Shown here: piece after piece, positions 1-64,000 of the stretch
How the letters are laid out: each line of letters opens with the position of its first letter
Position numbering within the stretch: the first letter of the stretch is position 1
DNA from: Allostreptomyces psammosilenae
GTDB lineage: Bacteria; Actinomycetota; Actinomycetes; Streptomycetales; Streptomycetaceae
Assembly (NCBI RefSeq): GCF_013407765.1
Contig: NZ_JACBZD010000002.1
Span: forward strand, 258,001 to 322,000
Reading direction: 5' to 3'
Length of the DNA stretch: 64,000 nt
The notes under the pieces: generated by a model
What the model saw: only the letters and a program-made list of their open reading frames with translations
What the model was told of the DNA's origin: nothing
Database searches by the model: none
Made by a program: the position numbers and the translations under genes

Positions 1-2
1 CG

Positions 3-338
3 TTCCTGCTGGCGCTGGTCTTCACCCCGCTGGCCCTGGTGGTGCCCTCGCAGGCGGCCACCCCGGCCCTGGTGGCGGTGGGCTTCCTGCTGATGACCCA
101 GGTGCGCGGCATCGAGTGGGACGACTTCACCATCGCCATCCCGGCCTTCCTGACCATCGCGATGATGCCGTTCACCTACTCCATCACCAACGGCATCGGG
201 CTGGGCTTCCTGGTCTACGTGATCCTCAAGGCCGCCACCGGCCAGGCCCGCCGCGTGCCGCCGCTGATGTGGGTGGTCAGCGCCTTCTTCCTGGTCTACT
301 TCCTGCTCGACCCGATCCAGCAGGCGCTCGGCGTCTGA
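3..338 (+). CDS. NCS2-type purine permease, C-terminal part (partial)
   Basis: Only the last 111 codons lie in the window; the gene starts to the left. The visible part is almost entirely hydrophobic, with about three membrane segments. It carries the stretch IPAFLTIAMMPFTYSITNGI, typical of AzgA-like nucleobase (adenine/guanine/hypoxanthine) cation symporters of the NCS2 family, followed by the short polar tail and last helix of that family. It is a plasma-membrane uptake protein; the exact purine cannot be judged from this end. It converges on the chaplin gene, with a hairpin between them. The family call is firm and the substrate is inferred. Confidence 0.85.
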   Translation, partial: FLLALVFTPLALVVPSQAATPALVAVGFLLMTQVRGIEWDDFTIAIPAFLTIAMMPFTYSITNGIGLGFLVYVILKAATGQARRVPPLMWVVSAFFLVYFLLDPIQQALGV

Positions 339-368
339 TCCACCCCCCGGCCCGGTCGGGCCGCGACG

Positions 369-407
369 CCGGTGCCCCGGCTCCCAGTGCGGGAGCCGGG
401 GCACCGG
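369..407. terminator. Hairpin between permease and chaplin genes
   Basis: A perfect 17-bp inverted repeat (369-385 with 391-407) around a 5-base loop sits between two convergent genes. It has no T-run, as is usual for Streptomyces. It probably ends transcription from both sides. Confidence 0.75.
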
Positions 408-428
408 TGCGTGGGGCCGCGTGCGGGC

Positions 429-704
429 TCAGTGGCCGCGCGGGCCGCCCTTGTCGACCTCGGTCTCCGAGTTCACGCAGGTGTTGCCGGAGGTCGGGTT
501 CAGCAGGCCGATGAGGTTGAGGGAGTTGCCGCAGGCGTTCACCGGGATGTGGATCGGCACGGAGATGGCGTTCCCGGAGAGCACACCCGGGGAGCCGATC
601 GCCGTGGCCTCACCGTCCGATTCGGCGACGGCGGTCCCACCGCCCAGGGCGAGGGCGCTGGCGGTGAGCACGGCGACGACGGCGGCCTTGGTGGTGCGAA
701 GCAT
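429..704 (-). CDS. Short chaplin, secreted hydrophobic surface protein
   Basis: 91 residues. Residues 1-27 form a signal peptide ending AVA. One chaplin domain follows at about 37-78, containing GSPGVLSGN, VPIHIPVNACGNS and GLLNPTSGNTC, with the two conserved cysteines at 58 and 76. A short charged tail follows, and there is no LPXTG sorting signal. Short chaplins assemble into amyloid-like films that let aerial hyphae and spores break the water surface. A GAGGAG ribosome site lies 9 bases before the ATG. The single domain and paired cysteines put it with the ChpE-H class; which member it is cannot be told. Confidence 0.93.
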   Translation of the reverse strand: MLRTTKAAVVAVLTASALALGGGTAVAESDGEATAIGSPGVLSGNAISVPIHIPVNACGNSLNLIGLLNPTSGNTCVNSETEVDKGGPRGH

Positions 705-847
705 GGGACTTCACTCCTCGTCAGTGACAACGGACGTGTCGTCACCATGAATGCCCACATCGCCCGCCCAGGTGCGTGGATGCACCCGAACGGGCGATGC
801 GCGTGCGCGCGGGGCGCGAGCGTGAAACGCGGGGTGGACGCGTGCGG

Positions 848-2110
848 TCAGTTGCCTCCGCGCCGCTTGTTGTAGACGTCGAAGCCGACCGCCGCGATCA
901 GCACCAGACCCTTGATGACCTGCTGGTAGTCGGTGCCGATGCCGACCAGCGACATGCCGTTGTTGAGCACGCCGAGGACCAGGCCGCCGATGATCGCGCC
1001 GAGCACGGTGCCGACGCCGCCGGTGGCCGAGGCGCCGCCGATGAAGGCCGCGGAGATGGCCTCCAGCTCGAAGTTGATGCCGGCGTTCGGCGTTCCGGCG
1101 TTGAGCCGGGCCGCGTAGACCAGGCCGGCCAGCGCCGCCAGCACGCCCATGTTCACGAACACCAGGAAGATGACGCGCTTGTCCTTGACGCCGGACAGCT
1201 TGGCCGCGGCCTGGTTGCCGCCGATGGCGTAGGTGTGGCGGCCGAGCACCGAGTTGCGCATCACGTAGCCGAAGCCGACCAGCAGCACCGACAGGATGAT
1301 CAGCACGATCGGGAAGCCCTGGTAGCTGGCGAGCAGCAGGGTGAACACGGTGATGGCGGCGGTGATCAGCACGCAGCGGATGACGAACAGGTTGGTCGGC
1401 ATCACGTCGAGGCCGTGCTCGATCTGCTGGCGGCGGCCGCGCATCTCCTGGATCAGGGTGAGGGCGATCACGCCCAGGCCCAGCAGGACGGTCAGGTCGT
1501 GGTAGTTGGAGAGCGGTCCGCCCTCGGGCAGGAAGCCGTTGCTGATCGCCTGGAACCCGTCCGGGAACGGGGCGACGGACTGGCCCTGGAGCAGGATCTG
1601 GGTGCCGCCGCGGAAGACCAGCATGCCGGCCAGGGTCACGATGAACGACGGGATGCCGACGTAGGCGATCCAGAAGCCCTGCCAGGCGCCGGCCGCCGCG
1701 CCGATCAGCAGCGAGATGACGACGGCGAGCACCCACGGCACGTCGTTGCGGGCCATCATCACGGCGGACGCGGCGCCGACGAAGGCGGCGAGGGAGCCGA
1801 CCGAGAGGTCGATGTGGCCGGCGATGATGACGATCATCATGCCGATGGCCAGGATCAGGATGTAGCTGTTCTGCTGGATCAGGTTGGTGACGTTGAGGGG
1901 CTCCAGCAGGATGCCCCCGGTCCAGATCTGGAACAGCAGGATGATCAGCGCCAGGGCGATGAGCATGCCGTACTGCCGCATGTTGCCGCGCAGGCTGTTC
2001 AGCACCAGGGCGCCGATACCGCCGCCCTGGCCACCTCCGCCGCGGGTGGAGGTCGCGTCCTGGGGGGCCGCAGACCTCTTCGTCTCCTCGGTCTTCACCG
2101 GGCTGGCCAT
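848..2110 (-). CDS. mmsB: Monosaccharide ABC importer, permease
   Basis: 420 residues. A glycine-rich N-terminus of about 40 residues is followed by about ten membrane helices of the BPD_transp_2 (ribose/xylose) type, with the family signature region AGHIDLSVGS at about 130 and a C-terminal cytoplasmic end DVYNKRRGGN. It forms the membrane channel of the importer whose ATPase and binding protein are the next two genes upstream. The mmsA stop is only a few bases from its ATG, so the two are translationally close. Gene order binding protein-ATPase-permease matches the multiple monosaccharide (ChvE/GguAB) systems. The sugar is unknown; xylose, arabinose, galactose or glucose are all possible. 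Confidence 0.9.
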   Translation of the reverse strand: MASPVKTEETKRSAAPQDATSTRGGGGQGGGIGALVLNSLRGNMRQYGMLIALALIILLFQIWTGGILLEPLNVTNLIQQNSYILILAIGMMIVIIAGHIDLSVGSLAAFVGAASAVMMARNDVPWVLAVVISLLIGAAAGAWQGFWIAYVGIPSFIVTLAGMLVFRGGTQILLQGQSVAPFPDGFQAISNGFLPEGGPLSNYHDLTVLLGLGVIALTLIQEMRGRRQQIEHGLDVMPTNLFVIRCVLITAAITVFTLLLASYQGFPIVLIILSVLLVGFGYVMRNSVLGRHTYAIGGNQAAAKLSGVKDKRVIFLVFVNMGVLAALAGLVYAARLNAGTPNAGINFELEAISAAFIGGASATGGVGTVLGAIIGGLVLGVLNNGMSLVGIGTDYQQVIKGLVLIAAVGFDVYNKRRGGN

Positions 2111-2114
2111 CTTC

Positions 2115-3644
2115 TTACCCTCTGTCCATCGTCATGTGGCGCATCAGCGCCTCCTGCGTCGCGTCCTCCCGGCTGAGTTCACCGGTAAGCCGCCCTTCGG
2201 CCATCGTGTAGATGCGGTCACACAGGCCGAGCAGTTCGGGCAGCTCGGAGGAGATGACGATCACGGCCTTGCCCTGGTCGGCGAGGTCGTTGATCACCGT
2301 GTAGATCTCGTACTTCGCCCCGACGTCGATGCCCCGGGTGGGCTCGTCGAGGATCAGGACCTCCGGCTCGGAGAAGATCCACTTGCTCAGCACGACCTTC
2401 TGCTGGTTGCCGCCGCTCAGCTTCCCGGTGATCGCCGCCACCGAGGGCGCCTTGATGTTCATCGTCTTGCGGAAGCCCTCGGCGACCCGTGACTCTTTGT
2501 GAGCGTTAACAATCCCGCGCGAGGCGACCTTTGACAGGGCGCTGAGCGAGATGTTGCGGCTGATGTCGTCGATCAGGTTGAGCCCGTAGTGCTTGCGGTC
2601 CTCGGTCACGTAGGCGAGACCGTGGTCGATGGCCTCCGGGACGGTGCGGGTGCGGATCTCCTTGCCGTCCAGGTAGACCCGGCCGCTGATGTTGCGACCG
2701 TAGGAGCGGCCGAAGACGCTCATCGCCAGCTCGGTGCGGCCGGCGCCCATCAGGCCGGCGATCCCGACGATCTCACCGCGCCGCACGTTCAGCGACACCC
2801 CGTCGACGACCTTGCGCTGCTGGTCGATCGGGTGGTGCACGGTCCAGTCCTCGATGGCGAAGGCGACCTCGCCGATCTTGGGCTCGCGCTCCGGGTAGCG
2901 GTGCTCGAGGTCCCGGCCCACCATGCCGCGGATGATCCGGTCCTCGGAGACGCCCTCCTCGGCCACCTTCATCGTCTCGATGGTGCGCCCGTCGCGGATG
3001 ATGGTGATCGAGTCGGCGACCCGGGCGATCTCGTTGAGCTTGTGCGAGATGATCACGCAGGAGATGCCCTGGTTCTGCAGCTCCAGGATCAGGTCCAGCA
3101 GCTTGCGGCTGTCCTCGTCGTTCAGCGCCGCGGTGGGCTCGTCCAGGATCAGCAGCTTGACCTGCTTGGACAGCGCCTTGGCGATCTCGACGAGCTGCTG
3201 CTTGCCCACGCCGATGTCCGCCACGCGGGTCTGCGGCGACTCGTGCAGGCCGACCCGGTCGAGCAGCTGCCGGGCCTGCCCCAGGGTCTTGTTCCAGCTG
3301 ATCACGCCGCGGGTGGCGCGCTCGTTGCCGAGGAAGATGTTCTCGGCGATGGACAGGTACGGGATCAGGGCCAGTTCCTGGTGGATGATCACGATGCCGC
3401 GCTCTTCGCTGGCCCGGATGTCCCGGAACTCGCACAGCTCGCCCTCGAAGCGGATCTCGCCCTCGTAGCTGCCGTGCGGGTAGACGCCGCTGAGCACCTT
3501 CATCAGGGTCGACTTGCCGGCCCCGTTCTCACCGCAGATCGCGTGGACCTCGCCACGCTCCACCGTGAGGTTGACATCGGACAGTGCCTTGACACCGGGA
3601 AAGGTCTTGGTGATCGAACGCATCTCGAGGATGGGTCCGGCCAT
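2115..3644 (-). CDS. mmsA: Monosaccharide ABC importer, double ATPase
   Basis: 509 residues from ATG 3644 ([10 protein letters not shown]); the frame is open 15 codons further up, but this start fits the family. Two ABC domains are fused. The first has Walker [10 protein letters not shown] at 38-46 and Walker [14 protein letters not shown]. The second has the degenerate Walker [11 protein letters not shown], the signature LSGGNQQK and [15 protein letters not shown]. This is the standard sugar-importer arrangement (RbsA/XylG/GguA), energising uptake through MmsB. Bases 2498-2512, coding for IVNAH, use unusually AT-rich codons and reproduce the operator seen upstream of chvE (see findings). Confidence 0.93.
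2498..2512 (+). promoter_or_regulatory. Intragenic copy of the LacI-type operator
   Basis: TGTGAGCGTTAACAA inside mmsA differs at one base in the first 14 from the site at 5147-5162. It is in the same orientation as that site and lies in an AT-rich codon island. Direct sequence match; binding is inferred. Confidence 0.5.
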
Positions 3645-3745
3645 GGTGAGCAGTCCGTTCGGCTCGGGGGCGGGCCGGTGGCGCACCACGCGAACGCGTG
3701 GTCCACCACCGGCGCCGCCGGTTGGTACGTCGGGGGCCGGGGCCG

Positions 3746-4843
3746 TCAGTTCAGCTGGTCGGCGGTGTAGTAGCCGCCCTCCACGAGGACTTCCTCGTAG
3801 TTGGAGGCGTCGACGCTGACCGGCTCCAGCAGGTAGGCGGGAACCACCTTCACGCCGTTGTCGTAGGTCTCGGTGTCGTTGACCTCGGGGGTGCCACCGG
3901 TCAGCAGGGCGTCGGCCATCTGCACGGTGACCTCGGCCAGCTCACGGGTGTCCTTGTAGACCGTCTGGGTCTGCTCGCCGGCGATGATCGACTTCACCGA
4001 GGCCAGCTCGGCGTCCTGACCGGTCACGATCGGCAGCGGCTGCGACTCGGTGCCGTAGTTCACGCCCTTCAGGGCGGACAGGATGCCGATGGAGATGCCG
4101 TCGTAGGGGGAGAGCACGGCGTCGACCCGCTCGGTGGTGTACGAACCGCTGAGCAGGTTCTCCATCCGGGCCTGCGCCACGCCGCCGTCCCAGCGCAGCG
4201 TCGCGACCTGGTTGAAGTCGGTCTGGCCGCTGCGGACCACGAGCTTGCCCTCGTCGATGTAGGGCTGCAGCACGCTCATCGCGCCGTTGAAGAAGAAGCC
4301 GGCGTTGTTGTCGTCCGGGGAGCCGCCGAACAGCTCGATGTTGAACGGGCCCTCGGCCTCCGGCAGGCCGAGCTGGTCGACGATGTACTGGCCCTGCAGC
4401 ACGCCGACCTGGAAGTTGTCGAAGGTGGCGTAGTAGTCGACGTTCTCGGTGCCGCGGATCAGCCGGTCGTAGGAGATCACCGGGATGTCGGCGTCGGCCG
4501 CGCGCTGCAGGACGTTGGTCAGCGAGGAGCCGTCGATCGCCGCGACCACCAGCAGGTCCACGCCCTTGGTGATCATGTTCTCGATCTGCGACACCTGGGT
4601 CTCGACGACGTCGTTGCCGAACTGCAGGTCGGTCTCGTAGCCCGCGGCCTCGAACTGCTCGACCATGTTGTTGCCGTCGTTGATCCAGCGCTCCGACGCC
4701 TTGGTCGGCATCGCGATCCCGATGGTGCCGCCGGCCTCGGAGTCGCCCGACCCGCTGGCTCCGCCGCTGGTGCTGCTCTGGCCACATGCTGCCAGGGCCA
4801 TGACGAGACTCCCCGCGGCGAGTCCCATGAGCGTCTTGCGCAC
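3746..4843 (-). CDS. chvE: Monosaccharide ABC importer, substrate-binding lipoprotein
   Basis: 365 residues from a GTG at 4843, chosen because GGAGG lies 5-7 bases upstream. A lipoprotein signal peptide ends in the lipobox ALAAC, with the lipidated Cys at 20. The mature protein is a periplasmic-binding-protein type 1 fold (Peripla_BP_4): [13 protein letters not shown] begins lobe one, and [12 protein letters not shown] and ISYDRLI are typical of ChvE/xylose-binding proteins. It captures an extracellular monosaccharide for MmsAB. It is first in the operon, 101 bases before mmsA, and transcribed away from a LacI repressor. The longer open frame upstream lacks a ribosome site. Confidence 0.92.
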
Positions 4844-5028
4844 AATTCCTCCAGTGATGTTCCGCGCTCCCCCACGCCTTCGTGTGGGGCGCCTCGGATC
4901 GCCGGGGCGGCCGAGCACGCGGGTGGTTCTTCGTCGGTGCTGGTTGGGGTGGGTTGCCCACGCGAGGACGGACGGCCCACGCGGATGTCCGTTTCCTGCG
5001 TGTGACGTGTTTCGCGTCGGTGAAGGCG

Positions 5029-5044
5029 AGTGTTAACGGTCACA
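5029..5044. promoter_or_regulatory. LacI-type operator, left copy
   Basis: AGTGTTAACGGTCACA is the exact reverse complement of the 16 bases at 5147-5162, and both lie between divergent chvE and the LacI gene. GTTAACG cores are common LacI/GalR-family targets. Probably the repressor's site nearer chvE. Confidence 0.7.
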
Positions 5045-5146
5045 CGGGGGCCGTCAAGGGGGCTGGCGAGAACCTTGTCCGTCACGTTATTGACCGCAAG
5101 TGTCCGCTCTGCGGCGCCGTCTAGCAGAAGCCTTGACGGCTGTCAC

Positions 5147-5162
5147 TGTGACCGTTAACACT
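5147..5162. promoter_or_regulatory. LacI-type operator, right copy
   Basis: TGTGACCGTTAACACT is a perfect inverted copy of 5029-5044, 84 bases before the LacI start. The 118-bp spacing suits looping or separate control of the two divergent promoters. Confidence 0.7.
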
Positions 5163-5245
5163 TTCGCAACGTCCACGATCCACGCCAGTGGGGGAGGGCG
5201 ACATGCCGCGTGATCGAAGACGCGTGTCCGGATGGGGGTACCGCG

Positions 5246-6280
5246 ATGAGTGAGGCTTCCGGCGCTGTGCCCAGGGAGCGGGGCAAGCCGGTGATGAGGG
5301 ACGTCGCCCGGCTGGTCGGCGTCTCCCACCAGACGGTCTCGCGGGTGCTGAACAACCACCCCAGTGTGCGCCGGGAGACCCGGGAACGCGTGCTCGCGGC
5401 CATCCGGGAGCTGGACTACCACCGCAACTCGGCCGCCCGGGCGCTGGTCACCGACCGGTCGCACATCCTCGGCGTGGTCACCCTGGACCTCAACCTGGTC
5501 GGCCCGGCCTCCACGGTGTCGGCGATCGAGCGGGTGGCCCGGGAGGCCGGTTACTTCGTCAGCGTCGCCAGCGCCTCGGCGACCGACGAGGACTCCATGG
5601 TCGACGCGATCGGGCGGCTGCGCGAGCAGGGCGTCGAGGGGATCGTGACGGTCGCTCCGGTGGACTCCCTGCTGGCCGCGCTGGCCCGGGTGCCCGAGGA
5701 GATGCCGCTGGTCGGCACCGGAATCGGACACGCGCCGGGGGTGCCGATGGTCGGCGTGGACAACTACGGCGGGGCCGTGGCGGCCACCCGTCACTTGCTC
5801 GACCTCGGCCACGCGACGGTGCATCACATATGCGGCCCCACCGACTGGCCGGAGACCCGGGAGCGGCTGAAGGGCTGGCGCGCCACGCTCACCGAGGCCG
5901 GCGCCGAGGTGCCGCCGGTGCTCGCCGGCGACTGGAGCGCCCGCTCGGGCTACGAGGCGGCCCGGCTGATCGCCCGGGATCCGCAGGTCACGGCCGTCTT
6001 CTGCGGCAACGACCAGATGGCCGTCGGCGCGCTGCGCGCGCTGCACCAGGCCGGCCGCGCCGTGCCGGGCGAGGTCAGCGTGGTGGGTTTCGACGGCATA
6101 CCGGAGGCCGCCTACCTCCAGCCCCCGCTGACCACCGTGGCGCAGGACTTCGGGGCGCTCGGCCGGGCCAGTCTGGAGCTGCTGATCAATCAGATCGCCA
6201 CCGGCGAGCGGCCGTCGCAGCACGTGCTGCACCCGCCGCGGTTGGTGGTGCGGGAGAGCACGGGCCCCGTCGCGGGCTGA
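5246..6280 (+). CDS. LacI-family transcriptional regulator
   Basis: 344 residues from ATG 5246. The N-terminal helix-turn-helix and hinge region is at about 17-65 (MRDVARLVGVSHQTVSRVLN), followed by a sugar-sensing periplasmic-binding-like domain with FCGNDQMAVGALRAL and VVGFDGIPEAAYLQPPLTTV, characteristic of the family. It is divergent from the chvE-mmsA-mmsB operon and near two copies of a 16-bp operator, so it is very likely the sugar-responsive repressor of that importer and of itself. The inducer is unknown. The nearby secreted GH43 enzyme may belong to the same regulon. Confidence 0.92.
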   Translation: MSEASGAVPRERGKPVMRDVARLVGVSHQTVSRVLNNHPSVRRETRERVLAAIRELDYHRNSAARALVTDRSHILGVVTLDLNLVGPASTVSAIERVAREAGYFVSVASASATDEDSMVDAIGRLREQGVEGIVTVAPVDSLLAALARVPEEMPLVGTGIGHAPGVPMVGVDNYGGAVAATRHLLDLGHATVHHICGPTDWPETRERLKGWRATLTEAGAEVPPVLAGDWSARSGYEAARLIARDPQVTAVFCGNDQMAVGALRALHQAGRAVPGEVSVVGFDGIPEAAYLQPPLTTVAQDFGALGRASLELLINQIATGERPSQHVLHPPRLVVRESTGPVAG

Positions 6281-6434
6281 ACACCCCTCCGGCCCGTCCG
6301 CGACGACGACCGGCCGGCCGTGGCCGGGGCGCCGGATGGTGAACGTTCACATCCGACCGGCGCCGCGCGCCCGGTTGACCAGTGCATGTCATTACTTCAG
6401 GTGCTCCACCGACCCCTCAGAAAGGGGCGTCACG

Positions 6435-7946
6435 GTGTTCCACTCCCCAGGCCGGGCCCAGCTCCCGGCGACCCACCCACGCGTCTGGCTTGCTGTCATG
6501 CTCACGATCCTCACGGTGCTGGCCACCGTCACCGTGGGGGAGGGGTCGGCCGAGGCGGCGCCCGGCCGGCCGTACACCAACCCGATCAAGTCCCAGAAGG
6601 GCGCCGACCCCTGGCTGGAGTACTACAACGGCAACTACTACCTGATCACCACCTCCTGGACCTCCGAACTGACCGTGCGGAAGTCCCCCACGCTCGCCGG
6701 CCTGGCGACCGCCCCCAGCGTGCAGGTGTGGTCGGACGGCACGCCGTCGCGCTGCTGCAACATCTGGGCCCCGGAGATGCACTTCCTGAACGGGCGTTGG
6801 TACATCTACTACACCGCCGGGCAGAACGTCGCCGACTACATCCCGACGCAGCGCATGCACGTGCTGGAGAGCGTCGGATCCGACCCGATGGGCCCCTACG
6901 TCTACAAGAACCGGCTGCACCACTCCTCCAGCGACGGCTGGCTGATCGACGGCAGCGTCCTGGAACTGAACGGCCGGCTGTACCTGATGGCCAGCGCCAA
7001 CGGCGGCGGCACGCAGAACCTGGTGATCGCCCCGATGAGCAACCCCTACACGGTCAGCGGCCCCTTCAGCACCATCTCCACCCCCACCCTGAGCTGGGAA
7101 CGCCAGGGCGGAACGGTCAACGAGGGCCCGGAGGCGCTCTACCGGGACGGCCGCACCTACATCATCTACTCCGCCTCCGGCTGCTGGACGCCCGACTACA
7201 AGCTCGGCCAGCTCACCTACAACGGCGGCGACCCGCTGGCGGCCTCCTCCTGGGTGAAGAAGTCCACCCCGGTCTTCCAGCGCAACGACGCGGCCGGCGT
7301 CTACGGCCCCGGCCACAACGGCTTCTTCACCTCGCCGGACGGCACCGAGAACTGGATCGTCTACCACGCCAACGACTCGGCCGGCGACGGCTGCGACAAC
7401 GGCCGCACCACCCGCGCGCAGCGGTTCACCTGGAACTCCGACGGCACCCCCAACTTCGGTACGCCCGTCGCGCTCGGCACCACCCTGGCCGGTCCCTCAG
7501 GGGAGACCGCCACCACACCCACCGCCTACACCCTGGTCAACCGCAACAGCGGCAAGTGCCTGGACCTGGCCGGCGGCTCCTCGGCGGACGGGGCGAACGT
7601 CCAGCAGTGGACCTGCAACGGCGGCGCCAACCAGCAGTGGCGCGTCGAGGACATGGGCGACGACACCAGCCGACTGGTCAACGTGGCCACCGGCAAGGTG
7701 CTGGACACCGCCGACTGCTCCACCGCCGACGGCGCGGACCTGCGCCAGTGGAGCTGGCTGAACAACACCTGCCAGCGCTTCCGGTTCGTCGTCACGGACA
7801 CCGGCGGCTGGGTGCGGCTGACCAACGCCAACAGCGGCAAGGTCGCCGACGTGGCCGACTGCGGCACCGCCGACGGCGTGGACGTGCGCCAGTGGAGCTG
7901 GCTGAACAACGCCTGCCAGCAGTGGCAGCTGCGCCCGGTGGGCTGA
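6435..7946 (+). CDS. Secreted GH43 arabinan/xylan hydrolase with ricin-type lectin domain
   Basis: 503 residues from a GTG at 6435, preceded 8 bases upstream by AAAGGGG; earlier in-frame ATGs lack a site and would spoil the signal peptide. Residues 1-42 are a signal peptide ending AEA. The GH43 five-bladed propeller follows, with the three expected acids: D58 (KGADPW), D172 (LIDGSV) and E230 (NEGPEAL). A ricin B-type carbohydrate-binding domain fills about 365-503, with three QxW-type repeats. It probably acts outside the cell on arabinan, arabinoxylan or similar plant polymer. Released pentoses could enter by the importer upstream, whose LacI gene ends just before it. Confidence 0.9.
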   Translation: MFHSPGRAQLPATHPRVWLAVMLTILTVLATVTVGEGSAEAAPGRPYTNPIKSQKGADPWLEYYNGNYYLITTSWTSELTVRKSPTLAGLATAPSVQVWSDGTPSRCCNIWAPEMHFLNGRWYIYYTAGQNVADYIPTQRMHVLESVGSDPMGPYVYKNRLHHSSSDGWLIDGSVLELNGRLYLMASANGGGTQNLVIAPMSNPYTVSGPFSTISTPTLSWERQGGTVNEGPEALYRDGRTYIIYSASGCWTPDYKLGQLTYNGGDPLAASSWVKKSTPVFQRNDAAGVYGPGHNGFFTSPDGTENWIVYHANDSAGDGCDNGRTTRAQRFTWNSDGTPNFGTPVALGTTLAGPSGETATTPTAYTLVNRNSGKCLDLAGGSSADGANVQQWTCNGGANQQWRVEDMGDDTSRLVNVATGKVLDTADCSTADGADLRQWSWLNNTCQRFRFVVTDTGGWVRLTNANSGKVADVADCGTADGVDVRQWSWLNNACQQWQLRPVG

Positions 7947-7969
7947 CCTTGCCAACCCGCCGGCGGCCG

Positions 7970-8055
7970 ATGACGGACGGCGGATGACGGACGGCCGACG
8001 ACGGACGGCCGATGACCGGCCCGCCGGCGGGGTGTCGCTCCCACCGGCGGGCCGG
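7970..8055. terminator. Repeat-rich convergent intergenic region with hairpin
   Basis: A 12-bp perfect stem (8016-8027 with 8044-8055) lies between convergent GH43 and P450 genes. Just before it, GATGACGGACGGC-like units repeat about four times. Between the hairpin and the P450 stop (8080-8140), a CGGCTTCGGCCC...CGACCCGG unit is present twice. Confidence 0.6.
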
Positions 8056-8140
8056 CCCGTTCAGTGGTGTCCGGGCTTCGGCTTCGGCCCTGGCCCCGAC
8101 CCGGGCCCTGGCTCCGGCTTCGGCCCCGACCCGGCCCCGG

Positions 8141-9418
8141 TCACAGCCGCACCGGCAGGGCGGACAGCCGCCAGGAGCCGGGGACCGGGTCGTGGGTGAG
8201 CTCCTCCGCGGGCACGCCCAGGGCCAGGTTGGGGTACCGCCGCAGCAGCGCGGTGAAGGCGACCTCGCCCTCCTGGCGGGCCAGCGCGGCGCCCAGGCAG
8301 TAGTGCAGACCGTGGCCGAATCCGACGTGGATCTCCCGGCGGCCGTCGGTGGGACGGGTGATGTCGAGCGGTTCCGGGTCGTCGAACCGGCGCGGGTCGT
8401 AGTTGGCGGCGACCAGGACGGGGAACACCGCCTCGCCCTTGCGCACCAGGGTGCCGCTGATCTCGACGTCCTCGGTGGCGTAGCGCGTCGAGGCCATCTG
8501 CGCCGTCCCGCACCAGCGCATCAGCTCGTGCACGGCGCTCGGGGCGAGGCCCGGGTCGTCGCGGAGGGCGGCGAGCTGATCGGGGTGGGTGAGCAGGGCC
8601 GCGGTGCCGTTGCCGATCAGGTGGGCGGTGGTCTCGTGACCGGCGATGACCAGCGCCAGGATCAGCATGACCATCTCGGTGTCGCTGAGCCGGTCGCCGT
8701 CCTCGTCGTGGACGCGGACGAGCGCGGAGACCAGGTCGCCGGTGGGCTCGGCCCGGCGGCGCTCGATCAGCGCGTGGGTGTACGCGACGAGGTCGCGCAT
8801 GGTGTCGGCCATGCGCTGGCCGGAGGCGAAGGTGAGCGCCTCGCTCCAGTCCCGCCACAGCGGGCGGTCCTCCTCCGGAATGCCGACGAGTTCGCAGATC
8901 ACGACGATCGGCAGGGGGTAGGCGAAGTGCCGCAGCAGGTCGACGACGCCGTCCTCGGCCGCCTCCGGCAGCCGGGTGAGCAGGTCCTCGGTGATCTCCT
9001 CGACCCGCGGGCGCAGCTCGGCGACGCGGCGGGCGGTGAAGGCCCGGGAGACCAGCCGGCGGAGCCGGGCGTGGTCGGCGCCGTCGACCGAAAGGATGCT
9101 GGTGAGCAGGTAGGGCATGTACTCGGGGGGAACCCCGCGGGCGACCAGCGCCTGCTCGGTGAGGCTGGGCACCTCCATCCCGGGCACGCTGGCGGGGTTG
9201 TTGACGAAGCGCGGGTCGCCGAGGACGAACTTGACGTCGTCGTACCGGGTGACGATCCAGGCCGGGTCCGTGCCGGGGACGGCCGAGGCCCGGGTGACCG
9301 GGGTCTGCTCGCGGATCCGGGAGTAGCCGCCGAACGGGTCGGTCAGCAGCTCCGGGGACATCAGGTCTAAGACGCCGTCCGCGTCGGCTCCGGCGGGGGT
9401 GTGGGGGGTGGTGGCCAT
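8141..9418 (-). CDS. Cytochrome P450
   Basis: 425 residues from ATG 9418. It carries all P450 hallmarks: the oxygen-binding I-helix AGHETT at 259-264, ExxR (ELMR, 298-301), and heme loop FGHGLHYCLG with the axial Cys374. The size and lack of an anchor fit soluble bacterial CYP105/107-type hydroxylases that need separate ferredoxin and reductase; none is adjacent. Codon 17 is TTA (9368-9370), implying dependence on the bldA tRNA. It is divergent from a TetR-type regulator across a 36-bp palindromic region. Substrate unknown. Confidence 0.94.
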   Translation of the reverse strand: MATTPHTPAGADADGVLDLMSPELLTDPFGGYSRIREQTPVTRASAVPGTDPAWIVTRYDDVKFVLGDPRFVNNPASVPGMEVPSLTEQALVARGVPPEYMPYLLTSILSVDGADHARLRRLVSRAFTARRVAELRPRVEEITEDLLTRLPEAAEDGVVDLLRHFAYPLPIVVICELVGIPEEDRPLWRDWSEALTFASGQRMADTMRDLVAYTHALIERRRAEPTGDLVSALVRVHDEDGDRLSDTEMVMLILALVIAGHETTAHLIGNGTAALLTHPDQLAALRDDPGLAPSAVHELMRWCGTAQMASTRYATEDVEISGTLVRKGEAVFPVLVAANYDPRRFDDPEPLDITRPTDGRREIHVGFGHGLHYCLGAALARQEGEVAFTALLRRYPNLALGVPAEELTHDPVPGSWRLSALPVRL

Positions 9419-9463
9419 GGTGGCTGGCTCCCGTGGTGTGGGCGGCTTCGCCGCGTCCTGGAT

Positions 9464-9499
9464 CTCAGATGTTCGGATCATATGTTCTCATCATCTGAG
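9464..9499. promoter_or_regulatory. Palindromic operator between P450 and TetR genes
   Basis: CTCAGATG (9464-9471) and CATCTGAG (9492-9499) are perfect inverted repeats. The inner part also contains a direct duplication, ATGTTCGGATCAT followed by ATGTTCTCATCAT, around a CATATG centre. It lies 46 bases before the P450 ATG and is a likely site for the adjacent TetR protein. Confidence 0.65.
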
Positions 9500-9560
9500 T
9501 GCTGTCGGTATCTTGCTGCCGGCTCATTGGGCCTGTCAACGGCTCCGGGAGGTTTTGGCG

Positions 9561-10640
9561 ATGGCGCGGCTCACCAGGGCGGAGGCGCAGGAGCGCAACC
9601 GGGCGAGGATCCTGGCCGCGGCCGGCGTGGAGTTCGCCGAACGCGGCTTCCGGGACGCCAAGGTGGACACGATCGCCGAGCGGGCCGGACTCACCCGGGG
9701 GGCCGTCTACTCCAACTTTCCCGGCAAGCGCGCGCTGTACTTCGCCGTCCTCGCCGACCTCGCCGCACAGGCCCCGCCGATGCCGGCGGTCTCCCCCGAG
9801 CCGCGGACCGCGCCCGACGCGCTCACCGCGCTGGCCGACGTGTGGCTGAGCCGGTTGGCGCTGGCGCCGCAGGACGGCCTCAGCGTGCGGATCGGCATGG
9901 ACCTCATGCCGCAGATCGTCGCCGAGGAGGGCACGCGGCAGTCGTTCGGCCAGATCATGAAGGTCAACGCGCTGCTGCTCGGGCTCGGCCTGGAGAACCT
10001 GGCCGGAGGGCCCGGCCGGGCCGGGCGGCTGGTGCGCAAGGCGGAGGTGGTGCTCACCACCCTGGAGGGCGCCGGGCTGCTGGCCACCATCGCCCCGGGG
10101 TTCGTCCGCCCGGGGGACATGCTGCGGAGCATCGAGGCGATCGCCGATCTCGACCTCGACGAGCCCTGGACCCCGCCCGAGACGTCCGCCGCGGTGCAGC
10201 CGGCCGACCGGCCGTGGATGCCCCCGCCGGGGGTGGAGGACGCGATGGGGCTGTGGGGCCCCGGGGTGCTGGAGGGGGACGGCGTCGTGGTCTTCCTCGG
10301 GCTGCGCCGGCTCGCCGCCGTCGAGGACGCCGTCCGGGCGGCGCCGCCGGGCGTGCCGGTCTCGCTGGTCGTCGTCGCCGAGGCCCCGGAGGAGGTGACG
10401 CCGCTGGTGCGGCTGGCCCTGGCCGGCCTCGGCGGCCTGCTGCGGCACGTCGTCCCACGCGACGGGTGGCCCGCGCTGCGGGTGGTGTGCGACGAGGACG
10501 GTGCCGTCGCCGCCGCGGTGGGGCTGGGCCGAGCGGGCGACGAGACGGAGAGCGCCGTCCGGGTGGAGGGCGGCCGAATCCGGGCCCACGCCGACGGCCC
10601 CGGCGCCGGCCACGCGATTGCCGCCGGGGTGAGGGGCTGA
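9561..10640 (+). CDS. TetR-family regulator with extra C-terminal domain
   Basis: 359 residues from ATG 9561, with GGGAGG 8 bases upstream. The N-terminal TetR DNA-binding domain is at about 10-60 (RILAAAGVEFAERGF, LTRGAVYSNFPGKRALYF), followed by a helical ligand-binding region to about 200. The last 130 or so residues are additional: alternating beta/alpha segments such as VVVFLGL, SLVVVAEAPEE and ALRVVCDEDGAVAAAVGL resemble a thioredoxin or peroxiredoxin-like fold, but without a CxxC motif. Ordinary TetR proteins are about 200 residues. It probably represses the divergent P450. The nature of the second domain is an inference from pattern only. Confidence 0.85.
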   Translation: MARLTRAEAQERNRARILAAAGVEFAERGFRDAKVDTIAERAGLTRGAVYSNFPGKRALYFAVLADLAAQAPPMPAVSPEPRTAPDALTALADVWLSRLALAPQDGLSVRIGMDLMPQIVAEEGTRQSFGQIMKVNALLLGLGLENLAGGPGRAGRLVRKAEVVLTTLEGAGLLATIAPGFVRPGDMLRSIEAIADLDLDEPWTPPETSAAVQPADRPWMPPPGVEDAMGLWGPGVLEGDGVVVFLGLRRLAAVEDAVRAAPPGVPVSLVVVAEAPEEVTPLVRLALAGLGGLLRHVVPRDGWPALRVVCDEDGAVAAAVGLGRAGDETESAVRVEGGRIRAHADGPGAGHAIAAGVRG

Positions 10641-11288
10641 GGGCGTCCTCGGGGTGTTCGGTGGGTGGGGAATCGCGTGGTGGACGGGGGCGGGGCCGGG
10701 TGGCCGGGCCTGGTCCCGCCGGGGGAGTGGGTCATCCCTGCGGGGAGGAACGGGCCCGGCCGGCTTGATTCCCTTGTCCCGTAGGCGGCCGGCTCCTCCG
10801 GGTCGGCTTCTTTGCCTCGTAGGCGGCCGGCTCCTCCGGGTTGACTCCCCGTGTCCCGTAGGCGGCCCGCTCTCCGGCTTGATCGTGGACGTTCGAGAGT
10901 TATCCACAGGCTGGGAATGGGGGGCTGCGCCGCACCGAAGCACCGTGGAATCGTAGAAATAGGGGGTCCCCCTGGGGCTCCCTACGGGTGTTGCTCTTGC
11001 GGCTTCTGCGCCATGTGCGGTGCGTGGTGCGGGAGGCGCTGGAGTGGTGCAGGGGCCAGGGGCCAGGGGGTAGGGGCCAGGGCGGAGCGGGGCGGGCTCG
11101 GGGCATCTGCGGGGCCGAGGGACCAGTGCGGCCAAAGAAGAGCAGGCTCGGAGGCTCGGCGGGGTCGGGGTGGAGCTGTCAGGGGGAGCGAGTATGGTGG
11201 CGGGCCATCCTCGCCGCCAGGGCCGGGGTGCGTGGCGCGGCGCGCCGCCGTCAGGAGAGCACTCGCGGCTGCCGGCGGACCGCTTTCC
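10641..11288. repeat. Intergenic region with short tandem repeats and dispersed element copy A
   Basis: No convincing gene in about 650 bases. Three imperfect copies of GTAGGCGGCCGGCTCCTCCGG, spaced about 39 bases apart, begin near 10780, 10819 and 10858. Immediately after them is one copy of the dispersed element described in the findings: TTATCCACA at 10900-10908 and AGGGGGTCCCCCT at 10961-10973. Confidence 0.6.
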
Positions 11289-11314
11289 TTAGACAAGGTA
11301 ATGACCTAGACTAA
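11289..11314. promoter_or_regulatory. MarR-type operator overlapping the marR start
   Basis: TTAGACAAGG and CCTAGACTAA form an imperfect palindrome (8 of 10 pairs) around a 6-base spacer, reaching into the start codon of the following MarR gene. This is a position expected for autorepression. Confidence 0.55.
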
Positions 11315-11754
11315 TGAGTATGCCCGAGCTGTCCCAGGACGATCTGGCTGCGGTGACCACCCTGCGGGCCTCGGTGCTCCGACTCGGTCGCCGGCTGCGC
11401 AACGAGCGCGTCGACGAGTCGCTGAGCGTCACCGAGCTGTCCGTGCTCGGCTGGCTGGTTCGCTGCGGCCCGGCCACCCCGGGGGAGCTGGCGCGGCGCG
11501 AGCACGTCCAGCCGCCGTCCATGACCAGGATCGTGGCCATGTTGGAGGTCAAGGGCCTGGTCCGCCGGGATCCACACCCGGAGGACCGCCGCCAGGTGGT
11601 GGTGACCGCCACCGACCAGGCCGAGGCGATGGTCCTGGAGTCGCGGCGGCGCCGGGACGCATGGCTGGCCGGGCGGGTGGAATCCCTCTCCGAGGAGGAG
11701 TGGGCGGCCCTGCGCGTCGCCGCGCCCGTACTGGAACGGCTCGCCGACCTCTAG
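11314..11754 (+). CDS. MarR-family transcriptional regulator
   Basis: 146 residues. The winged-helix MarR domain spans about 35-110: SVTELSVLGWLVRCGPATP, then LARREHVQPPSMTRIVAMLE (recognition helix), and the wing LVRRDPHPEDRRQVVVTAT with its conserved DxRR. There is no ribosome site before ATG 11314, and a second ATG lies at 11320; translation may be leaderless or weak. It precedes an MFS exporter gene by 130 bases, a common repressor-efflux pair; the ligand is probably a small aromatic or drug-like compound. Confidence 0.92.
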   Translation: MSMPELSQDDLAAVTTLRASVLRLGRRLRNERVDESLSVTELSVLGWLVRCGPATPGELARREHVQPPSMTRIVAMLEVKGLVRRDPHPEDRRQVVVTATDQAEAMVLESRRRRDAWLAGRVESLSEEEWAALRVAAPVLERLADL

Positions 11755-11884
11755 GCCGGCGCCCCGGTCGGCGTCCGCCGGCGTCCAGGTGCGGCACGGG
11801 CAGCGGACGACCGGCGTTCCGCGCCGCCCCGGTGGGCGCGCGGGCGCACCGAGGCGAAGGCGAGAAGAAGGCAGGCGAGACTGG

Positions 11885-13687
11885 TTGAGTTCCCCGACCG
11901 GAGCCCGTGCGACCAACCCCCTCAATTCCTCCCCGGGCGCCGGAGCAGGCGCCGCCGGCACCGCGCCCGGCGCGGCGACCGGCCCGACGGGCGGCCAGGC
12001 ACCTCTGGCCCCGCCCCCCGACGCACGGCCGGCCGACCCGGCGGAACCCCCCGGCTCCCAGGAGCCCGACGACCCCGCCGAACGGGCGCGCCCCGCCGAA
12101 CGGGCGCGCCCCGGTGAACCCAGTGAACCCGGTGGACCCAGCGGACCCAGTGGACGCGGTGAGCGCGGCGAGGCCAGCGACCCCGGTGAGCTCAGTGACC
12201 CCGGCGACCCGGCCGAACCCGGCGAACACGCGACCGCCCGGCGGTACGAGCCGGACGCGGGCGCCAGCCCGGCGAAGGCGCCGGCCCGGTCCGGCGGAAC
12301 GTTCCGCTCCCTCCGCATACGCAACTACCGGCTCTTCGCCACCGGCCAGTCCGTCTCCAACATCGGCACCTGGATGCAGCGGATCGCCCAGGACTGGCTG
12401 GTCCTCAGCCTGACCGGCAGCCCCACGGCGGTCGGCATCACCACGGCCCTGCAGTTCCTCCCCATGCTGCTGTTCGGCCTGTGGGGCGGGGTGATCGCCG
12501 ACCGCTACCCCAAGCGCCGAATACTCCTGATCACCCAGGCGTTCATGGGTCTGCTCGCCGTCCTGCTCGCGGTGCTCACCTTCTCGGACACGGTGCGGGT
12601 CTGGCACGTCTACCTGATCGCCCTGGCGCTGGGCATGGCCACCGTGGTGGACAACCCCACCCGGCAGGCCTTCGTGGTGGAGATGGTCGGCCCGGCCGAC
12701 CTGCCCAACGCCGTCAGCCTGAACTCCGCCAACTTCCAGATGGGCCGGCTGGTCGGCCCGGCCGTGGCCGGCGTGCTGATCAGCGCGGTCGGGATCGGCT
12801 GGGCGTTCACGGTGAACGCGGTGTCGTTCCTGGCGGTGCTCTGCGGACTGCTGGCGATGCGCGCCGGCGAACTGCGCCCCAGCCCACGGGCGGCGCGCAG
12901 TCGCGGGCAGCTGCGCGAGGGCCTGCGCTATGTCGCGGCCAGACCGGAGCTGGTGTGGCCGATCGTGCTGGTGTTCTTCGTGGGCACCTTCGGGCTGAAC
13001 TTCCCCGTCATCCTGGCCGCCTTCGCCAGCGAGGTCTTCCACACCGACGCCGGCGGCTTCGGGCTGCTCAACACGGCCATGGCGGCCGGTTCGCTGCTCG
13101 GCGCACTCCTCGCGGCCCGGCGCTCCACGACCCGGCTGCGGCTGGTGGTGGGGGCGGCGCTGGTGTTCGGGCTGATCGAGATGGCGGCCGCCGCCGCGCC
13201 CAACTACCTGGTCTTCGCGATCATGATGATCCCCACCGGCCTGGCGGGCATCACCTTCAACACGGCGGCGAACGCGACGGTCCAACTGGGCAGCGACCCG
13301 GTGATGCGCGGCCGGGTGATGGGCCTGTACATGCTGGTCTTCCTCGGTGGCACGCCGATCGGCAGCCCGCTGGTGGGCTGGATCAGCGAACGCTTCGGCC
13401 CGCGCGTCGGTCTGCTCTTCGGCGGCCTGGTCGCCGCGCTGGCGGCCGCCGTGGTCGCCGTGCTGCTGGCCAGGATCGGGAACCTGCGGTTGAGGGTGGA
13501 GCTCCGCCCACGCCGCGGGCGCCCGCTGGTCTCCCTGGTCCCGCGCGCCGCGGCGGCCGTGGCGCCCGAGGTCGCCGGGACGCCGGCCGCCGCCGACCCG
13601 GTCGTGCCAGGCTCCACCGATCCCGCCGCGCACTCCACCGCGGAGCCCGCCGTGGATTCCACCCGCCGATCCGCCACCCGGTACTGA
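11885..13687 (+). CDS. MFS exporter (EntS/MFS_3-like) with long disordered N-terminus
   Basis: 600 residues from a TTG at 11885 (LSSPTG...). The first 130 or so residues are low-complexity, rich in Pro, Gly, Glu and Ala with repeated PAERARP and DPGE-type units, and look disordered. The rest is a 12-helix major facilitator: ATGQSVSNIGTWMQRIAQDW opens helix 1, GLWGGVIADRYPKRR is the loop 2-3 motif, and NPTRQAFVVEMV is typical of MFS_3 proteins such as EntS and multidrug exporters. Probably the MarR target; exports an unknown compound. The TTG start has only a weak upstream AGGCGAG, so the start is moderately uncertain. Confidence 0.88.
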   Translation: MSSPTGARATNPLNSSPGAGAGAAGTAPGAATGPTGGQAPLAPPPDARPADPAEPPGSQEPDDPAERARPAERARPGEPSEPGGPSGPSGRGERGEASDPGELSDPGDPAEPGEHATARRYEPDAGASPAKAPARSGGTFRSLRIRNYRLFATGQSVSNIGTWMQRIAQDWLVLSLTGSPTAVGITTALQFLPMLLFGLWGGVIADRYPKRRILLITQAFMGLLAVLLAVLTFSDTVRVWHVYLIALALGMATVVDNPTRQAFVVEMVGPADLPNAVSLNSANFQMGRLVGPAVAGVLISAVGIGWAFTVNAVSFLAVLCGLLAMRAGELRPSPRAARSRGQLREGLRYVAARPELVWPIVLVFFVGTFGLNFPVILAAFASEVFHTDAGGFGLLNTAMAAGSLLGALLAARRSTTRLRLVVGAALVFGLIEMAAAAAPNYLVFAIMMIPTGLAGITFNTAANATVQLGSDPVMRGRVMGLYMLVFLGGTPIGSPLVGWISERFGPRVGLLFGGLVAALAAAVVAVLLARIGNLRLRVELRPRRGRPLVSLVPRAAAAVAPEVAGTPAAADPVVPGSTDPAAHSTAEPAVDSTRRSATRY

Positions 13688-13748
13688 CCGGCGGCGGCCG
13701 AGGTCCCCGCCCGGCGCGCGGTCGTCAGGCCCGCGCCGGGCCGCGTCC

Positions 13749-14351
13749 TCAGGTTCGCGCCGGGCTGTGCAGCAACGCGCCCAGCCCTTCCGCGAACGAC
13801 TCCGGGGAGACGTCGCCCATCATGGTCTTCTGGATGATGTAGCCCGGCAGCAGGCTGCCCATCAGCTGGGCGAGCTGCTGCGCGGGCACGGCGTCGCCGA
13901 TCATGCCGCGTTCCTGCCACACCGCGATCATGCGGGCGAGCAGTCCACGCACCTCCACCACGCCGGTGGTGACCAGTTCGCGGACCGTCGGCGTGCGCAG
14001 CGCCTCCGCCCACACGAAGATCACCAGGCGCGCCGCCTCCTGCTCCTCGTCCAGGCGCTGCACGGTGCGCAGGGCGCGCCCCACCAGCTCCTCGGGGGTC
14101 GGCGGCTGCTCCGCGTCGAGCGCCCCGGTGAAGACCCCGGCGACCTCCCGCATGGTCTCCAGCGAGATCGCGGCGATGATGTGGTCCTTGCTCGGGAAGT
14201 ACCGGTAGACCGCCCCGGCCGACAGGCCGGCCTCCTTCAGCACGTCCTGCATGGACGTGGAGTGGAAGCCGTTCGCGGCGAAGCAGCGCCGGGCGGCGTC
14301 GAGGATCTGGCGACGGCGGGCGTCCAGATGCGCCTGGGAGACACGGGCCAT
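13749..14351 (-). CDS. TetR-family regulator
   Basis: 200 residues from ATG 14351 (MARVSQAHLD); the open frame extends further up without a start signal. The helix-turn-helix spans about 18-50 (AANGFHSTSMQDVLKEAGLS, GAVYRYFPSKDHII), with a TetR_C_6-like C-terminal domain. It is divergent from a membrane-protein gene, with an almost perfect 18-bp palindrome between them, so it is probably that gene's repressor and autoregulated. Confidence 0.9.
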   Translation of the reverse strand: MARVSQAHLDARRRQILDAARRCFAANGFHSTSMQDVLKEAGLSAGAVYRYFPSKDHIIAAISLETMREVAGVFTGALDAEQPPTPEELVGRALRTVQRLDEEQEAARLVIFVWAEALRTPTVRELVTTGVVEVRGLLARMIAVWQERGMIGDAVPAQQLAQLMGSLLPGYIIQKTMMGDVSPESFAEGLGALLHSPART

Positions 14352-14381
14352 GTGAGGAAGGGTACGCGACGGCCGCTTGAG

Positions 14382-14399
14382 AGAACGACTATTCGTTCT
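14382..14399. promoter_or_regulatory. TetR operator palindrome
   Basis: AGAACGACTATTCGTTCT is a near-perfect palindrome between divergent TetR and membrane-protein genes. A second related site, GAATGATCATTCGTT, sits at 14440-14454 just before the membrane-protein ribosome site. Confidence 0.7.
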
Positions 14400-14470
14400 T
14401 GACAGTCTCCGCCCGGAGGAGGAGTGTGGAACCAACAGAGAATGATCATTCGTTTTAGGTAGGAGTCGTC

Positions 14471-15628
14471 ATGCCCGAGCAGCGCAGTGGTGCTCACCCC
14501 CTGGCGGAGGGCGCCCTCCCGGACGGCGGGGCCCACCCCGCCGAGGCGGTCGCGGACGCGTCGGGGTCCGCGCCGGCCACCGAGGCGTCGACGGCGGGGC
14601 GGGCCTGGCGTCCGGTGGCCGAACTCGCCGTCCGGATCGGCCTCATCGCGCTGGTCACGCTCACCCTCTTCGCCTGGCCCGCCGCCCGGATGGCCCCGCG
14701 TGACCTGCCCATCGGCCTGGCCGGGCCGGAGCAGGCCACCACCGGTATCGCCCGGGCACTGACGGCCTCCGACGCGGACGCCTTCGAGATCCACCGGTAC
14801 GCCGACGAGGCGGCCGCCCGCGCGGCCATCACCGAGCGTGAGATCTACGGGGCCGTCGTCGCCGGCCCGGACGGCATGAAGCTGCTCACCGCCAGCGCGG
14901 CCGGACCGGCCGTGGCCCAGGCGCTCCAGCAGGGCGTGGCGCAGCTGCAGGCGCCGCAGGGTGATCAGGGACAGGGGCAGGGACAGCCGGGTGCGCCGGG
15001 CGCCGTCGCGCCGCTCCAGGTGGAGGACGTGGTGCCGCTGCCGGCCGAGGACCCGCGCGGCGCGGCGCTCGCCTCGCTGCTGCTGCCGCTGAGCCTGTCC
15101 GGCGTCGGCGCCGGGGCGCTGGCCCACCTCGGCGTCCGTGGGGGACGGGGCCCGCGGATCGCCGCCGTGCTGGCCGCGGCGGTGACGGCCGGTCTGGTGG
15201 GCGTGGCCGTGGTGCAGGGCTGGCTGGGCGCCCTGGGGGGCAACTGGCTGGTCAACGCCGGGGTGTTGGCGCTGATCGTGACGGCGGTGGGTTGCCTGGT
15301 GGCCGGTCTGGCCCGGCTGTGGGGGACGGCCGGGCTGGCCGTCGGCGCCGTGCTGGTGGTGCTGATCGGCAATCCGTTCTCCGGCGTCACCAGCGCGCCC
15401 GAACTGCTGCCGGAACCGGCCGGGCTGATCGGCAGCCTGCTGCCGCTCGGCGCCGGGGCCTCGCTGCTGCGCAGCACCTCCTACTTCGACGGCGCCGGGG
15501 CGGCGGTGCCGCTGGAGGTGCTGCTGGTGTGGTCGCTGCTCGGGCTGAGCCTGCTGGTCGTCGCCGGCAACCGGCCCGCCACCGCCGCCGCCCCGGCCGG
15601 CCGCGCCTCCTCCCGAGTCGAGGCGTAG
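14471..15628 (+). CDS. Membrane protein of the YhgE/Pip or ABC-2 type, TetR-controlled
   Basis: 385 residues from ATG 14471 with AGGAG nearby. A polar 45-residue N-terminus precedes one helix (IGLIALVTLTLFAWPAARM). An extracytoplasmic region of about 130 residues follows, with GLAGPE...TTGIARAL, AAITEREIYGAVV and a Gln/Gly run at about 165, and then five helices. This architecture of one helix, a soluble domain and a helix bundle resembles YhgE/Pip and ABC-2 permease-like proteins of unknown role, often next to TetR repressors. Possibly part of an export system. No ATPase is adjacent. Confidence 0.75.
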   Translation: MPEQRSGAHPLAEGALPDGGAHPAEAVADASGSAPATEASTAGRAWRPVAELAVRIGLIALVTLTLFAWPAARMAPRDLPIGLAGPEQATTGIARALTASDADAFEIHRYADEAAARAAITEREIYGAVVAGPDGMKLLTASAAGPAVAQALQQGVAQLQAPQGDQGQGQGQPGAPGAVAPLQVEDVVPLPAEDPRGAALASLLLPLSLSGVGAGALAHLGVRGGRGPRIAAVLAAAVTAGLVGVAVVQGWLGALGGNWLVNAGVLALIVTAVGCLVAGLARLWGTAGLAVGAVLVVLIGNPFSGVTSAPELLPEPAGLIGSLLPLGAGASLLRSTSYFDGAGAAVPLEVLLVWSLLGLSLLVVAGNRPATAAAPAGRASSRVEA

Positions 15629-15654
15629 CCCACCGGCACCCGACGTCCCACCGC

Positions 15655-15693
15655 GGACGCGCCCCGCCCGGCCCCCGGCCCGGCGGGGCGTCC
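15655..15693. terminator. Hairpin after membrane protein gene
   Basis: GGACGCGCCCCGCC and GGCGGGGCGTCC pair, with one bulged base, around a 13-base GC loop just downstream of the 15628 stop. Likely terminator. Confidence 0.55.
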
Positions 15694-15776
15694 GGCCGTC
15701 GTCCGGCCGTCTTCGCCGGGGGCGGGCTGCCGGGGGAGGGGAGGCGTGCGGCGGTCGCGGGTCGGACAATGGAGCG

Positions 15777-16352
15777 GTGAGGCTCTTCGTCGCCGTGCAC
15801 CCCTCCGCCGAGGCCCTGGCCGAACTGGACGAGGCCGAACGGCGGCTGCGTCGCCTCCCCGAGGCGGACGAACTCCGCTGGACGCCCCGGACCAGCCGGC
15901 ACCTCACGCTGTGTTTCCTCGGCGAGGTGCCCGAGGAGCGGCTGCCCAAGCTGCGGGCCCGCCTGGCCGAGGCCGTCGAGGGACACCCGGTGCTGACCCT
16001 GCACCTCCAGGCCGGGGGCGCCTTCGGGCGCCGGGTGCTGTGGGCCGACGTCCAGGGGACCGTCGCCGAGGCGCGTGAGCTGGCCCGGGACGTCTCGCGG
16101 GCGGCCCGGCACACCGGCATCGAGGTGGACACCCGCCCCTGGCGCCCGCACCTGACCCTGGCCCGCGCGCGGGAGCGGTTCGGTCCGCACCCGGACCTGC
16201 ACGCGATGGTCTCGGCGCTGGACAGCCTGGTGGGCACGCCGTGGACGGTGGAGCGGGTGCACCTGATGCGCAGCCTCCTCGGGCGCGGCCCGGCCCAGTA
16301 CGAGTCCGTCGAGTCCTGGGCGCTGCGCCGTCCGGAGGAGGCGGCGGAGTAG
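15777..16352 (+). CDS. thpR: RNA 2',3'-cyclic phosphodiesterase (2H family)
   Basis: 191 residues from GTG 15777 (MRLFVAVHPS). Two HxTL motifs, HLTL at 42-45 and HLTL at 125-128, form the catalytic pair of the 2H phosphoesterase fold, and the opening RLFVAVHP and ending HLMRSLLGRGPAQYESV match the ThpR/LigT family. It hydrolyses 2',3'-cyclic phosphates in RNA in the cytoplasm. Length is normal for the family. It is probably transcribed alone or with the tiny ORF that follows. Confidence 0.93.
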   Translation: MRLFVAVHPSAEALAELDEAERRLRRLPEADELRWTPRTSRHLTLCFLGEVPEERLPKLRARLAEAVEGHPVLTLHLQAGGAFGRRVLWADVQGTVAEARELARDVSRAARHTGIEVDTRPWRPHLTLARARERFGPHPDLHAMVSALDSLVGTPWTVERVHLMRSLLGRGPAQYESVESWALRRPEEAAE

Positions 16353-16361
16353 CCTGGCCGG

Positions 16362-16448
16362 GTGGATACCAGGACCCGTAACCGCGTGATGACGTGGTCG
16401 CTCATCGTGCTCGTGGTGGCCGCTCTGGTGGGTGGCCTGGTGAGCTGA
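16362..16448 (+). CDS. Possible 28-residue single-helix membrane peptide
   Basis: GTG-started reading frame encoding MDTRTRNRVM then a strongly hydrophobic TWSLIVLVVAALVGGLVS. The basic head followed by one helix looks like a genuine small membrane protein. It begins 9 bases after the thpR stop; GGAG lies about 12 bases before it. Function unknown, and confidence is limited by length. Confidence 0.45.
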   Translation: MDTRTRNRVMTWSLIVLVVAALVGGLVS

Positions 16449-16581
16449 CCGACGCCGGCGCGCCTGCCGGACGCGCGTCGCGCCGGCTGCCCGTACCGGT
16501 CCGGCGCGGTGCAGCCGCGGTGCCCGGCGCGGTGTCCGTCCCGCGCGCCCGGTCCGGGCCCGATCGGGCAAGCTTGGGCGC

Positions 16582-17742
16582 ATGACCTTCCCCGCACGCG
16601 TACCCGCCGGCCTCGCGGGCACCGCCGTCGCCTTACTGCTGGTCACCGGCCCGTCCGTCGCGACGGCTCCCGCGGCCGCGGCCGCGACCGTCCCGGTGGC
16701 CGCGACGGCTCCCTCGGCCGAGTCGATCACCGCCACGCAGGACGGCCCGGACCGGATCACCCTGACCGACGAGCGGATCACCGAGTCCAGCGGTCTCGCG
16801 GTCAGCGCCTCGCACCCGGACGTGCTGTGGACGCACAACGACAGCGACGACGGCGCGCAGGTCTTCGCCGTGGACGGCCGGGACGGGGACGTGCTGGCGA
16901 CCGTGACCCTGGAGGGCGTGCAGGCCCGGGACTGGGAGGCCATCACGGTCGGTGAGGACGTCCAGGGGCGGCCCACCGTGTTCGTCGCCGACATCGGGGA
17001 CAACTTCGGCGGCGGCTGGTCCGAGGTGTGGCTGTACTCCTTCACCGAGCCGTCCGACCTCGGCGAGGACGTCACCGTGGAGCCGGTGCGCTACACCGTG
17101 CAGTACGAGGACGGCCCGCGCGACGCCGAGGCGGCCATGTTCGACCCGGTCACCGGCCGGCTGTGGATCGCCTCCAAGGAGAACGGGGGCGCCGGCGGGC
17201 TGTACGTGGCCCCGCCGGACCTGGTGACCGGCGCGACGAACACCTTCACCCGGGTGGCCGACATCCCCGGACTGACCGTCACCGACGGCGCGTTCTCCCC
17301 GGACGGCAGCCGGCTGGCGCTGCGCGGCTACTTCGAGGTCGCCGTTTACCAGCGCCCGGGCGGCACCGAGCCGGGGGCGGAGCTGGAGCGGCTCGGCCGT
17401 CCGCAGATGCCGTTCCAGCGCCAGGGCGAGTCGCTGGCCTTCACCCCGGACGGCCGGGCGCTGCTGCTCGGCAGCGAGGGCGAGCGCAGCCCGGTGCAGC
17501 GGGTCGACCTCGACGGCGAGCTGCTGCCGGACTCCGCCCGCGCCGAGGACGCGGCCGAGGAGGAGGCCGCCGACGCCGGGGGAGCGGCCGGGGACGGCGG
17601 CGCGGCGGCGCCCTCCGGGGCCGCCGCCGAGGACGGCGCGGCGGCCGGCGACGCCTCCGGCACCATCCCGACCGGCCTGGTGGTGGTCGCCATCGTCGCC
17701 GTGCTGCTGCTCACCCGCCGGCGCCGGCCCCGCCAGGAGTGA
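16582..17742 (+). CDS. Cell-surface beta-propeller-like protein with C-terminal anchor
   Basis: 386 residues. It has an Ala-rich signal peptide (about 1-35), then a region with repeated propeller-like strands (VLWTHNDSDDGAQVFAVD, DWEAITVG, TVFVADIGDNFGGGW, AFSPDGSRLAL, LAFTPDGRALLLGSEG). A long acidic Ala/Gly/Glu linker (about 315-365), one helix (GLVVVAIVAVLLL) and RRRRPRQE follow. It is probably displayed on the outer face of the membrane; function unknown. Codon 18 is TTA (16633-16635), placing it under the bldA tRNA and suggesting a developmental role. Confidence 0.8.
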   Translation: MTFPARVPAGLAGTAVALLLVTGPSVATAPAAAAATVPVAATAPSAESITATQDGPDRITLTDERITESSGLAVSASHPDVLWTHNDSDDGAQVFAVDGRDGDVLATVTLEGVQARDWEAITVGEDVQGRPTVFVADIGDNFGGGWSEVWLYSFTEPSDLGEDVTVEPVRYTVQYEDGPRDAEAAMFDPVTGRLWIASKENGGAGGLYVAPPDLVTGATNTFTRVADIPGLTVTDGAFSPDGSRLALRGYFEVAVYQRPGGTEPGAELERLGRPQMPFQRQGESLAFTPDGRALLLGSEGERSPVQRVDLDGELLPDSARAEDAAEEEAADAGGAAGDGGAAAPSGAAAEDGAAAGDASGTIPTGLVVVAIVAVLLLTRRRRPRQE

Positions 17743-17811
17743 CCCCGGCCCTCGTCACCCATTCGGGGGAAGGATCTGGCTCGGCGGAACACGGTGAGCC
17801 ACATCGCGGAC

Positions 17812-18135
17812 ATGAAGACGATCACCCAGCGCGAGTTCCGGAACAACTCCGCCTCCGTCATGGACGCCGTCGAGGCCGGTGATACCTTCCGCATCACCCG
17901 GAACGGGGTAGCGGTCGCCGAACTTCGACCGCTCGCCCGGAAGCGGCGGTTGACCGCTGAGGAAAGTCCGTCTGATCGGTTCGCCGTGCGGCGGGGGTCA
18001 GCGCGGGGCGGGGTCAGCGCTTCGCGGGGCGGGGGGTCAGGACGGCGGGTTCCTGCTGGCCGAGCATCCGCAGGGAGATCTCCCACAGCCGGGCCGCGAC
18101 CTGCCGGTCTCGCCCGCGGGGGGCCGGGGCGGTGA
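17812..18135 (+). pseudogene. Truncated Phd/YefM-type antitoxin without toxin
   Basis: The first 48 or so residues from ATG 17812 (MKTITQREFRNNSASVMDAV, then GDTFRITRNGVAVAELRPL) are a clear Phd/YefM DNA-binding domain. After RRLTAEES the sequence changes abruptly to Arg/Gly/Ser-rich translation that runs 120 bases into the 3' end of the opposing SDR gene. The usual toxin-neutralising C-terminus and any PIN or other toxin gene are missing. Most likely the remnant of a toxin-antitoxin pair. A shortened antitoxin acting only in DNA binding cannot be excluded. Confidence 0.7.
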
Positions 18136-18991
18136 CCATCGGGGTGCCCCATCCGCCCCAGCGCGGGGCGTAGAAGTCGCCGGTGCGCGCGTGCGGGTCG
18201 GTGGCGGCGCGCAGGGTCACGAGGCTGCCGCCCTCCCCGGTGCGTCCCAGCGTGACCAGCGAGCCGAGCCGCGCCAGCACCCGGGTGCCGGCGCTGACCT
18301 GCTTGTGGCCCAGCTCCGTGCGGGCGACGCCTGGGTCGACGGCCACGGAGAGCGTGCCGTGGCCGGCCGCGGTCAGCCGGCGGGCGAGTTCGGCCGCGAA
18401 CAGCAGGTTGGCCAGCTTGGACTGGCTGTAGGCGGCGAACGGGCGGTAGCCGCCGTCCCGGAAGTGGGGGTCGTCCAGCCGCACGGTGCCGAACCGGTGG
18501 GCGCCGCTGCTCAGCGTCACCACGCGCGAGCCCGCCGTGCGCACCAGGGCCGGCAGCAGGCGCAGCGTGAGCGCCATGTGCCCGAGGTGGTTCACACCGA
18601 ACTGGAGCTCGAAGCCGTCCTCGGTGGGCGTCTGGCGGGTGGATCCCAGGCCGGCGTTGTTGATCAGCAGGTCGAGCCGGTCGTACTCGCCGAGGAAGCG
18701 TTCGGCGAAGGCGGTGACGCTGGCCTGGCTGGCCAGGTCCAGCGGCAGCACCCGTACCCGGTCCTGCGGGACTCCGGTCGCGGACAGCACCCGGCCGCGC
18801 GCGGCCTGGGCCTTGGCCTCGTTGCGGCAGGCCATCACCACCCGGGCGCCCCTGGCGACCAGCGTGCGCGCGGTGGGCAGGCCGATGCCCGTGTTCGCGC
18901 CGGTCACGATCGCCACCGTGCCGCTGAGATCGGGGATGTCCTCGCGGCTCCAGCCACCGCCGCGTGCCGCCCTCGTCGTCGTGCCGCTCAC
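18014..18991 (-). CDS. Short-chain dehydrogenase/reductase
   Basis: 325 residues. The nucleotide-binding motif TGANTGIG is at 30-37, NNAG at 111-114, and the catalytic triad is Ser161, Tyr188 and Lys192 (YSQSK). The length and ANTGIG...YSQSKLAN pattern are those of the retinol dehydrogenase / protochlorophyllide-reductase-like SDRs, which use NADP(H). Substrate unknown. It diverges from a TetR gene, with two identical-type operators between them that probably repress it. Confidence 0.92.
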   Translation of the reverse strand: MSGTTTRAARGGGWSREDIPDLSGTVAIVTGANTGIGLPTARTLVARGARVVMACRNEAKAQAARGRVLSATGVPQDRVRVLPLDLASQASVTAFAERFLGEYDRLDLLINNAGLGSTRQTPTEDGFELQFGVNHLGHMALTLRLLPALVRTAGSRVVTLSSGAHRFGTVRLDDPHFRDGGYRPFAAYSQSKLANLLFAAELARRLTAAGHGTLSVAVDPGVARTELGHKQVSAGTRVLARLGSLVTLGRTGEGGSLVTLRAATDPHARTGDFYAPRWGGWGTPMVTAPAPRGRDRQVAARLWEISLRMLGQQEPAVLTPRPAKR

Positions 18992-19019
18992 CGTGCGCCT
19001 CCCTGCCTCGGAGCTAACC

Positions 19020-19057
19020 TGAACCGACGTTCACGATTTATAGTGAACCACAGTTCA
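19020..19057. promoter_or_regulatory. Two TGAAC-N4-GTTCA operators
   Basis: Perfect palindromes TGAACCGACGTTCA (19020-19033) and TGAACCACAGTTCA (19044-19057), 24 bp apart, start 29 bases upstream of the SDR start and face the divergent TetR gene. Confidence 0.75.
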
Positions 19058-19165
19058 TGTTTGGTTCCGGGGCATGCGGAACCATCGGTTCCGACACGTG
19101 GCAACCGGCGGCCCGCGCCCGACGTTCTCCGGTGGTGACCCGACGTTCCACGCCCCACCACCGAA

Positions 19166-19230
19166 CCGTCCAACCCGTCCCACCCGTTCAACCCGTCCGA
19201 ACCGTTCAACCCGTCCGAACCGTCCGACAG
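19166..19230 (+). repeat. Short tandem repeat before TetR gene
   Basis: Units of ACCCGTTCAACCCGTCCGA and shorter variants repeat about four times immediately upstream of the ribosome site GGGGGAG. This gives an unusual C-rich 5' leader. Confidence 0.6.
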
Positions 19231-19242
19231 GGGGAGCGAGCG

Positions 19243-19827
19243 ATGCCCGACCACGCCGGGCGCGCCCCGCTGCGCGCCGACGCCGTACGCAACCGGGCCA
19301 ACATCCTGCGCGCGGCGCGCACCCTCATCGCCGCGCGCGGCGAGCAGGCGGGCATGGACGAGATCGCCCGCGAGGCTGGGGTCGCGGTGGGCACGCTCTA
19401 CCGGCACTTCCCCACCAAGGCGGACCTGGTCGGCGCCATCGTCGCCGAGATGATCGAGCGCGTCTTCAGCGCCTTGGACGCGGCGGTCGCCCGCGTCGAG
19501 GCGGGCGGCGGCGCCCTGGCCGCCATCACCGACCTGCTCCGGGAGATCTCCGAGGCCGCCGGGACCGACCGCGCCGTCAAGGAGGCGCTGGTCAACCGCG
19601 CCGACGGGACCCACCCTTACGCGGAACTAGACCAACGCGCCCGCGACGGCCTGGCCCGCCTGGTCGCCGCCGCGCACGCCGAGGGCACGCTGCGGGACGA
19701 CGTGACCACCGAGGACCTGGTGCTGATCCTGGCCACCCTCCCCGGCGACGAACTCCCCGAACCCGCCCGCCGCCGCTGGCTCCGGCTCGCCCTGCGCGGC
19801 GTCACCCGGGAGGACCTGCCCGACTGA
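19243..19827 (+). CDS. TetR-family regulator
   Basis: 194 residues from ATG 19243, with GGGGGAG 6 bases upstream. The helix-turn-helix spans about 15-62 (NRANILRAARTLIAARGEQA, VAVGTLYRHFPTKADLVGAI), with a typical C-terminal sensor domain. Divergent from the SDR gene; probably represses it through the two TGAAC-N4-GTTCA sites. It converges closely on the lipoamide dehydrogenase gene. Confidence 0.92.
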   Translation: MPDHAGRAPLRADAVRNRANILRAARTLIAARGEQAGMDEIAREAGVAVGTLYRHFPTKADLVGAIVAEMIERVFSALDAAVARVEAGGGALAAITDLLREISEAAGTDRAVKEALVNRADGTHPYAELDQRARDGLARLVAAAHAEGTLRDDVTTEDLVLILATLPGDELPEPARRRWLRLALRGVTREDLPD

Positions 19828-19844
19828 GGGCGGGGGCTGCTCGC

Positions 19845-21245
19845 TCACATGTTGATCATGTGGCCGGCCAGGCCGTGGACGGCCTCCTTGACCGCCTCAC
19901 CGAGGGTGGGGTGGCCGTGCACGTTCCGGGCGACCTCGTGGACGGTGAGGTCCCACTGCTGCGCCAGCGTCAGCTCCGGCAGCAGCTCGGTCACCTCCGG
20001 GCCGATCAGGTGGGCGCCGAGCAGCTCGCCGTGCCGGGCGTCGCTGAGGATCTTCACGAACCCGCTGGTGTCGCCCAGCCCGTGCGCCTTGCCGTTGGCG
20101 GTGAACGGGAACTTCGCCACCCGGACGTCGAAGCCGCGGTCGCGCGCCTGGGCCTCCGTCCAGCCGAAGCTGGCGATCTGCGGCTGGCAGTACGTCGCCC
20201 GCGGGATCATCACGTAGTCCAGCTCCATGGTCTCGGCGCCCGCGATGGTCTCGGCCGCGACGATGCCCATCGCCTCGGCCGCGTGCGCCAGCATCAGCTT
20301 CGCGGTGACGTCGCCGATGGCGAAGATGTGCGGCACGCTGGTGCGGCAGCGCGCGTCGACGTCGATGGCGCCGCGCTCGGTCAGCCGCACACCGGTGTTC
20401 TCCAGGCCGTAGCCGGCCACCCGAGGCTGGAAACCGATCGCCTGGAGGACCTTCCCGGCGTGCAGCGTCTGCCGCTGGCCCCCGGTGGTCACCATCACCT
20501 TCACCGACTCGCCGGAGTCGTTGATCGCCTCCACCCGGGTGGAGGTCAGCACGTTGATGCCCATCCGGCGGTAGCGGCGGGCCAGCTCGGCGGAGACCTC
20601 CTCGTCCTCCAGCGGGACGATGCGGTCCAGGAACTCCACCAGCGTCACCTGGACGCCGTAGTTGTGCAGCACGTAGGCGAACTCGACGCCGATGGCGCCC
20701 GCACCGGCGATCAGGATCGACTCGGGCAGCTCGGGGGTGAGGATCTGCTCCTCGTAGGTGACCACCCGCTGGCTGAGCGAGGTGCCGGGCAGCAGCCGGG
20801 TGGTCGCCCCGGCGGCGATCACGCAGTGGTCGAAGGTGACCGACTCGGCGGAGCCGTCGGCCCGGGTGACCCGGAGGGTGTGGGCGTCGGTGAAGGCGCC
20901 CCGGCCCTCGTACTGGGTGATCCCGTTCTTCTTCATCAGGTAGTGCACGCCCTTGACGCGGCCGTCCGCCACCTTCCGGCTGCGGGTGAAGGCCGCCCCG
21001 TAGTCGAAGCTCACCTCCCCGTTCACCCGGATGCCGAAGGTCTTCGCCTCCTGGGTGAAGATGTGCGCCAGCTCGGCGTTGCGCAGCAGCGCCTTGGAGG
21101 GGATGCAGCCCACGTTCAGGCAGACCCCGCCCCAGTAGCGTTCCTCGACGATCGCGGTGCGCAGGCCCAGCTGCGCGGCCCGGATCGCGGCGACGTACCC
21201 GCCCGGGCCGGCGCCCAGGACCACGACATCAAAGTGTGCGCTCAT
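19845..21245 (-). CDS. lpdA: Dihydrolipoamide dehydrogenase
   Basis: 466 residues from ATG 21245 ([10 protein letters not shown]); a longer open frame upstream is not needed. FAD-binding GAGPGG is at 11-16, the redox disulfide Cys42/Cys47 in [13 protein letters not shown], a second nucleotide motif [13 protein letters not shown], and the C-terminal catalytic pair His445/Glu450 in HGHPTLGEA. This is the E3 flavoprotein of 2-oxoacid dehydrogenase complexes, reoxidising lipoyl groups with NAD+. No E1/E2 genes are adjacent, as in many actinobacteria. A terminator was not seen. Confidence 0.96.
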
Positions 21246-21337
21246 GCTTCGGAGCGTAGGACGGGAGCCCGGTGGCCGCAGCACGTCGCCCCAATGGGCC
21301 AGCAACCGGCCTATCACCCACCTGCCCTACACGCCCC

Positions 21338-21949
21338 CTACAGGACCGCGTAGGTCGTGGGCATCGACGCGGCGCTGTAGTCCTGGAGCACGGCGGGATC
21401 GCCGCCGGGGGGAGTGAGGACGATGGCCTCCCGCAGCTCGAAGAGCTCTCCGTCGGGCGGGAAGTGCGCCAGGTCGGCATTGCTCAGGGTGCCGGTGGCG
21501 CTGGTCTCCAGGACCAGCGGGGTGGAACCGGTGGCACACGGGTTCAGCTCGGCCTCCAGGACGAAGCGGATGCCCACGTCCATCTGCGCCGGGTACGGAT
21601 CCAGCAGGCTGTTCAGCCGCAACTGGCCGTCGGCCGCGCCGCTCGCCGTGATGGTGACGGCGCCGAAGTCCGGGCTGGAGCCGGCCAGGTCCAGCCGTGT
21701 GGTGGTCAGCGCGACGACGGTGCCGTTGGCGACGCCGACGTCGATGACGGTCGTACCGGTCAGGTCCAGCGTGAAGCTCTCGCCGTCACAGGTGATGACG
21801 GCTCCGCGGACCTCCGTGTGCAGCTCCACGGGGCCGGGTTCCGGAATCTGCCTGGGCGCGGGCTGGGCGGTGGCGACCCCGCTCGGGCCGGCCGCCACCA
21901 GCAGGCTCGCGCACGCCGCCGTGGTGGCGGCCAGCAGTCGTCTGATCAC
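21338..21949 (-). CDS. Secreted protein of unknown function
   Basis: 203 residues from a GTG at 21949, chosen for the strong GAGGAGGAG about 7 bases upstream. The signal peptide (about 1-30) runs RRLLAATTAACASLLVAAGP. The mature part is beta-rich, with two cysteines about 100 residues apart (VITCDGES and LNPCATGS) that could form a disulfide. No recognisable family. The upstream 60 bases (21973-22031) contain six GATC sites in CGATCC/CGATCG repeats. Confidence 0.75.
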   Translation of the reverse strand: MIRRLLAATTAACASLLVAAGPSGVATAQPAPRQIPEPGPVELHTEVRGAVITCDGESFTLDLTGTTVIDVGVANGTVVALTTTRLDLAGSSPDFGAVTITASGAADGQLRLNSLLDPYPAQMDVGIRFVLEAELNPCATGSTPLVLETSATGTLSNADLAHFPPDGELFELREAIVLTPPGGDPAVLQDYSAASMPTTYAVL

Positions 21950-22124
21950 CGGGGACTCCTCCTCAGTGTGGGGCCGATCGGGCGATCCGTCGCGATCCGA
22001 TCGATACCCGAACGGCGGATCGGCGATCCGCGAGTTCACCCCTTCGGGTCACTCCCGGTTGCGGCCCGCGAGCCGGCGTGAGCGTGGTCGACGGCGGCCC
22101 CGGCCCGCGCCGCTGCGCCTCCGT

Positions 22125-23315
22125 TCACCCGAGGACCCGTCCGGGCACGGGTTGGTAGTCCGGCAGGGCGAGGCCGCTCACCTTCTTCCCCTCCCTGATC
22201 ATCCAGTTCAGGACGGCGCGCCTGCTCATCAGCCCGTTGCGCAGCCGGATCCCGAGGGCCGTCCTGGGGGCGAGGAACGTGCCGGTCCGATCGCCACCCT
22301 TCTGGCAGCCCCGGGCGTAGTCGCGCAGCCGGTCCTCGTAGTGGCGGAAGGCCGTCCGGTGGTCGCCGCCGGCCCGCGCCAGTTCGCCGGCCAGGACGTA
22401 GGCGGCGACGACGGCCGTTCCGGTCCCCATGCCGCCGATGGTGGCGCCGCAGGCCGCGTCGCCGACCAGCGCGATGCGGCCGGTGGACCAGCTCGCGACG
22501 TCCGCCCGGCTGATCGAGTCGAAGTAGAGGTCGGGGGCGTGGTGCAGTGACTCCAGCAGGCCGGGCACCTCCCAGCCGAGGCCGGCGAACGCGTCGGTGA
22601 TCAGCTGCTTCTGCTGCCGGACGTCGTGCCGGTCGTAGTCCAGCCGCGGCGCCGCGAAGACGAAGAAGGCCCCCGCGCGGTCCGGGGCCCGGTGGTCGAC
22701 GCCGACGGAGGCGAACCGGCCGGGCGCGTTGTAGCCGAGCGAGCCGCCGCTCAGGCCCAGGTGGTTGGGCAGTCCCCAGGTGGCGGCGTAGTAGCCGAGG
22801 TGGCGGACGTACTCCTCCTCCGGCCCGAAGGCGAGGCGGCGCACCTGGGAGTGCAGTCCGTCGGCCCCGATCACCAGGTCGAACTCCCGGGTCGCCGCGT
22901 GCCGGAAGTCGACCCGCACGCCGGAGGGGGTCTCGGTGAGGCGGGTGATCGAGTCGCCGAAGAGGTACTCCGTGTGGGGCAGGCTGCGTTCGTACAGCAC
23001 CCGGGCGAGGTCACCGCGGAGCACCTCGATGTCACCGCCGGCGAACTCGGGTGGCAGGTGCAGCAGTTGGCGCCCGCCTTCGTCGACGAAGCTGATCGCA
23101 CTGCCGCCGGTCTGGAGCCCGCGCAGCTCCGTCAGCACCCCCATGCGCTCCAGCACGGTCAGGTGGGTCTCGCCGCGGAAGTCGACGGCCTGGCCACCCT
23201 CCCGGAGGGCGGGGGCCAGCTCGACGACGGTGGGCGTGAAGCCGTGCCGCCCCAGCCAGTAGGCCAGCGCCGGTCCGGCGATGCTGGCGCCGGAGATGAG
23301 GACGTTCCCGTTCAT
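22125..23315 (-). CDS. FAD-dependent aromatic-type monooxygenase
   Basis: 396 residues from ATG 23315, with GGGAGGGG just upstream. It begins with a FAD-binding beta-alpha-beta (VLISGASIAGPALAYWLGRH), has the second FAD motif IGADGLHSQVRRL and the GD motif RIALVGDAACG at about 300, and fits the FAD_binding_3 group (p-hydroxybenzoate hydroxylase-like, including TetX and polyketide hydroxylases). It probably hydroxylates an aromatic or antibiotic-like molecule using NAD(P)H and O2. It is divergent from a TetR gene that likely controls it. Confidence 0.93.
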   Translation of the reverse strand: MNGNVLISGASIAGPALAYWLGRHGFTPTVVELAPALREGGQAVDFRGETHLTVLERMGVLTELRGLQTGGSAISFVDEGGRQLLHLPPEFAGGDIEVLRGDLARVLYERSLPHTEYLFGDSITRLTETPSGVRVDFRHAATREFDLVIGADGLHSQVRRLAFGPEEEYVRHLGYYAATWGLPNHLGLSGGSLGYNAPGRFASVGVDHRAPDRAGAFFVFAAPRLDYDRHDVRQQKQLITDAFAGLGWEVPGLLESLHHAPDLYFDSISRADVASWSTGRIALVGDAACGATIGGMGTGTAVVAAYVLAGELARAGGDHRTAFRHYEDRLRDYARGCQKGGDRTGTFLAPRTALGIRLRNGLMSRRAVLNWMIREGKKVSGLALPDYQPVPGRVLG

Positions 23316-23432
23316 GAGCCCCTCCCGCATCGAAACCGTGTCCCACGGACACGGTGGCCTACTGTGTACCATAGACGCAGTTCGAGCGTTCGACAAGGCG
23401 CCGGCCGGGGCCGCGCGGGAGGGGTGACGGGC

Positions 23433-24260
23433 ATGGCGGAGAGGCGCAGGCACGCCGAGACGGCGCTGCTGCTCTGGGGCCCCCGCGTCAGGCCGGCGCG
23501 CGGCCCGAAACCCACGCTCGACCTCGACCGCATCGCGCGCGCCGGCATCGAGATAGCCGACGCCGAGGGGCTGGCCGAGCTCTCCATGCAGCGGGTGGCC
23601 GCCCAACTGGGCGTCACCAAGATGGCGCTGTACCGCTACGTGCCCGGCAAGGCGGAGCTGATCGCGCTGATGGTGGACGCCGCCATCGGCCCCTACCCGG
23701 AGCCCGAACCCGAGCGGGCCGAGCCGGGGCAGGTGGAGTCCGGGCAGGCCGAGTCGGCGCGGGGCGAGTCGGCGTGGGTGGCGTCCGGGCAGGCCGCGGC
23801 GGACGACGGGCGGCCCGGCGGCGACTGGCGGGAGCAGTTGGAGGACTGGGCGCGCCGCCTGATCACGCTCTTCCTCCGGCACCCCTGGGCCCTGGAGGCC
23901 ACGGTCGGGCCACGCCTCATGGGCCCGGCGGAGCTGTCCTGGCTGGAGCGCGCCGTCGCCGCCCTGGAAGGCACGGGGCTCACCGGCGCCGAACGGATGG
24001 ACGCGGCCGTCCTGCTCGTCGGCCACGTCCGCAGCATCGCCCAGCAGGCCCACGCCGCGGGCCCGGCCGGCGACCCCGAGGCCCAACTCGGACCGCTCCT
24101 CGCCGAAGTGATGCGGGAACACGGCGAACGCTTCCCCGCCCTCAGCGAGGCCATCGCCTCGGCCGCCCGGCCCGGCGCCGGCGACCAGGCATGGGAGTTC
24201 GGCCTGCAACGCATCCTCGACGGCCTAGCCGTCCTCATCCACCAGCGCACCACCCCCTGA
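23433..24260 (+). CDS. TetR-family regulator (TetR_C_1-like)
   Basis: 275 residues from ATG 23433. It has an N-terminal extension, then the helix-turn-helix (DLDRIARAGIEIADAEGLAE, then RVAAQLGVTKMALYRYVPGK), a Glu/Gly/Ser-rich insert at about 88-125 with repeated VESGQAES-like units, and a C-terminal sensor domain. Divergent from the FAD monooxygenase and probably its repressor. The interval around 23360-23385 holds an imperfect repeat, ACTGTG...CGCAGT, that may be the operator. Confidence 0.9.
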   Translation: MAERRRHAETALLLWGPRVRPARGPKPTLDLDRIARAGIEIADAEGLAELSMQRVAAQLGVTKMALYRYVPGKAELIALMVDAAIGPYPEPEPERAEPGQVESGQAESARGESAWVASGQAAADDGRPGGDWREQLEDWARRLITLFLRHPWALEATVGPRLMGPAELSWLERAVAALEGTGLTGAERMDAAVLLVGHVRSIAQQAHAAGPAGDPEAQLGPLLAEVMREHGERFPALSEAIASAARPGAGDQAWEFGLQRILDGLAVLIHQRTTP

Positions 24261-24353
24261 CCACGCCGCCGCAACCCCGCCGCGGGCTCAGCGCACACCG
24301 TCACCGTTCGGCAACAGCCCCACCGCATTCCGCCACCAACTGACTACAGGTGA

Positions 24354-24642
24354 CGGAGCGTCAACCAGTACGGGTGGGCGCTCCCTGCCGGCAGCTCCGG
24401 TGATATTCGCAGCTTCCGGCAGGACTACTACTGGCAGGGGGAGGACCTCTCCCAGCACGCGATCGATGTCTACCACCAGGTGAACGAGCGGAACTTCCGT
24501 GATTCCGGGGCAATGGCCGATCTACGTCCGGAGCTGAATCGGGAGGCGGAACAGTCCTACCAGGTGGGGTTCAACCGTGTTTCCAGCGCGGGGGTCGAGC
24601 AGCGGAACCGGCCCTGTGATGGCCATGCGACGAAGGGAAGCC
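24354..24642 (+). pseudogene. Coding-like remnant without a proper start
   Basis: After an in-frame stop at 24351 the frame reads SVNQYGWALPAGSSGDI, RQDYYWQGEDLSQHAIDVY, NERNFRDSGAMADLRPELN and AEQSYQVGFNRV before running into the next gene's 5' end. The aromatic-rich, low-repeat composition looks like real protein, and base composition is less GC-rich than the flanks. No ribosome site or ATG marks its beginning (only GTG at 24480). Possibly the end of a decayed gene; the family was not recognised. Confidence 0.35.
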
Positions 24643-25359
24643 ATGAGGAACGGCGGCGTGTCCCCCAGCACCTCGAAGCGGCGGGGCCGGGGCGTCACCC
24701 TGTCATTCGTCTCCGTGCTGTTGCTCGCGGCCTGCTCCTCCGGCGCGGGCGACGCAGGTGGTGACCCGGAAGCGACACCGAGCGCGGCCGTTGCGCCGAG
24801 CGACTGTGGGGGTGCCTTCGACGGCCCGCGGCTCGAAGAGGTGACCGGGTACCCGATGACTCTGGCCACCGTATTGCCGGAGTACTCGCCGTCGGCGCAG
24901 ATGCCCGAGGAGGCGTTTGTGTGTCGATACCGGTTCGCGGACGGCACCATGGTGGAGTTCAGGTCCTACGTCACGTCGACCGAGCTCGCCGCGACTCCAT
25001 GGACTCATCCCCGAGCCGATCCTTTCGTCACGGCGGAGTCCGGGGAACAGGCGGTTGCCGCGTTCGTCCCGCACGACGCGGCCAGCAATGAGTGGATGCG
25101 GGCCATGGTTCGGTTTGTCTGTGTGGGGGAAGCTGCCGGGCGCCCGGTCGGATATGAGGTTCGGGCGGACGCCGAGCCGGACGAGGAACCGCCTGTGGGC
25201 CCTGCGCCGGGATTCGAGTTCACCCCCGAGCAGTTGCTGACCCTCACCAACCGCCTGGCCGTCGAGGTGGCCGAGCGGCGTGCGTGTGCCAACGACACGA
25301 AGCTGAACCCGGGGGAGTTGCGCTTCACCACCGGGGGTCCCGCGCCGAGTCCCCGGTGA
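24643..25359 (+). CDS. Lipoprotein of unknown function
   Basis: 238 residues from ATG 24643, preceded by GAAGGGAAG. A basic N-terminus and hydrophobic stretch end in the lipobox LLAAC, with the lipidated Cys at 31. The mature protein begins with a disordered Ser/Ala/Pro linker and contains Cys residues in SDCGGAF, FVCRYRF, RFVCVGE and ERRACAND, which could form two disulfides. The layout recalls actinobacterial DUF3558-type lipoproteins, but this is only an impression. Located on the outer face of the membrane. Confidence 0.8.
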   Translation: MRNGGVSPSTSKRRGRGVTLSFVSVLLLAACSSGAGDAGGDPEATPSAAVAPSDCGGAFDGPRLEEVTGYPMTLATVLPEYSPSAQMPEEAFVCRYRFADGTMVEFRSYVTSTELAATPWTHPRADPFVTAESGEQAVAAFVPHDAASNEWMRAMVRFVCVGEAAGRPVGYEVRADAEPDEEPPVGPAPGFEFTPEQLLTLTNRLAVEVAERRACANDTKLNPGELRFTTGGPAPSPR

Positions 25360-25369
25360 GTGTGCCGTG

Positions 25370-25481
25370 CCGGGCTGCGGCAACCCCCGGCCCGACCGGC
25401 GGAGGTGGGTGCCGGGAGGGTTGCCGCAGCCCGGGGCGGGTGCCCCGGACGACGCCGACCCCCGTGCGGCGTCGTCCGGGG
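25370..25481. terminator. Two adjacent hairpins between convergent genes
   Basis: A 17-bp perfect stem (25370-25386 with 25418-25434) is followed at once by a 15-bp perfect stem (25443-25457 with 25467-25481). They separate the lipoprotein gene from the convergent NAD(P)-binding gene. Confidence 0.8.
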
Positions 25482-25494
25482 TGGCGGGGGGAGG

Positions 25495-26331
25495 TCAGAC
25501 CCGGCGGAAGGCGTCGGCGTGGTCGGCGGCCCACTCGGCGTAGCTGCGGGCGGGGCGGCCGAGGACGCGCCGGACCTCCTCGGTGACCAGGGCCGGGGTG
25601 CCGACGGTGCCGGCCAGGAAGCGCAGCATGGAGTCGACGGCCTCCTCGGACACCCAGGAGTTGGTGGCCATGACCTCCGCCTTGGTCTCCTCCGGGCTGG
25701 TCCGCTCGCAGCGCAGCGGGCGGCCGAGCACCCTGCCCAGGATCGCCACCTGGTCGGCGGTCGTCAGGTCCTCCGGGCCGGTGAGCGAGAGCGCCTGGCC
25801 GAGGAGGTCGTCGTCGAGCAGGGCGCGGACGGCGACGGCGGCGATGTCCGCCTCGTGGATCGGCGAGGTGCGGGCGTCCGGGTAGGGCTCGCGGATGACG
25901 TCGCCGGCCGCCAGCTTCCCGGCCCACTGGAGGGAGTTGGCGGCGAAGCCGCCCGGGCGCAGGTGGGTCCACTCCGGGAAGTCGGCCTCCACGGACGCCT
26001 CCAGGGCGCGGTGCAGCGCGGCGGTGCTGCCCTCCTTCGCCTCCTGGTCGAGCACGACGACCAGGGAGGAGACCGTGACGACCCGCCGCACGCCGGCCTC
26101 CCGGGCGGCCCGGAGGAGGTCCCCGGGCGGGCCGACCACCCCGGCCAGGTTGAGCAGGAGCGCGGTGGCGCCGTCGAGGTCGGGCGTCGCGCTGTCGCAC
26201 ACCTCCACCCCGTCCGGGAAGCGGGCGGTCGCCGGGGTGCGGGTCAGGGCGCGCACCTTCACGCCCTTGGCGGCCAGCTCGTGGACGAGCGGACGGCCGA
26301 TGTTGCCGGTGGCTCCGGTCACCAGGATCAT
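25495..26331 (-). CDS. NmrA-like NAD(P)-binding protein (COE partner of ECF41)
   Basis: 278 residues. Rossmann motif TGATGNIG at 5-12, then an atypical extended SDR fold (VRRVVTVSSLVV, HLRPGGFAANSLQW, SPIHEADIAAVA) as in NmrA/SDR_a5 nucleotide-diphosphate-sugar epimerase-like proteins. The usual YxxxK pair is not evident, so it may sense NADP rather than catalyse. It lies directly downstream of an ECF41-type sigma gene. Such sigma factors are typically paired with a carboxymuconolactone decarboxylase, oxidoreductase or epimerase (COE) gene, and this is evidently the oxidoreductase/epimerase form. Confidence 0.88.
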   Translation of the reverse strand: MILVTGATGNIGRPLVHELAAKGVKVRALTRTPATARFPDGVEVCDSATPDLDGATALLLNLAGVVGPPGDLLRAAREAGVRRVVTVSSLVVVLDQEAKEGSTAALHRALEASVEADFPEWTHLRPGGFAANSLQWAGKLAAGDVIREPYPDARTSPIHEADIAAVAVRALLDDDLLGQALSLTGPEDLTTADQVAILGRVLGRPLRCERTSPEETKAEVMATNSWVSEEAVDSMLRFLAGTVGTPALVTEEVRRVLGRPARSYAEWAADHADAFRRV

Positions 26332-26398
26332 GCGGGTGCTCTCTTCGCAGTCGGTTGACGTCGGTGTCGGTCGATACGTCGTTCGGTTGACGTGGTGC

Positions 26399-27349
26399 TC
26401 AGCGCAGGTGGGCGAGCTTGTCCGGGTTGGTGACGACGTAGATGTCGCGCACCCGGTCGCCCTCCGGGGTGAGGTCGAGGGTGAGGAACATGTAGGGGGT
26501 GTCGCCGGACATCAGCACCGCCGCGGGCTCGCCGCCCACCGTGTAGTGGCGGACGCGCAGGTCCGGGATGGGGCGGTGGGCCGAGCTGGCCGTGATCAGG
26601 CGGGCGATCTTCTCGCCGCCGCGCACCGGGTGCGGTCCGGCGGCCCGCGCCTTGCCGCCGCCGTCGGCCCACAGGGTGACGTCCGGCGCCAGCACTTCCA
26701 GCAGGGCGCCGAGGTCGCCGCCGACCACGGCGGCCAGGAACCGCTCGGTGACCTGCCGTCGCACGCGCGGGTCCGCCTGGTAGCGGGGGCGCCGGGCGTG
26801 CACGTGCTCGCGGGCGCGGTGGGCGAGCTGCCGGACCGCCGAGGGGCTGCGGTCCACGATGCCGGCGATCTCGGTGTGCGGGTAGCCGAACACCTCGTGC
26901 AGCACGAACACGGCGCGCTCCAGCGGCGTGAGCGTCTCCAGCACGACGAGCAGCGCCATCGAGACCGACTCGGTGCGCAGCGCGGTCTCGGCGGCGTCGG
27001 CCGCCTCGGCCGGCGGCGGGCCGTCGCCGGGCGGGATGGGGAGCGGTTCGGGCAGCCACGGGCCGACGTACTCCTCCCGGCGGCGGCTGATGGCGGCCTG
27101 CCGGGCCAGCGCCCGGTTGACCGCGATCCGCACCAGGTAGGCGCGCGGGTGCTCGATCGTCCCGCCGGTCGGCGAGCCGGTGCGGTCCGCCCAGGCCAGC
27201 CAGGTCTCCTGGAGGACGTCCTCGGTGTCCGCGACCGTGCCCAGCATGTTGTAGACCATCGAGAACAGCAGCTCGCGGTGGTCGACGAAGACCCGCGTGG
27301 CCCGTTCCGCCGCCGTCTCGGTCGGCCGCGCTGTTGGGATGTCCGACAT
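26399..27349 (-). CDS. ECF41-type RNA polymerase sigma factor with SnoaL-like domain
   Basis: 316 residues from ATG 27349 (MSDIPTARPT). Sigma region 2 is at about 25-95 (HRELLFSMVYNMLGTVADTE, DVLQETWLAW) and region 4 at about 135-190 (LTPLERAVFVLHEVFGYPHT, AVRQLAHRARE). A SnoaL/NTF2-like domain of about 110 residues follows, ending RDIYVVTNPDKLAHL, matching the NPDKL motif of ECF41 proteins, whose C-terminal domain tunes activity in place of an anti-sigma factor. It sits directly before its COE partner. A TGTCACA motif of the kind ECF41 recognises lies at 27408-27414 on this strand. Confidence 0.93.
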   Translation of the reverse strand: MSDIPTARPTETAAERATRVFVDHRELLFSMVYNMLGTVADTEDVLQETWLAWADRTGSPTGGTIEHPRAYLVRIAVNRALARQAAISRRREEYVGPWLPEPLPIPPGDGPPPAEAADAAETALRTESVSMALLVVLETLTPLERAVFVLHEVFGYPHTEIAGIVDRSPSAVRQLAHRAREHVHARRPRYQADPRVRRQVTERFLAAVVGGDLGALLEVLAPDVTLWADGGGKARAAGPHPVRGGEKIARLITASSAHRPIPDLRVRHYTVGGEPAAVLMSGDTPYMFLTLDLTPEGDRVRDIYVVTNPDKLAHLR

Positions 27350-27407
27350 CCTGGGTGCCCTCCCCGTCGCCTTCTTCCGCATCCTGAGAGCGACCCGGGC
27401 CGAGGAG

Positions 27408-27414
27408 TGTGACA
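27408..27414 (-). promoter_or_regulatory. Possible ECF41 -35 element
   Basis: TGTCACA on the minus strand, 59 bases before the sigma start. The expected CGTC -10 element is not exact about 15 bases on (GTCGCTC is present), so autoregulation is only suggested. Confidence 0.35.
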
Positions 27415-27524
27415 CGGCACGGGTGAGTGTGAGCCGGCTCACAGCGGGAGGGGTGCGTCGGGGGCTCGTCCGGGGGCGGGCGCGTCGCCCATCCCCACCG
27501 CCGGGCCCCGGAGAACGCGGCGGG

Positions 27525-27558
27525 CCGGTGGGGCGACCGCGAACGGTCGGCCCACCGG
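27525..27558. terminator. Hairpin downstream of serC
   Basis: A 15-bp stem with one mismatch around a CGAA tetraloop (27525-27539 with 27544-27558), between the serC stop and the sigma factor promoter. Confidence 0.75.
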
Positions 27559-27623
27559 CCCGTGTGTGACGGGTGGCGCGTCGTGCGGGTGCCGCGTCGG
27601 ATCGCGCCGACCGGCCGCCCGGA

Positions 27624-32127
<4,504 letters not shown>

Positions 32128-32130
<3 letters not shown>

Positions 32131-32146
32131 GGTAAGGCTTGCCTTG
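32128..32146. promoter_or_regulatory. Iron-box-like palindrome (IdeR/DmdR site)
   Basis: TAAGGTAAGGCTTGCCTTG matches 14 of 19 positions of the IdeR/DtxR consensus TTAGGTTAGGCTAACCTAA. It overlaps the stop codon of the FAD/Fe-S gene, and no gene starts just after it. Confidence 0.5.
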
Positions 32147-32201
32147 CTTGAGGGTGTGCGTCGACGGTCCGGCGGCGCCCGCAGGCGTGGCGTGTGCGGT
32201 C

Positions 32202-32247
32202 GGGCGGCCGTGCGCCCCCAACCAGGGAGGGGGGCGCACGGCCGCCC
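32202..32247. terminator. Hairpin between FAD/Fe-S gene and citrate synthase gene
   Basis: An 18-bp perfect stem (32202-32219 with 32230-32247) and a 10-base loop, between convergent genes. Confidence 0.85.
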
Positions 32248-32322
32248 GCTGGCAGTCGTGGTCCGGGCACCGCCGGTGTCGCGGGACGGCCGCCCGCTCG
32301 ACCCGCCAGGGGATCGGAACCC

Positions 32323-33435
32323 CTACCCCGCCGTCACGGTGCCCAGCCGGTCGAAGCCGGGGACGGTCCCGGCCGGGCGGGCGCCGGGCCCGACGTAGCG
32401 CGCCGAGGGGCGGACCAGCCGGCCGGTGCGCTTCTGCTCCAGCACGTGCGCCGCCCAGCCGGCCGTCCGGGCGCAGGTGAACATCGAGGTGAACATCGGC
32501 GCCGGCACCTCGGCGAAGTCCAGCACGATGGCCGCCCAGAACTCCACGTTGGTGGCCAGCACCCGGTCCGGGCGGCGGGTGTGCAGCTCCTCCAACGCCG
32601 CCTTCTCCAGCGCCTCGGCCACCTCGAAGCGCGGCGCGCCCAGCTCCCGCGCGGTGCGCCGCAGCACCCGGGCGCGCGGGTCCTCGGCCCGGTAGACGCG
32701 GTGCCCGAAGCCCATCAGCCGCTCGCCGCGGTCCAGTACGCCGCGCACGTAGCCGGCGGCGTCACCGGTCCGTTCGATCTCCTCGATCATGTGCAGCACG
32801 CGGGTGGGCGCGCCGCCGTGCAGCGGCCCGGACATCGCGCCGACTGCCCCGGAGAGCGCGGCGGCCACGTCGGCGCCGGTGGAGGCGATGACCCGGGCGG
32901 TGAAGGTGGAGGCGTTCATGCCGTGCTCCGCCGCCGAGGCCCAGTAGGCGTCCACGGCCCGCACGTGCCGCGGGTCCGGCTCGCCGCGCCAGCGGATCAT
33001 GAAGCGCTCGGCCGTGCTGACCCCCCGGTCCACGGCGGACTGCGGCACCATCGGCAGTCCGCGCCCGCGGGCGGACTGGGCGACGAAGTCCAGCGCGGTC
33101 GCGGAGACCCGGGCGAGGTCGTCCCGCGCCCGCTCGGCGGGGATGTCCAGCAGTGGCTTCAGCCCCCACAGCGGGGCGAGGGCGGCGATCGCGCTCTGCG
33201 CGTCCACCCGGACGTCGCCGGAGGCGAACGGGATGGGGAACGCCTCGGCGGGCGGCAGGCCGGGGGCGAAGTCGCCGTCCACCAGCAGGCCCCACACCGC
33301 GCCGAAGGGCGCGGTACCCACCAGCTCCTCGATGTCGACCCCCCGGTAGCGCAGGGCACCGCCCTCCCGGTCTGGCTCGGCGATCTCGGTCTCGAACGCG
33401 ACGACTCCTTCGAGTCCGGGGACGAAGTCGGACAT
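32323..33435 (-). CDS. Citrate synthase-family protein (type 2)
   Basis: 370 residues. The citrate synthase fold and active-site motifs are present: the His regions AEHGMNASTFTARV and SGPLHGGAPTRV, and MGFGHRVYRAEDPRA. The N-terminal FVPGLEGVVAFETEIAEPDR and the short length are typical of the second, divergent actinobacterial citrate synthase (CitA2-like), which may act as a 2-methylcitrate or citrate synthase. It condenses acetyl-CoA (or propionyl-CoA) with oxaloacetate. Divergent from pdxH. Its upstream region holds a 21-bp tandem repeat and a cluster of GCAAG motifs. Confidence 0.93.
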   Translation of the reverse strand: MSDFVPGLEGVVAFETEIAEPDREGGALRYRGVDIEELVGTAPFGAVWGLLVDGDFAPGLPPAEAFPIPFASGDVRVDAQSAIAALAPLWGLKPLLDIPAERARDDLARVSATALDFVAQSARGRGLPMVPQSAVDRGVSTAERFMIRWRGEPDPRHVRAVDAYWASAAEHGMNASTFTARVIASTGADVAAALSGAVGAMSGPLHGGAPTRVLHMIEEIERTGDAAGYVRGVLDRGERLMGFGHRVYRAEDPRARVLRRTARELGAPRFEVAEALEKAALEELHTRRPDRVLATNVEFWAAIVLDFAEVPAPMFTSMFTCARTAGWAAHVLEQKRTGRLVRPSARYVGPGARPAGTVPGFDRLGTVTAG

Positions 33436-33451
33436 CGTGCGGCTCCCTCAA

Positions 33452-33491
33452 GGTGGTGGTCGTCGGACACGGGGTGGTGGTCGTCGGACAC
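33452..33491 (+). repeat. Tandem duplication upstream of citrate synthase
   Basis: GGTGGTGGTCGTCGGACAC occurs twice (33452-33470 and 33473-33491), 21 bp apart, within the untranslated leader just before the citrate synthase start. Confidence 0.75.
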
Positions 33492-33678
33492 GCGTGCACG
33501 GCCTGGGGTGGTGACGGGCGCTGCTGCCCGGGTGGTGGCGGTCTCGGGCGGGGTCCGGGCGACGGGTGGGCCCGGGGCGGTGACGGAAACGTTCCTCCAG
33601 CGTCTCTCCGCGCCGGGGGTCCGCGCATTCCGTGGCGTCCCGGTCCCGGTGGGGCCGGCGGCGGCCGAGCGAGCACCG

Positions 33679-33722
33679 CTTGCTTGACTTGCGACTGGCT
33701 TGCGAGCTTGCCACCGACTTGC
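33679..33722. promoter_or_regulatory. Cluster of five CTTGC/GCAAG motifs
   Basis: CTTGC occurs at 33679, 33688, 33699, 33707 and 33718, i.e. at 8-11 base spacing between divergent citrate synthase and pdxH. It is possibly a multi-site regulator target; the regulator is unknown. Confidence 0.4.
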
Positions 33723-33875
33723 TACTGGTCAGTAATCAAGGGTCACCGGGACGGGCGCTGTCAAGGGGGCGGGCGCGTGACGGTGGCCGCGGGGGCTCCG
33801 CTCACGGCGCGCGGTCGGTACGTGTGAACCCAACTCGTACGCTCGAATGGGCGTGAGCATGCTATGTGTTGACCC

Positions 33876-34646
33876 GTGCCGCATTCGGAATCCGACAGCT
33901 CAGCCGTCCACTCGGCCGCCCGATCGGGGACTCGCTCAGCGCCGGGCGCGCGTCGCCCCGCCCGGTCGCCGCAGGGCCTCACCGACCCCTCCCCCACGCT
34001 CCGCCTCGCCGAGGCGCGGCGCCAGTACCGGACCGAAGGGCTCCACGAGAGCACCGCCGACGACGACCCCGGACACCTGTTCGCCCGGTGGTTCCGCGAG
34101 GCCGCCGCGGCCGGCGTGGTCGAACCCAACGCGATGGTGCTGTCCACCGCCACACCCGAGGGCGTGCCCAGCTCCCGCACCGTGCTGCTGAAGGGGTTCG
34201 ACGAGCGGGGATTCGTCTTCTTCACCAACTACACCTCGCGCAAGGGCGTGGAACTCACCGCCAACCCGCACGCCTCCCTGCTCTTCCCGTGGCACGCCAT
34301 CGCCCGCCAGGTGATCGTCGGCGGGGACGTGGAGCGGCTGGACCGGGCCGAGTCGGTCGCCTACTTCCGCACCCGCCCACACGGCTCCCAGCTGGGCGCC
34401 TGGGCCAGCGACCAGTCCTCCGTGGTCTCCTCCCGGGCGGAACTGGAGGGCCGCTTCCAGGAGCTCGCCGACCGCTACCCGGAGGAGGAGAAGGTGCCGA
34501 TGCCGCCGTTCTGGGGCGGCTTCCTCGTCGTGCCGCGCACCGTGGAGTTCTGGCAGGGGCGGGAGAACCGCCTGCACGACCGGCTGCGCTACCGCCGCGA
34601 CCCCTCGTCCCCCACCGGCTGGCTCCGCGAACGCCTCTGCCCCTGA
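33876..34646 (+). CDS. pdxH: Pyridoxamine/pyridoxine 5'-phosphate oxidase
   Basis: 256 residues from a GTG at 33876. A polar N-terminus of about 35 residues precedes the FMN-binding split barrel. [59 protein letters not shown] and the C-terminal [15 protein letters not shown]...W are family signatures. It makes pyridoxal 5'-phosphate, the cofactor for SerC nearby among others. The lengths match actinobacterial PdxH. Transcribed away from citrate synthase. Confidence 0.97.
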
Positions 34647-34711
34647 CCTGGTCGGGAGCGGCGTGGATATGCTCGTGGGTGCCTGCTGTCAATACCGCTG
34701 GGGAGATCCGG

Positions 34712-34930
34712 ATGTCCAAGACCGTCATCGACCTGGACGAGGAGGCCCTGGCGCTCGCCGCCGAGGTGCTCGGGACCCGCACCAAGAAGGACACGGTCAA
34801 CGCCGCGCTCCAGGAGGTGGGGGCGAGGCGGCGCCGTGAGCTCGCGGCGGAGCGCCTGCGCCGGCTGGCCGAGGACGGGGCCTTCGACAAGGCGCTGGAA
34901 CCGGGCTTCAAGGCGGAGGTATGGCGCTGA
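34712..34930 (+). CDS. vapB: VapB-type antitoxin
   Basis: 72 residues from ATG 34712 with GGGGAG upstream. The opening SKTVIDLDEEALALAAEVLG with KKDTVNAALQEV is the short ribbon-helix-helix domain of VapB/DUF2191 antitoxins, followed by a charged toxin-binding tail (RRLAEDGAFDKALEPGF). The stop codon is immediately followed by the toxin ATG, so translation is coupled. Expected to neutralise the PIN toxin and autorepress the operon. Confidence 0.93.
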   Translation: MSKTVIDLDEEALALAAEVLGTRTKKDTVNAALQEVGARRRRELAAERLRRLAEDGAFDKALEPGFKAEVWR

Positions 34931-35356
34931 ATGCCGAGTGCCGAACGGTTCCTGATCGACACCTCGGCGGCGGTCCGCATCCAGCGTCCGGCGCTGTGGT
35001 CGGTGTGGGGCGAGGCCGTCATCCACGGTCGGGTCGCGATCTGTGAACCGACCGAGGTGGAGATGCTGTACTCGGCCCGTTCCTCCCGGGAGTACGACGA
35101 GCTGCGCCAGGCGCTCGGTGACCTCTACACCCGGTGTCCCGTGCCCGACGACGCCTGGCGGCGGGTGCGGGATCTCCAGCAGCAACTCGTTCGCCACGGA
35201 TGCCACCGTTCGGCGGGGATCGCCGATCTGCTCGTCGTCGTGACCGCCCAGTGGCACGGACTGACCGTCCTGCACTACGACCGGGACTTCGAGGCCGTGA
35301 CCAAGGTGACCGGGCAGTCCGTGCGGTGGTTGGCGGAGGCCGGAAGCGTCGACTGA
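34931..35356 (+). CDS. vapC: VapC-type PIN-domain ribonuclease toxin
   Basis: 141 residues. The PIN-domain acidic residues are all present: D10 (FLIDTSA), E44 (EPTEVEML), D99 (GIADLL) and D117/D119 (HYDRDF), so the metal-dependent nuclease looks intact. VapC toxins cut tRNA or rRNA when freed from VapB. Starts directly at the vapB stop. Length is normal and no frameshift is seen, so the module is probably functional. Confidence 0.94.
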   Translation: MPSAERFLIDTSAAVRIQRPALWSVWGEAVIHGRVAICEPTEVEMLYSARSSREYDELRQALGDLYTRCPVPDDAWRRVRDLQQQLVRHGCHRSAGIADLLVVVTAQWHGLTVLHYDRDFEAVTKVTGQSVRWLAEAGSVD

Positions 35357-35361
35357 ACGTG

Positions 35362-35407
35362 CCGGGGGCGGTCACCGGGCGGGGATCCGCCTGGTGACCG
35401 CCCCCGG
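35362..35407. terminator. Hairpin after vapBC
   Basis: A perfect 15-bp stem (35362-35376 with 35393-35407), between vapC and the convergent DUF397 gene. Confidence 0.8.
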
Positions 35408-35458
35408 GTGCTCCCAGGAGGGGGACTGGGAGCGGGTGGTGGTCGCGATGGGCCGCCG

Positions 35459-35674
35459 TTACCTCGGCGCCTGGAGTCCTCCGTCCCGGACCGTCGCGAC
35501 GAACGCCTGCCAGGACCGGGCGGTGAAGCTCAGCACCGGGCCGGTCGGGTTCTTGGAGTCGCGCACGCCGGTCGTCCGTTCGGTGAGCCAGCCGACCTCG
35601 ACGCAGTCGCCGCCGGTGTGGCCGCTGTAGCTGGACTTCCGCCAGGCGACGTGAGGGTGGGCGGGGTGGATCAT
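35459..35674 (-). CDS. DUF397 protein
   Basis: 71 residues. It contains the full DUF397 signature: WRKSSYSG at 11-18, GGDCVEVGWL, VRDSKNPTGPVLSF and WQAFVATVRDG. DUF397 proteins are small actinobacterial partners of the XRE/DUF5753 regulators, and in Streptomyces several affect development. Its ATG overlaps the stop of the regulator gene by 4 bases (ATGA), so the two are co-translated. Confidence 0.95.
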   Translation of the reverse strand: MIHPAHPHVAWRKSSYSGHTGGDCVEVGWLTERTTGVRDSKNPTGPVLSFTARSWQAFVATVRDGGLQAPR

Positions 35675-36534
35675 CTCTCGTACTCCTTGATGGCGGCGTG
35701 GATCAGCGCCGCCGACTCGCTTTCACTTGCGGCCGTGGCCATGAGGCGCCGGAACGCCATGTCGTAATGGCGGACCTGGTCGTCCTCCTCCGCGTACGAC
35801 GCCCCGGTGAGGTGGTCCAGGAACACCACGTCGGTGTCCCCGGGCTCCGGGAACGTCAGGATGGTGAACGCGCCGAGCATGCCCGCGTGGGCACCCGCCG
35901 ACCAGGGCAGCACCTGCACGGTGATGCCCGGCGCGTCGACCGCCAGCTCGGCCACGCTGCGGAGCTGGCGTGCCATCAGTCGTGCCCCGCCGACGGCGCG
36001 GCACAGCACCGCCTGGTTGAGGATCACCCAGACGTCGGGGGAATGTTCGGTGGTCAGTATTTTCTGGCGGTTCAGTCGCGCCTCTATGAGGCGGTCGATC
36101 TTCTCCGGGGTCATCCTCTCCGGTTGGGCACGGAACACCTCGTACATGTACTCCTCGAGCTGGAACAGCCCGGGGACGTACTCCGAGTCGTACTTGCGCA
36201 GTCCGGAAGCCGTGGATTCCAGTCCGATGTAGACGTGGAACCACTCCGGTATGGCCCGCCGGAATTCACCGGCCTGCCACCACCCGCGCTTCTTCGACTG
36301 CCGTGCCAGCAACACGAGGACCTCGCGCAGGTCGGCGGGCGCGTCGTAGAGCCGGCACAGGGCGTCGACGTCGGTCGGCTGCATGTAGCCCGAACCGCGC
36401 TCGGCCCGGGTGACCTTGGCGGCCGACCAACCCAGCGCCTCCGCTACCTGGGAACCCGTCATGCCCTTGGCGGTGCGCAACCGGTGCAGCTCGATGCGCA
36501 GCCGTCGGCGGGCGACCGTGGGCGATTCGGCCAC
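35671..36534 (-). CDS. XRE-family regulator with DUF5753 (WhiJ-like)
   Basis: 287 residues from a GTG at 36534, with AGGAGG 7 bases upstream. The N-terminal helix-turn-helix (RIELHRLRTAKGMTGSQVAE, LGWSAAKVTRAERG) is at about 12-70, then a DUF5753 domain to the end (YIGLESTASGLRKYDSEYVP, GLFQLEEYMYEVFRAQPERM, VQVLPWSAGAHAGMLGAFT). DUF5753 may bind a small ligand. Together with DUF397 and the divergent HATPase gene this makes the WhiJ/AbaA-type group, known in Streptomyces to influence sporulation and antibiotic production. Confidence 0.94.
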   Translation of the reverse strand: MAESPTVARRRLRIELHRLRTAKGMTGSQVAEALGWSAAKVTRAERGSGYMQPTDVDALCRLYDAPADLREVLVLLARQSKKRGWWQAGEFRRAIPEWFHVYIGLESTASGLRKYDSEYVPGLFQLEEYMYEVFRAQPERMTPEKIDRLIEARLNRQKILTTEHSPDVWVILNQAVLCRAVGGARLMARQLRSVAELAVDAPGITVQVLPWSAGAHAGMLGAFTILTFPEPGDTDVVFLDHLTGASYAEEDDQVRHYDMAFRRLMATAASESESAALIHAAIKEYER

Positions 36535-36918
36535 GTGCAACCTCCTGCCGTCGCTCGTGCCAGTGTTGCTTGTTGAGGGACCGTCAGCAACGGCGCACAT
36601 ACGTGGCGTTTATCTGCGGGGGTGGCGAAAAGGTGGCGCATTCCGCCGTGACGTGGGCGGAAAGCGTCTCACCAGGAATCACGCCTCCAGGTGAATGGTG
36701 AAATTTTCGGCAGGTGCCGGACGGGGCCCGCTCGCTGTGCCATGCTGACCTCAGGATTAGTCACGCTCCGCACGTGCACGCATACGGTGTGCACGTCCCG
36801 CAACTTCCGCCGACACCCGCCGACGGAACCGGAGAGGAGAGCCGCTCATGCCGGCCGTCCACACCTCACATCGCCCCGCGCCGCGGCCGCGGCCGAGTAC
36901 CCGGGGGGAGGTCGACGG
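36535..36918. promoter_or_regulatory. Divergent promoter region of the HATPase / XRE group
   Basis: No convincing gene in 384 bases. The interval is relatively AT-rich around 36690-36720 (GGTGAAATTTTCGG) and must hold both promoters; no clear palindrome was recognised. Confidence 0.5.
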
Positions 36919-37365
36919 ATGATCATGTGTACTCCAGCGGAGAGCACGGCGGACCAGGCGCCGGCCGCCGCCGCCCGCAGCTGGCGCCTCCCGGCGGAGC
37001 CGGGCGCCCTGCGGGCGTTGCGCAGGGCCGGGCTCGCGGCCATGAACGAGTGGGGGGTGCCGGAGGACGTGCGGGAGGACGCGGCGGTCGTCCTGCACGA
37101 GCTGGCGATGAACGCGGTGGTGCACGCCACCACCCCGATCGTCGTGGAGGTGTACCCGCCCACCCGGAGCCGGCCCAGCGTGCTGGTCGAGGTGCTGGAC
37201 GCCTCTCCCGAGCTGCCCCGCCGCCGCTTCCCGGGGGACGACGGGGAGAGCGGGCGCGGACTGGCGATCGTGGACGACCTCACCGAGCGCCGGTGGGGCT
37301 GGACGCCGGACGGGCGCGGGAAGCGCGTGTGGGCCTATGTGCCGTGCCGCACGCTGGTCGAGTGA
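36919..37365 (+). CDS. RsbW-like ATP-binding regulatory protein
   Basis: 148 residues from ATG 36919, with GGGGGGAGG 7 bases before. HATPase_c_2 fold: N-box VVLHELAMNAVVHA at about 55-68 and G-boxes ESGRGLAIVDDL, followed by VWAYVPC, common in Streptomyces RsbW-type proteins. It may act as an anti-sigma factor or serine kinase on a STAS antagonist. Divergent from the XRE/DUF397 pair, the classical arrangement of this gene group; target unknown. Confidence 0.93.
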   Translation: MIMCTPAESTADQAPAAAARSWRLPAEPGALRALRRAGLAAMNEWGVPEDVREDAAVVLHELAMNAVVHATTPIVVEVYPPTRSRPSVLVEVLDASPELPRRRFPGDDGESGRGLAIVDDLTERRWGWTPDGRGKRVWAYVPCRTLVE

Positions 37366-37621
37366 CGGGGGCCGCCCCGGGGGACGGGCCGGAGAAGCCG
37401 GGAAGAGCAGACGACCCGCGGGCCACTTCCCGGTATGCCAGCACACGGCTGTCGTACCGGGCACCGGAAGGACGACCGGTGAGCCCGCGGGTCGGGTGAC
37501 TGCTGTGGATTCGCCCGGGTTCCACTACCCGCGACCGTGTCTGAACCCCGAGGGGAACGGCCGCCGCGGATGATCCGCAGGGCAGGGGCGACCCTAGCGG
37601 GCAGCCACCTCACGAGTCCTG

Positions 37622-39124
37622 TCAGTGAACACTGGTCGGACCACCTCCCTTCTTCGCTGCCACAACAGTAGGCGTGCCCCGCCGGCACGGGCAAAGGGTT
37701 TTTCTGTGGCCGCCGCCACCCCCTCGGCGGAAGGCCGCCAGCGTCCCCGCCAGCACGGCGAGCAGGACTGGCAGCCACAGCAGCCGCGCGGCCACCCACC
37801 CCGGCGAGTCGGGATGCCCGAGCAGGCCGGACAGCAGCCAGCCGGCCGCCTCCGCCCAGGGAGCCGTCCCTGCCCCTGGGGCCGTGGCCGCCCAGGTACC
37901 CGCCTCCGCCCCGGGGTCCGTTCCCGCCGCGGCGGCGTCCAGCAGCCGGCTCCCCCGGATGGCGAGGTGGAGCCCCAGCGTGGTGAGCAGCAGCGCCGAC
38001 TGGTGCCACAGGAACACCGGCATCGCCAGCAGGTTCAGCCCGGCCACCGGCGCCCACACCAGCGGTCGCCGCGACACCCGCTCCAGCCGCCGCCAGGCCA
38101 GCAGCGCCAGCCCCACCTGGGCGCAGCCCAGCGCCACGGCGAACAGCGAGGGCGGCGCCAGGTTGGAGCGGTCCGCGCCGGTCACGCCGACCGCGCTGGC
38201 CGGGTAGCCGGCCCGGGCCACCAGCAGGGCCATCCCCGCCGCGCCGCCGACCAGCAGCGCCACGCCGGCGCCACGCCGGCCCGGTCCGGTGCCCAGCCGA
38301 CCCTCCCGCACCGCCACCCCCAGCAGGAACGGCACCAGCCACCCCGCCGGCACCTGGAGCCAGCCCAGCACGGCGACCACCGCCGGCGCCGCGGCGTCCA
38401 GCGCCTCGGAGCCCGGTCCGAAGGACGCCCAGTCGCCGAGCGCCACCAGGGCGGCGGGCGGCACCGCGGCCGGCGCGCCCCACCGGCGGACCGCCGCCAG
38501 CGCCACCGGGGTGGCCGCGGTGAGCAGCGCGTACACCGCCAGGAACCACAGCGGGGCGGTCACCAGGCGGGCCACCGTGCCGGCCGTCGCGCCGTCCAGC
38601 ACACCGGTGGCCAGCAGGGTGCCGAGCAGCACGGCCCACAGCGCCGTGGGTCCGGCCGCCGGGCCGGCCAGCCGCCGCAGCCGGGAGGCGATCCAGGGGC
38701 GGTGCCGCACCCCCGCGCGCAGGCTCGCGGCGTTCGCCCAGCCGCCGGCGAAGAAGAACAGCGCGAGGGTCTGCAGCCCCCAGCTCACCGGTGCCAGCTC
38801 GGTCAGGTGTTGCAGCGGGCTGGCCACGGTGAGCGGACCGGCGGCGCCGTCGGCTCCGGCGTGGGCCGGCACCAGCGCGGTGACGCACCAGTGGCCGAGG
38901 ACGACGCCGCAGATGGCGAGCGCGCGGACGGCGTCGACGGCCCGGCTCCGGTCGGGCGGGGTGGCGGCCTCGATCCGCCGGGCGGCGCCGGCCAGGCGTC
39001 CCGGTGCCGCCCGTCGCGGCGCCGTCGCCCCCTCGGCGGATCCGGCCCGGTGGACCGGGTGGTTGCGGTGGTCCCGATGGTTGCGGGGGGCCTGGTGGTT
39101 CGGGTGCTCCTGGACGCCGCTCAC
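37622..39124 (-). CDS. Acyltransferase-3-type integral membrane protein
   Basis: 500 residues from a GTG at 39124 that overlaps the upstream hydrolase stop by 4 bases (GTGA). The His-rich N-terminus (NHQAPRNHRDHRNHPVHR) is unusual. The membrane part starts at about 65 with SRAVDAVRALAICGVVLGHW, the opening motif of acyltransferase 3 proteins; about ten helices follow, with LALFFFAGGWAN and PVFLWHQSALLL, the conserved later motifs. It probably transfers an acyl group from inside to a surface glycan, lipid or metabolite. Co-translated with the DUF1023 hydrolase. Confidence 0.85.
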   Translation of the reverse strand: MSGVQEHPNHQAPRNHRDHRNHPVHRAGSAEGATAPRRAAPGRLAGAARRIEAATPPDRSRAVDAVRALAICGVVLGHWCVTALVPAHAGADGAAGPLTVASPLQHLTELAPVSWGLQTLALFFFAGGWANAASLRAGVRHRPWIASRLRRLAGPAAGPTALWAVLLGTLLATGVLDGATAGTVARLVTAPLWFLAVYALLTAATPVALAAVRRWGAPAAVPPAALVALGDWASFGPGSEALDAAAPAVVAVLGWLQVPAGWLVPFLLGVAVREGRLGTGPGRRGAGVALLVGGAAGMALLVARAGYPASAVGVTGADRSNLAPPSLFAVALGCAQVGLALLAWRRLERVSRRPLVWAPVAGLNLLAMPVFLWHQSALLLTTLGLHLAIRGSRLLDAAAAGTDPGAEAGTWAATAPGAGTAPWAEAAGWLLSGLLGHPDSPGWVAARLLWLPVLLAVLAGTLAAFRRGGGGGHRKTLCPCRRGTPTVVAAKKGGGPTSVH

Positions 39125-40689
39125 CGGTCCACCACCGTGAGCGACGGCGCGCGCCAGGCGTGCGCGGGGGTTGTGAAGTTCTCCGTGGACCTGGCGTGGT
39201 CCCTGGCGCGCGCGCCGGCGCCGGCCGTGGCGCGCTCGGCGCGGGGCGGGTGCGCGAGGGCCGTTCGGGCGCGGGTGGCCCGGTCCTCGGCGTCGGAGCC
39301 CGGTGCGGCGGCCGGGGAGCCCTGGGCCGTGGCCGGGGAGCCCTGGGCCGTGGCCGGGTTGCCCTGGGCCGTGGCCGGGGAGCCCTGGGCCGTGGCCGGG
39401 TTGCCCTGGGCCGTGGCCGGGAAGCCTGGTGCGGTGGTGCGGGCGCCCTGGCCGACGGCGACCAGGGCCAGGTTGGTCAGCGCGACGCCGCCCGGCGCGG
39501 CGTAGCCGTCGTGCCCCTCCGCCCCGGCCGAGGAGAGCCGGCGGGCACCGAAGGCGTCCGCCATCGGGTCGGCGCCGTGACCGAGGTCGCCCAGCCGGAG
39601 GTGCGGAACCAGGCGGATCCAGTCGTCGGCGGAGCGCATCGCCCACACCCGGGCGTCGGTGCCCAGGCCGGCCACCGTGTCGGCGCGCATGCCGGGGGCG
39701 GCCACCGCCACGATGTCGTCCACGCCGTCCAGCCGGCCGGCGGCCAGGCCGCAGACCACCGCTCCGTAGCTGTGGCAGATCGCCGTGAGGTGGACCGGTC
39801 GTTCCGCGCCGCCGGCGGCACCCTGCCGGGCCGCGAGCAGGCCGGCCACCTCCCGTTCCAGCCGGGCGGCCCCGGCGCGGGCCAACGTCCCGGTGGCGGC
39901 GTCCGCGCCGAGGCCGTCCGGGGTGAGGTATCCGGCCCAGGCGACCACGGCGACGCCCGCGGCGGGGGCGAGCCGGCGCTGCTCGGCGTGGAGCGCACGG
40001 GCGTCCGCGGCAAGGCCGCGCCGGCCGGCGCGGGCGTCGGCGACGTAGGAGGCGAGGTCGGTGTCGTTGCCGGGCACCAGCACCGTCAGGTGCTCGGCGG
40101 ACTCCGGATCGCCCAACACCTCGGCGACGAGACCGCGTCCGCGCGGGTCGAAGGCCAGGTAGCGGCGCCCGTCGGCCAGCAGCGCCGCGCACCGCTCGGC
40201 GAGTTCGGCGGCCTGCCGCCGCTCGGTCGCGGAGGCCGAGCCGTCGGAGGCCGTCCGTTCCGCCTGACGCCGGGTGGCCCGGATGGCCAGCTCGTTGGCG
40301 ACCGTCCGGAGCTCCAGCGGTACCCCGGGAAGGTTCCCCACCACACCGGGGTACCGCTCCGCCAGGGCCCGCTGGCGGGGGAGCGGCAGGCCGGCGAAGA
40401 AGTCGCCGACTGCGGCGGGCGGGGCGTCGAGCGGCGGCAGGCCGCCGGGGACGGAGGTGTCGCGCTCCCAGGCCTCGGCCCCGATCGGGCGCGGCGACGC
40501 TCCCGCGCCGGGCCGGTGCTCCGCCGTCACCCAGCCGGTGGTGGTGAGCACCAGGACCAGGGTGAGCAGGGCCGTCGCGGCCCGGCGCCCCTCCCGCACC
40601 ACGCGTCGCAGACCCGCCGACCAGGGTGCCGGCCGTCCCGCCACCGCACCCGCGTCCCTCGCAACCACTGGCCCCGACTCCTTCCGCAT
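39121..40689 (-). CDS. DUF1023-family alpha/beta hydrolase with C-terminal heptapeptide repeats
   Basis: 522 residues. An N-terminal membrane segment (TALLTLVLVLTTTGW, about 39-53) is followed by a helical region and the DUF1023 alpha/beta hydrolase domain: VLVPGNDTDLASYVADARA, VVAWAGY, and nucleophile Ser307 in AICHSYGAVV, with Asp and His candidates in RVWAMRSADDWIR and EGHDGY. Residues about 423-463 consist of GNPATAQ/GSPATAQ repeats encoded by a 21-bp tandem array. Probably an exported or membrane-bound esterase; linked by a GTGA overlap to an acyltransferase, so both may act on one surface molecule. Confidence 0.85.
   Translation of the reverse strand: MRKESGPVVARDAGAVAGRPAPWSAGLRRVVREGRRAATALLTLVLVLTTTGWVTAEHRPGAGASPRPIGAEAWERDTSVPGGLPPLDAPPAAVGDFFAGLPLPRQRALAERYPGVVGNLPGVPLELRTVANELAIRATRRQAERTASDGSASATERRQAAELAERCAALLADGRRYLAFDPRGRGLVAEVLGDPESAEHLTVLVPGNDTDLASYVADARAGRRGLAADARALHAEQRRLAPAAGVAVVAWAGYLTPDGLGADAATGTLARAGAARLEREVAGLLAARQGAAGGAERPVHLTAICHSYGAVVCGLAAGRLDGVDDIVAVAAPGMRADTVAGLGTDARVWAMRSADDWIRLVPHLRLGDLGHGADPMADAFGARRLSSAGAEGHDGYAAPGGVALTNLALVAVGQGARTTAPGFPATAQGNPATAQGSPATAQGNPATAQGSPATAQGSPAAAPGSDAEDRATRARTALAHPPRAERATAGAGARARDHARSTENFTTPAHAWRAPSLTVVDR
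39311..39436 (+). repeat. 21-bp tandem repeat, six copies, in the hydrolase gene
   Basis: GCCGGGGAGCCCTGGGCCGT-type units alternate with GCCGGGTTGCCCTGGGCCGT over six copies. They encode the (G/N/S)PATAQG heptad on the minus strand. Copy number is likely variable between strains. Confidence 0.9.
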
Positions 40690-40907
40690 CGCCGGCCCTC
40701 GCCGGATCGGCAGGACGGTAGGAAGCCGGTGGGTGTCGGGGCGTCACACCGCGGTGCTCACCTGCGACCAATACCGGGGTAGGGGGTGGTTGACCCGGCC
40801 CGGTGGGCCAGCGCTCGCGCCGCTGGCTGTGGCCGAGGCCGAAGGAGGGGAAACGATCGACCAACGCGGCATCCGGGACACCGACCGGGCCGTGGTTGAT
40901 CACTGAA

Positions 40908-41120
40908 CGGAGTTATCCACAGGTGGGGAGAGGGGGCTGTTGCCGGCTCTCTGGCTCGTGAGAGTGTGGATTCAGGGGGGCCCACCCGGGTCTCCCTGGC
41001 GGTGGTTGAGGGTTCATCGGAGTTATCCACAGGTGGGGAGAGGGGGCTGTTGCCGGCCTTCTGGCTCGTGAGAGTGTGGATTCAGGGGGGCCCACCCGGG
41101 CTTCCCTGGCGGCGGTTGAG
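40908..41120 (+). repeat. Tandem 103-bp duplication, dispersed element copies B1 and B2
   Basis: Two copies (40908-41010 and 41018-41120), 110 bp apart, differ at about five positions. Each begins CGGAGTTATCCACAGGTGGGG and contains a second block TTCAGGGGGGCCCACCCGGG; TTATCCACA is at 40913 and 41023. No gene fits. The same layout occurs at 10900 and, inverted, at 50446. Confidence 0.9.
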
Positions 41121-41145
41121 GACGCGTCACAGCCTTCCGCGCCTC

Positions 41146-41649
41146 TCAGCGCTCGGTGAGGGCCTGCCGCCAGACCGGGCTGTCGAAGTAGTGGTTGTCG
41201 TACTCCTCCGAGCTGTCCCGGATCTCCTGCACGGTCGCCTCGCCGCGGTAGACCCGTTCGAGCAGCCGGTAGTAGTCGAACCGCCGCAGGCCCGGCGTGA
41301 AGACCACCAGCATGTCGCCCTCCTCACCGGGCGCCGGGGCGAAGGCGTGCGGCACCGTCGGGGGAACGGTGAGGAAGTCCCCCGGGCCCAGGCTGAGCAC
41401 CTCCTCGTTCACCAGGATCCGCATCCGTCCGCCCAGCACGAAGAACATCTCGGTGGCCCGGGTGTGGAAGTGCGCGGGCGCGCCCGGAGACCCCGCGCGG
41501 AACGTCGCCCGGTTCGCGGTGAGGGCCCCGCCGGTGGCGCCCGCGTCCGCCAGCAGGGTGATCAGGCTGGTGGCGCCGTCCCGCAGGGTCTCGGCGTCGG
41601 CTGCCCGCACCAGGACGGGGTTCTGGTGCTGCGCGGTGGTGGCGTCCAC
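41146..41649 (-). CDS. Cupin-domain protein
   Basis: 167 residues from a GTG at 41649 with AGGGAG upstream. Cupin motif 1, GAPAHFHTRATEMFFVLGG, is at about 56-75, with metal-binding His and Glu, and motif 2, LGPGDFLTVPPTVPHAF, at about 86-103. The fold is a single bicupin half of about 110 residues plus a helical C-terminus (RLLERVYRGEATVQEIRD). Such proteins include dioxygenases, isomerases and binding proteins; the specific role cannot be told. Stands alone between a repeat region and the response regulator. Confidence 0.85.
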   Translation of the reverse strand: MDATTAQHQNPVLVRAADAETLRDGATSLITLLADAGATGGALTANRATFRAGSPGAPAHFHTRATEMFFVLGGRMRILVNEEVLSLGPGDFLTVPPTVPHAFAPAPGEEGDMLVVFTPGLRRFDYYRLLERVYRGEATVQEIRDSSEEYDNHYFDSPVWRQALTER

Positions 41650-41772
41650 GGTGGCTCCCTGGGGGTGTCGGTGCGGTGGATCCCGATGGTCGGGTCGCTG
41701 ACACCCACGAATCTAGGAGCGGGAAAGCCCCATGGCGTGGTGCATTCCGACGCCGGGTTCACGGGGCAATTC

Positions 41773-41875
41773 CGGCGACGCCCCATGGCCGGCGCCTAAC
41801 GGCCGGCGACGCCCCATGGTCGGCGCCCCACGGCCGGTCACGCCTCACGGCCGGTGCTCCCGCACGGCCGGCGCC
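41773..41875 (+). repeat. Degenerate intergenic repeats
   Basis: CGACGCCCCATGGCCGGCGC, CGACGCCCCATGGTCGGCGC and decaying variants repeat every 20-35 bases in the gap between the cupin gene and the response regulator. Confidence 0.55.
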
Positions 41876-41909
41876 ACCGGGTCGGACGATCCGCGCGGGG
41901 CGCGCGGCC

Positions 41910-42584
41910 TCAGCCGCGGCCGGGTGAGACCAGGCCGCTCTCGTAGGCGAAGACCACCGCCTGGGCCCGGTCCCGCAGGTCCAGCTTGGCAAGCACCCGC
42001 CCGAAGTGGGTCTTCACCGTCTGCTCGGCCACCACCAGCTCGCGCGCGATCTCGGCGTTGGACAGCCCGCGCGCCACCAGCCCCAGCACCTCGGTCTCCC
42101 GCTCGGTCAGCGCGTTCAGCCGGGTCGACGGGCGCGGACCGGCCGGCACCCGGCGGCCGAAGTCCTCGATCAGCCGGCGGGTCACCGACGGCGCCAGCAG
42201 CGCGTCCCCCGCCGCCACCACGCGCACCGCCGAGACCAGGTCGGCCGGCGGCGCGTCCTTCAGCAGGAACCCCGACGCCCCCACCCGCAGCGCCTCGTAG
42301 ACGTAGTCGTCCAGGTCGAAGGTGGTCAGCATCAGCACCCGCGGCCGGTGCTCCACCCCGCGCGGCGGGTCCAGCAGCCGCGCCGCCGCGCCCAGCCCGT
42401 CCAGCACGGGCATGCGCACGTCCATCAGCACCAGGTCCGGGTGGAGGCGCTGGGACAGCCGCACGGCCTCCGCCCCGTCCGCCGCCTCCCCGACCACCTC
42501 GATGCCGTCCTGCGCCGCCAGCACGGCGGCGAAGGCGCCGCGCACCATGGCCTGGTCGTCAGCGATCAGCACGCGAATCGTCAC
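41910..42584 (-). CDS. NarL/FixJ-type response regulator
   Basis: 224 residues from a GTG at 42584 with GGAAGGAGG just upstream; the longer open frame is unlikely. Receiver domain: DD at 9-10, phospho-acceptor Asp55 in LVLMDVRMPV, MLTTFD and FLLKDAPP. C-terminal LuxR helix-turn-helix: LTERETEVLGLVARGLSNAE, IARELVVAEQTVKTHFG. Partner of the sensor kinase, whose 3' end overlaps its start by 26 bases. Targets unknown. Confidence 0.95.
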   Translation of the reverse strand: MTIRVLIADDQAMVRGAFAAVLAAQDGIEVVGEAADGAEAVRLSQRLHPDLVLMDVRMPVLDGLGAAARLLDPPRGVEHRPRVLMLTTFDLDDYVYEALRVGASGFLLKDAPPADLVSAVRVVAAGDALLAPSVTRRLIEDFGRRVPAGPRPSTRLNALTERETEVLGLVARGLSNAEIARELVVAEQTVKTHFGRVLAKLDLRDRAQAVVFAYESGLVSPGRG

Positions 42585-44082
42585 GATCCGCCTCCTTCCC
42601 CCGCGTCGCTCCGCGGGAAGCCACGTCCCGCCGGCCGTCCGAGAACCCCGAACCGCCGGCCCCGCCACCCGGGAGCCCGGAGCCCAACGGCAGCACCGCC
42701 AAGACGCGGAAGCCCCCGTCCGCGGTCGGCGCCGCCGACAGCTCGCCGGCCAGCGCCGCCACCCGCTCCCGCATGCCGACCAGCCCCTGCCCGGCCCGCC
42801 CGCTCGGCGGCTCGGCCGGTGGGTGGGCGGCGGCCCGCGCCCCCGACCGGGCCGGTGGCGCGGCGTCATTCTCCACCAGCACCCGCAGCCGCCCGTCCGC
42901 CGCCTCCAGCCGCACCCGCGTCGCCGCCCCCGGCGCGTGCCGCACCACGTTGCTGAGCGCCTCCTGCACCACCCGGTAGGCCGTCAGCTGCGTCGTCTCC
43001 GGCACCCGCCCCCCGGCCGCCAACGCCCGCGGATCCTCGCCGTGCAGCTCCACGGCCACGCCGGCGCCGCGGGTGCCCTCGACCAGGTCCACCACCTCGC
43101 CCAGGCCCGGCTGCGGCGCCCGCTCGCCCCCGGACTCCTCGCTGCGCAGCACGCCCAACATCCGCCGCATCTCCGACAGCGCCTGCCGCGCCGCCCCGGC
43201 GATCGACTCGAACTCGCCGCGCGCCTCGGGCGTCAGCCCGGCCAGCCGGTAGGGGGCGCTGTCCGCCTGCACCGCCACCACCGACATGTGGTGCGCCACC
43301 ACGTCGTGCAGCTCGCGGGCGATCCGGGCGCGCTCCTCCAGCAGGGTGCGCAGCGCCCGCTCCTCCTGGGTCAGCACCTCCTGCTGGGCGATCCGCTCCC
43401 GCACGGCCCCCCGCCCGGCGCGCAGCAGGCCCAGGCCGAGGATGAGCGCGGAGAAGATCAGCGCGGTGAGGGTGTTGCTGTGGGCGCCGGGGGCCCGGGA
43501 CTCGGCGTAGGCGATCGTCGCCGCCAGCGCCAGGCACAGCAGGACGATCTCCCGCCACCGGCAGAAGGCCGCGACCATCAGGCACACCGCGATCAGCGAC
43601 AGGATGCTCTGCGGCAGCCACGGCCACAGCAGCATCTCGGGCGAGGAAGGGTGGCCGGTGGTGGCGATGAGCACGGCGGACAGCAGGTTCAGGCAGAGCG
43701 CGGCGGCCGGGCGGAACAGCGAGAGCACCAGCGGCACGTTCTGCAGGGTGGCCAGCGCCAGCGCCGTGCCGCTGGAGTAGCCGTAACTGTTGGCCTCGCC
43801 CGGACCGGCCATCATCGCCGAGCCGCTGAACAGCAGGATGGCGGTCAGGGCCACCAGCGCGCCGACGACCCACCGGCGCAGGACCGGCCCCATCCGCAGC
43901 ACGGGACTGGCCTCGGTCAGCAGCCAGGACACCTCGACGACGTCCCAGCGCCCCCGCGGGTGGGACGAGCCGGGCCGGGCGGGCGAGCCGGGCCGTGTGG
44001 ACCGGTCGGGGCGTGCGGACGAGCGGGACCGTGCGGACGATTCGGGCCGGGCGGGCGGACGGGAAGGGGACGGGCTGCTCAC
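42559..44082 (-). CDS. NarL-type sensor histidine kinase
   Basis: 507 residues. A disordered Ser/Pro/Arg N-terminus (about 45 residues) is followed by about five membrane helices (70-220), the HisKA_3 dimerisation domain with His259 in RIARELHDVVAHHMSVV, and the HATPase domain (N-box VVQEALSNVVRHAPG, GQGLVGMRERV). Typical of the NarL-partner kinases with an integral membrane sensor. The disordered C-terminal tail lies over the response regulator start. Signal unknown; no sensor domain of known type is visible. Confidence 0.94.
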   Translation of the reverse strand: MSSPSPSRPPARPESSARSRSSARPDRSTRPGSPARPGSSHPRGRWDVVEVSWLLTEASPVLRMGPVLRRWVVGALVALTAILLFSGSAMMAGPGEANSYGYSSGTALALATLQNVPLVLSLFRPAAALCLNLLSAVLIATTGHPSSPEMLLWPWLPQSILSLIAVCLMVAAFCRWREIVLLCLALAATIAYAESRAPGAHSNTLTALIFSALILGLGLLRAGRGAVRERIAQQEVLTQEERALRTLLEERARIARELHDVVAHHMSVVAVQADSAPYRLAGLTPEARGEFESIAGAARQALSEMRRMLGVLRSEESGGERAPQPGLGEVVDLVEGTRGAGVAVELHGEDPRALAAGGRVPETTQLTAYRVVQEALSNVVRHAPGAATRVRLEAADGRLRVLVENDAAPPARSGARAAAHPPAEPPSGRAGQGLVGMRERVAALAGELSAAPTADGGFRVLAVLPLGSGLPGGGAGGSGFSDGRRDVASRGATRGKEADRDDSRADR

Positions 44083-44184
44083 CCCACGACCCTAGGGCGC
44101 CACCCCCACCCCCGTCGCCGTACCGCGGTCCCCATCGCCGGGTGGTACCCAGGTATGACACCGCCGACGTCCTACCCTCCCGGT

Positions 44185-44898
44185 ATGACGCCCATCACCC
44201 AGGCGGTGATCCTGGCCGGCGGCCAGGGCTCCCGGCTCCGCCCCTACACCGACGACCGGCCCAAGCCCATGGTGGAGATCCCCGGCACCGGCCGGCCGAT
44301 CATCGCGCACCAGATCGACTGGCTGGCGGCGGAGGGGGTCGAGCACGTCATCGTCTCCTGCGGCCACCTCGCCGACGTGCTGCGCTCCTGGCTGGCCGGG
44401 GCCGACCTGCCGCTCACCGTGGAGACCGTCGTCGAGTCAGAGCCGCTGGGACGGGGTGGCGCCCTGCGGTACGCCGCCGCGGCGCTGCCGCACCCGCGGC
44501 GCCCCTGGTACGCCACCAACGGCGACGTGTGGACCCGCTTCCACCTGCGGGAGATGGCCGCCTTCCACGAGGAGCGCTCCGCGGTCGCCACCCTGGCGCT
44601 GGCCCGCCCGCGCATCCCCTGGGGGGTGGTGGAGACGGACGGCCTCGGCCACGTCACCGACTTCATCGAGGCCCCGCCCACGCCCTGGCCGGTGAACGCA
44701 GGCGTCTACGCCTTCGCGCCGGAGTTCACCGAGCTGCTGCCGGAGCGCGGCGACCACGAGCGGACCACCTTCCCCCGGCTCGCCCGCGAGCGCCGCCTGG
44801 CCGGGTACCACCTGCCGCAGGGCGCCTCGTGGCGGGCCATCGACACCGCCAAGGACCTCGCCGAGGCAGCCCGCGAACTCGCCGCCGACGGCCGCTGA
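44185..44898 (+). CDS. Sugar-phosphate nucleotidyltransferase
   Basis: 237 residues from ATG 44185 (an in-frame ATG at 44155 is also possible). NTP_transferase fold: VILAGGQGSRLRPYTDDRPK is the nucleotide-binding loop with catalytic Arg and Lys, then MVEIPGTGRPIIAHQIDWL, VVESEPLGRGGALRYAAAAL and WYATNGDVWTRF with the metal-binding Asp. It activates a sugar-1-phosphate to an NDP-sugar; the sugar (glucose or mannose most likely) is not shown. Divergent from the two-component genes, convergent with the SIS gene. Confidence 0.92.
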   Translation: MTPITQAVILAGGQGSRLRPYTDDRPKPMVEIPGTGRPIIAHQIDWLAAEGVEHVIVSCGHLADVLRSWLAGADLPLTVETVVESEPLGRGGALRYAAAALPHPRRPWYATNGDVWTRFHLREMAAFHEERSAVATLALARPRIPWGVVETDGLGHVTDFIEAPPTPWPVNAGVYAFAPEFTELLPERGDHERTTFPRLARERRLAGYHLPQGASWRAIDTAKDLAEAARELAADGR

Positions 44899-44972
44899 CC
44901 GCTCGCGGGCACCCGGCCGGCGCCGGCCGCCTGGGGGCGCCGGGCGGCGGGTGGCGGTCACCGGGCAGCCGC

Positions 44973-45740
44973 TCAGCGGTGCGCGGTCGGCGGGTAGGAG
45001 TGGAAGATGCGGTCCGCGTTGTCGGCCAGCACCGTGCGGTTCCACTCGGTGCCGCCGTCCACGTTGCCCGAGCGGAACGTCGGCGGCGTCACCCCGCGCT
45101 CGACGAGCAGGCCGATGGCACCCGCCACGACCGCCTGGAGCAGCGCGGAGGTGACCACGGTGGAGACCGGCCCGATCCGCCCGGGGACGCCGTCGACCTC
45201 CAGCTCCGCGTCACCGACCCCGATGCCGGTGTCCAGCACCAGGTCGCAGTGGTCCTTGAGGAAGGTGCCGGAGGGGTGGCGGGAGGAGACCTCCGCCGCG
45301 TACGCCAGCGACGTGACCCCGACGACAGTCAGCCCGCGCCCGCGCGCCTGCGAGGCCATCTCGACCGGCAGCGTGTTGCGCCCGGACAGCGAGATCACGA
45401 ACAGCAGGTCCCCGGTGCGGGCGGGGGAGCAGTCCAGCGTGGCGGTGGCCAGGCCGGGCACGTGCTCCAGCGCGCTGCCGAGGGTGGCCGGCACCACGTC
45501 CACCCCGGTCACGCCCGGCACGGCCAGCAGGTTCATCAGCGCCAGCCCGCCCGCCCGGTAGACGACGTCCATGGCCGGCAGCGAGGAGTGGCCGGCGCCG
45601 AAGACGAACAGCCGCCCCCCGTCGGCGACGGTGCGGGCGACGGCCCCGGCCACCGCGTCCACGGCCGGCGCCGCGTCGTCGCGGGCCCGCCGCAGGGCCT
45701 CCAGGGCGGCGTCCAGGTACTGCCCGGCCAGCTCCGTCAT
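44973..45740 (-). CDS. SIS-domain protein (UPF0309-like sugar isomerase)
   Basis: 255 residues from ATG 45740; the frame stays open to 47129 but that part is antisense to the next gene. The SIS phosphosugar-binding domain is visible in LFVFGAGHSSLPAMDVVYRA, DLLFVISLSGRNTLPVEMA and LTVVGVTSLAYA. UPF0309-type proteins are thought to act on phosphorylated amino sugars, possibly as epimerases or isomerases. It is divergent from the iron-dependent repressor, as in other Streptomyces as far as remembered. Confidence 0.92.
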   Translation of the reverse strand: MTELAGQYLDAALEALRRARDDAAPAVDAVAGAVARTVADGGRLFVFGAGHSSLPAMDVVYRAGGLALMNLLAVPGVTGVDVVPATLGSALEHVPGLATATLDCSPARTGDLLFVISLSGRNTLPVEMASQARGRGLTVVGVTSLAYAAEVSSRHPSGTFLKDHCDLVLDTGIGVGDAELEVDGVPGRIGPVSTVVTSALLQAVVAGAIGLLVERGVTPPTFRSGNVDGGTEWNRTVLADNADRIFHSYPPTAHR

Positions 45741-45934
45741 GGCGCGTCCTCTCCTGTCGGCTCCGCGGCCCGCCCCGCTCCCGCGCGGATCTCGGCGCGG
45801 GGGCCGGGCAACCGAACGGTGGCGCCTCGCCACGGCCGTGTCAACGCCCCCGGCGCACGGGACGCCGCGACCGTCACGGCGCCGCGGTCCGCCCGCGCCC
45901 GGCGGCCGCCGTCCTTCCGGGCGACACAGCTGTC

Positions 45935-45949
45935 CTGGACATGGTCCAG
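45935..45949. promoter_or_regulatory. Palindrome in the SIS / DtxR-family divergent promoter
   Basis: CTGGACATGGTCCAG has 6-bp perfect arms around ATG and lies 38 bases before the repressor start. Candidate operator; the regulator is unknown. Confidence 0.5.
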
Positions 45950-45986
45950 AATTGGCATGAGGACCAAGGAACGGAGCTGTGCAGCC

Positions 45987-46679
45987 GTGAGCGGACTGAT
46001 CGACACGACGGAGATGTACCTCCGCACCATTCTGGAGCTGGAGGAGGAGGGCGTCGTCCCCATGCGCGCCCGGATCGCGGAGCGGCTGGAGCAGAGCGGC
46101 CCCACGGTCAGCCAGACGGTGGCCCGGATGGAACGGGACGGCCTGCTCGCCGTCGCCCCGGACCGGCACCTGGAGCTGACCGAGGAGGGCCGCCGGCTGG
46201 CCGTCCGGGTGATGCGCAAGCACCGCCTGGCCGAGTGCCTGCTCGTCGACGTGATCGGCCTGGAGTGGGAGGACGTGCACGCCGAGGCCTGCCGCTGGGA
46301 GCACGTGATGAGCGAGGCGGTGGAGCGGCGGGTGATCGAGCTGCTCCAGCACCCCACCGAGTCCCCCTACGGCAACCCGATCCCCGGCCTGGAGGAGCTG
46401 GGGGAGACCGGGCCGACCGACTCCTTCCTGGAGGAGGGCATCATCGCCCTGGGGGACGTCGAGGCCGGCGGGGAGGGCAAGTCCGTCGTGGTGCGCCGCA
46501 TCGGCGAGCCGATCCAGACCGACTCGCAGCTGATGCACGCGCTGCGCCGCGCGGGGGTGCGGCCGGGCGCCGTGGTGCAGGTGTCGGAGTCGGTGGGGGG
46601 CGTGCTGGTCGGCAGCGGCGGGGAGTCCGTGGAACTGGACGCCGAGGTCGCTTCGCACGTCTTCGTGGCCAAGGCCTGA
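45987..46679 (+). CDS. dmdR1: Iron-dependent repressor, DtxR/IdeR/DmdR family
   Basis: 230 residues from a GTG at 45987 (MSGLIDTTEMYLRTI). N-terminal winged helix: ARIAERLEQSGPTVSQTVAR with recognition helix and VAPDRHLELTEEG. The dimerisation and metal-binding domain has C102-type ligands in HRLAECLLVDVIGLEW, HAEACRWEHVMSEAVERR and HPTESPYGNPIPGL. The SH3-like C-terminus (VVVRRIGEPIQTDSQLMHAL, VASHVFVAKA) completes the fold. It represses iron uptake and storage genes by binding iron boxes; one such site is at 32128. The start could lie at an earlier codon. Confidence 0.95.
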   Translation: MSGLIDTTEMYLRTILELEEEGVVPMRARIAERLEQSGPTVSQTVARMERDGLLAVAPDRHLELTEEGRRLAVRVMRKHRLAECLLVDVIGLEWEDVHAEACRWEHVMSEAVERRVIELLQHPTESPYGNPIPGLEELGETGPTDSFLEEGIIALGDVEAGGEGKSVVVRRIGEPIQTDSQLMHALRRAGVRPGAVVQVSESVGGVLVGSGGESVELDAEVASHVFVAKA

Positions 46680-46854
46680 CCGCTTCGCGGCGGTTCCGGG
46701 ACGGCTGAACGGAGGTCTGCGCTCCGGTTGCGGGGATCGGGGTTCGGGTGCCCGGGGGTTCGTCGGGTGCGCGCGGATTCGGGCCATCGGGGGGTTCGGG
46801 TGCCTGGGGTTCGGGCAACGCGGGCTTCGGGCAACGCGGGGCTTCGGCGCGCGC

Positions 46855-46934
46855 CGGTTCGGATGGGCGCCAGTTCGGATGGGCGCCAGTTCGGATGGGC
46901 GGCGGTTCGGATGGGCGGAGGTTCGGGTGAGCGG
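46855..46934 (+). repeat. 16-bp tandem repeat, five copies
   Basis: Units like CAGTTCGGATGGGCGC repeat without gaps at 46855, 46871, 46887, 46903 and 46919. The preceding 100 bases hold looser GGTTCGGGTGCC/GGGCAACGCGGG variants. Intergenic, no gene seen. Confidence 0.9.
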
Positions 46935-47147
46935 GGGCGGCCCGGCAGGAGCCGCCCCCGCCCGCAGCCCGGAGCCCCGAGCGCTCCGGGCTGTCCCACC
47001 CTCTCGGCGGGCCCACTCGCAGGCCCGCCCGGAGACCCCCGGACCACCGGCTTCCCCTTCCGGCCCTCCCGGTCCCTCCGTCACCCATTGTCCCCACGGG
47101 GTTACCCGGCAACCCCCGCCGGGCGTCACTCGAAAGTGGGAAGCACG

Positions 47148-47171
47148 TGGGGTGATCAGCTGATCACCCCA
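47148..47171. promoter_or_regulatory. 24-bp perfect palindrome
   Basis: TGGGGTGATCAG is followed directly by its reverse complement CTGATCACCCCA, with no loop. It lies between the convergent repressor gene and ABC permease gene. A loopless palindrome fits a protein-binding site better than a hairpin terminator, though a terminator role is possible. Confidence 0.7.
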
Positions 47172-47201
47172 TGGTGGCGGGCTGCCGGGCCCGCCATGAT
47201 G

Positions 47202-48935
47202 TCAGCCCTTGGCCACCGCCCAGAGGATCTCCGGCAGCCGCCCGGGCAGCGCCGCCGAGGCCGTGCGCAGCGCCACCAGCACGGCGGCCAGCCCCCAGCC
47301 CACGCCGATCGGCACCATCAGCAGCGCCGCCGCGCCGCCCGCCTCCCGCAGCGGGAGGAGCACGGCGAGCAGCGGCAGGCAGACGAGGAGTGACGCCACG
47401 GCGCCGAGCGTCATCGAGCCCCAGGCCAGTCCCGCCTGGCCGGCCGCGGCCCCGCCCGTGCCGTCACGCTCCGGCACGGCGTAGGGGAGCCGGACGCTGG
47501 TGTGCAGGCCGACCGCGAACTGCACCCCGACCACGCCCAGGGCCAGGCCGAGCGCCGGCCAGAACTCGCCGGACCCGGTGAGCAGGGCGAGCAGGCCGGT
47601 CACCACGACGACGTACGGCACGGCGACCACGGCAACGGCGAGCAGTCGGCCGAGCAGCTCCGCCCGAGCGTCACGACGGTCGGTGATGGTGGCCGCGACG
47701 GTCCAGAACGCCGAGCCGTCCATGCCGAACACGTTGCCGATCTGGTTGCCGAGGAAGGCGGCCGCCCACAGCGACTGGTAGACGGAGGCCGTTCCCTGGG
47801 CCGCGAACACCAGCGGCATGATCGCGCCCATGCCGAGGACGGCCACCCAGGCCACCCGGCCGCGCGGATCCCGCCAGCCGTACCGGGCCTGCCGCGCCAT
47901 CGCGGTGCCGGCCCGGCCGCCGGGCACCAGCCGCAGCCGGCGCAGCACGACCGGTCCCGCCATGGCGTCCGCGCCGGCGCGGTCGGCGGCCCGGCGGCGC
48001 CGTGGGCCGGGCTCCTGCGCGCCGCCGAGCAGCGTGGAGGAGTCCGCGGTGACCATCAGCCGGTGCAGCGAGCGCTGCCACCACCACATCAGCGCGGCCA
48101 CCGTCGCCGCCACCACCAGCAGCCGCCCGGCCGAGGCCGCGGCGCGCCCCTCCTCCGCCGCCCGGATGGCGTCCACCGCCATCCCCGGGGGCAGCCAGCG
48201 CAGCACCTCGCCGAGCGCGTCCACCACCTCCAGGGAGCCGCTGCCGAGCTGCCGCACCCCGGCGCCGACCAGGTTGCCGCCGAGCGCCACGAGGATCCCG
48301 CTGAGCAGCGCGAGGTCACGGCCGCGCCGGCTGTTCAGCATCCGGGTGTTGGCGGCGGCCACGGCGCGGGAGAGGGTCAGGCACAGCAGCAGGGCGAGCA
48401 GTACGGCGGGGACGGCGGCGACCAGCCCGGCCGCGGACTCCACCAGCGCGACCGGGGCGGTGAGCAGGAACAGCAGGGTGAAGGCGGGGCCCAGGCCGAC
48501 CGCCGAGGCGGCCACCATGCCGGCCAGCAGCTGGGCCGGGCGCAGCGGGAGCAGCACCAACCGGCTGGGGTCCAGCGTCTCGTCCCCGCCGCCGGAGACG
48601 AACAGCGGCAGCACCGCCCAGCCCAGGGCGAACACGCTGAACAGCAGCGTGGGCGCGCTGAAGGCGAAGTCCTGGCCGCGGGCCACCGCCATGAGCAGCA
48701 GCGCGCCGGCCGCGTAGACCAGGGCGACCAGCGAGCCGATGACGTAGACCACGGTGCGGGCCCGGCTCTGCCGCAGGCCGTTCACCACCATCCGGGCCTT
48801 CATGGCGGCGAGCAGCCGCGCCGTGGCGCCCAGCCCGGGTGACGCGGTGGGCGGCGCGGCGGGGGAGGGGGCGGCGGGGAACGGGGCTGGGGCGGCCGGG
48901 GCGGAGGGCTGACCGCCGGCCGCGGGGGCGCTCAC
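47202..48935 (-). CDS. ABC exporter, membrane subunit
   Basis: 577 residues from a GTG at 48935 that overlaps the ATPase stop by 4 bases (GTGA). A Pro/Ala-rich N-terminus of about 40 residues precedes about 14 membrane helices with a mid-protein cytoplasmic basic loop (PGPRRRRAADRAGADA). FVSGGGDETLDPSRLVLLPL and WAAAFLGNQIGNVFGMDGSA are recognisable in actinobacterial ABC-2-like transporter proteins. With the adjacent ATPase it should export an unknown substrate. Confidence 0.85.
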   Translation of the reverse strand: MSAPAAGGQPSAPAAPAPFPAAPSPAAPPTASPGLGATARLLAAMKARMVVNGLRQSRARTVVYVIGSLVALVYAAGALLLMAVARGQDFAFSAPTLLFSVFALGWAVLPLFVSGGGDETLDPSRLVLLPLRPAQLLAGMVAASAVGLGPAFTLLFLLTAPVALVESAAGLVAAVPAVLLALLLCLTLSRAVAAANTRMLNSRRGRDLALLSGILVALGGNLVGAGVRQLGSGSLEVVDALGEVLRWLPPGMAVDAIRAAEEGRAAASAGRLLVVAATVAALMWWWQRSLHRLMVTADSSTLLGGAQEPGPRRRRAADRAGADAMAGPVVLRRLRLVPGGRAGTAMARQARYGWRDPRGRVAWVAVLGMGAIMPLVFAAQGTASVYQSLWAAAFLGNQIGNVFGMDGSAFWTVAATITDRRDARAELLGRLLAVAVVAVPYVVVVTGLLALLTGSGEFWPALGLALGVVGVQFAVGLHTSVRLPYAVPERDGTGGAAAGQAGLAWGSMTLGAVASLLVCLPLLAVLLPLREAGGAAALLMVPIGVGWGLAAVLVALRTASAALPGRLPEILWAVAKG

Positions 48936-49792
48936 CGGGGCCCGCCGAGCCAGTCCAGCGAGGCCTCCGCGCGGTCCGCCGCGCCGACCAGGTCGATGAA
49001 GACCTCGTGCAGCGGCCGTCCGTCGCGCACCCGGTCCAGCGGACCCTGCGCGACCACCCTGCCGCCCCGCATCACCGCGACCCAGTCGCACAGCTTCTCC
49101 ACCAGCTCCATGACGTGGCTGGAGAACACCACGGTGGCGCCGGAGGCGGTGTAGCGCTCCAGCACGTGCCGGATGGTCCGCGCGGAGACCGGGTCCACGC
49201 CCTCGAAGGGCTCGTCCAGGAAGAGCACCGTCGGGTTGTGGATCAGCGCCGCGGCCAGGCCGATCTTCTTGCGCATGCCGGTGGAGTAGTCCACCACCAG
49301 CTGGTTCCGCGCCCCGGTGAGGTCCAGGACGGCGAGCAGGTCATCGGTGCGGCGCCGGACGTCCGAGACGGGAAGCCCCCGCAGCCTCCCGGTGTACTCC
49401 AGCAGTTCCGCGCCGGTGAGCCGTTCGAACAGCCGCAGCCCTTCCGGCAGCACGCCGATCCGGCCCTTGACGGCCACCGGCGACCGCCAGACGTCGTGGC
49501 CGGCGACCTGCACCGTGCCGGCGTCCGGGCGGAGCAGCCCGGTGACCATCGACAGGGTGGTCGTCTTCCCCGCCCCGTTGGGGCCGACCAGGCCCACGAA
49601 GCTGCCCGCCGGGAGGTCCAGGTCGATCCCTGCCACGGCCAGCCGCTCCCCGAACCGCTTGGTCAGCCCGCGCACCCGGACCGCCGGCGGGCCGCTGGGG
49701 GCGGCCGGCGGGGGCGGCGTCGGGAGGTGGATTCCCGCGGCGGCCGGTTCGGGTGGCCGGGGTATCGCGCCGGGCGCCTTGGCCAGGTCCAC
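48932..49792 (-). CDS. ABC exporter, ATPase subunit
   Basis: 286 residues from a GTG at 49792, chosen because GAGGAG sits 6 bases upstream; an open frame continues to 49912. Walker A GPNGAGKTT, Q-loop region IGVLPEGLRLFERLTG, signature YSTGMRKKIGLAAALI, Walker B VLFLDEPFEGVDPVS and switch His in VVFSSHVMELVEK. The N-terminal 40 residues are Pro/Ala-rich. Drives the membrane subunit encoded by the overlapping next gene. Confidence 0.94.
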   Translation of the reverse strand: MDLAKAPGAIPRPPEPAAAGIHLPTPPPPAAPSGPPAVRVRGLTKRFGERLAVAGIDLDLPAGSFVGLVGPNGAGKTTTLSMVTGLLRPDAGTVQVAGHDVWRSPVAVKGRIGVLPEGLRLFERLTGAELLEYTGRLRGLPVSDVRRRTDDLLAVLDLTGARNQLVVDYSTGMRKKIGLAAALIHNPTVLFLDEPFEGVDPVSARTIRHVLERYTASGATVVFSSHVMELVEKLCDWVAVMRGGRVVAQGPLDRVRDGRPLHEVFIDLVGAADRAEASLDWLGGPR

Positions 49793-49969
49793 GTCGGGCT
49801 CCTCGCTGTCCGGCGGGGACGCGCGTGTCGTGGCCGGCACCCCCGTCGACGGTCTGGTCGTCCCTCCCTCCCTACCCGACGCCCACCGCCCGGAACGCCG
49901 CCGTCCGATCACGGATGGCGGCGTCCCGGCATCATTGCCCGCTCACGACGCATCGCAGGAGGCAGGCGC

Positions 49970-50179
49970 ATGAGCCGGACCCCCATCGAACCGGACGACG
50001 ACCCGGTCGCTGACGCGGCCGCCGTGGCGGGCGCGACCACCGCGACGGAGCCCGTCGAGGCGGCTGCGCGCGAAATCCTCGCCGTCCGCCGGCGCGCCCG
50101 TGCGCTGGCCGGGCTCCGTGCCATGGGGGCACGGGGCGATTTCGACGCCCTGCTGGACAAACGGAACCTCCGTTCCTGA
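49970..50179 (+). CDS. Small hypothetical protein
   Basis: 69 residues from ATG 49970, with GCAGGAGG 7 bases upstream, the best ribosome site in this stretch. Acidic, Ala-rich first half (SRTPIEPDDDPVADAAAV), then an amphipathic basic helix (AAREILAVRRRARALAGLRA) and RGDFDALLDKRN. No signal peptide, no known domain. Divergent from the ABC exporter genes. The strong ribosome site supports a real gene; function unknown. Confidence 0.65.
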   Translation: MSRTPIEPDDDPVADAAAVAGATTATEPVEAAAREILAVRRRARALAGLRAMGARGDFDALLDKRNLRS

Positions 50180-50370
50180 CCGCGGCCTTCCTCCCCTGGC
50201 CGCTGCTGTTCGCGGAGACCGCCGCCGTTCGGGGAGGCATCCTGACCGTTGCCTGCCAGGTGGCCTTCCGGCCTCTGCCCTGTCGCCCCCTGGCTGCCGT
50301 GCCGCCACCGGTGAGGCCGCTGGTTCGCGTCAGGGCCATGCCAGGTGTTGTTGCCTGATCAACCACTTGC

Positions 50371-50446
50371 TCTGGGGGGACCCCCTGTTTCAGGATCCCA
50401 CGAGGCTGTTACCGAGCGCAGTCCCCCACGTGCCGCCTGTGGATAA
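50371..50446 (-). repeat. Dispersed element copy C (inverted)
   Basis: Read on the minus strand: TTATCCACAGG from 50446, then GGGGGACTGC, and AGGGGGTCCCCCC from about 50386, with 61 bases from the first T to the second G-run. This is the same layout as copies at 10900 and 40913/41023. Confidence 0.75.
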
Positions 50447-50509
50447 CTTTGGGCAGGTGCATGACTCTGGAGGTCCGCACGGCGATGATTGCCGGCCGTC
50501 CGCACACGG

Positions 50510-50565
50510 CGAGGGGCGGGTGGCTCTTCCTCCCCGTTCTGGGAGGAAGAGCCACCCGCCCCTCG
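50510..50565. terminator. Very strong hairpin downstream of the Prim-Pol gene
   Basis: A perfect 25-bp stem (50510-50534 with 50541-50565) around a 6-base loop. It is one of the longest in the window and lies 40 bases beyond the Prim-Pol gene stop. Confidence 0.9.
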
Positions 50566-50604
50566 TGCGTCGCCCCTCGTGCGTCGCCGTTCGGGTCCGC
50601 CCGG

Positions 50605-51276
50605 TCAGCCCCGGGAGCGAGCCGGGACGAGGGAGGGGCGGCGGGTCTCCTGGCCGCAGGCGTAGGCGATGCTCGGCAGCAGGTCCTTCACGTCCGGCAT
50701 CCACCGGGTGCCGCCGCGCGGCGGGCGGGCCCACTGGGCGTATCCGAACCGGCCGATCCGGCTGGGGGCGCCCGGCACATAGGAGCCGTCACCGTGCGCC
50801 ACCAGATCGATACCCGCAGGTGCCCAACCGATCCTGCGCAGCAGATCCGGGACCTTCTCGGCGATGCCCGGCAGCACCAGGAACACCATCCGGCGGTTGG
50901 CGACCGACAGCACCGGGCCCAGTTCCACGCCGAGGCGCTCCAGGCGGGCGAGGGCCAGGCAGCCGGCGTTGAACGGCACGTCCACGGCGTCGAACGAGCG
51001 TCCGGTCGGCAGCAGGACGCAGGAGTCGGGTTGCGCCGACCACCAGTGCCGGACGGCGGCCGGATTGTTGCTGCACTGCAGCGCCCAGTCGGCGCGCACC
51101 GGGTGCGCGCCCGGGGCGGTGCACACCGGGTCGCCGCAGGAACAGCGGGGTGGGCCGTCGTGCTCGAGCAGGCGGGCGCCCGCCGCGACATCCCAGCGGC
51201 AGACCTCGGCGTAGGCGATGGCGGCGTCGATCAGGGTGCCGCTGCTCCAGGAACGGGCTGTCACGGTATCTCTCAC
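50605..51276 (-). CDS. Small Prim-Pol-type DNA primase/polymerase-like protein
   Basis: 223 residues. It opens with AAIAYAEVCRWDVAAGARLL and has CSCGDPVCTAPGAHPVRADW, a zinc-binding-like Cys/His cluster. WWSAQPDSCVLLPTGRSFDAVDVP then ends in the DxD-like catalytic region, and RMVFLVLPG and APPSRIGRFGYAQWARPPRG follow. This matches the N-terminal bifunctional primase/polymerase (D5N/Prim-Pol) domain found alone in many Streptomyces. Enzymes of this type usually carry a helicase partner; none is near, and the active-site residues appear partly altered, so activity is uncertain. It is followed by a very strong hairpin. Confidence 0.82.
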   Translation of the reverse strand: MRDTVTARSWSSGTLIDAAIAYAEVCRWDVAAGARLLEHDGPPRCSCGDPVCTAPGAHPVRADWALQCSNNPAAVRHWWSAQPDSCVLLPTGRSFDAVDVPFNAGCLALARLERLGVELGPVLSVANRRMVFLVLPGIAEKVPDLLRRIGWAPAGIDLVAHGDGSYVPGAPSRIGRFGYAQWARPPRGGTRWMPDVKDLLPSIAYACGQETRRPSLVPARSRG

Positions 51277-51700
51277 GCCCTGCTCAACTACCGCCGGGTG
51301 CCGGGGTTACGGCGTGATCCCGGGCTCCGCGCGGCCGTGGTGGGCCCCGGACGGCCGAGGGGCGTCCCCGCGCGCGTCCCGGCGCGCGTTACGGCGCACG
51401 TGGGAGCCGGTCGCGCCCCTCGACGCCCCACGCACCACCCGGAGCGCGCCGCACGCCCGTCGGACGGCGTCCTCCGGTCCGCGTCGCGGGGGCGCGAGAG
51501 CGCACGCGCCGCCGCGCGCCGATCCGGCACGGTCCGCGGGTGCCTCGAACGCGGGGTGTGATGCGAGAACTTCCTCCCGGTACGCAGGCAAGTGTCCGGT
51601 TCGGCGTGTGCCGGTGCGGCACGCCGGGGGCATACCCGGGACGGTCCGCCCCGGACGACCGTGACCGGGGCGGCGGACGACCCGGGGAGGGACGCGAGGG
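51277..51700. promoter_or_regulatory. Gene-free divergent region before the NsdA-like gene
   Basis: 424 bases with no convincing reading frame or palindrome; must contain the promoters for the Prim-Pol and NsdA-like genes. Confidence 0.4.
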
Positions 51701-53497
51701 ATGCCGATGAAGCCGTCCAGCAGCCGCAGGCCCGACGAGCACGGGGCCGACCAGCCCGGATTCGGTGAACCGGGGGTCGGCGGACGCGGATTCGACGAGC
51801 GGGGATTCGCCGATCCCGGATGGGACGTGCGCCGTCCCACCGCCGGACGGCCGGGGCAGGGCGGCCGGCCCAGACCGGAGGCCGGCCGGACCCGCGCCGG
51901 TCAGGGCCGCCCCGGCACCGACCCGTTCGGCCCCGGCGCGCCGGGCTCCAACGCTCCGGCCTCCAACGCTCCGGGCCCCGGCGCGCCCGGCCCCGACGCG
52001 CCCGAGCGGGGCAGACCCGAGCGGGGCGGGACCGGCTGGGCGGAGCCGGCGCAGGAGGCGGCCGGAGGCGAGCGCCACCCCAACGAGCGCCTGCAGGCCC
52101 TGGTGCAGGAGGCCGGCTGCTCCAACGCCGGCCTGGCCAGACGGGTGAACCTGTGCGGCGCGGAGCGCGGCCTCCGGCTGCGCTACGACAAGACCTCCGT
52201 GGCCCGCTGGCTGCGTGGCCAGCGCCCCCGGGGCGCCGCACCCGCGGTGATCGCCGAGGCGCTGGGGCGCAAGCTCGGGCGCACGGTCACCCTGGAGGAG
52301 ATCGGCATGTCGGACGCCCGGGGACCCGTACCGGGGATCGGCCTACGGTTCGCCACGAGCCCCGCCGGGGCGATCGACGCGGCCACCGAACTGTGGCGCG
52401 GCGACGCCGGCCGCCGCGACCTGCTGACCGGCGCCGCCGTGGTGCCGGCCGCCCTGGTCGAACCCAGCCGGGACTGGCTGATCGCCCCGCCCGACGAACG
52501 CGTCGCCCGCCGCGAGGGCGCCCGGGTGGGCGCCTCGGACGTCCGCGCCGTCCAGGCCACCACCGCCATGCTGGTGGAACTCGACCGGCGGCACGGCAGC
52601 GGCCTGGTCCGCCCGCTCGCCGTGCACCAGCTCGACGCCGTCACCGCGCGGCTCCTCCTCGGCAGCTACACCGAGCGCGTCGGCCGGGAGCTGTTCGCCG
52701 CCGCCGCCCGGCTCACCGAGCTCGCCGGGTACATGGCCGTCGACACCGGCCGCCCCGGCCTCGCCCAGCGCTACTACGTCCAGGCGCTGCGGCTCGCCCA
52801 GGCCGCCGGGGACCGCGGATACGGCGGATACGTGCTGGCCGCCGGGATGAGCCACCTCGCGGGCGCGCTCGGCAACCCCCGCGAGGCCATCCAGCTGGCC
52901 CGCGCCGCCCGGGAGGGCGCCCGGACCGCGGCCGGGCCGACCGCGGCGGCGCTCTTCCACGCCGCCGAGGCGCGCGGCCACGCCCTGCTCGGCGACCGGG
53001 TGAGCGCGGAACGGTCCGCCGCCGAGGCCACCCGCGCCCTGGAGCGGGCCCGCCCCGGCGACGGCCCCGACTGGGTGGCCCACTTCGACGCCGCCTACCT
53101 CGCCGACGAGTTCGCCCACTGCTACCGCGACCTGGGCCTGCCGGAACGTTCCGCTCGGGCAGCCCGGGACGCCCTGGACGGCCACCCGACGGGCCGGGCG
53201 CGCCGTCGCGCCGTGGACATGGTGCTGCTCGCCACCGCCGAACTGGACGGCGGGGACGTCGAACGCGCCTGCGCCACCGCCGCGGGTGCCGTGGACGCGC
53301 TCTCCGGGCTGCGCTCCTCGCGTGGCGCCGGCTACCTGGAGGAGTTCCGGACCCGGCTGCACCCCCACGCCGGCGTGGCGGCGGCCCGGGAGTTCCTGGC
53401 CGCCACGGCGACCGGGCGCCGGTCCGGGGACGACCCCGGGGACGACCCCGAGGGGGGCGACGCGGGCGGGGACGCGGGCGGGGACGCGGACGAGTAG
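51701..53497 (+). CDS. NsdA-like TPR transcriptional regulator
   Basis: 598 residues from ATG 51701 (a second ATG at 51707). The first 125 or so residues are disordered (Gly/Pro/Arg with PGSNAPASNAPGPGAPG). A helix-turn-helix-like region follows at about 128-205 (NERLQALVQEAGCSNAGLAR, KTSVARWLRGQRPRG, IAEALGRKLGRTVTLEEIGM), then tetratricopeptide-like helices (AARLTELAGYMAVDTGRPGL, QRYYVQALRLAQAAGDR) and an acidic Gly/Asp tail. This layout fits the NsdA family, negative regulators of sporulation and antibiotic formation in Streptomyces. The long disordered head is longer than usual. Confidence 0.85.
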   Translation: MPMKPSSSRRPDEHGADQPGFGEPGVGGRGFDERGFADPGWDVRRPTAGRPGQGGRPRPEAGRTRAGQGRPGTDPFGPGAPGSNAPASNAPGPGAPGPDAPERGRPERGGTGWAEPAQEAAGGERHPNERLQALVQEAGCSNAGLARRVNLCGAERGLRLRYDKTSVARWLRGQRPRGAAPAVIAEALGRKLGRTVTLEEIGMSDARGPVPGIGLRFATSPAGAIDAATELWRGDAGRRDLLTGAAVVPAALVEPSRDWLIAPPDERVARREGARVGASDVRAVQATTAMLVELDRRHGSGLVRPLAVHQLDAVTARLLLGSYTERVGRELFAAAARLTELAGYMAVDTGRPGLAQRYYVQALRLAQAAGDRGYGGYVLAAGMSHLAGALGNPREAIQLARAAREGARTAAGPTAAALFHAAEARGHALLGDRVSAERSAAEATRALERARPGDGPDWVAHFDAAYLADEFAHCYRDLGLPERSARAARDALDGHPTGRARRRAVDMVLLATAELDGGDVERACATAAGAVDALSGLRSSRGAGYLEEFRTRLHPHAGVAAAREFLAATATGRRSGDDPGDDPEGGDAGGDAGGDADE

Positions 53498-53708
53498 ACG
53501 GGGTGGGACGGCCGGCGGCGGTGACCGGCGGGGCCGCACGGCGAGGGGCCGCGCGGCGCGGTCGGGCGGTGTGGTCGGGGCGGTGTGCGGTGGCGAGTCG
53601 ACCCGGTACCGTGACCCCGAACAGATGACGGGGTGGTGTGCGATCACCTCCGCCGGCCGCCGCCGGAGACACCACCCCGGCCACGGGGGCAGCGAGAAGG
53701 AGCCGCGG

Positions 53709-55349
53709 GTGAACAACGGTCGTCCTGAGGACGCGTCGACCGGGCAGCAGTGGCCGCCGAACCCGCAGCCGAACCCGCACCAGGATCCCGCGCACCCGCA
53801 CGGCGGCGACCAGCCGCCGGCCCAGCAGCCGCCCAGTGGCGGGTACGGCCAGCCCACCGGGGGATACGGCTACCCGCCGGGTCAGCCCCTCCCGCCGGGT
53901 CAGCACGTCCCGCCGGGTCAGCCGGCGGTGCCCGGTCCCTACCCGGGGCAGGCGCCGTACCCGCCCGGTGGGCAGTACCCGCAGCGGGACGGCGGCGTCC
54001 CGCCGGCGCCCGCGCGGCCCACCCCGCCGCCCGGCGCTCCGCAGGCCCCGGCCGCGCAGCCGGGCGGCGCCGCCGGCCCGGAGGCCACGCAGCTGCTCGG
54101 ACGGGTGCCCAGCACCCCGCCCGGCCAGACCGCCCCGCCAGCCCAGACCGCCCCGCCCGGCCAGCCGTGGGGGCAGGGCGACGGCACCCAGCTCCTCGGC
54201 CGGGTCCAGCCGCCGGCCACGCCGCCGCCGGGCGGTTCCGGTGGCGGCGCCGGTGACCCGGACGGCACCCAGATGCTCGGCCGGGTGCGGCTGCCCGCGC
54301 CCCCGCCCGACGAGCAGGGCACCCAGCTGCTCCCGCCGGTCCAGGGCGGCTCGGCGGGCGGCCCGGCCCCGGCCGCCCCCGGTGGCCCCTGGCCCGGCCA
54401 GCCGGGCGGGCCGCAGCAGCCGGCGCCCCAGCAGTACGGCGGCGGATACGGGTACCCGCCGCGGCAGCAGCCCCAGCCCCCGCAGCCCCAGCAGTACGCG
54501 CAGTCGCAGCAGCCCGGATACGGCTACCCGCAGCCCGCCCCGCAGGCGTACCGGCCCGGCCCCGGTGCTCCCGGCGGCCCCGGCGGGATGGGTCCGGGCG
54601 GTCCGGCGCCCTACCCGCAGCAAGTGGAGTACGACGAGGAACCGGAGCGTTCCCCTCGCCGGGGCCGGCCCTCCACGCCGGTCCTGGTGGGCGTGCTGGT
54701 GGTGCTCTGCGCCGCCGTGGGCCTGCTGGCCGGCCTGCTGACCGCCGGTGGGTCCGACGACGACCCCGCCGACGCGCCCACCGCGCCGAGCGCGGCCGCC
54801 ACCGGCGAGGCGTCCGGCGAGGCGTCCGTGGAGCCCTCCGCCGAGGCGTCCTCCCCGTCCACCAGCCCGTCCGCGTCAGCCTCGCCGTCCACCTCCGCGG
54901 CGGCCCAGCAGGCGGCCGCCCTCGACGGACTGCTCGCCGAGAGCGGACAGGGCCGCTCCACCGTCGTCCAGGCGGTCGCCGACATCCGGGCCTGCGCCGA
55001 CCCGGCCGCGGCGGCCGGGCGACTGCGGCAGGCCGCGGCCTCCCGCCGCGACCTGGTGTCCCGGCTCGACGCCATGGACATCAGCCAACTGCCGCAGGCC
55101 GACGCGCTGAAGCGGGCGCTGCGGGAGGGCTGGGAGCACTCCGCCCGGGCCGACGACGAGTTCGCCGCGTGGGGCGACGACATGGCCGGCGGCGGCTGCG
55201 CCGACGGCGCCGCCGAGGACAACGGGCACACCCAGAGCGCCGGGGCGGCCAGCGGCGAGGCGACCGCCGCCAAGACCACCGCCGCCGAGCTGTGGAACCC
55301 GGTGGCCAGGGAGCACGGCCTCACCGAGCGCACCGCCGCGGACCTGTGA
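53709..55349 (+). CDS. Proline-rich single-pass membrane protein with repeated TQLLGRV motifs
   Basis: 546 residues from a GTG at 53709 with AAGGAG 7 bases before. The first 320 or so residues are Pro/Gln/Gly-rich and contain four spaced motifs: EATQLLGRV, DGTQLLGRV, DGTQMLGRV and QGTQLLPPV. A basic patch (RSPRRGRPSTP) and one helix (VLVGVLVVLCAAVGLLAGLL) follow. The outer part has a Ser/Ala/Pro linker and a helical domain of about 150 residues with cysteines in IRACADPA and GGGCADGA. The cytoplasmic TQ motifs look like phospho-threonine/FHA docking sites. Function unknown. Confidence 0.8.
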   Translation: MNNGRPEDASTGQQWPPNPQPNPHQDPAHPHGGDQPPAQQPPSGGYGQPTGGYGYPPGQPLPPGQHVPPGQPAVPGPYPGQAPYPPGGQYPQRDGGVPPAPARPTPPPGAPQAPAAQPGGAAGPEATQLLGRVPSTPPGQTAPPAQTAPPGQPWGQGDGTQLLGRVQPPATPPPGGSGGGAGDPDGTQMLGRVRLPAPPPDEQGTQLLPPVQGGSAGGPAPAAPGGPWPGQPGGPQQPAPQQYGGGYGYPPRQQPQPPQPQQYAQSQQPGYGYPQPAPQAYRPGPGAPGGPGGMGPGGPAPYPQQVEYDEEPERSPRRGRPSTPVLVGVLVVLCAAVGLLAGLLTAGGSDDDPADAPTAPSAAATGEASGEASVEPSAEASSPSTSPSASASPSTSAAAQQAAALDGLLAESGQGRSTVVQAVADIRACADPAAAAGRLRQAAASRRDLVSRLDAMDISQLPQADALKRALREGWEHSARADDEFAAWGDDMAGGGCADGAAEDNGHTQSAGAASGEATAAKTTAAELWNPVAREHGLTERTAADL

Positions 55350-55543
55350 CGCCGGCGCCGGCACCGGTGGGCTGAGCGGCCCGTCCGGCACGGCGCCGGG
55401 CACCGGGCACCGGGCAGCCACGTGCCTGGCACCCGGCGTCTGGCACCCGGCGTCTGGCACCGGGCCGCCGCCCGCCGCGGAATGTCCGGAATCGTGCGTA
55501 CCGGGGCCGGGCCTGTCGGCGGTGGAACGTAGCATCGGCTGGC

Positions 55544-56281
55544 GTGCCGCCCTTCGACGCAACCGACCAGACCGACCAGTTCGCCCGCACCGACCACGCC
55601 GACCAGCTCGACCGGAACGACCCGAACGACCGGATCCACCGGGCCGGCGAGGCGGCCCGGGCCGCCCAGGCGGAGGAAAAGGCCACCGGAAAGAAACCCG
55701 GAAGGACTTACGCGCCGCCCCGGCGCTCGACCACCATGGCTGGCATGCCGATCCACGACATGCCCTGGTGGCGCTGGCGGAGCCGGGTCCGTTCCGCGCT
55801 GCACATGCTCGGCGACCCCCGGTTCCAGCAGGAGTGCTGGCTGCCGGGCGTCCCCGGTTGGGGCGACGTGACCGACGCCGTGTACCGCCTGGTCGAGGAC
55901 ACCTGGCTCGACAACTGGTCGGCGGAGCGGTACGTGGGCGCGATCTTCCGTGACGAGGAGGAGGCGCGCGCGGTGGACGCCGCGGTGCTCGCGGTGCTCG
56001 CCGTCTTCCACCGGGTGGGGGCGGACGCCCCCGCCGGCGCCTACCTCGCGGACCAGGGCTGGGCCGAGGTGGTGCGCACGGCCTGGGAGGCGCACGCCAG
56101 GCTCGCCGCCGCGGACGGCGAGGACCCGTCGGAGTACCCCCGCCCGCTGGACGCGGCCGGGCTCCCGATCTCGGCGGCGAACATGGCGGCCGGCTTCGCC
56201 GCCGGTGCCGTCCCGCAGGGCCCGCCCGGGGGCGCGCAGGGGCAGGGGGCGCCGGGGCCGATCCTGCCGCCGCCGCGCTGA
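55544..56281 (+). CDS. Conserved hypothetical protein
   Basis: 245 residues from a GTG at 55544; an internal start near residue 65 (MAGMPIHDMPWW) is possible, since the first 60 residues are polar and low-complexity. The core is tryptophan-rich: IHDMPWWRWRSRVRSALHML, CWLPGVPGWGDVTDAVYRLV, EDTWLDNWSAERYVGAIFRD. These blocks look like a strongly conserved Streptomyces family without known function. Pro/Gly-rich C-terminal tail. It precedes purU by 141 bases and may share its transcription. Confidence 0.8.
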   Translation: MPPFDATDQTDQFARTDHADQLDRNDPNDRIHRAGEAARAAQAEEKATGKKPGRTYAPPRRSTTMAGMPIHDMPWWRWRSRVRSALHMLGDPRFQQECWLPGVPGWGDVTDAVYRLVEDTWLDNWSAERYVGAIFRDEEEARAVDAAVLAVLAVFHRVGADAPAGAYLADQGWAEVVRTAWEAHARLAAADGEDPSEYPRPLDAAGLPISAANMAAGFAAGAVPQGPPGGAQGQGAPGPILPPPR

Positions 56282-56284
56282 GCC

Positions 56285-56305
56285 GGCCGGCGCTCTTCGC
56301 CGGCC
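56285..56305. terminator. Short hairpin before purU
   Basis: An 8-bp stem, GGCCGGCG/CGCCGGCC, with a 5-base loop just after the preceding stop. Weak terminator or attenuator. Confidence 0.4.
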
Positions 56306-56422
56306 GTCCCGGCCGCCGCGGGGGTTCGGGTTGCTCGGGTTGCGGTCGAGGGCGCCCTCGGTGGCCACGGGTGTGTCAAGCTTGCTGCTGACGTCCGAGT
56401 GGACACAGGAGGAGAACGCAGG

Positions 56423-57379
56423 ATGAGCGAGCGCGACGTGTCGGCGACGGCCCCCCGGACCGCGGCCCCGGCGGGTGGCGCGGGCGGATCAGCGGGCGGT
56501 ACCGGCGCCGGCTACGTGCTGACGCTGTCCTGCCCGGACCGCAAGGGCATCGTGCACGCGGTGTCCAGCTACCTGTTCATCACCGGGTGCAACATCGTGG
56601 ACAGCCAGCAGTTCGGCGACCGGGACACCGGTCTGTTCTTCATGCGGGTGCACTTCACCGCGGACGACGCGGTGGCGGCCGACGGCCCCGCCGAGGCGCC
56701 CACCCTGGAGCGGCTGCGGGCCAGTTTCGCCGCGGTGGGCCAGTCGTTCCACATGGACTGGCGGATCTCGCCGGCCGACGAGCGCACCCGCGTGCTGATC
56801 ATGGTCAGCAAGTTCGGCCACTGCCTCAACGACCTGCTGTTCCGGGCGTCCAGCGGGGCGCTGCCGGTGGACATCGTGGCCGTGGTCTCGAACCACGAGG
56901 ACTTCCGCGGGCTGGCCGAGTCGCACGGCGTGCCGTTCCACCACGTCCCGGTGACCCGGGACACCAAGCAGGAGGCCGAGGCGCGCCTGCTGGAGATCGT
57001 CGAGCGGGAGGGCGTGCAGCTGGTGGTGCTCGCCCGCTACATGCAGGTCCTCTCCGACGACCTGTGCAAGGCCCTGGAGGGCCGTGCCATCAACATCCAC
57101 CACTCCTTCCTGCCGAGCTTCAAGGGCGCCAAGCCGTACCACCAGGCGCACGCCCGGGGCGTGAAGGTGGTCGGCGCGACCGCGCACTACGTGACGGCGG
57201 AGCTGGACGAGGGGCCGATCATCGAGCAGGAGGTCGTCCGGGTCGGCCACGAGCTCTCCCCGGAGCAGCTGGTGGCGGTCGGCCGGGACGTGGAGTGCCA
57301 GGCGCTGGCGCGTGCCGTGAAGTGGCACAGCGAGCACCGGGTGCTGCTCAACGGCAGCCGCACCGTGGTCTTCGCCTGA
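56423..57379 (+). CDS. purU: Formyltetrahydrofolate deformylase
   Basis: 318 residues from ATG 56423 with AGGAGGAG upstream. N-terminal ACT domain (about 30-115): YVLTLSCPDRKGIVHAVSSY, NIVDSQQFGD. Formyltransferase-like catalytic domain (about 120-310): VLIMVSKFGHCLNDLLFR, VLARYMQVLSDDLC, and active-site INIHHSFLPSFKGAKPYHQA with the essential Asn and His, plus Asp in AELDEGPII. It releases formate from 10-formyl-THF, balancing one-carbon units for purine and methionine pathways. Full length and intact. Confidence 0.97.
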   Translation: MSERDVSATAPRTAAPAGGAGGSAGGTGAGYVLTLSCPDRKGIVHAVSSYLFITGCNIVDSQQFGDRDTGLFFMRVHFTADDAVAADGPAEAPTLERLRASFAAVGQSFHMDWRISPADERTRVLIMVSKFGHCLNDLLFRASSGALPVDIVAVVSNHEDFRGLAESHGVPFHHVPVTRDTKQEAEARLLEIVEREGVQLVVLARYMQVLSDDLCKALEGRAINIHHSFLPSFKGAKPYHQAHARGVKVVGATAHYVTAELDEGPIIEQEVVRVGHELSPEQLVAVGRDVECQALARAVKWHSEHRVLLNGSRTVVFA

Positions 57380-57387
57380 CCCGTCGG

Positions 57388-57452
57388 CCATTCGGCCCAT
57401 TAGGCCATTAGGCCATTAGGCCATTAGGCCATTAGGCCATTAGGCCATTCGG
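57388..57452 (+). repeat. 8-bp tandem repeat after purU
   Basis: CCATTAGG is repeated six times exactly (57397-57444), flanked by CCATTCGG variants on each side. It sits between convergent purU and the anti-sigma gene. A simple-sequence repeat likely to vary in copy number. Confidence 0.92.
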
Positions 57453-57499
57453 TCACCGGGGCGGGGCGGGCCGGCCGTCTGCCGGTTCGGCCGCCGGCC

Positions 57500-59065
57500 T
57501 CACAGCAGGTCGACGCGGGCGGCGGCGCGGAGCAGGTCGTGGGCCGCGTCGCGGTCCCCGTCGACCGCGATCAGCGCCGCCGCCTCCTGGGGCGTGCGGC
57601 GGCCGGCGAGCAGCAGGCAGAACTCCTGGACGTCCATGGTGAGCGAGGCCGCCTCCACGCCGGTGACCAGCTCCACGGTCCCGGTCGCCCGCGGGCGGCC
57701 GGCCGGCGGGCGGGGGTCGCCGAGGGCCGTGGCCGCCGGGCCCGCGGTCGCGGCGCCGGTCACCGTGTCGGCGGGGGCGACGGGGCGCAGGCGTATCAGG
57801 TCCGCGGGATCGGCGGCGTCGGCGCGGTCGTCCGGGCCGGCGGCCCTGGGCGGGCCGGCGTGCGGGCCCGGATCCGCCGGGCCGCCGGAGAGCGGGCCGT
57901 CGTCCCGGTCGTCCGGGCCGGCGAGCGCGGCGGTCCCGCCGGGTGCCCCGGGGATGCGGCGCCGCAGCCCGGCGCCGGTCAGGTGCACCGTGGTGTAGTG
58001 GCCGGGGCGGGGGGTGGCCCGCCCGTCCTTGATCAGGTGTTCCAGCGCCCCGGGCAGCAGCCGCAGCCCCAGTTCGGCGAGCTGCCGCAGGTGGGCCGGC
58101 TCCGGCGCCGGGTAGGGGTAGCTGACCGCGGCGGCGATGTCGGTGCCGTGGATCCAGCAGGCGAACGCCCTGGCGACCAGGGCGTCGCGCAGCGGCACGC
58201 TGTGCGTCCCGTACTCCACCTCCACGGCGCCCACGTGGTGGCCGGCCAGCCCGACGGCCTGGAGCACCGCACGGGTCTGTTCCCGCCAGGCGTCGCGCAC
58301 GGTGTCGTCGGAGCGGTCGGCCTCGGCGGCGATCAGCAGCTCGGTGCGCTGCCGCGGGTCGGTGCGGGCGCCGCCGACCGGATCGGTCGGGGAGGCGGGG
58401 CCGGCGGGCCCGGCGGGGCCTGCCCGGCCGGTGCCGTCGGTGCCGTCGGGGTCGGCCGGGGCGGGGGCGTCGGGCGCGGTGGGGTCGGCCGGGGCGGGGG
58501 CGTCGGGCACGGTGGGGCCGGCCGACGCGGGGGCGCCCGCCGTCGCGCGGCGGGACGGGAACAGGGAGACGTTGCCGAACCGGCTGCCGCTGGCGTCCAG
58601 CGGGTCGGGCAGTCCGAGCGCCCGGGCCACCAGCCCGTCGCCGGCGCTGAGGTGGCACAGCACGTCGGCGATGGACCACTGCACCTCGCCGGCCGCGCCG
58701 CTGGGCCAGGGGGTGCGCACCCGGCGCAGCCAGTCGTGGCCGGGCAGGTCGCGCAGCAGGGCGTCCAACCGGGCGGCCTCGGCGCCGTAGCCGGCCGCCC
58801 AGGAGGGGAGCCGGTGGCGGGCGGGGCGCCGGGCCAGGCAGCGCTCCAGGACGCTGCCGCGCAGCTCCGGCGACGGCTCCAGGGTGTCCTCGACGGTCAG
58901 CCAGCCGGCGGCGTCGCGCAGTCGCAGGGCCTCCTGGCGGCAGGGCACGCAGCCGGTGAGGTGGCTCTCCACCGCCAGGGTCTCCTCCGGGGCGCAGGCG
59001 TCCACCGCCCAGGCACCGAGGAGGGTGCGGTAGTACTCGTGGTCCCGGTCGGGAAGGCCGCTCAC
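57500..59065 (-). CDS. Zinc-finger anti-sigma-like protein fused to MDMPI domain
   Basis: 521 residues from ATG 59065. The N-terminal zf-HC2-type metal site is H35-x3-C39-x2-C42 in ESHLTGCVPCRQEA, typical of ZAS anti-sigma factors. A maleylpyruvate isomerase-type metal-binding domain follows (WSIADVLCHLSAGDGLVARA, HDWLRRVRTPW, ACWIHGTDIAAAVSYPY), interrupted by a Pro/Ala/Asp-rich insert at about 180-230, then a second disordered stretch and a SCP2-like end (VQEFCLLLAGRRTPQEAA). Its start overlaps the ECF sigma gene stop by 4 bases. Probably a thiol- or metal-responsive anti-sigma factor; no membrane helix. Confidence 0.88.
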   Translation of the reverse strand: MSGLPDRDHEYYRTLLGAWAVDACAPEETLAVESHLTGCVPCRQEALRLRDAAGWLTVEDTLEPSPELRGSVLERCLARRPARHRLPSWAAGYGAEAARLDALLRDLPGHDWLRRVRTPWPSGAAGEVQWSIADVLCHLSAGDGLVARALGLPDPLDASGSRFGNVSLFPSRRATAGAPASAGPTVPDAPAPADPTAPDAPAPADPDGTDGTGRAGPAGPAGPASPTDPVGGARTDPRQRTELLIAAEADRSDDTVRDAWREQTRAVLQAVGLAGHHVGAVEVEYGTHSVPLRDALVARAFACWIHGTDIAAAVSYPYPAPEPAHLRQLAELGLRLLPGALEHLIKDGRATPRPGHYTTVHLTGAGLRRRIPGAPGGTAALAGPDDRDDGPLSGGPADPGPHAGPPRAAGPDDRADAADPADLIRLRPVAPADTVTGAATAGPAATALGDPRPPAGRPRATGTVELVTGVEAASLTMDVQEFCLLLAGRRTPQEAAALIAVDGDRDAAHDLLRAAARVDLL

Positions 59066-59721
59066 CGCAGCGGCCCCGCGGGGCCGGGATCGCCGGGCGT
59101 TCGCCGGGGCGGCGCCACCCCGGGGTGCGCCCCCTGCCGCGGCGGGCGCGGCGACGGCGCGGTGGCCAGGGAGGAGGCCAGCAGCTGGAGTCCGAGCCGG
59201 AGCCGGTGGCGGGCGTCATCCGGCCGGATGCCCAGCTCCTTGGCCGCCTGCGTGTAGGTGCGGCCGTCGTAGTACGTCATCTCGATGGTTTCCCGGACCG
59301 GTCGCGGCAACTGGCTCACGATCTGCTTGACCCGCTCGGCGGTCACCGCCGCCTGCATGGCCTCCTCCACGCTGGACGGCTCCGTGGCGAGGTCGGGGGC
59401 GGGCTCCGGATCGCGGCGCGAGGTGAGCCGGCGCTTGCGCTCCACGGCGTGCCGGTGGGTCAGGCTGTGGATCCAGGAGCGCATGGTGCCGACGTCGGGG
59501 TCGAAGGCGTCCGGGTTCTCCCACACGTGGGCGAACACCTCACGGGTCAGCGACTCGGCCTCGTCGTGGTCGCCGAGCACCCGGTCGGCCAGCGTCAGCA
59601 CCAGGGGCGCGAACTGGTCGTACAGCTCGCCCAGCGCGGACTCCTCGCCGCGCAGCAGGCGCTGCTGGATCTGCCGGTCCCATCGGACGGGGCCGGTCCG
59701 CGGGCTGACCATCGGCGTCAC
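59062..59721 (-). CDS. ECF-type RNA polymerase sigma factor (SigK/RpoE-like)
   Basis: 219 residues. Region 2: EESALGELYDQFAPLVLTLA, DRVLGDHDEAESLTREVFAH, TMRSWIHSLTHRHAVERKRR. Region 4: LPRPVRETIEMTYYDGRTYT, QAAKELGIRPDDARHRLRLG. A Pro/Arg-rich C-terminal tail follows. It overlaps by 4 bases (ATGA) with the zinc-finger protein gene, the standard sigma/anti-sigma arrangement. The start could be at MVSPRTG, three codons on. Regulon unknown. Confidence 0.94.
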   Translation of the reverse strand: MTPMVSPRTGPVRWDRQIQQRLLRGEESALGELYDQFAPLVLTLADRVLGDHDEAESLTREVFAHVWENPDAFDPDVGTMRSWIHSLTHRHAVERKRRLTSRRDPEPAPDLATEPSSVEEAMQAAVTAERVKQIVSQLPRPVRETIEMTYYDGRTYTQAAKELGIRPDDARHRLRLGLQLLASSLATAPSPRPPRQGAHPGVAPPRRTPGDPGPAGPLR

Positions 59722-59847
59722 CTTCTCTCGCGGCGCGGACGGATGCTGGTCCCATCATGCCCGTCCGGTGACGTCGCATCAGGGTCTTCGGTCGACCGGG
59801 GCGTCCTGGAGCGGGCGTGCGGGGCCCCTTCCTAATACCGGAGAGCG

Positions 59848-59871
59848 ACAAACGGCGCACGCGCGGTTTGT
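59848..59871. promoter_or_regulatory. 24-bp near-perfect palindrome between sigma and STAS genes
   Basis: ACAAAC and GTTTGT flank a GCGC/GCGC core; two pairs are mismatched. It lies between divergent ECF sigma and STAS genes in the AT-richest part of the interval, and is followed by TGTTACATGTGTGTGA. Confidence 0.5.
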
Positions 59872-59989
59872 TACATGTGTGTGACGGGTTGCGGTGCTGC
59901 GACGGTGCGTGTTCGGGGCATAGGCTTCCTGGGGTGACCGGTGCGCGGACCGGGAAGGGCTCGGCCGTGCACGCAGGAGGAAGGGACCT

Positions 59990-60382
59990 TTGCGCGTGGC
60001 GATGACGGTGACTCTCGGTGAGCACAACGGCTGGTCCCTGCTCCGGGTGGCGGGAGAGCTCGACATGGTCTCCGCGCCGGGAGTGCGCAGGGCGGTGCAC
60101 GAACTGGTGGCCGAGGGACGCCGCAGCCTGGTGCTGGACCTGTCCGAGGTGGAGTTCTGCGACTCCACGGGCATCGGCATGCTGGTGGCCGCGCGCCGGC
60201 TGATGCGGTCCTGCGCCGGCCGGATGCGGCTGGTCCTCCCGGCCCGCGAGTCACACGTCAACCGGGTGCTGGCGGCGATGGGGGTGCGGCGCCTGTTCGA
60301 CATCCACCCGGATCCGGACACGGCCACCCTGGAGCGGCCCCAGGACGACCTGGGCGAGCGCCCGGTCCGCCGGAGCGCCTGA
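59990..60382 (+). CDS. STAS-domain anti-sigma factor antagonist
   Basis: 130 residues from a TTG at 59990, with AGGAGG 9 bases upstream (in-frame GTG at 59996 and ATG at 60002 are alternatives). STAS fold with GWSLLRVAGELDMVSAP and the phosphorylatable Ser59 in VEFCDSTGIGMLVAARRL. Such antagonists release sigma factors by binding RsbW-type kinases when unphosphorylated; the RsbW-like protein at 36919 is one possible partner in the window but has no direct link. Divergent from the ECF sigma gene. Confidence 0.93.
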   Translation: MRVAMTVTLGEHNGWSLLRVAGELDMVSAPGVRRAVHELVAEGRRSLVLDLSEVEFCDSTGIGMLVAARRLMRSCAGRMRLVLPARESHVNRVLAAMGVRRLFDIHPDPDTATLERPQDDLGERPVRRSA

Positions 60383-60557
60383 CCCGCGCGGCGCGGCACC
60401 GACCTTCGGCCCTGGTCCGTGCCGCGGCGCGCGTCGTCGGCCCGCCCCCCGTCCCCCGTGCCCCCGGCGTGCTCCACCGGCGGCCGGCGCGCGGACGGAC
60501 CCCGGACCCGGCACTCCCCCGAGAACCGGTCCGGCGCCCGCCCGCGACGGCGCCCGC

Positions 60558-60585
60558 ACCCTCCTGATGTTTGGGGCAGGAGGGT
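60558..60585. terminator. Hairpin between STAS and TetR genes
   Basis: A 9-bp stem, ACCCTCCTG/CAGGAGGGT, with a 10-base loop (60558-60566 with 60577-60585), between convergent genes. Confidence 0.65.
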
Positions 60586-60609
60586 CCGGGCGGATTGCCG
60601 TCGCCGTGA

Positions 60610-61257
60610 CTACTTCGGTGGCTTCTTGCCGGTGACACCGAGGTAGATCAGCAACGCCAGATTGGGCTTGAGGTCCTTCGGCTTCACACCGAGCGCCTCG
60701 AACCCCTTCTGCTGCCCGGAAACCGAGCTGAGCAGCGTGGTGAGAAGGCCGGCCATCGCATTGGGGTTGACCTCCGCGCCGACCCGGCCCTTGGCCTGGA
60801 GTTCCTTGATGCCCTCCTGGAGGGACTGGCTGATCGAGTTGAGGATCTTCAGTCGGATCTTGTTGAACCGCTTGTCTCCTTCCGCGGTGCCCAAATCGAG
60901 CACCCGCAGAATGGACTCGTGCTCCTTGGCGAAGCCGAGGAAGCCGTCCACGAGTTCTTCTGCCGTGGTCCAGCCGCTCTTGCCGGCCCACGAGCGATCG
61001 GCGACCAGCTCCTTGAGCCGGGCCGCATCCTTGGCGACACCTTCCGCGATCTCGAGGACGGCCCCCTCGATGTCGGGAAAGTACTGGTAGAACGTGGCGG
61101 GGGAGGTTCCGGCCATCCTGGCGACGTCGATGACCTTGACGTCCCGGTACGGCGACGTGCTGAGCATCTCGCTGAGGCAGTCAAGCAGCTTCTGCCGCGT
61201 TTCCTGCCCACGTCGCCCGGCGACGCGCCCGTCGACGGTGCGAACTTGTCCTGTCAT
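60610..61257 (-). CDS. TetR-family regulator
   Basis: 215 residues from ATG 61257. The helix-turn-helix spans about 20-70 (TRQKLLDCLSEMLSTSPYRD, ARMAGTSPATFYQYFPDIEG), with a conserved C-terminal domain ending LALLIYLGVTGKKPPK. Codon choice and composition are slightly less GC-rich than neighbours. No ribosome site is evident, so translation may be leaderless. The adjacent thiolase gene suggests a lipid or CoA-ester role, which is inference. Confidence 0.9.
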   Translation of the reverse strand: MTGQVRTVDGRVAGRRGQETRQKLLDCLSEMLSTSPYRDVKVIDVARMAGTSPATFYQYFPDIEGAVLEIAEGVAKDAARLKELVADRSWAGKSGWTTAEELVDGFLGFAKEHESILRVLDLGTAEGDKRFNKIRLKILNSISQSLQEGIKELQAKGRVGAEVNPNAMAGLLTTLLSSVSGQQKGFEALGVKPKDLKPNLALLIYLGVTGKKPPK

Positions 61258-61745
61258 GTCGTCAGTTTACGTTGAGTTCGCCGACGCGCGATTCCGGGCG
61301 CGCGCAGTGGAGTGAACCGTTCACCTGAGCTGGTCAACAACGGCCCCCACGGGAGCCCGCGACGAGCTGCGTCAATGGCGCTGCGCAGTTGCCCGGGAAC
61401 TCCGTGATACCCCTTGTCGGCAAGGATTTACGCGACGTTCGGCGCCACGCACCGCAGAGGGTGAGACGTAGTGAACGTGCCGTGCACGGGGAATTACTCG
61501 ATTGCTGGTCCGAAGGTGCACAGCGTTGCTCCGGACGGGTCCGGCGACGCCTGACGCGCACCGCCGGACCGGAACCCGCCACGCTCCGCCGGAAGCCGCC
61601 GAGATCCGATAACGTTTTCGATACCGAATCCCGGAGTCGGGCGTGTCACCGCCTCCGCGACCGCCGCCGGGGCGCCACGCGTCCCGCTCCGCGGCGCCCC
61701 GGTCGCCGTGCGCGACCACTCCGGGGCGCGACGGCGGTCGGTTGC
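61258..61745. promoter_or_regulatory. Gene-free region between TetR and thiolase genes
   Basis: 488 bases without a convincing gene. A relatively AT-rich stretch near 61610-61630 (GATAACGTTTTCGATACCG) and one near 61485-61500 could hold regulatory sites; reading frames here lack ribosome sites and have poor composition. Confidence 0.4.
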
Positions 61746-62978
61746 TCAGCCCAGCCGCTCGATGATCGTCACGTTGGCCTGGCCGCCGCCCTCGCACATG
61801 GTCTGCAGGCCCCACCGCCCGCCGGTGCGCTCCAGGTGGTGCAGGAGAGTGGTCATCAGCCGGGCGCCGGTCGCGCCCAGCGGGTGCCCGAGCGCGATGG
61901 CCCCGCCGAGCGGGTTCACCCGCTCCGGATCGGCCCCGGTCTCCCGCAGCCAGGCCAGCACCACCGGGGCGAACGCCTCGTTGATCTCGATCGCGTCCAT
62001 CTCGCCGATCGTCATGCCGCACCGCTCGAGCGCGTGCGCGGTCGCCGGGATCGGCGCCGTCAGCATCATGATCGGATCGTCGCCGCGCACCGACATGTGG
62101 TGCACCCGCGCCCGCGGCGTCAGGCCGTACCGCCGCAGCGCCCGCTCGTTCACCACCAGCAGGGCCGCGGCGCCGTCCGAGATCTGCGAGGAGACCGCCG
62201 CGGTCAGCCGGCCGCCCGGGCGCAGCGTGCGCAGCTGCGCCATCTTCTCCAGGGAGGTGTCCCGGCGCGGGCCCTCGTCCGCGCTCACCCCGGCCACCGG
62301 GACGATCTCCTGGTCGAACAGGCCGGCGTCGATCGCAGCCACCGCCCGGCGGTGGCTGCGCAGCGCGAACTCCTCCATCTCGGCGCGGGAGATGTCCCAG
62401 CGCTCGGCGATCAGCTCCGCCCCGTGGAACTGCGTCACCGGCTGGTCCCCGTACCGGGCCACCCAGCCGGCGGATCCCGAGTACGGGTCGGCCGGCGGCC
62501 GCACCTCGGTGCCGCCCGGGCCGGGCAGCGGCGCCGGCGCCACGCCGAGCGCGGTGCCCAGCGGGATCTGGGACATGTTCTGCACGCCGCCGGCCACCAC
62601 CACGTCCGCCGTGCCGCTCATCACCGCCTGCGCGGCGAAGTGCAGCGCCTGCTGCGCCGAACCGCACTGGCGGTCCACCGTCACGCCCGGCACGTGCTCC
62701 GGCAGGCCGGCCGCCAGCCAGCAGGTGCGGGCGACGTTGGCGGCCTGCGGCCCCACCTGGTCCAGACAGCCGAAGACCACGTCGTCGACCACGGCGGGGT
62801 CGATCCCGGAGCGTTCCAGCAGGGCCGTGATCGCCGCCGCGCCGAGGTCCGCCGGGTGCACGCCGGCCAGGCCGCCGCCCCGCCGGCCCACCGGCGTGCG
62901 CACCGCCTCCACCAGGTAGGCCGCTCCCGGCCCGCCGGCACCACCGAGCCCGCCGTCCGTTCCCGTCACGCCTGTCAT
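61746..62978 (-). CDS. Acetyl-CoA C-acyltransferase (thiolase)
   Basis: 410 residues. Nucleophile Cys105 in TVDRQCGSAQQALHF, NEAFAPVVLAWL, catalytic His365 in GGAIALGHPLGATGARL and Cys395 in MCEGGGQAN: the complete thiolase set. The Gly-rich N-terminus of about 18 residues is extra. It carries out thiolytic cleavage or condensation of 3-ketoacyl-CoA, most likely in fatty-acid or steroid-like degradation. No other beta-oxidation gene is next to it. An inverted repeat, TTACCAGCGAGTAA, lies 32 bases upstream. Confidence 0.96.
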   Translation of the reverse strand: MTGVTGTDGGLGGAGGPGAAYLVEAVRTPVGRRGGGLAGVHPADLGAAAITALLERSGIDPAVVDDVVFGCLDQVGPQAANVARTCWLAAGLPEHVPGVTVDRQCGSAQQALHFAAQAVMSGTADVVVAGGVQNMSQIPLGTALGVAPAPLPGPGGTEVRPPADPYSGSAGWVARYGDQPVTQFHGAELIAERWDISRAEMEEFALRSHRRAVAAIDAGLFDQEIVPVAGVSADEGPRRDTSLEKMAQLRTLRPGGRLTAAVSSQISDGAAALLVVNERALRRYGLTPRARVHHMSVRGDDPIMMLTAPIPATAHALERCGMTIGEMDAIEINEAFAPVVLAWLRETGADPERVNPLGGAIALGHPLGATGARLMTTLLHHLERTGGRWGLQTMCEGGGQANVTIIERLG

Positions 62979-63009
62979 GGCTGCACGCCCCTTCCGTCCT
63001 CACCCGTGA

Positions 63010-63023
63010 TTACCAGCGAGTAA
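63010..63023. promoter_or_regulatory. Possible operator upstream of the thiolase gene
   Basis: TTACCAGCGAGTAA, with inverted TTAC/GTAA ends, 32 bases before the thiolase ATG. Candidate TetR-type site. Confidence 0.45.
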
Positions 63024-63301
63024 CCAGTGATGGGACCAGTGTGCCCACCTGCGGCGGCCTCAGGCCAGTACCGGGCACCACCGGCGACCGGCCGCCGACC
63101 GGCCGCCGACCGCCGCCCCACCGCCCCTCGACCGATGCGGGACGTCAGGCGCACACTGGTGCGAATCGGCCAATCAAGGAACGGCGCGCATACCCGTCGT
63201 GCCCGCGCGGGTACGCATCGGACCCTGCCGGGTGTGGTGCGCCGGCGCGGGAGTGCGACGTGACACGCCCTCCCCGCCCGCCCACGGGAAGGAGAGGTGC
63301 C

Positions 63302-63391
63302 ATGGCCGCGCGTGCGGACGGGCGAGCGCACCCCACGCGCGCCGCGCGCCGGGCGGCCGGGCACCACCTCGCTGAGGAGGAGTACCGCTGA
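63302..63391 (+). CDS. Possible 29-residue basic peptide
   Basis: ATG preceded by GGAAGGAGAGG at ideal distance; encodes MAARADGRAHPTRAARRAAG then HHLAEEEYR. The excellent ribosome site is the main argument; the Arg/Ala-rich composition is what random GC-rich DNA would also give. It may be a leader for the ligase gene that starts 100 bases later. Confidence 0.35.
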   Translation: MAARADGRAHPTRAARRAAGHHLAEEEYR

Positions 63392-63492
63392 GCGGGCACA
63401 CCGAGAGGTCGGCGGTACACAGCACCGGTGGTCATTCAGGGCTGACAACGCGGTCAGTGCCTGCACGGGACGATGCAGGGCGGGTGGTCGGC

Positions 63493-64000
63493 GTGCAACT
63501 GGAGTCGTGGAGCGCTGCCCCGGGCGCGCTCACCATGGGGGTCGAGGAGGAGTACCTCCTCCTGGAGGCGGACAGCGGGCGGATAGCTCCCTTCGGCCAC
63601 GAGGTGGCCGACGACGCCGCGGCCCTGCTCGGGCCCCGGGCCCAGACGGAGTACCAGTCCTACCAGGTGGAGGGCGCCACCGAGGTCTGCGGTTCGTCAG
63701 CCGAACTGCGCGCCTCGATCACCGCCATGCGCCGCGCCCTCGCCGCCGCCGCCGAACGGGCCGGCGCCCGCCTGATGGCCGTCGCCGTCCCCCTCGCCGA
63801 CCCCGCCCCGCCGCACCGGCCCACCCCCAACCCCCGGTACCGCCTGCTGCACGACACCTACCGGGAACTGCTGGAGGAGCAGACCCAGTGCGGATGCCAC
63901 GTGCACATCGGGCTGGACGACCCGGCCGCCGCCGTCCGGGTCAGCAACCACCTGCGGCTGTGGCTGCCCTCGCTGCTCGCGCTCACCGCGAACTCCCCGA
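63493..64000 (+). CDS. GCS2-type carboxylate-amine ligase (YbdK/EgtA-like), partial
   Basis: 169 codons are visible from a GTG at 63493, and the gene runs off the right edge; ATG 63535 is an alternative start without a ribosome site. TMGVEEEYLLLEADSGRIAP is the opening signature of the glutamate-cysteine ligase family 2, followed by YQSYQVEGATEVCGSSAELR and QCGCHVHIGLDDPAAAVRVS. These proteins ligate glutamate to cysteine or another amine with ATP; in actinobacteria EgtA does this for ergothioneine. No egtB-E genes are in view, so the role remains open. Confidence 0.85.
   Translation, partial: MQLESWSAAPGALTMGVEEEYLLLEADSGRIAPFGHEVADDAAALLGPRAQTEYQSYQVEGATEVCGSSAELRASITAMRRALAAAAERAGARLMAVAVPLADPAPPHRPTPNPRYRLLHDTYRELLEEQTQCGCHVHIGLDDPAAAVRVSNHLRLWLPSLLALTANSP

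Follow-up and report, generated by a model that had tools for sequence, protein, structure and literature searches.

A DnaA-box-like head followed at a fixed distance by a G/C-run tail recurs in the 64-kb stretch of DNA analysed here (the window, C2:258001-322000), and this raises the question of whether the copies belong to a genuine dispersed element and what such an element might do. The window comes from a 6.65 Mb Streptomycetaceae genome with 74% G+C, assembled in two contigs (C1 and C2).

Copies of the element in the window

All four copies named in the original prediction are real, and exact matches to TTATCCACAGG are found in the window only at 10900, 40913 and 41023 (+) and at 50436-50446 (-). 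Copy A is a whole element of about 95 bp at 10898-10993 (+), reading AG-TTATCCACAGG ... TACGGGTGTTG (profile match at C2:268895+, E 7e-14); it belongs to subtype 2, and its right end is common to other copies of that subtype. Its DnaA box, TTATCCACA (10900-10908), runs on as GG to 10910 and is followed by the middle block GGGGGGCTG (10919-10927), which is kept in the copy alignments, by an extended -10-like site, TGGAATCGT (10946-10954, with T-15, G-14, A-11 and T-7), and, where transcription is predicted to start, by the palindrome GGGGGTCCCCC (10962-10972), 62 bases from the first T of the head. Immediately upstream of copy A, at approximately 10777-10885, lie three imperfect tandem repeats (cgtaggcggccggctcctccgggt).

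Copies B (40911-41009, +) and C (41021-41119, +) form a tandem pair with a 110-bp period. Both have exact head matches with DnaA boxes at 40913-40921 and 41023-41031, the extended -10-like site TGAGAGTGT at 40959-40967 and 41069-41077, and the tail GGGGGGCCCACCC at 40975-40987 and 41085-41097. The tail that had been proposed for all copies is correct for copy A and not for this pair, where GGGGGGCCCACCC takes the place of GGGGGTCCCCC.

Copy D is a whole element of subtype 1, about 120 bp long, at 50328-50448 (-), recovered by the covariance model at C2:308320-308454 on the minus strand with 128 bits. It has an exact head match with the box TTATCCACA at 50438-50446, the extended -10-like site TGGGATCCT at 50392-50400, the palindrome GGGGGTCCCCC at 50375-50385 and, at 50328-50343, the right-end motif TGGCATGGCCCTGACG, which is confined to subtype 1. 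One of its blocks, previously given as GGGGGCTG, actually reads GGGGGACTG. A near-perfect long inverted repeat, gaggggcgggtggctcttcctccc ... gggaggaagagccacccgcccctc, adjoins this copy at approximately 50511-50564 and resembles a terminator.

Copy number and subtypes across the genome

A genome-wide search, put forward at the outset as the test that could refute the element, found many further copies. The head plus palindrome has 34 exact matches, compared with none for the reversed control, TTATCCACAGG occurs 163 times (once reversed) and AGTTRTCCACAGG 172 times (never reversed), counts that exclude chance; the subtype-1 covariance model returned at least 150 matches. These searches confirm a short element dispersed amid unrelated flanks. 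The family comprises at least 150 intergenic copies of three subtypes, several of them in tandem arrays. The original prediction had overlooked the subtypes, the arrays and also the extended -10-like site, which lies between its blocks.

Subtype 1, to which copy D belongs, is the commonest; at about 120 bp, with the kept right end TGGCATGTTCCTGGC at a fixed distance, it exceeds the 74 bp originally assigned to the element. Subtype 2, which includes copy A and the B/C pair, runs on as AAGGGGGTCCCCCTTCGGGCCCCCTACGGG-TGTTG or as GGGGGGCCCACCC...GGTTGA..TTCACC. Subtype 3 is a tandem unit of 74-78 bp, CCCYCTTGYGC-N18-CTACCCCTGG..ACAAGGGGGCGCGGA-GTTATCCACAGG, with mutually complementary C-run and G-run blocks, and several of its arrays terminate in a head plus CCCYCTTGCG. 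Units in tandem arrays measure 75-111 bp, and arrays account for a minority of copies. Two GGGGGTCCCCC palindromes lacking an upstream box and followed by TATTTCCAC lie 237 bp apart in C1:4000001-4400000 (minus offsets 92421 and 92658), and are perhaps a further subtype.

The right-end motif was also considered in its own right. As a free-standing motif it was rejected, with 22 loose matches against 9 for the reversed sequence and the intergenic ones lying mostly inside elements. The best copies of the subtype-1 right end TGGCATGTTC (e.g., 50328-50343 (-) in the window) agree with the AdpA consensus TGGCSNGWWY at nine of its ten positions (PMC4285127). Since position 5 is A in 39 of 39 copies, where the consensus needs G or C, an AdpA site was rejected and is kept as a lead only.

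Constraint on the DnaA box

Statistics were taken from 2.06 Mb of contiguous stretches, 80% coding, with coding calls from a simple purpose-written gene finder. A profile built with the head left out, run on this unselected sequence, recovered 53 copies, and every one carried the box. TCCACA was invariant (318 of 318 letters), and 16 of the 477 box letters deviated, 14 at position 3 (G in 13, T in one) and two at position 2 (both C); DnaA boxes of different bacteria vary at these same positions (PMC4285127, PMC3583192). The box is TTATCCACA in E. coli and TTGTCCACA in S. coelicolor (PMC4285127), and the consensus in one Streptomyces oriC is [T/C][T/C][G/A]TCCAC[A/C] (PMC3583192). In this genome the oriC region with dnaA lies at C1:2.89 Mb, and its boxes between dnaN and dnaA, TTGTCCACA and TTATCCACA, have the same GG/GC 3' flank as the elements, whose 9-mer fits the actinobacterial DnaA box (TT[A/G]TCCACA or close). 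Two opposed family copies lie roughly 3 kb away from oriC, on the far side of dnaN (C1:2884289 (+) and 2884602 (-)).

The rest of the element has drifted much further: over 44 variable columns, the median pairwise identity of subtype-1 copies is 0.36, where composition predicts approximately 0.31. A neutral fossil repeat would not show such constraint on the box beside near-chance columns. That the core stayed fixed while the rest drifted suggests that the element still does a job, possibly one tied to the timing of chromosome copying. Each element has one perfect box, and the letters flanking the 9-mer, AG on its 5' side and GG on its 3' side, are likewise kept, as are other blocks; something besides DnaA may therefore be recognised. 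The comparison was made within one genome, where a box kept through the element's own copying would look the same as one kept by selection on the host.

A promoter-like core

In the element the box is followed by a G-run block, then by CTGCGC as a weak -35-like sequence and by an extended -10 (TGn-nAnnnT); the predicted start carries a G-run/C-run palindrome. Because the predicted start falls on this palindrome, the centre of the DnaA box is placed at approximately -57. T-15, G-14, A-11 and T-7 are present in 53 of 53 aligned head-blind copies. The 53-copy model had included the promoter-like region, so the test was redone from boxes alone: a scan for TTRTCCACA gave 97 boxes, 83 of them with a G-run 54-74 bp further on, and in 66 of these 83 the G-run was preceded by TGnnAnnnT, an extended -10 by sequence (TGn-TAnnnT, or TG with A-11 and T-7), where 1.2 were expected after shuffling. 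The remaining boxes with a G-run were 15 of subtype 3, which departs from the extended -10 with TAnnCCTG and one extra base, and two others. Position -12 is mostly G in this genome and T in copies from Actinokineospora.

Genomic location and orientation

The element keeps to intergenic DNA: on C2, 35 of 35 occurrences of TTATCCACAG are intergenic, and in the 2.06 Mb TTATCCACA lies outside predicted genes in 64 of 64 cases (the reversed 9-mer occurs once). Convergent gene pairs are enriched for copies (21 of 81, for 13% of intergenic length) and divergent regions are under-represented (13 of 81, for 31%). Relative to the downstream gene, 36 copies have the same and 45 the opposite orientation, and given this lack of preference a promoter of neighbouring genes was rejected. 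The copies also show no replichore polarity of the kind known for KOPS.

Searches for mobility and RNA structure

An origin as a MITE remnant, one of the options raised originally, agrees with the lineage-specific amplification, while the expected marks of transposition were not found. The element boundaries, AG...TGGC[G], have no terminal inverted repeats, and inspection of 39 copies revealed no duplicated flank that would indicate target-site duplication. A Y1 transposase/RAYT gene (PF01797) is absent from the genome, with positive controls. DUF222/13E12 mobile HNH genes were considered since boxes of a similar kind lie upstream of them, and a DUF222 gene (PF02720) is likewise absent from the genome. 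A plasmid search gave no match to the element; viral contigs gave two, and the one inspected was AT-rich and unlike the element.

The suggestion of a small structured RNA found no support. RNAalifold found 0 compensatory pairs in the element alignment, and a helix scan over 38 copies detected no general helix. Rfam gave no match to the element; its sole match in the window, located elsewhere, is the actinobacterial sRNA Ms_IGR-5 at 37406-37658 (-), which scores 73 bits (cut-off 45).

Occurrence in other genomes

Our relatives panel comprised 60 genomes, all from outside the genus. The covariance model, which the original prediction had proposed as a check, had no match in any of 149 other Streptomycetaceae genomes. 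AGTTRTCCACAGG occurs at most 20 times in each of 197 other genomes of the class (3-18 times in Streptomyces), against 172 here.

A species-level scan located the head plus palindrome also in Paractinoplanes, Actinokineospora and Goodfellowiella. The composite was present in 7 of 395 genomes of the class sample, with 9 and 7 matches in the best genomes other than this one, and the head-to-palindrome distance in other families is mostly 62-64 bp. In copies from Paractinoplanes and Actinokineospora the palindrome is preceded by GGTAGAATGG or GTAAAATGG, with TAGAAT or TAAAAT on this upstream side, and followed by CTGGGAGCGGCGGGC; GTTATCCACAGG occurs 80 times in Paractinoplanes lichenicola and 29 times in Actinokineospora enzanensis (controls 0). 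The design recurs in other families of actinobacteria, at low copy number, either as one old element or as convergent designs.

Origin and possible function

We favour, tentatively and at a little under even chances, a short interspersed repeat, strongly amplified in this lineage, that has retained as its core a module binding DnaA and resembling a promoter. Of the options originally offered, DnaA binding is the best supported on sequence grounds, given the retention of the 9-mer in the head-blind set. We infer that DnaA would bind the high-affinity-type box TT[A/G]TCCACA, centred about 57 bp upstream of the predicted start, at each of at least 150 intergenic copies; jointly, the copies would act as a chromosome-wide sink altering the amount of DnaA that reaches oriC, with a possible effect on replication timing, and locally bound DnaA could gate initiation of a short non-coding transcript at the palindrome. 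The single box per element, the kept flanks and other blocks, the indifference to gene orientation and replichore, and the misfit of subtype 3 count against such a module.

The second-ranked reading is a real though lesser possibility: the element would be a selfish miniature repeat, similar to MITEs, REPs or MIRUs, and would need the box and promoter-like core for its own copying by a putative machinery. The excess of AGTTRTCCACAGG here over the rest of the class, the empty covariance search in the family, subtypes with their own right ends, tandem arrays of 75-111 bp units, and the strictly intergenic, convergent-enriched and divergent-depleted distribution all agree with it; the missing inverted repeats, target-site duplication, RAYT and DUF222 genes and plasmid match do not, and old selfish copies should lose the box, yet no copy has lost it although the variable columns are near chance. 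An amplified-repeat origin and a present role as a DnaA site are compatible and do not exclude each other.

Other readings are far less probable. A multicopy gene for a small structured non-coding RNA would account for the fixed internal spacing and for a promoter-like core with no consistently oriented downstream gene; with no covarying helix, no Rfam match and different sequences downstream of the predicted start in each subtype, we consider it improbable. Slightly less credible still are terminators or insulators formed by the G-run/C-run palindrome: the enrichment between convergent genes and the several alternating G- and C-runs of subtype 2 would suit them, but they leave unexplained the invariant box and -10 letters 50-60 bp upstream, and divergent genes flank 13 of the 81 copies. 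Nothing beyond the high G+C content favours a chance pairing of DnaA boxes with G-runs; it is refuted by reversed controls of 0-1 and the 53 of 53 head-blind copies, and its probability is negligible.

The DnaA-binding module could be extended, as an unlikely conjecture, to a network of DnaA-gated intergenic non-coding starts that would couple the state of replication initiation to transcription, with copy number tuning the DnaA supply. The element would then be an ancient actinobacterial one expanded here, in view of the spacing and core that several families have in common.

Relation to known systems

In E. coli, datA and DARS each occupy one locus, at which several DnaA boxes accompany IHF/Fis sites. 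The present copies resemble them as non-coding DnaA-box sites away from oriC, and differ in being more than 150 loci with one box each instead of a multi-box cluster. Mycobacterial MIRUs resemble the present family as short units scattered between genes and in part arranged in small tandem arrays; what sets the element here apart is its different sequence, with a DnaA box and an extended -10. Putative mobile promoters, a concept reportedly treated by Matus-Garcia and colleagues in 2012, share with our family a promoter-like sequence repeated in the genome, whereas the copies here are not oriented to downstream genes.

As far as they are described in the accounts of initiator titration in E. 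coli (PMC10977104, PMC12371093), the titration boxes are similar in that many dispersed high-affinity-type boxes outside oriC could count or absorb DnaA; unlike those described there, the box here sits in a lineage-amplified, repeated element of 75-120 bp with fixed spacing and a promoter-like core. REP/REPIN sequences and MITEs (PMC2817692, PMC3116915) also have more than 100 short, lineage-specific intergenic copies, whereas here there is no RAYT, REP hairpin pair or terminal inverted repeat. A motif search of the open-access literature, with most subscription papers outside its scope, found no description of the element, and the design of box, -10 and palindrome that actinobacterial families share suggests a class of intergenic elements not yet described.

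If DnaA binds these sites, the organism would naturally possess DnaA-binding modules in greatly amplified number, and the family would be a case of a repeat in which selection holds on to the binding site as the remaining sequence diverges. DnaA titration would then be directly testable in a filamentous actinobacterium, a setting where replication control is poorly understood.

A separate site was seen in a Streptomyces-like genome (G009; L165, ~1500), where AGTTATCCACAGG lies upstream of a gene whose start resembles recA. The same upstream region contains a TTGTCAGTG-N8-TAGCGT promoter, which we take to resemble RecA-independent damage promoters.
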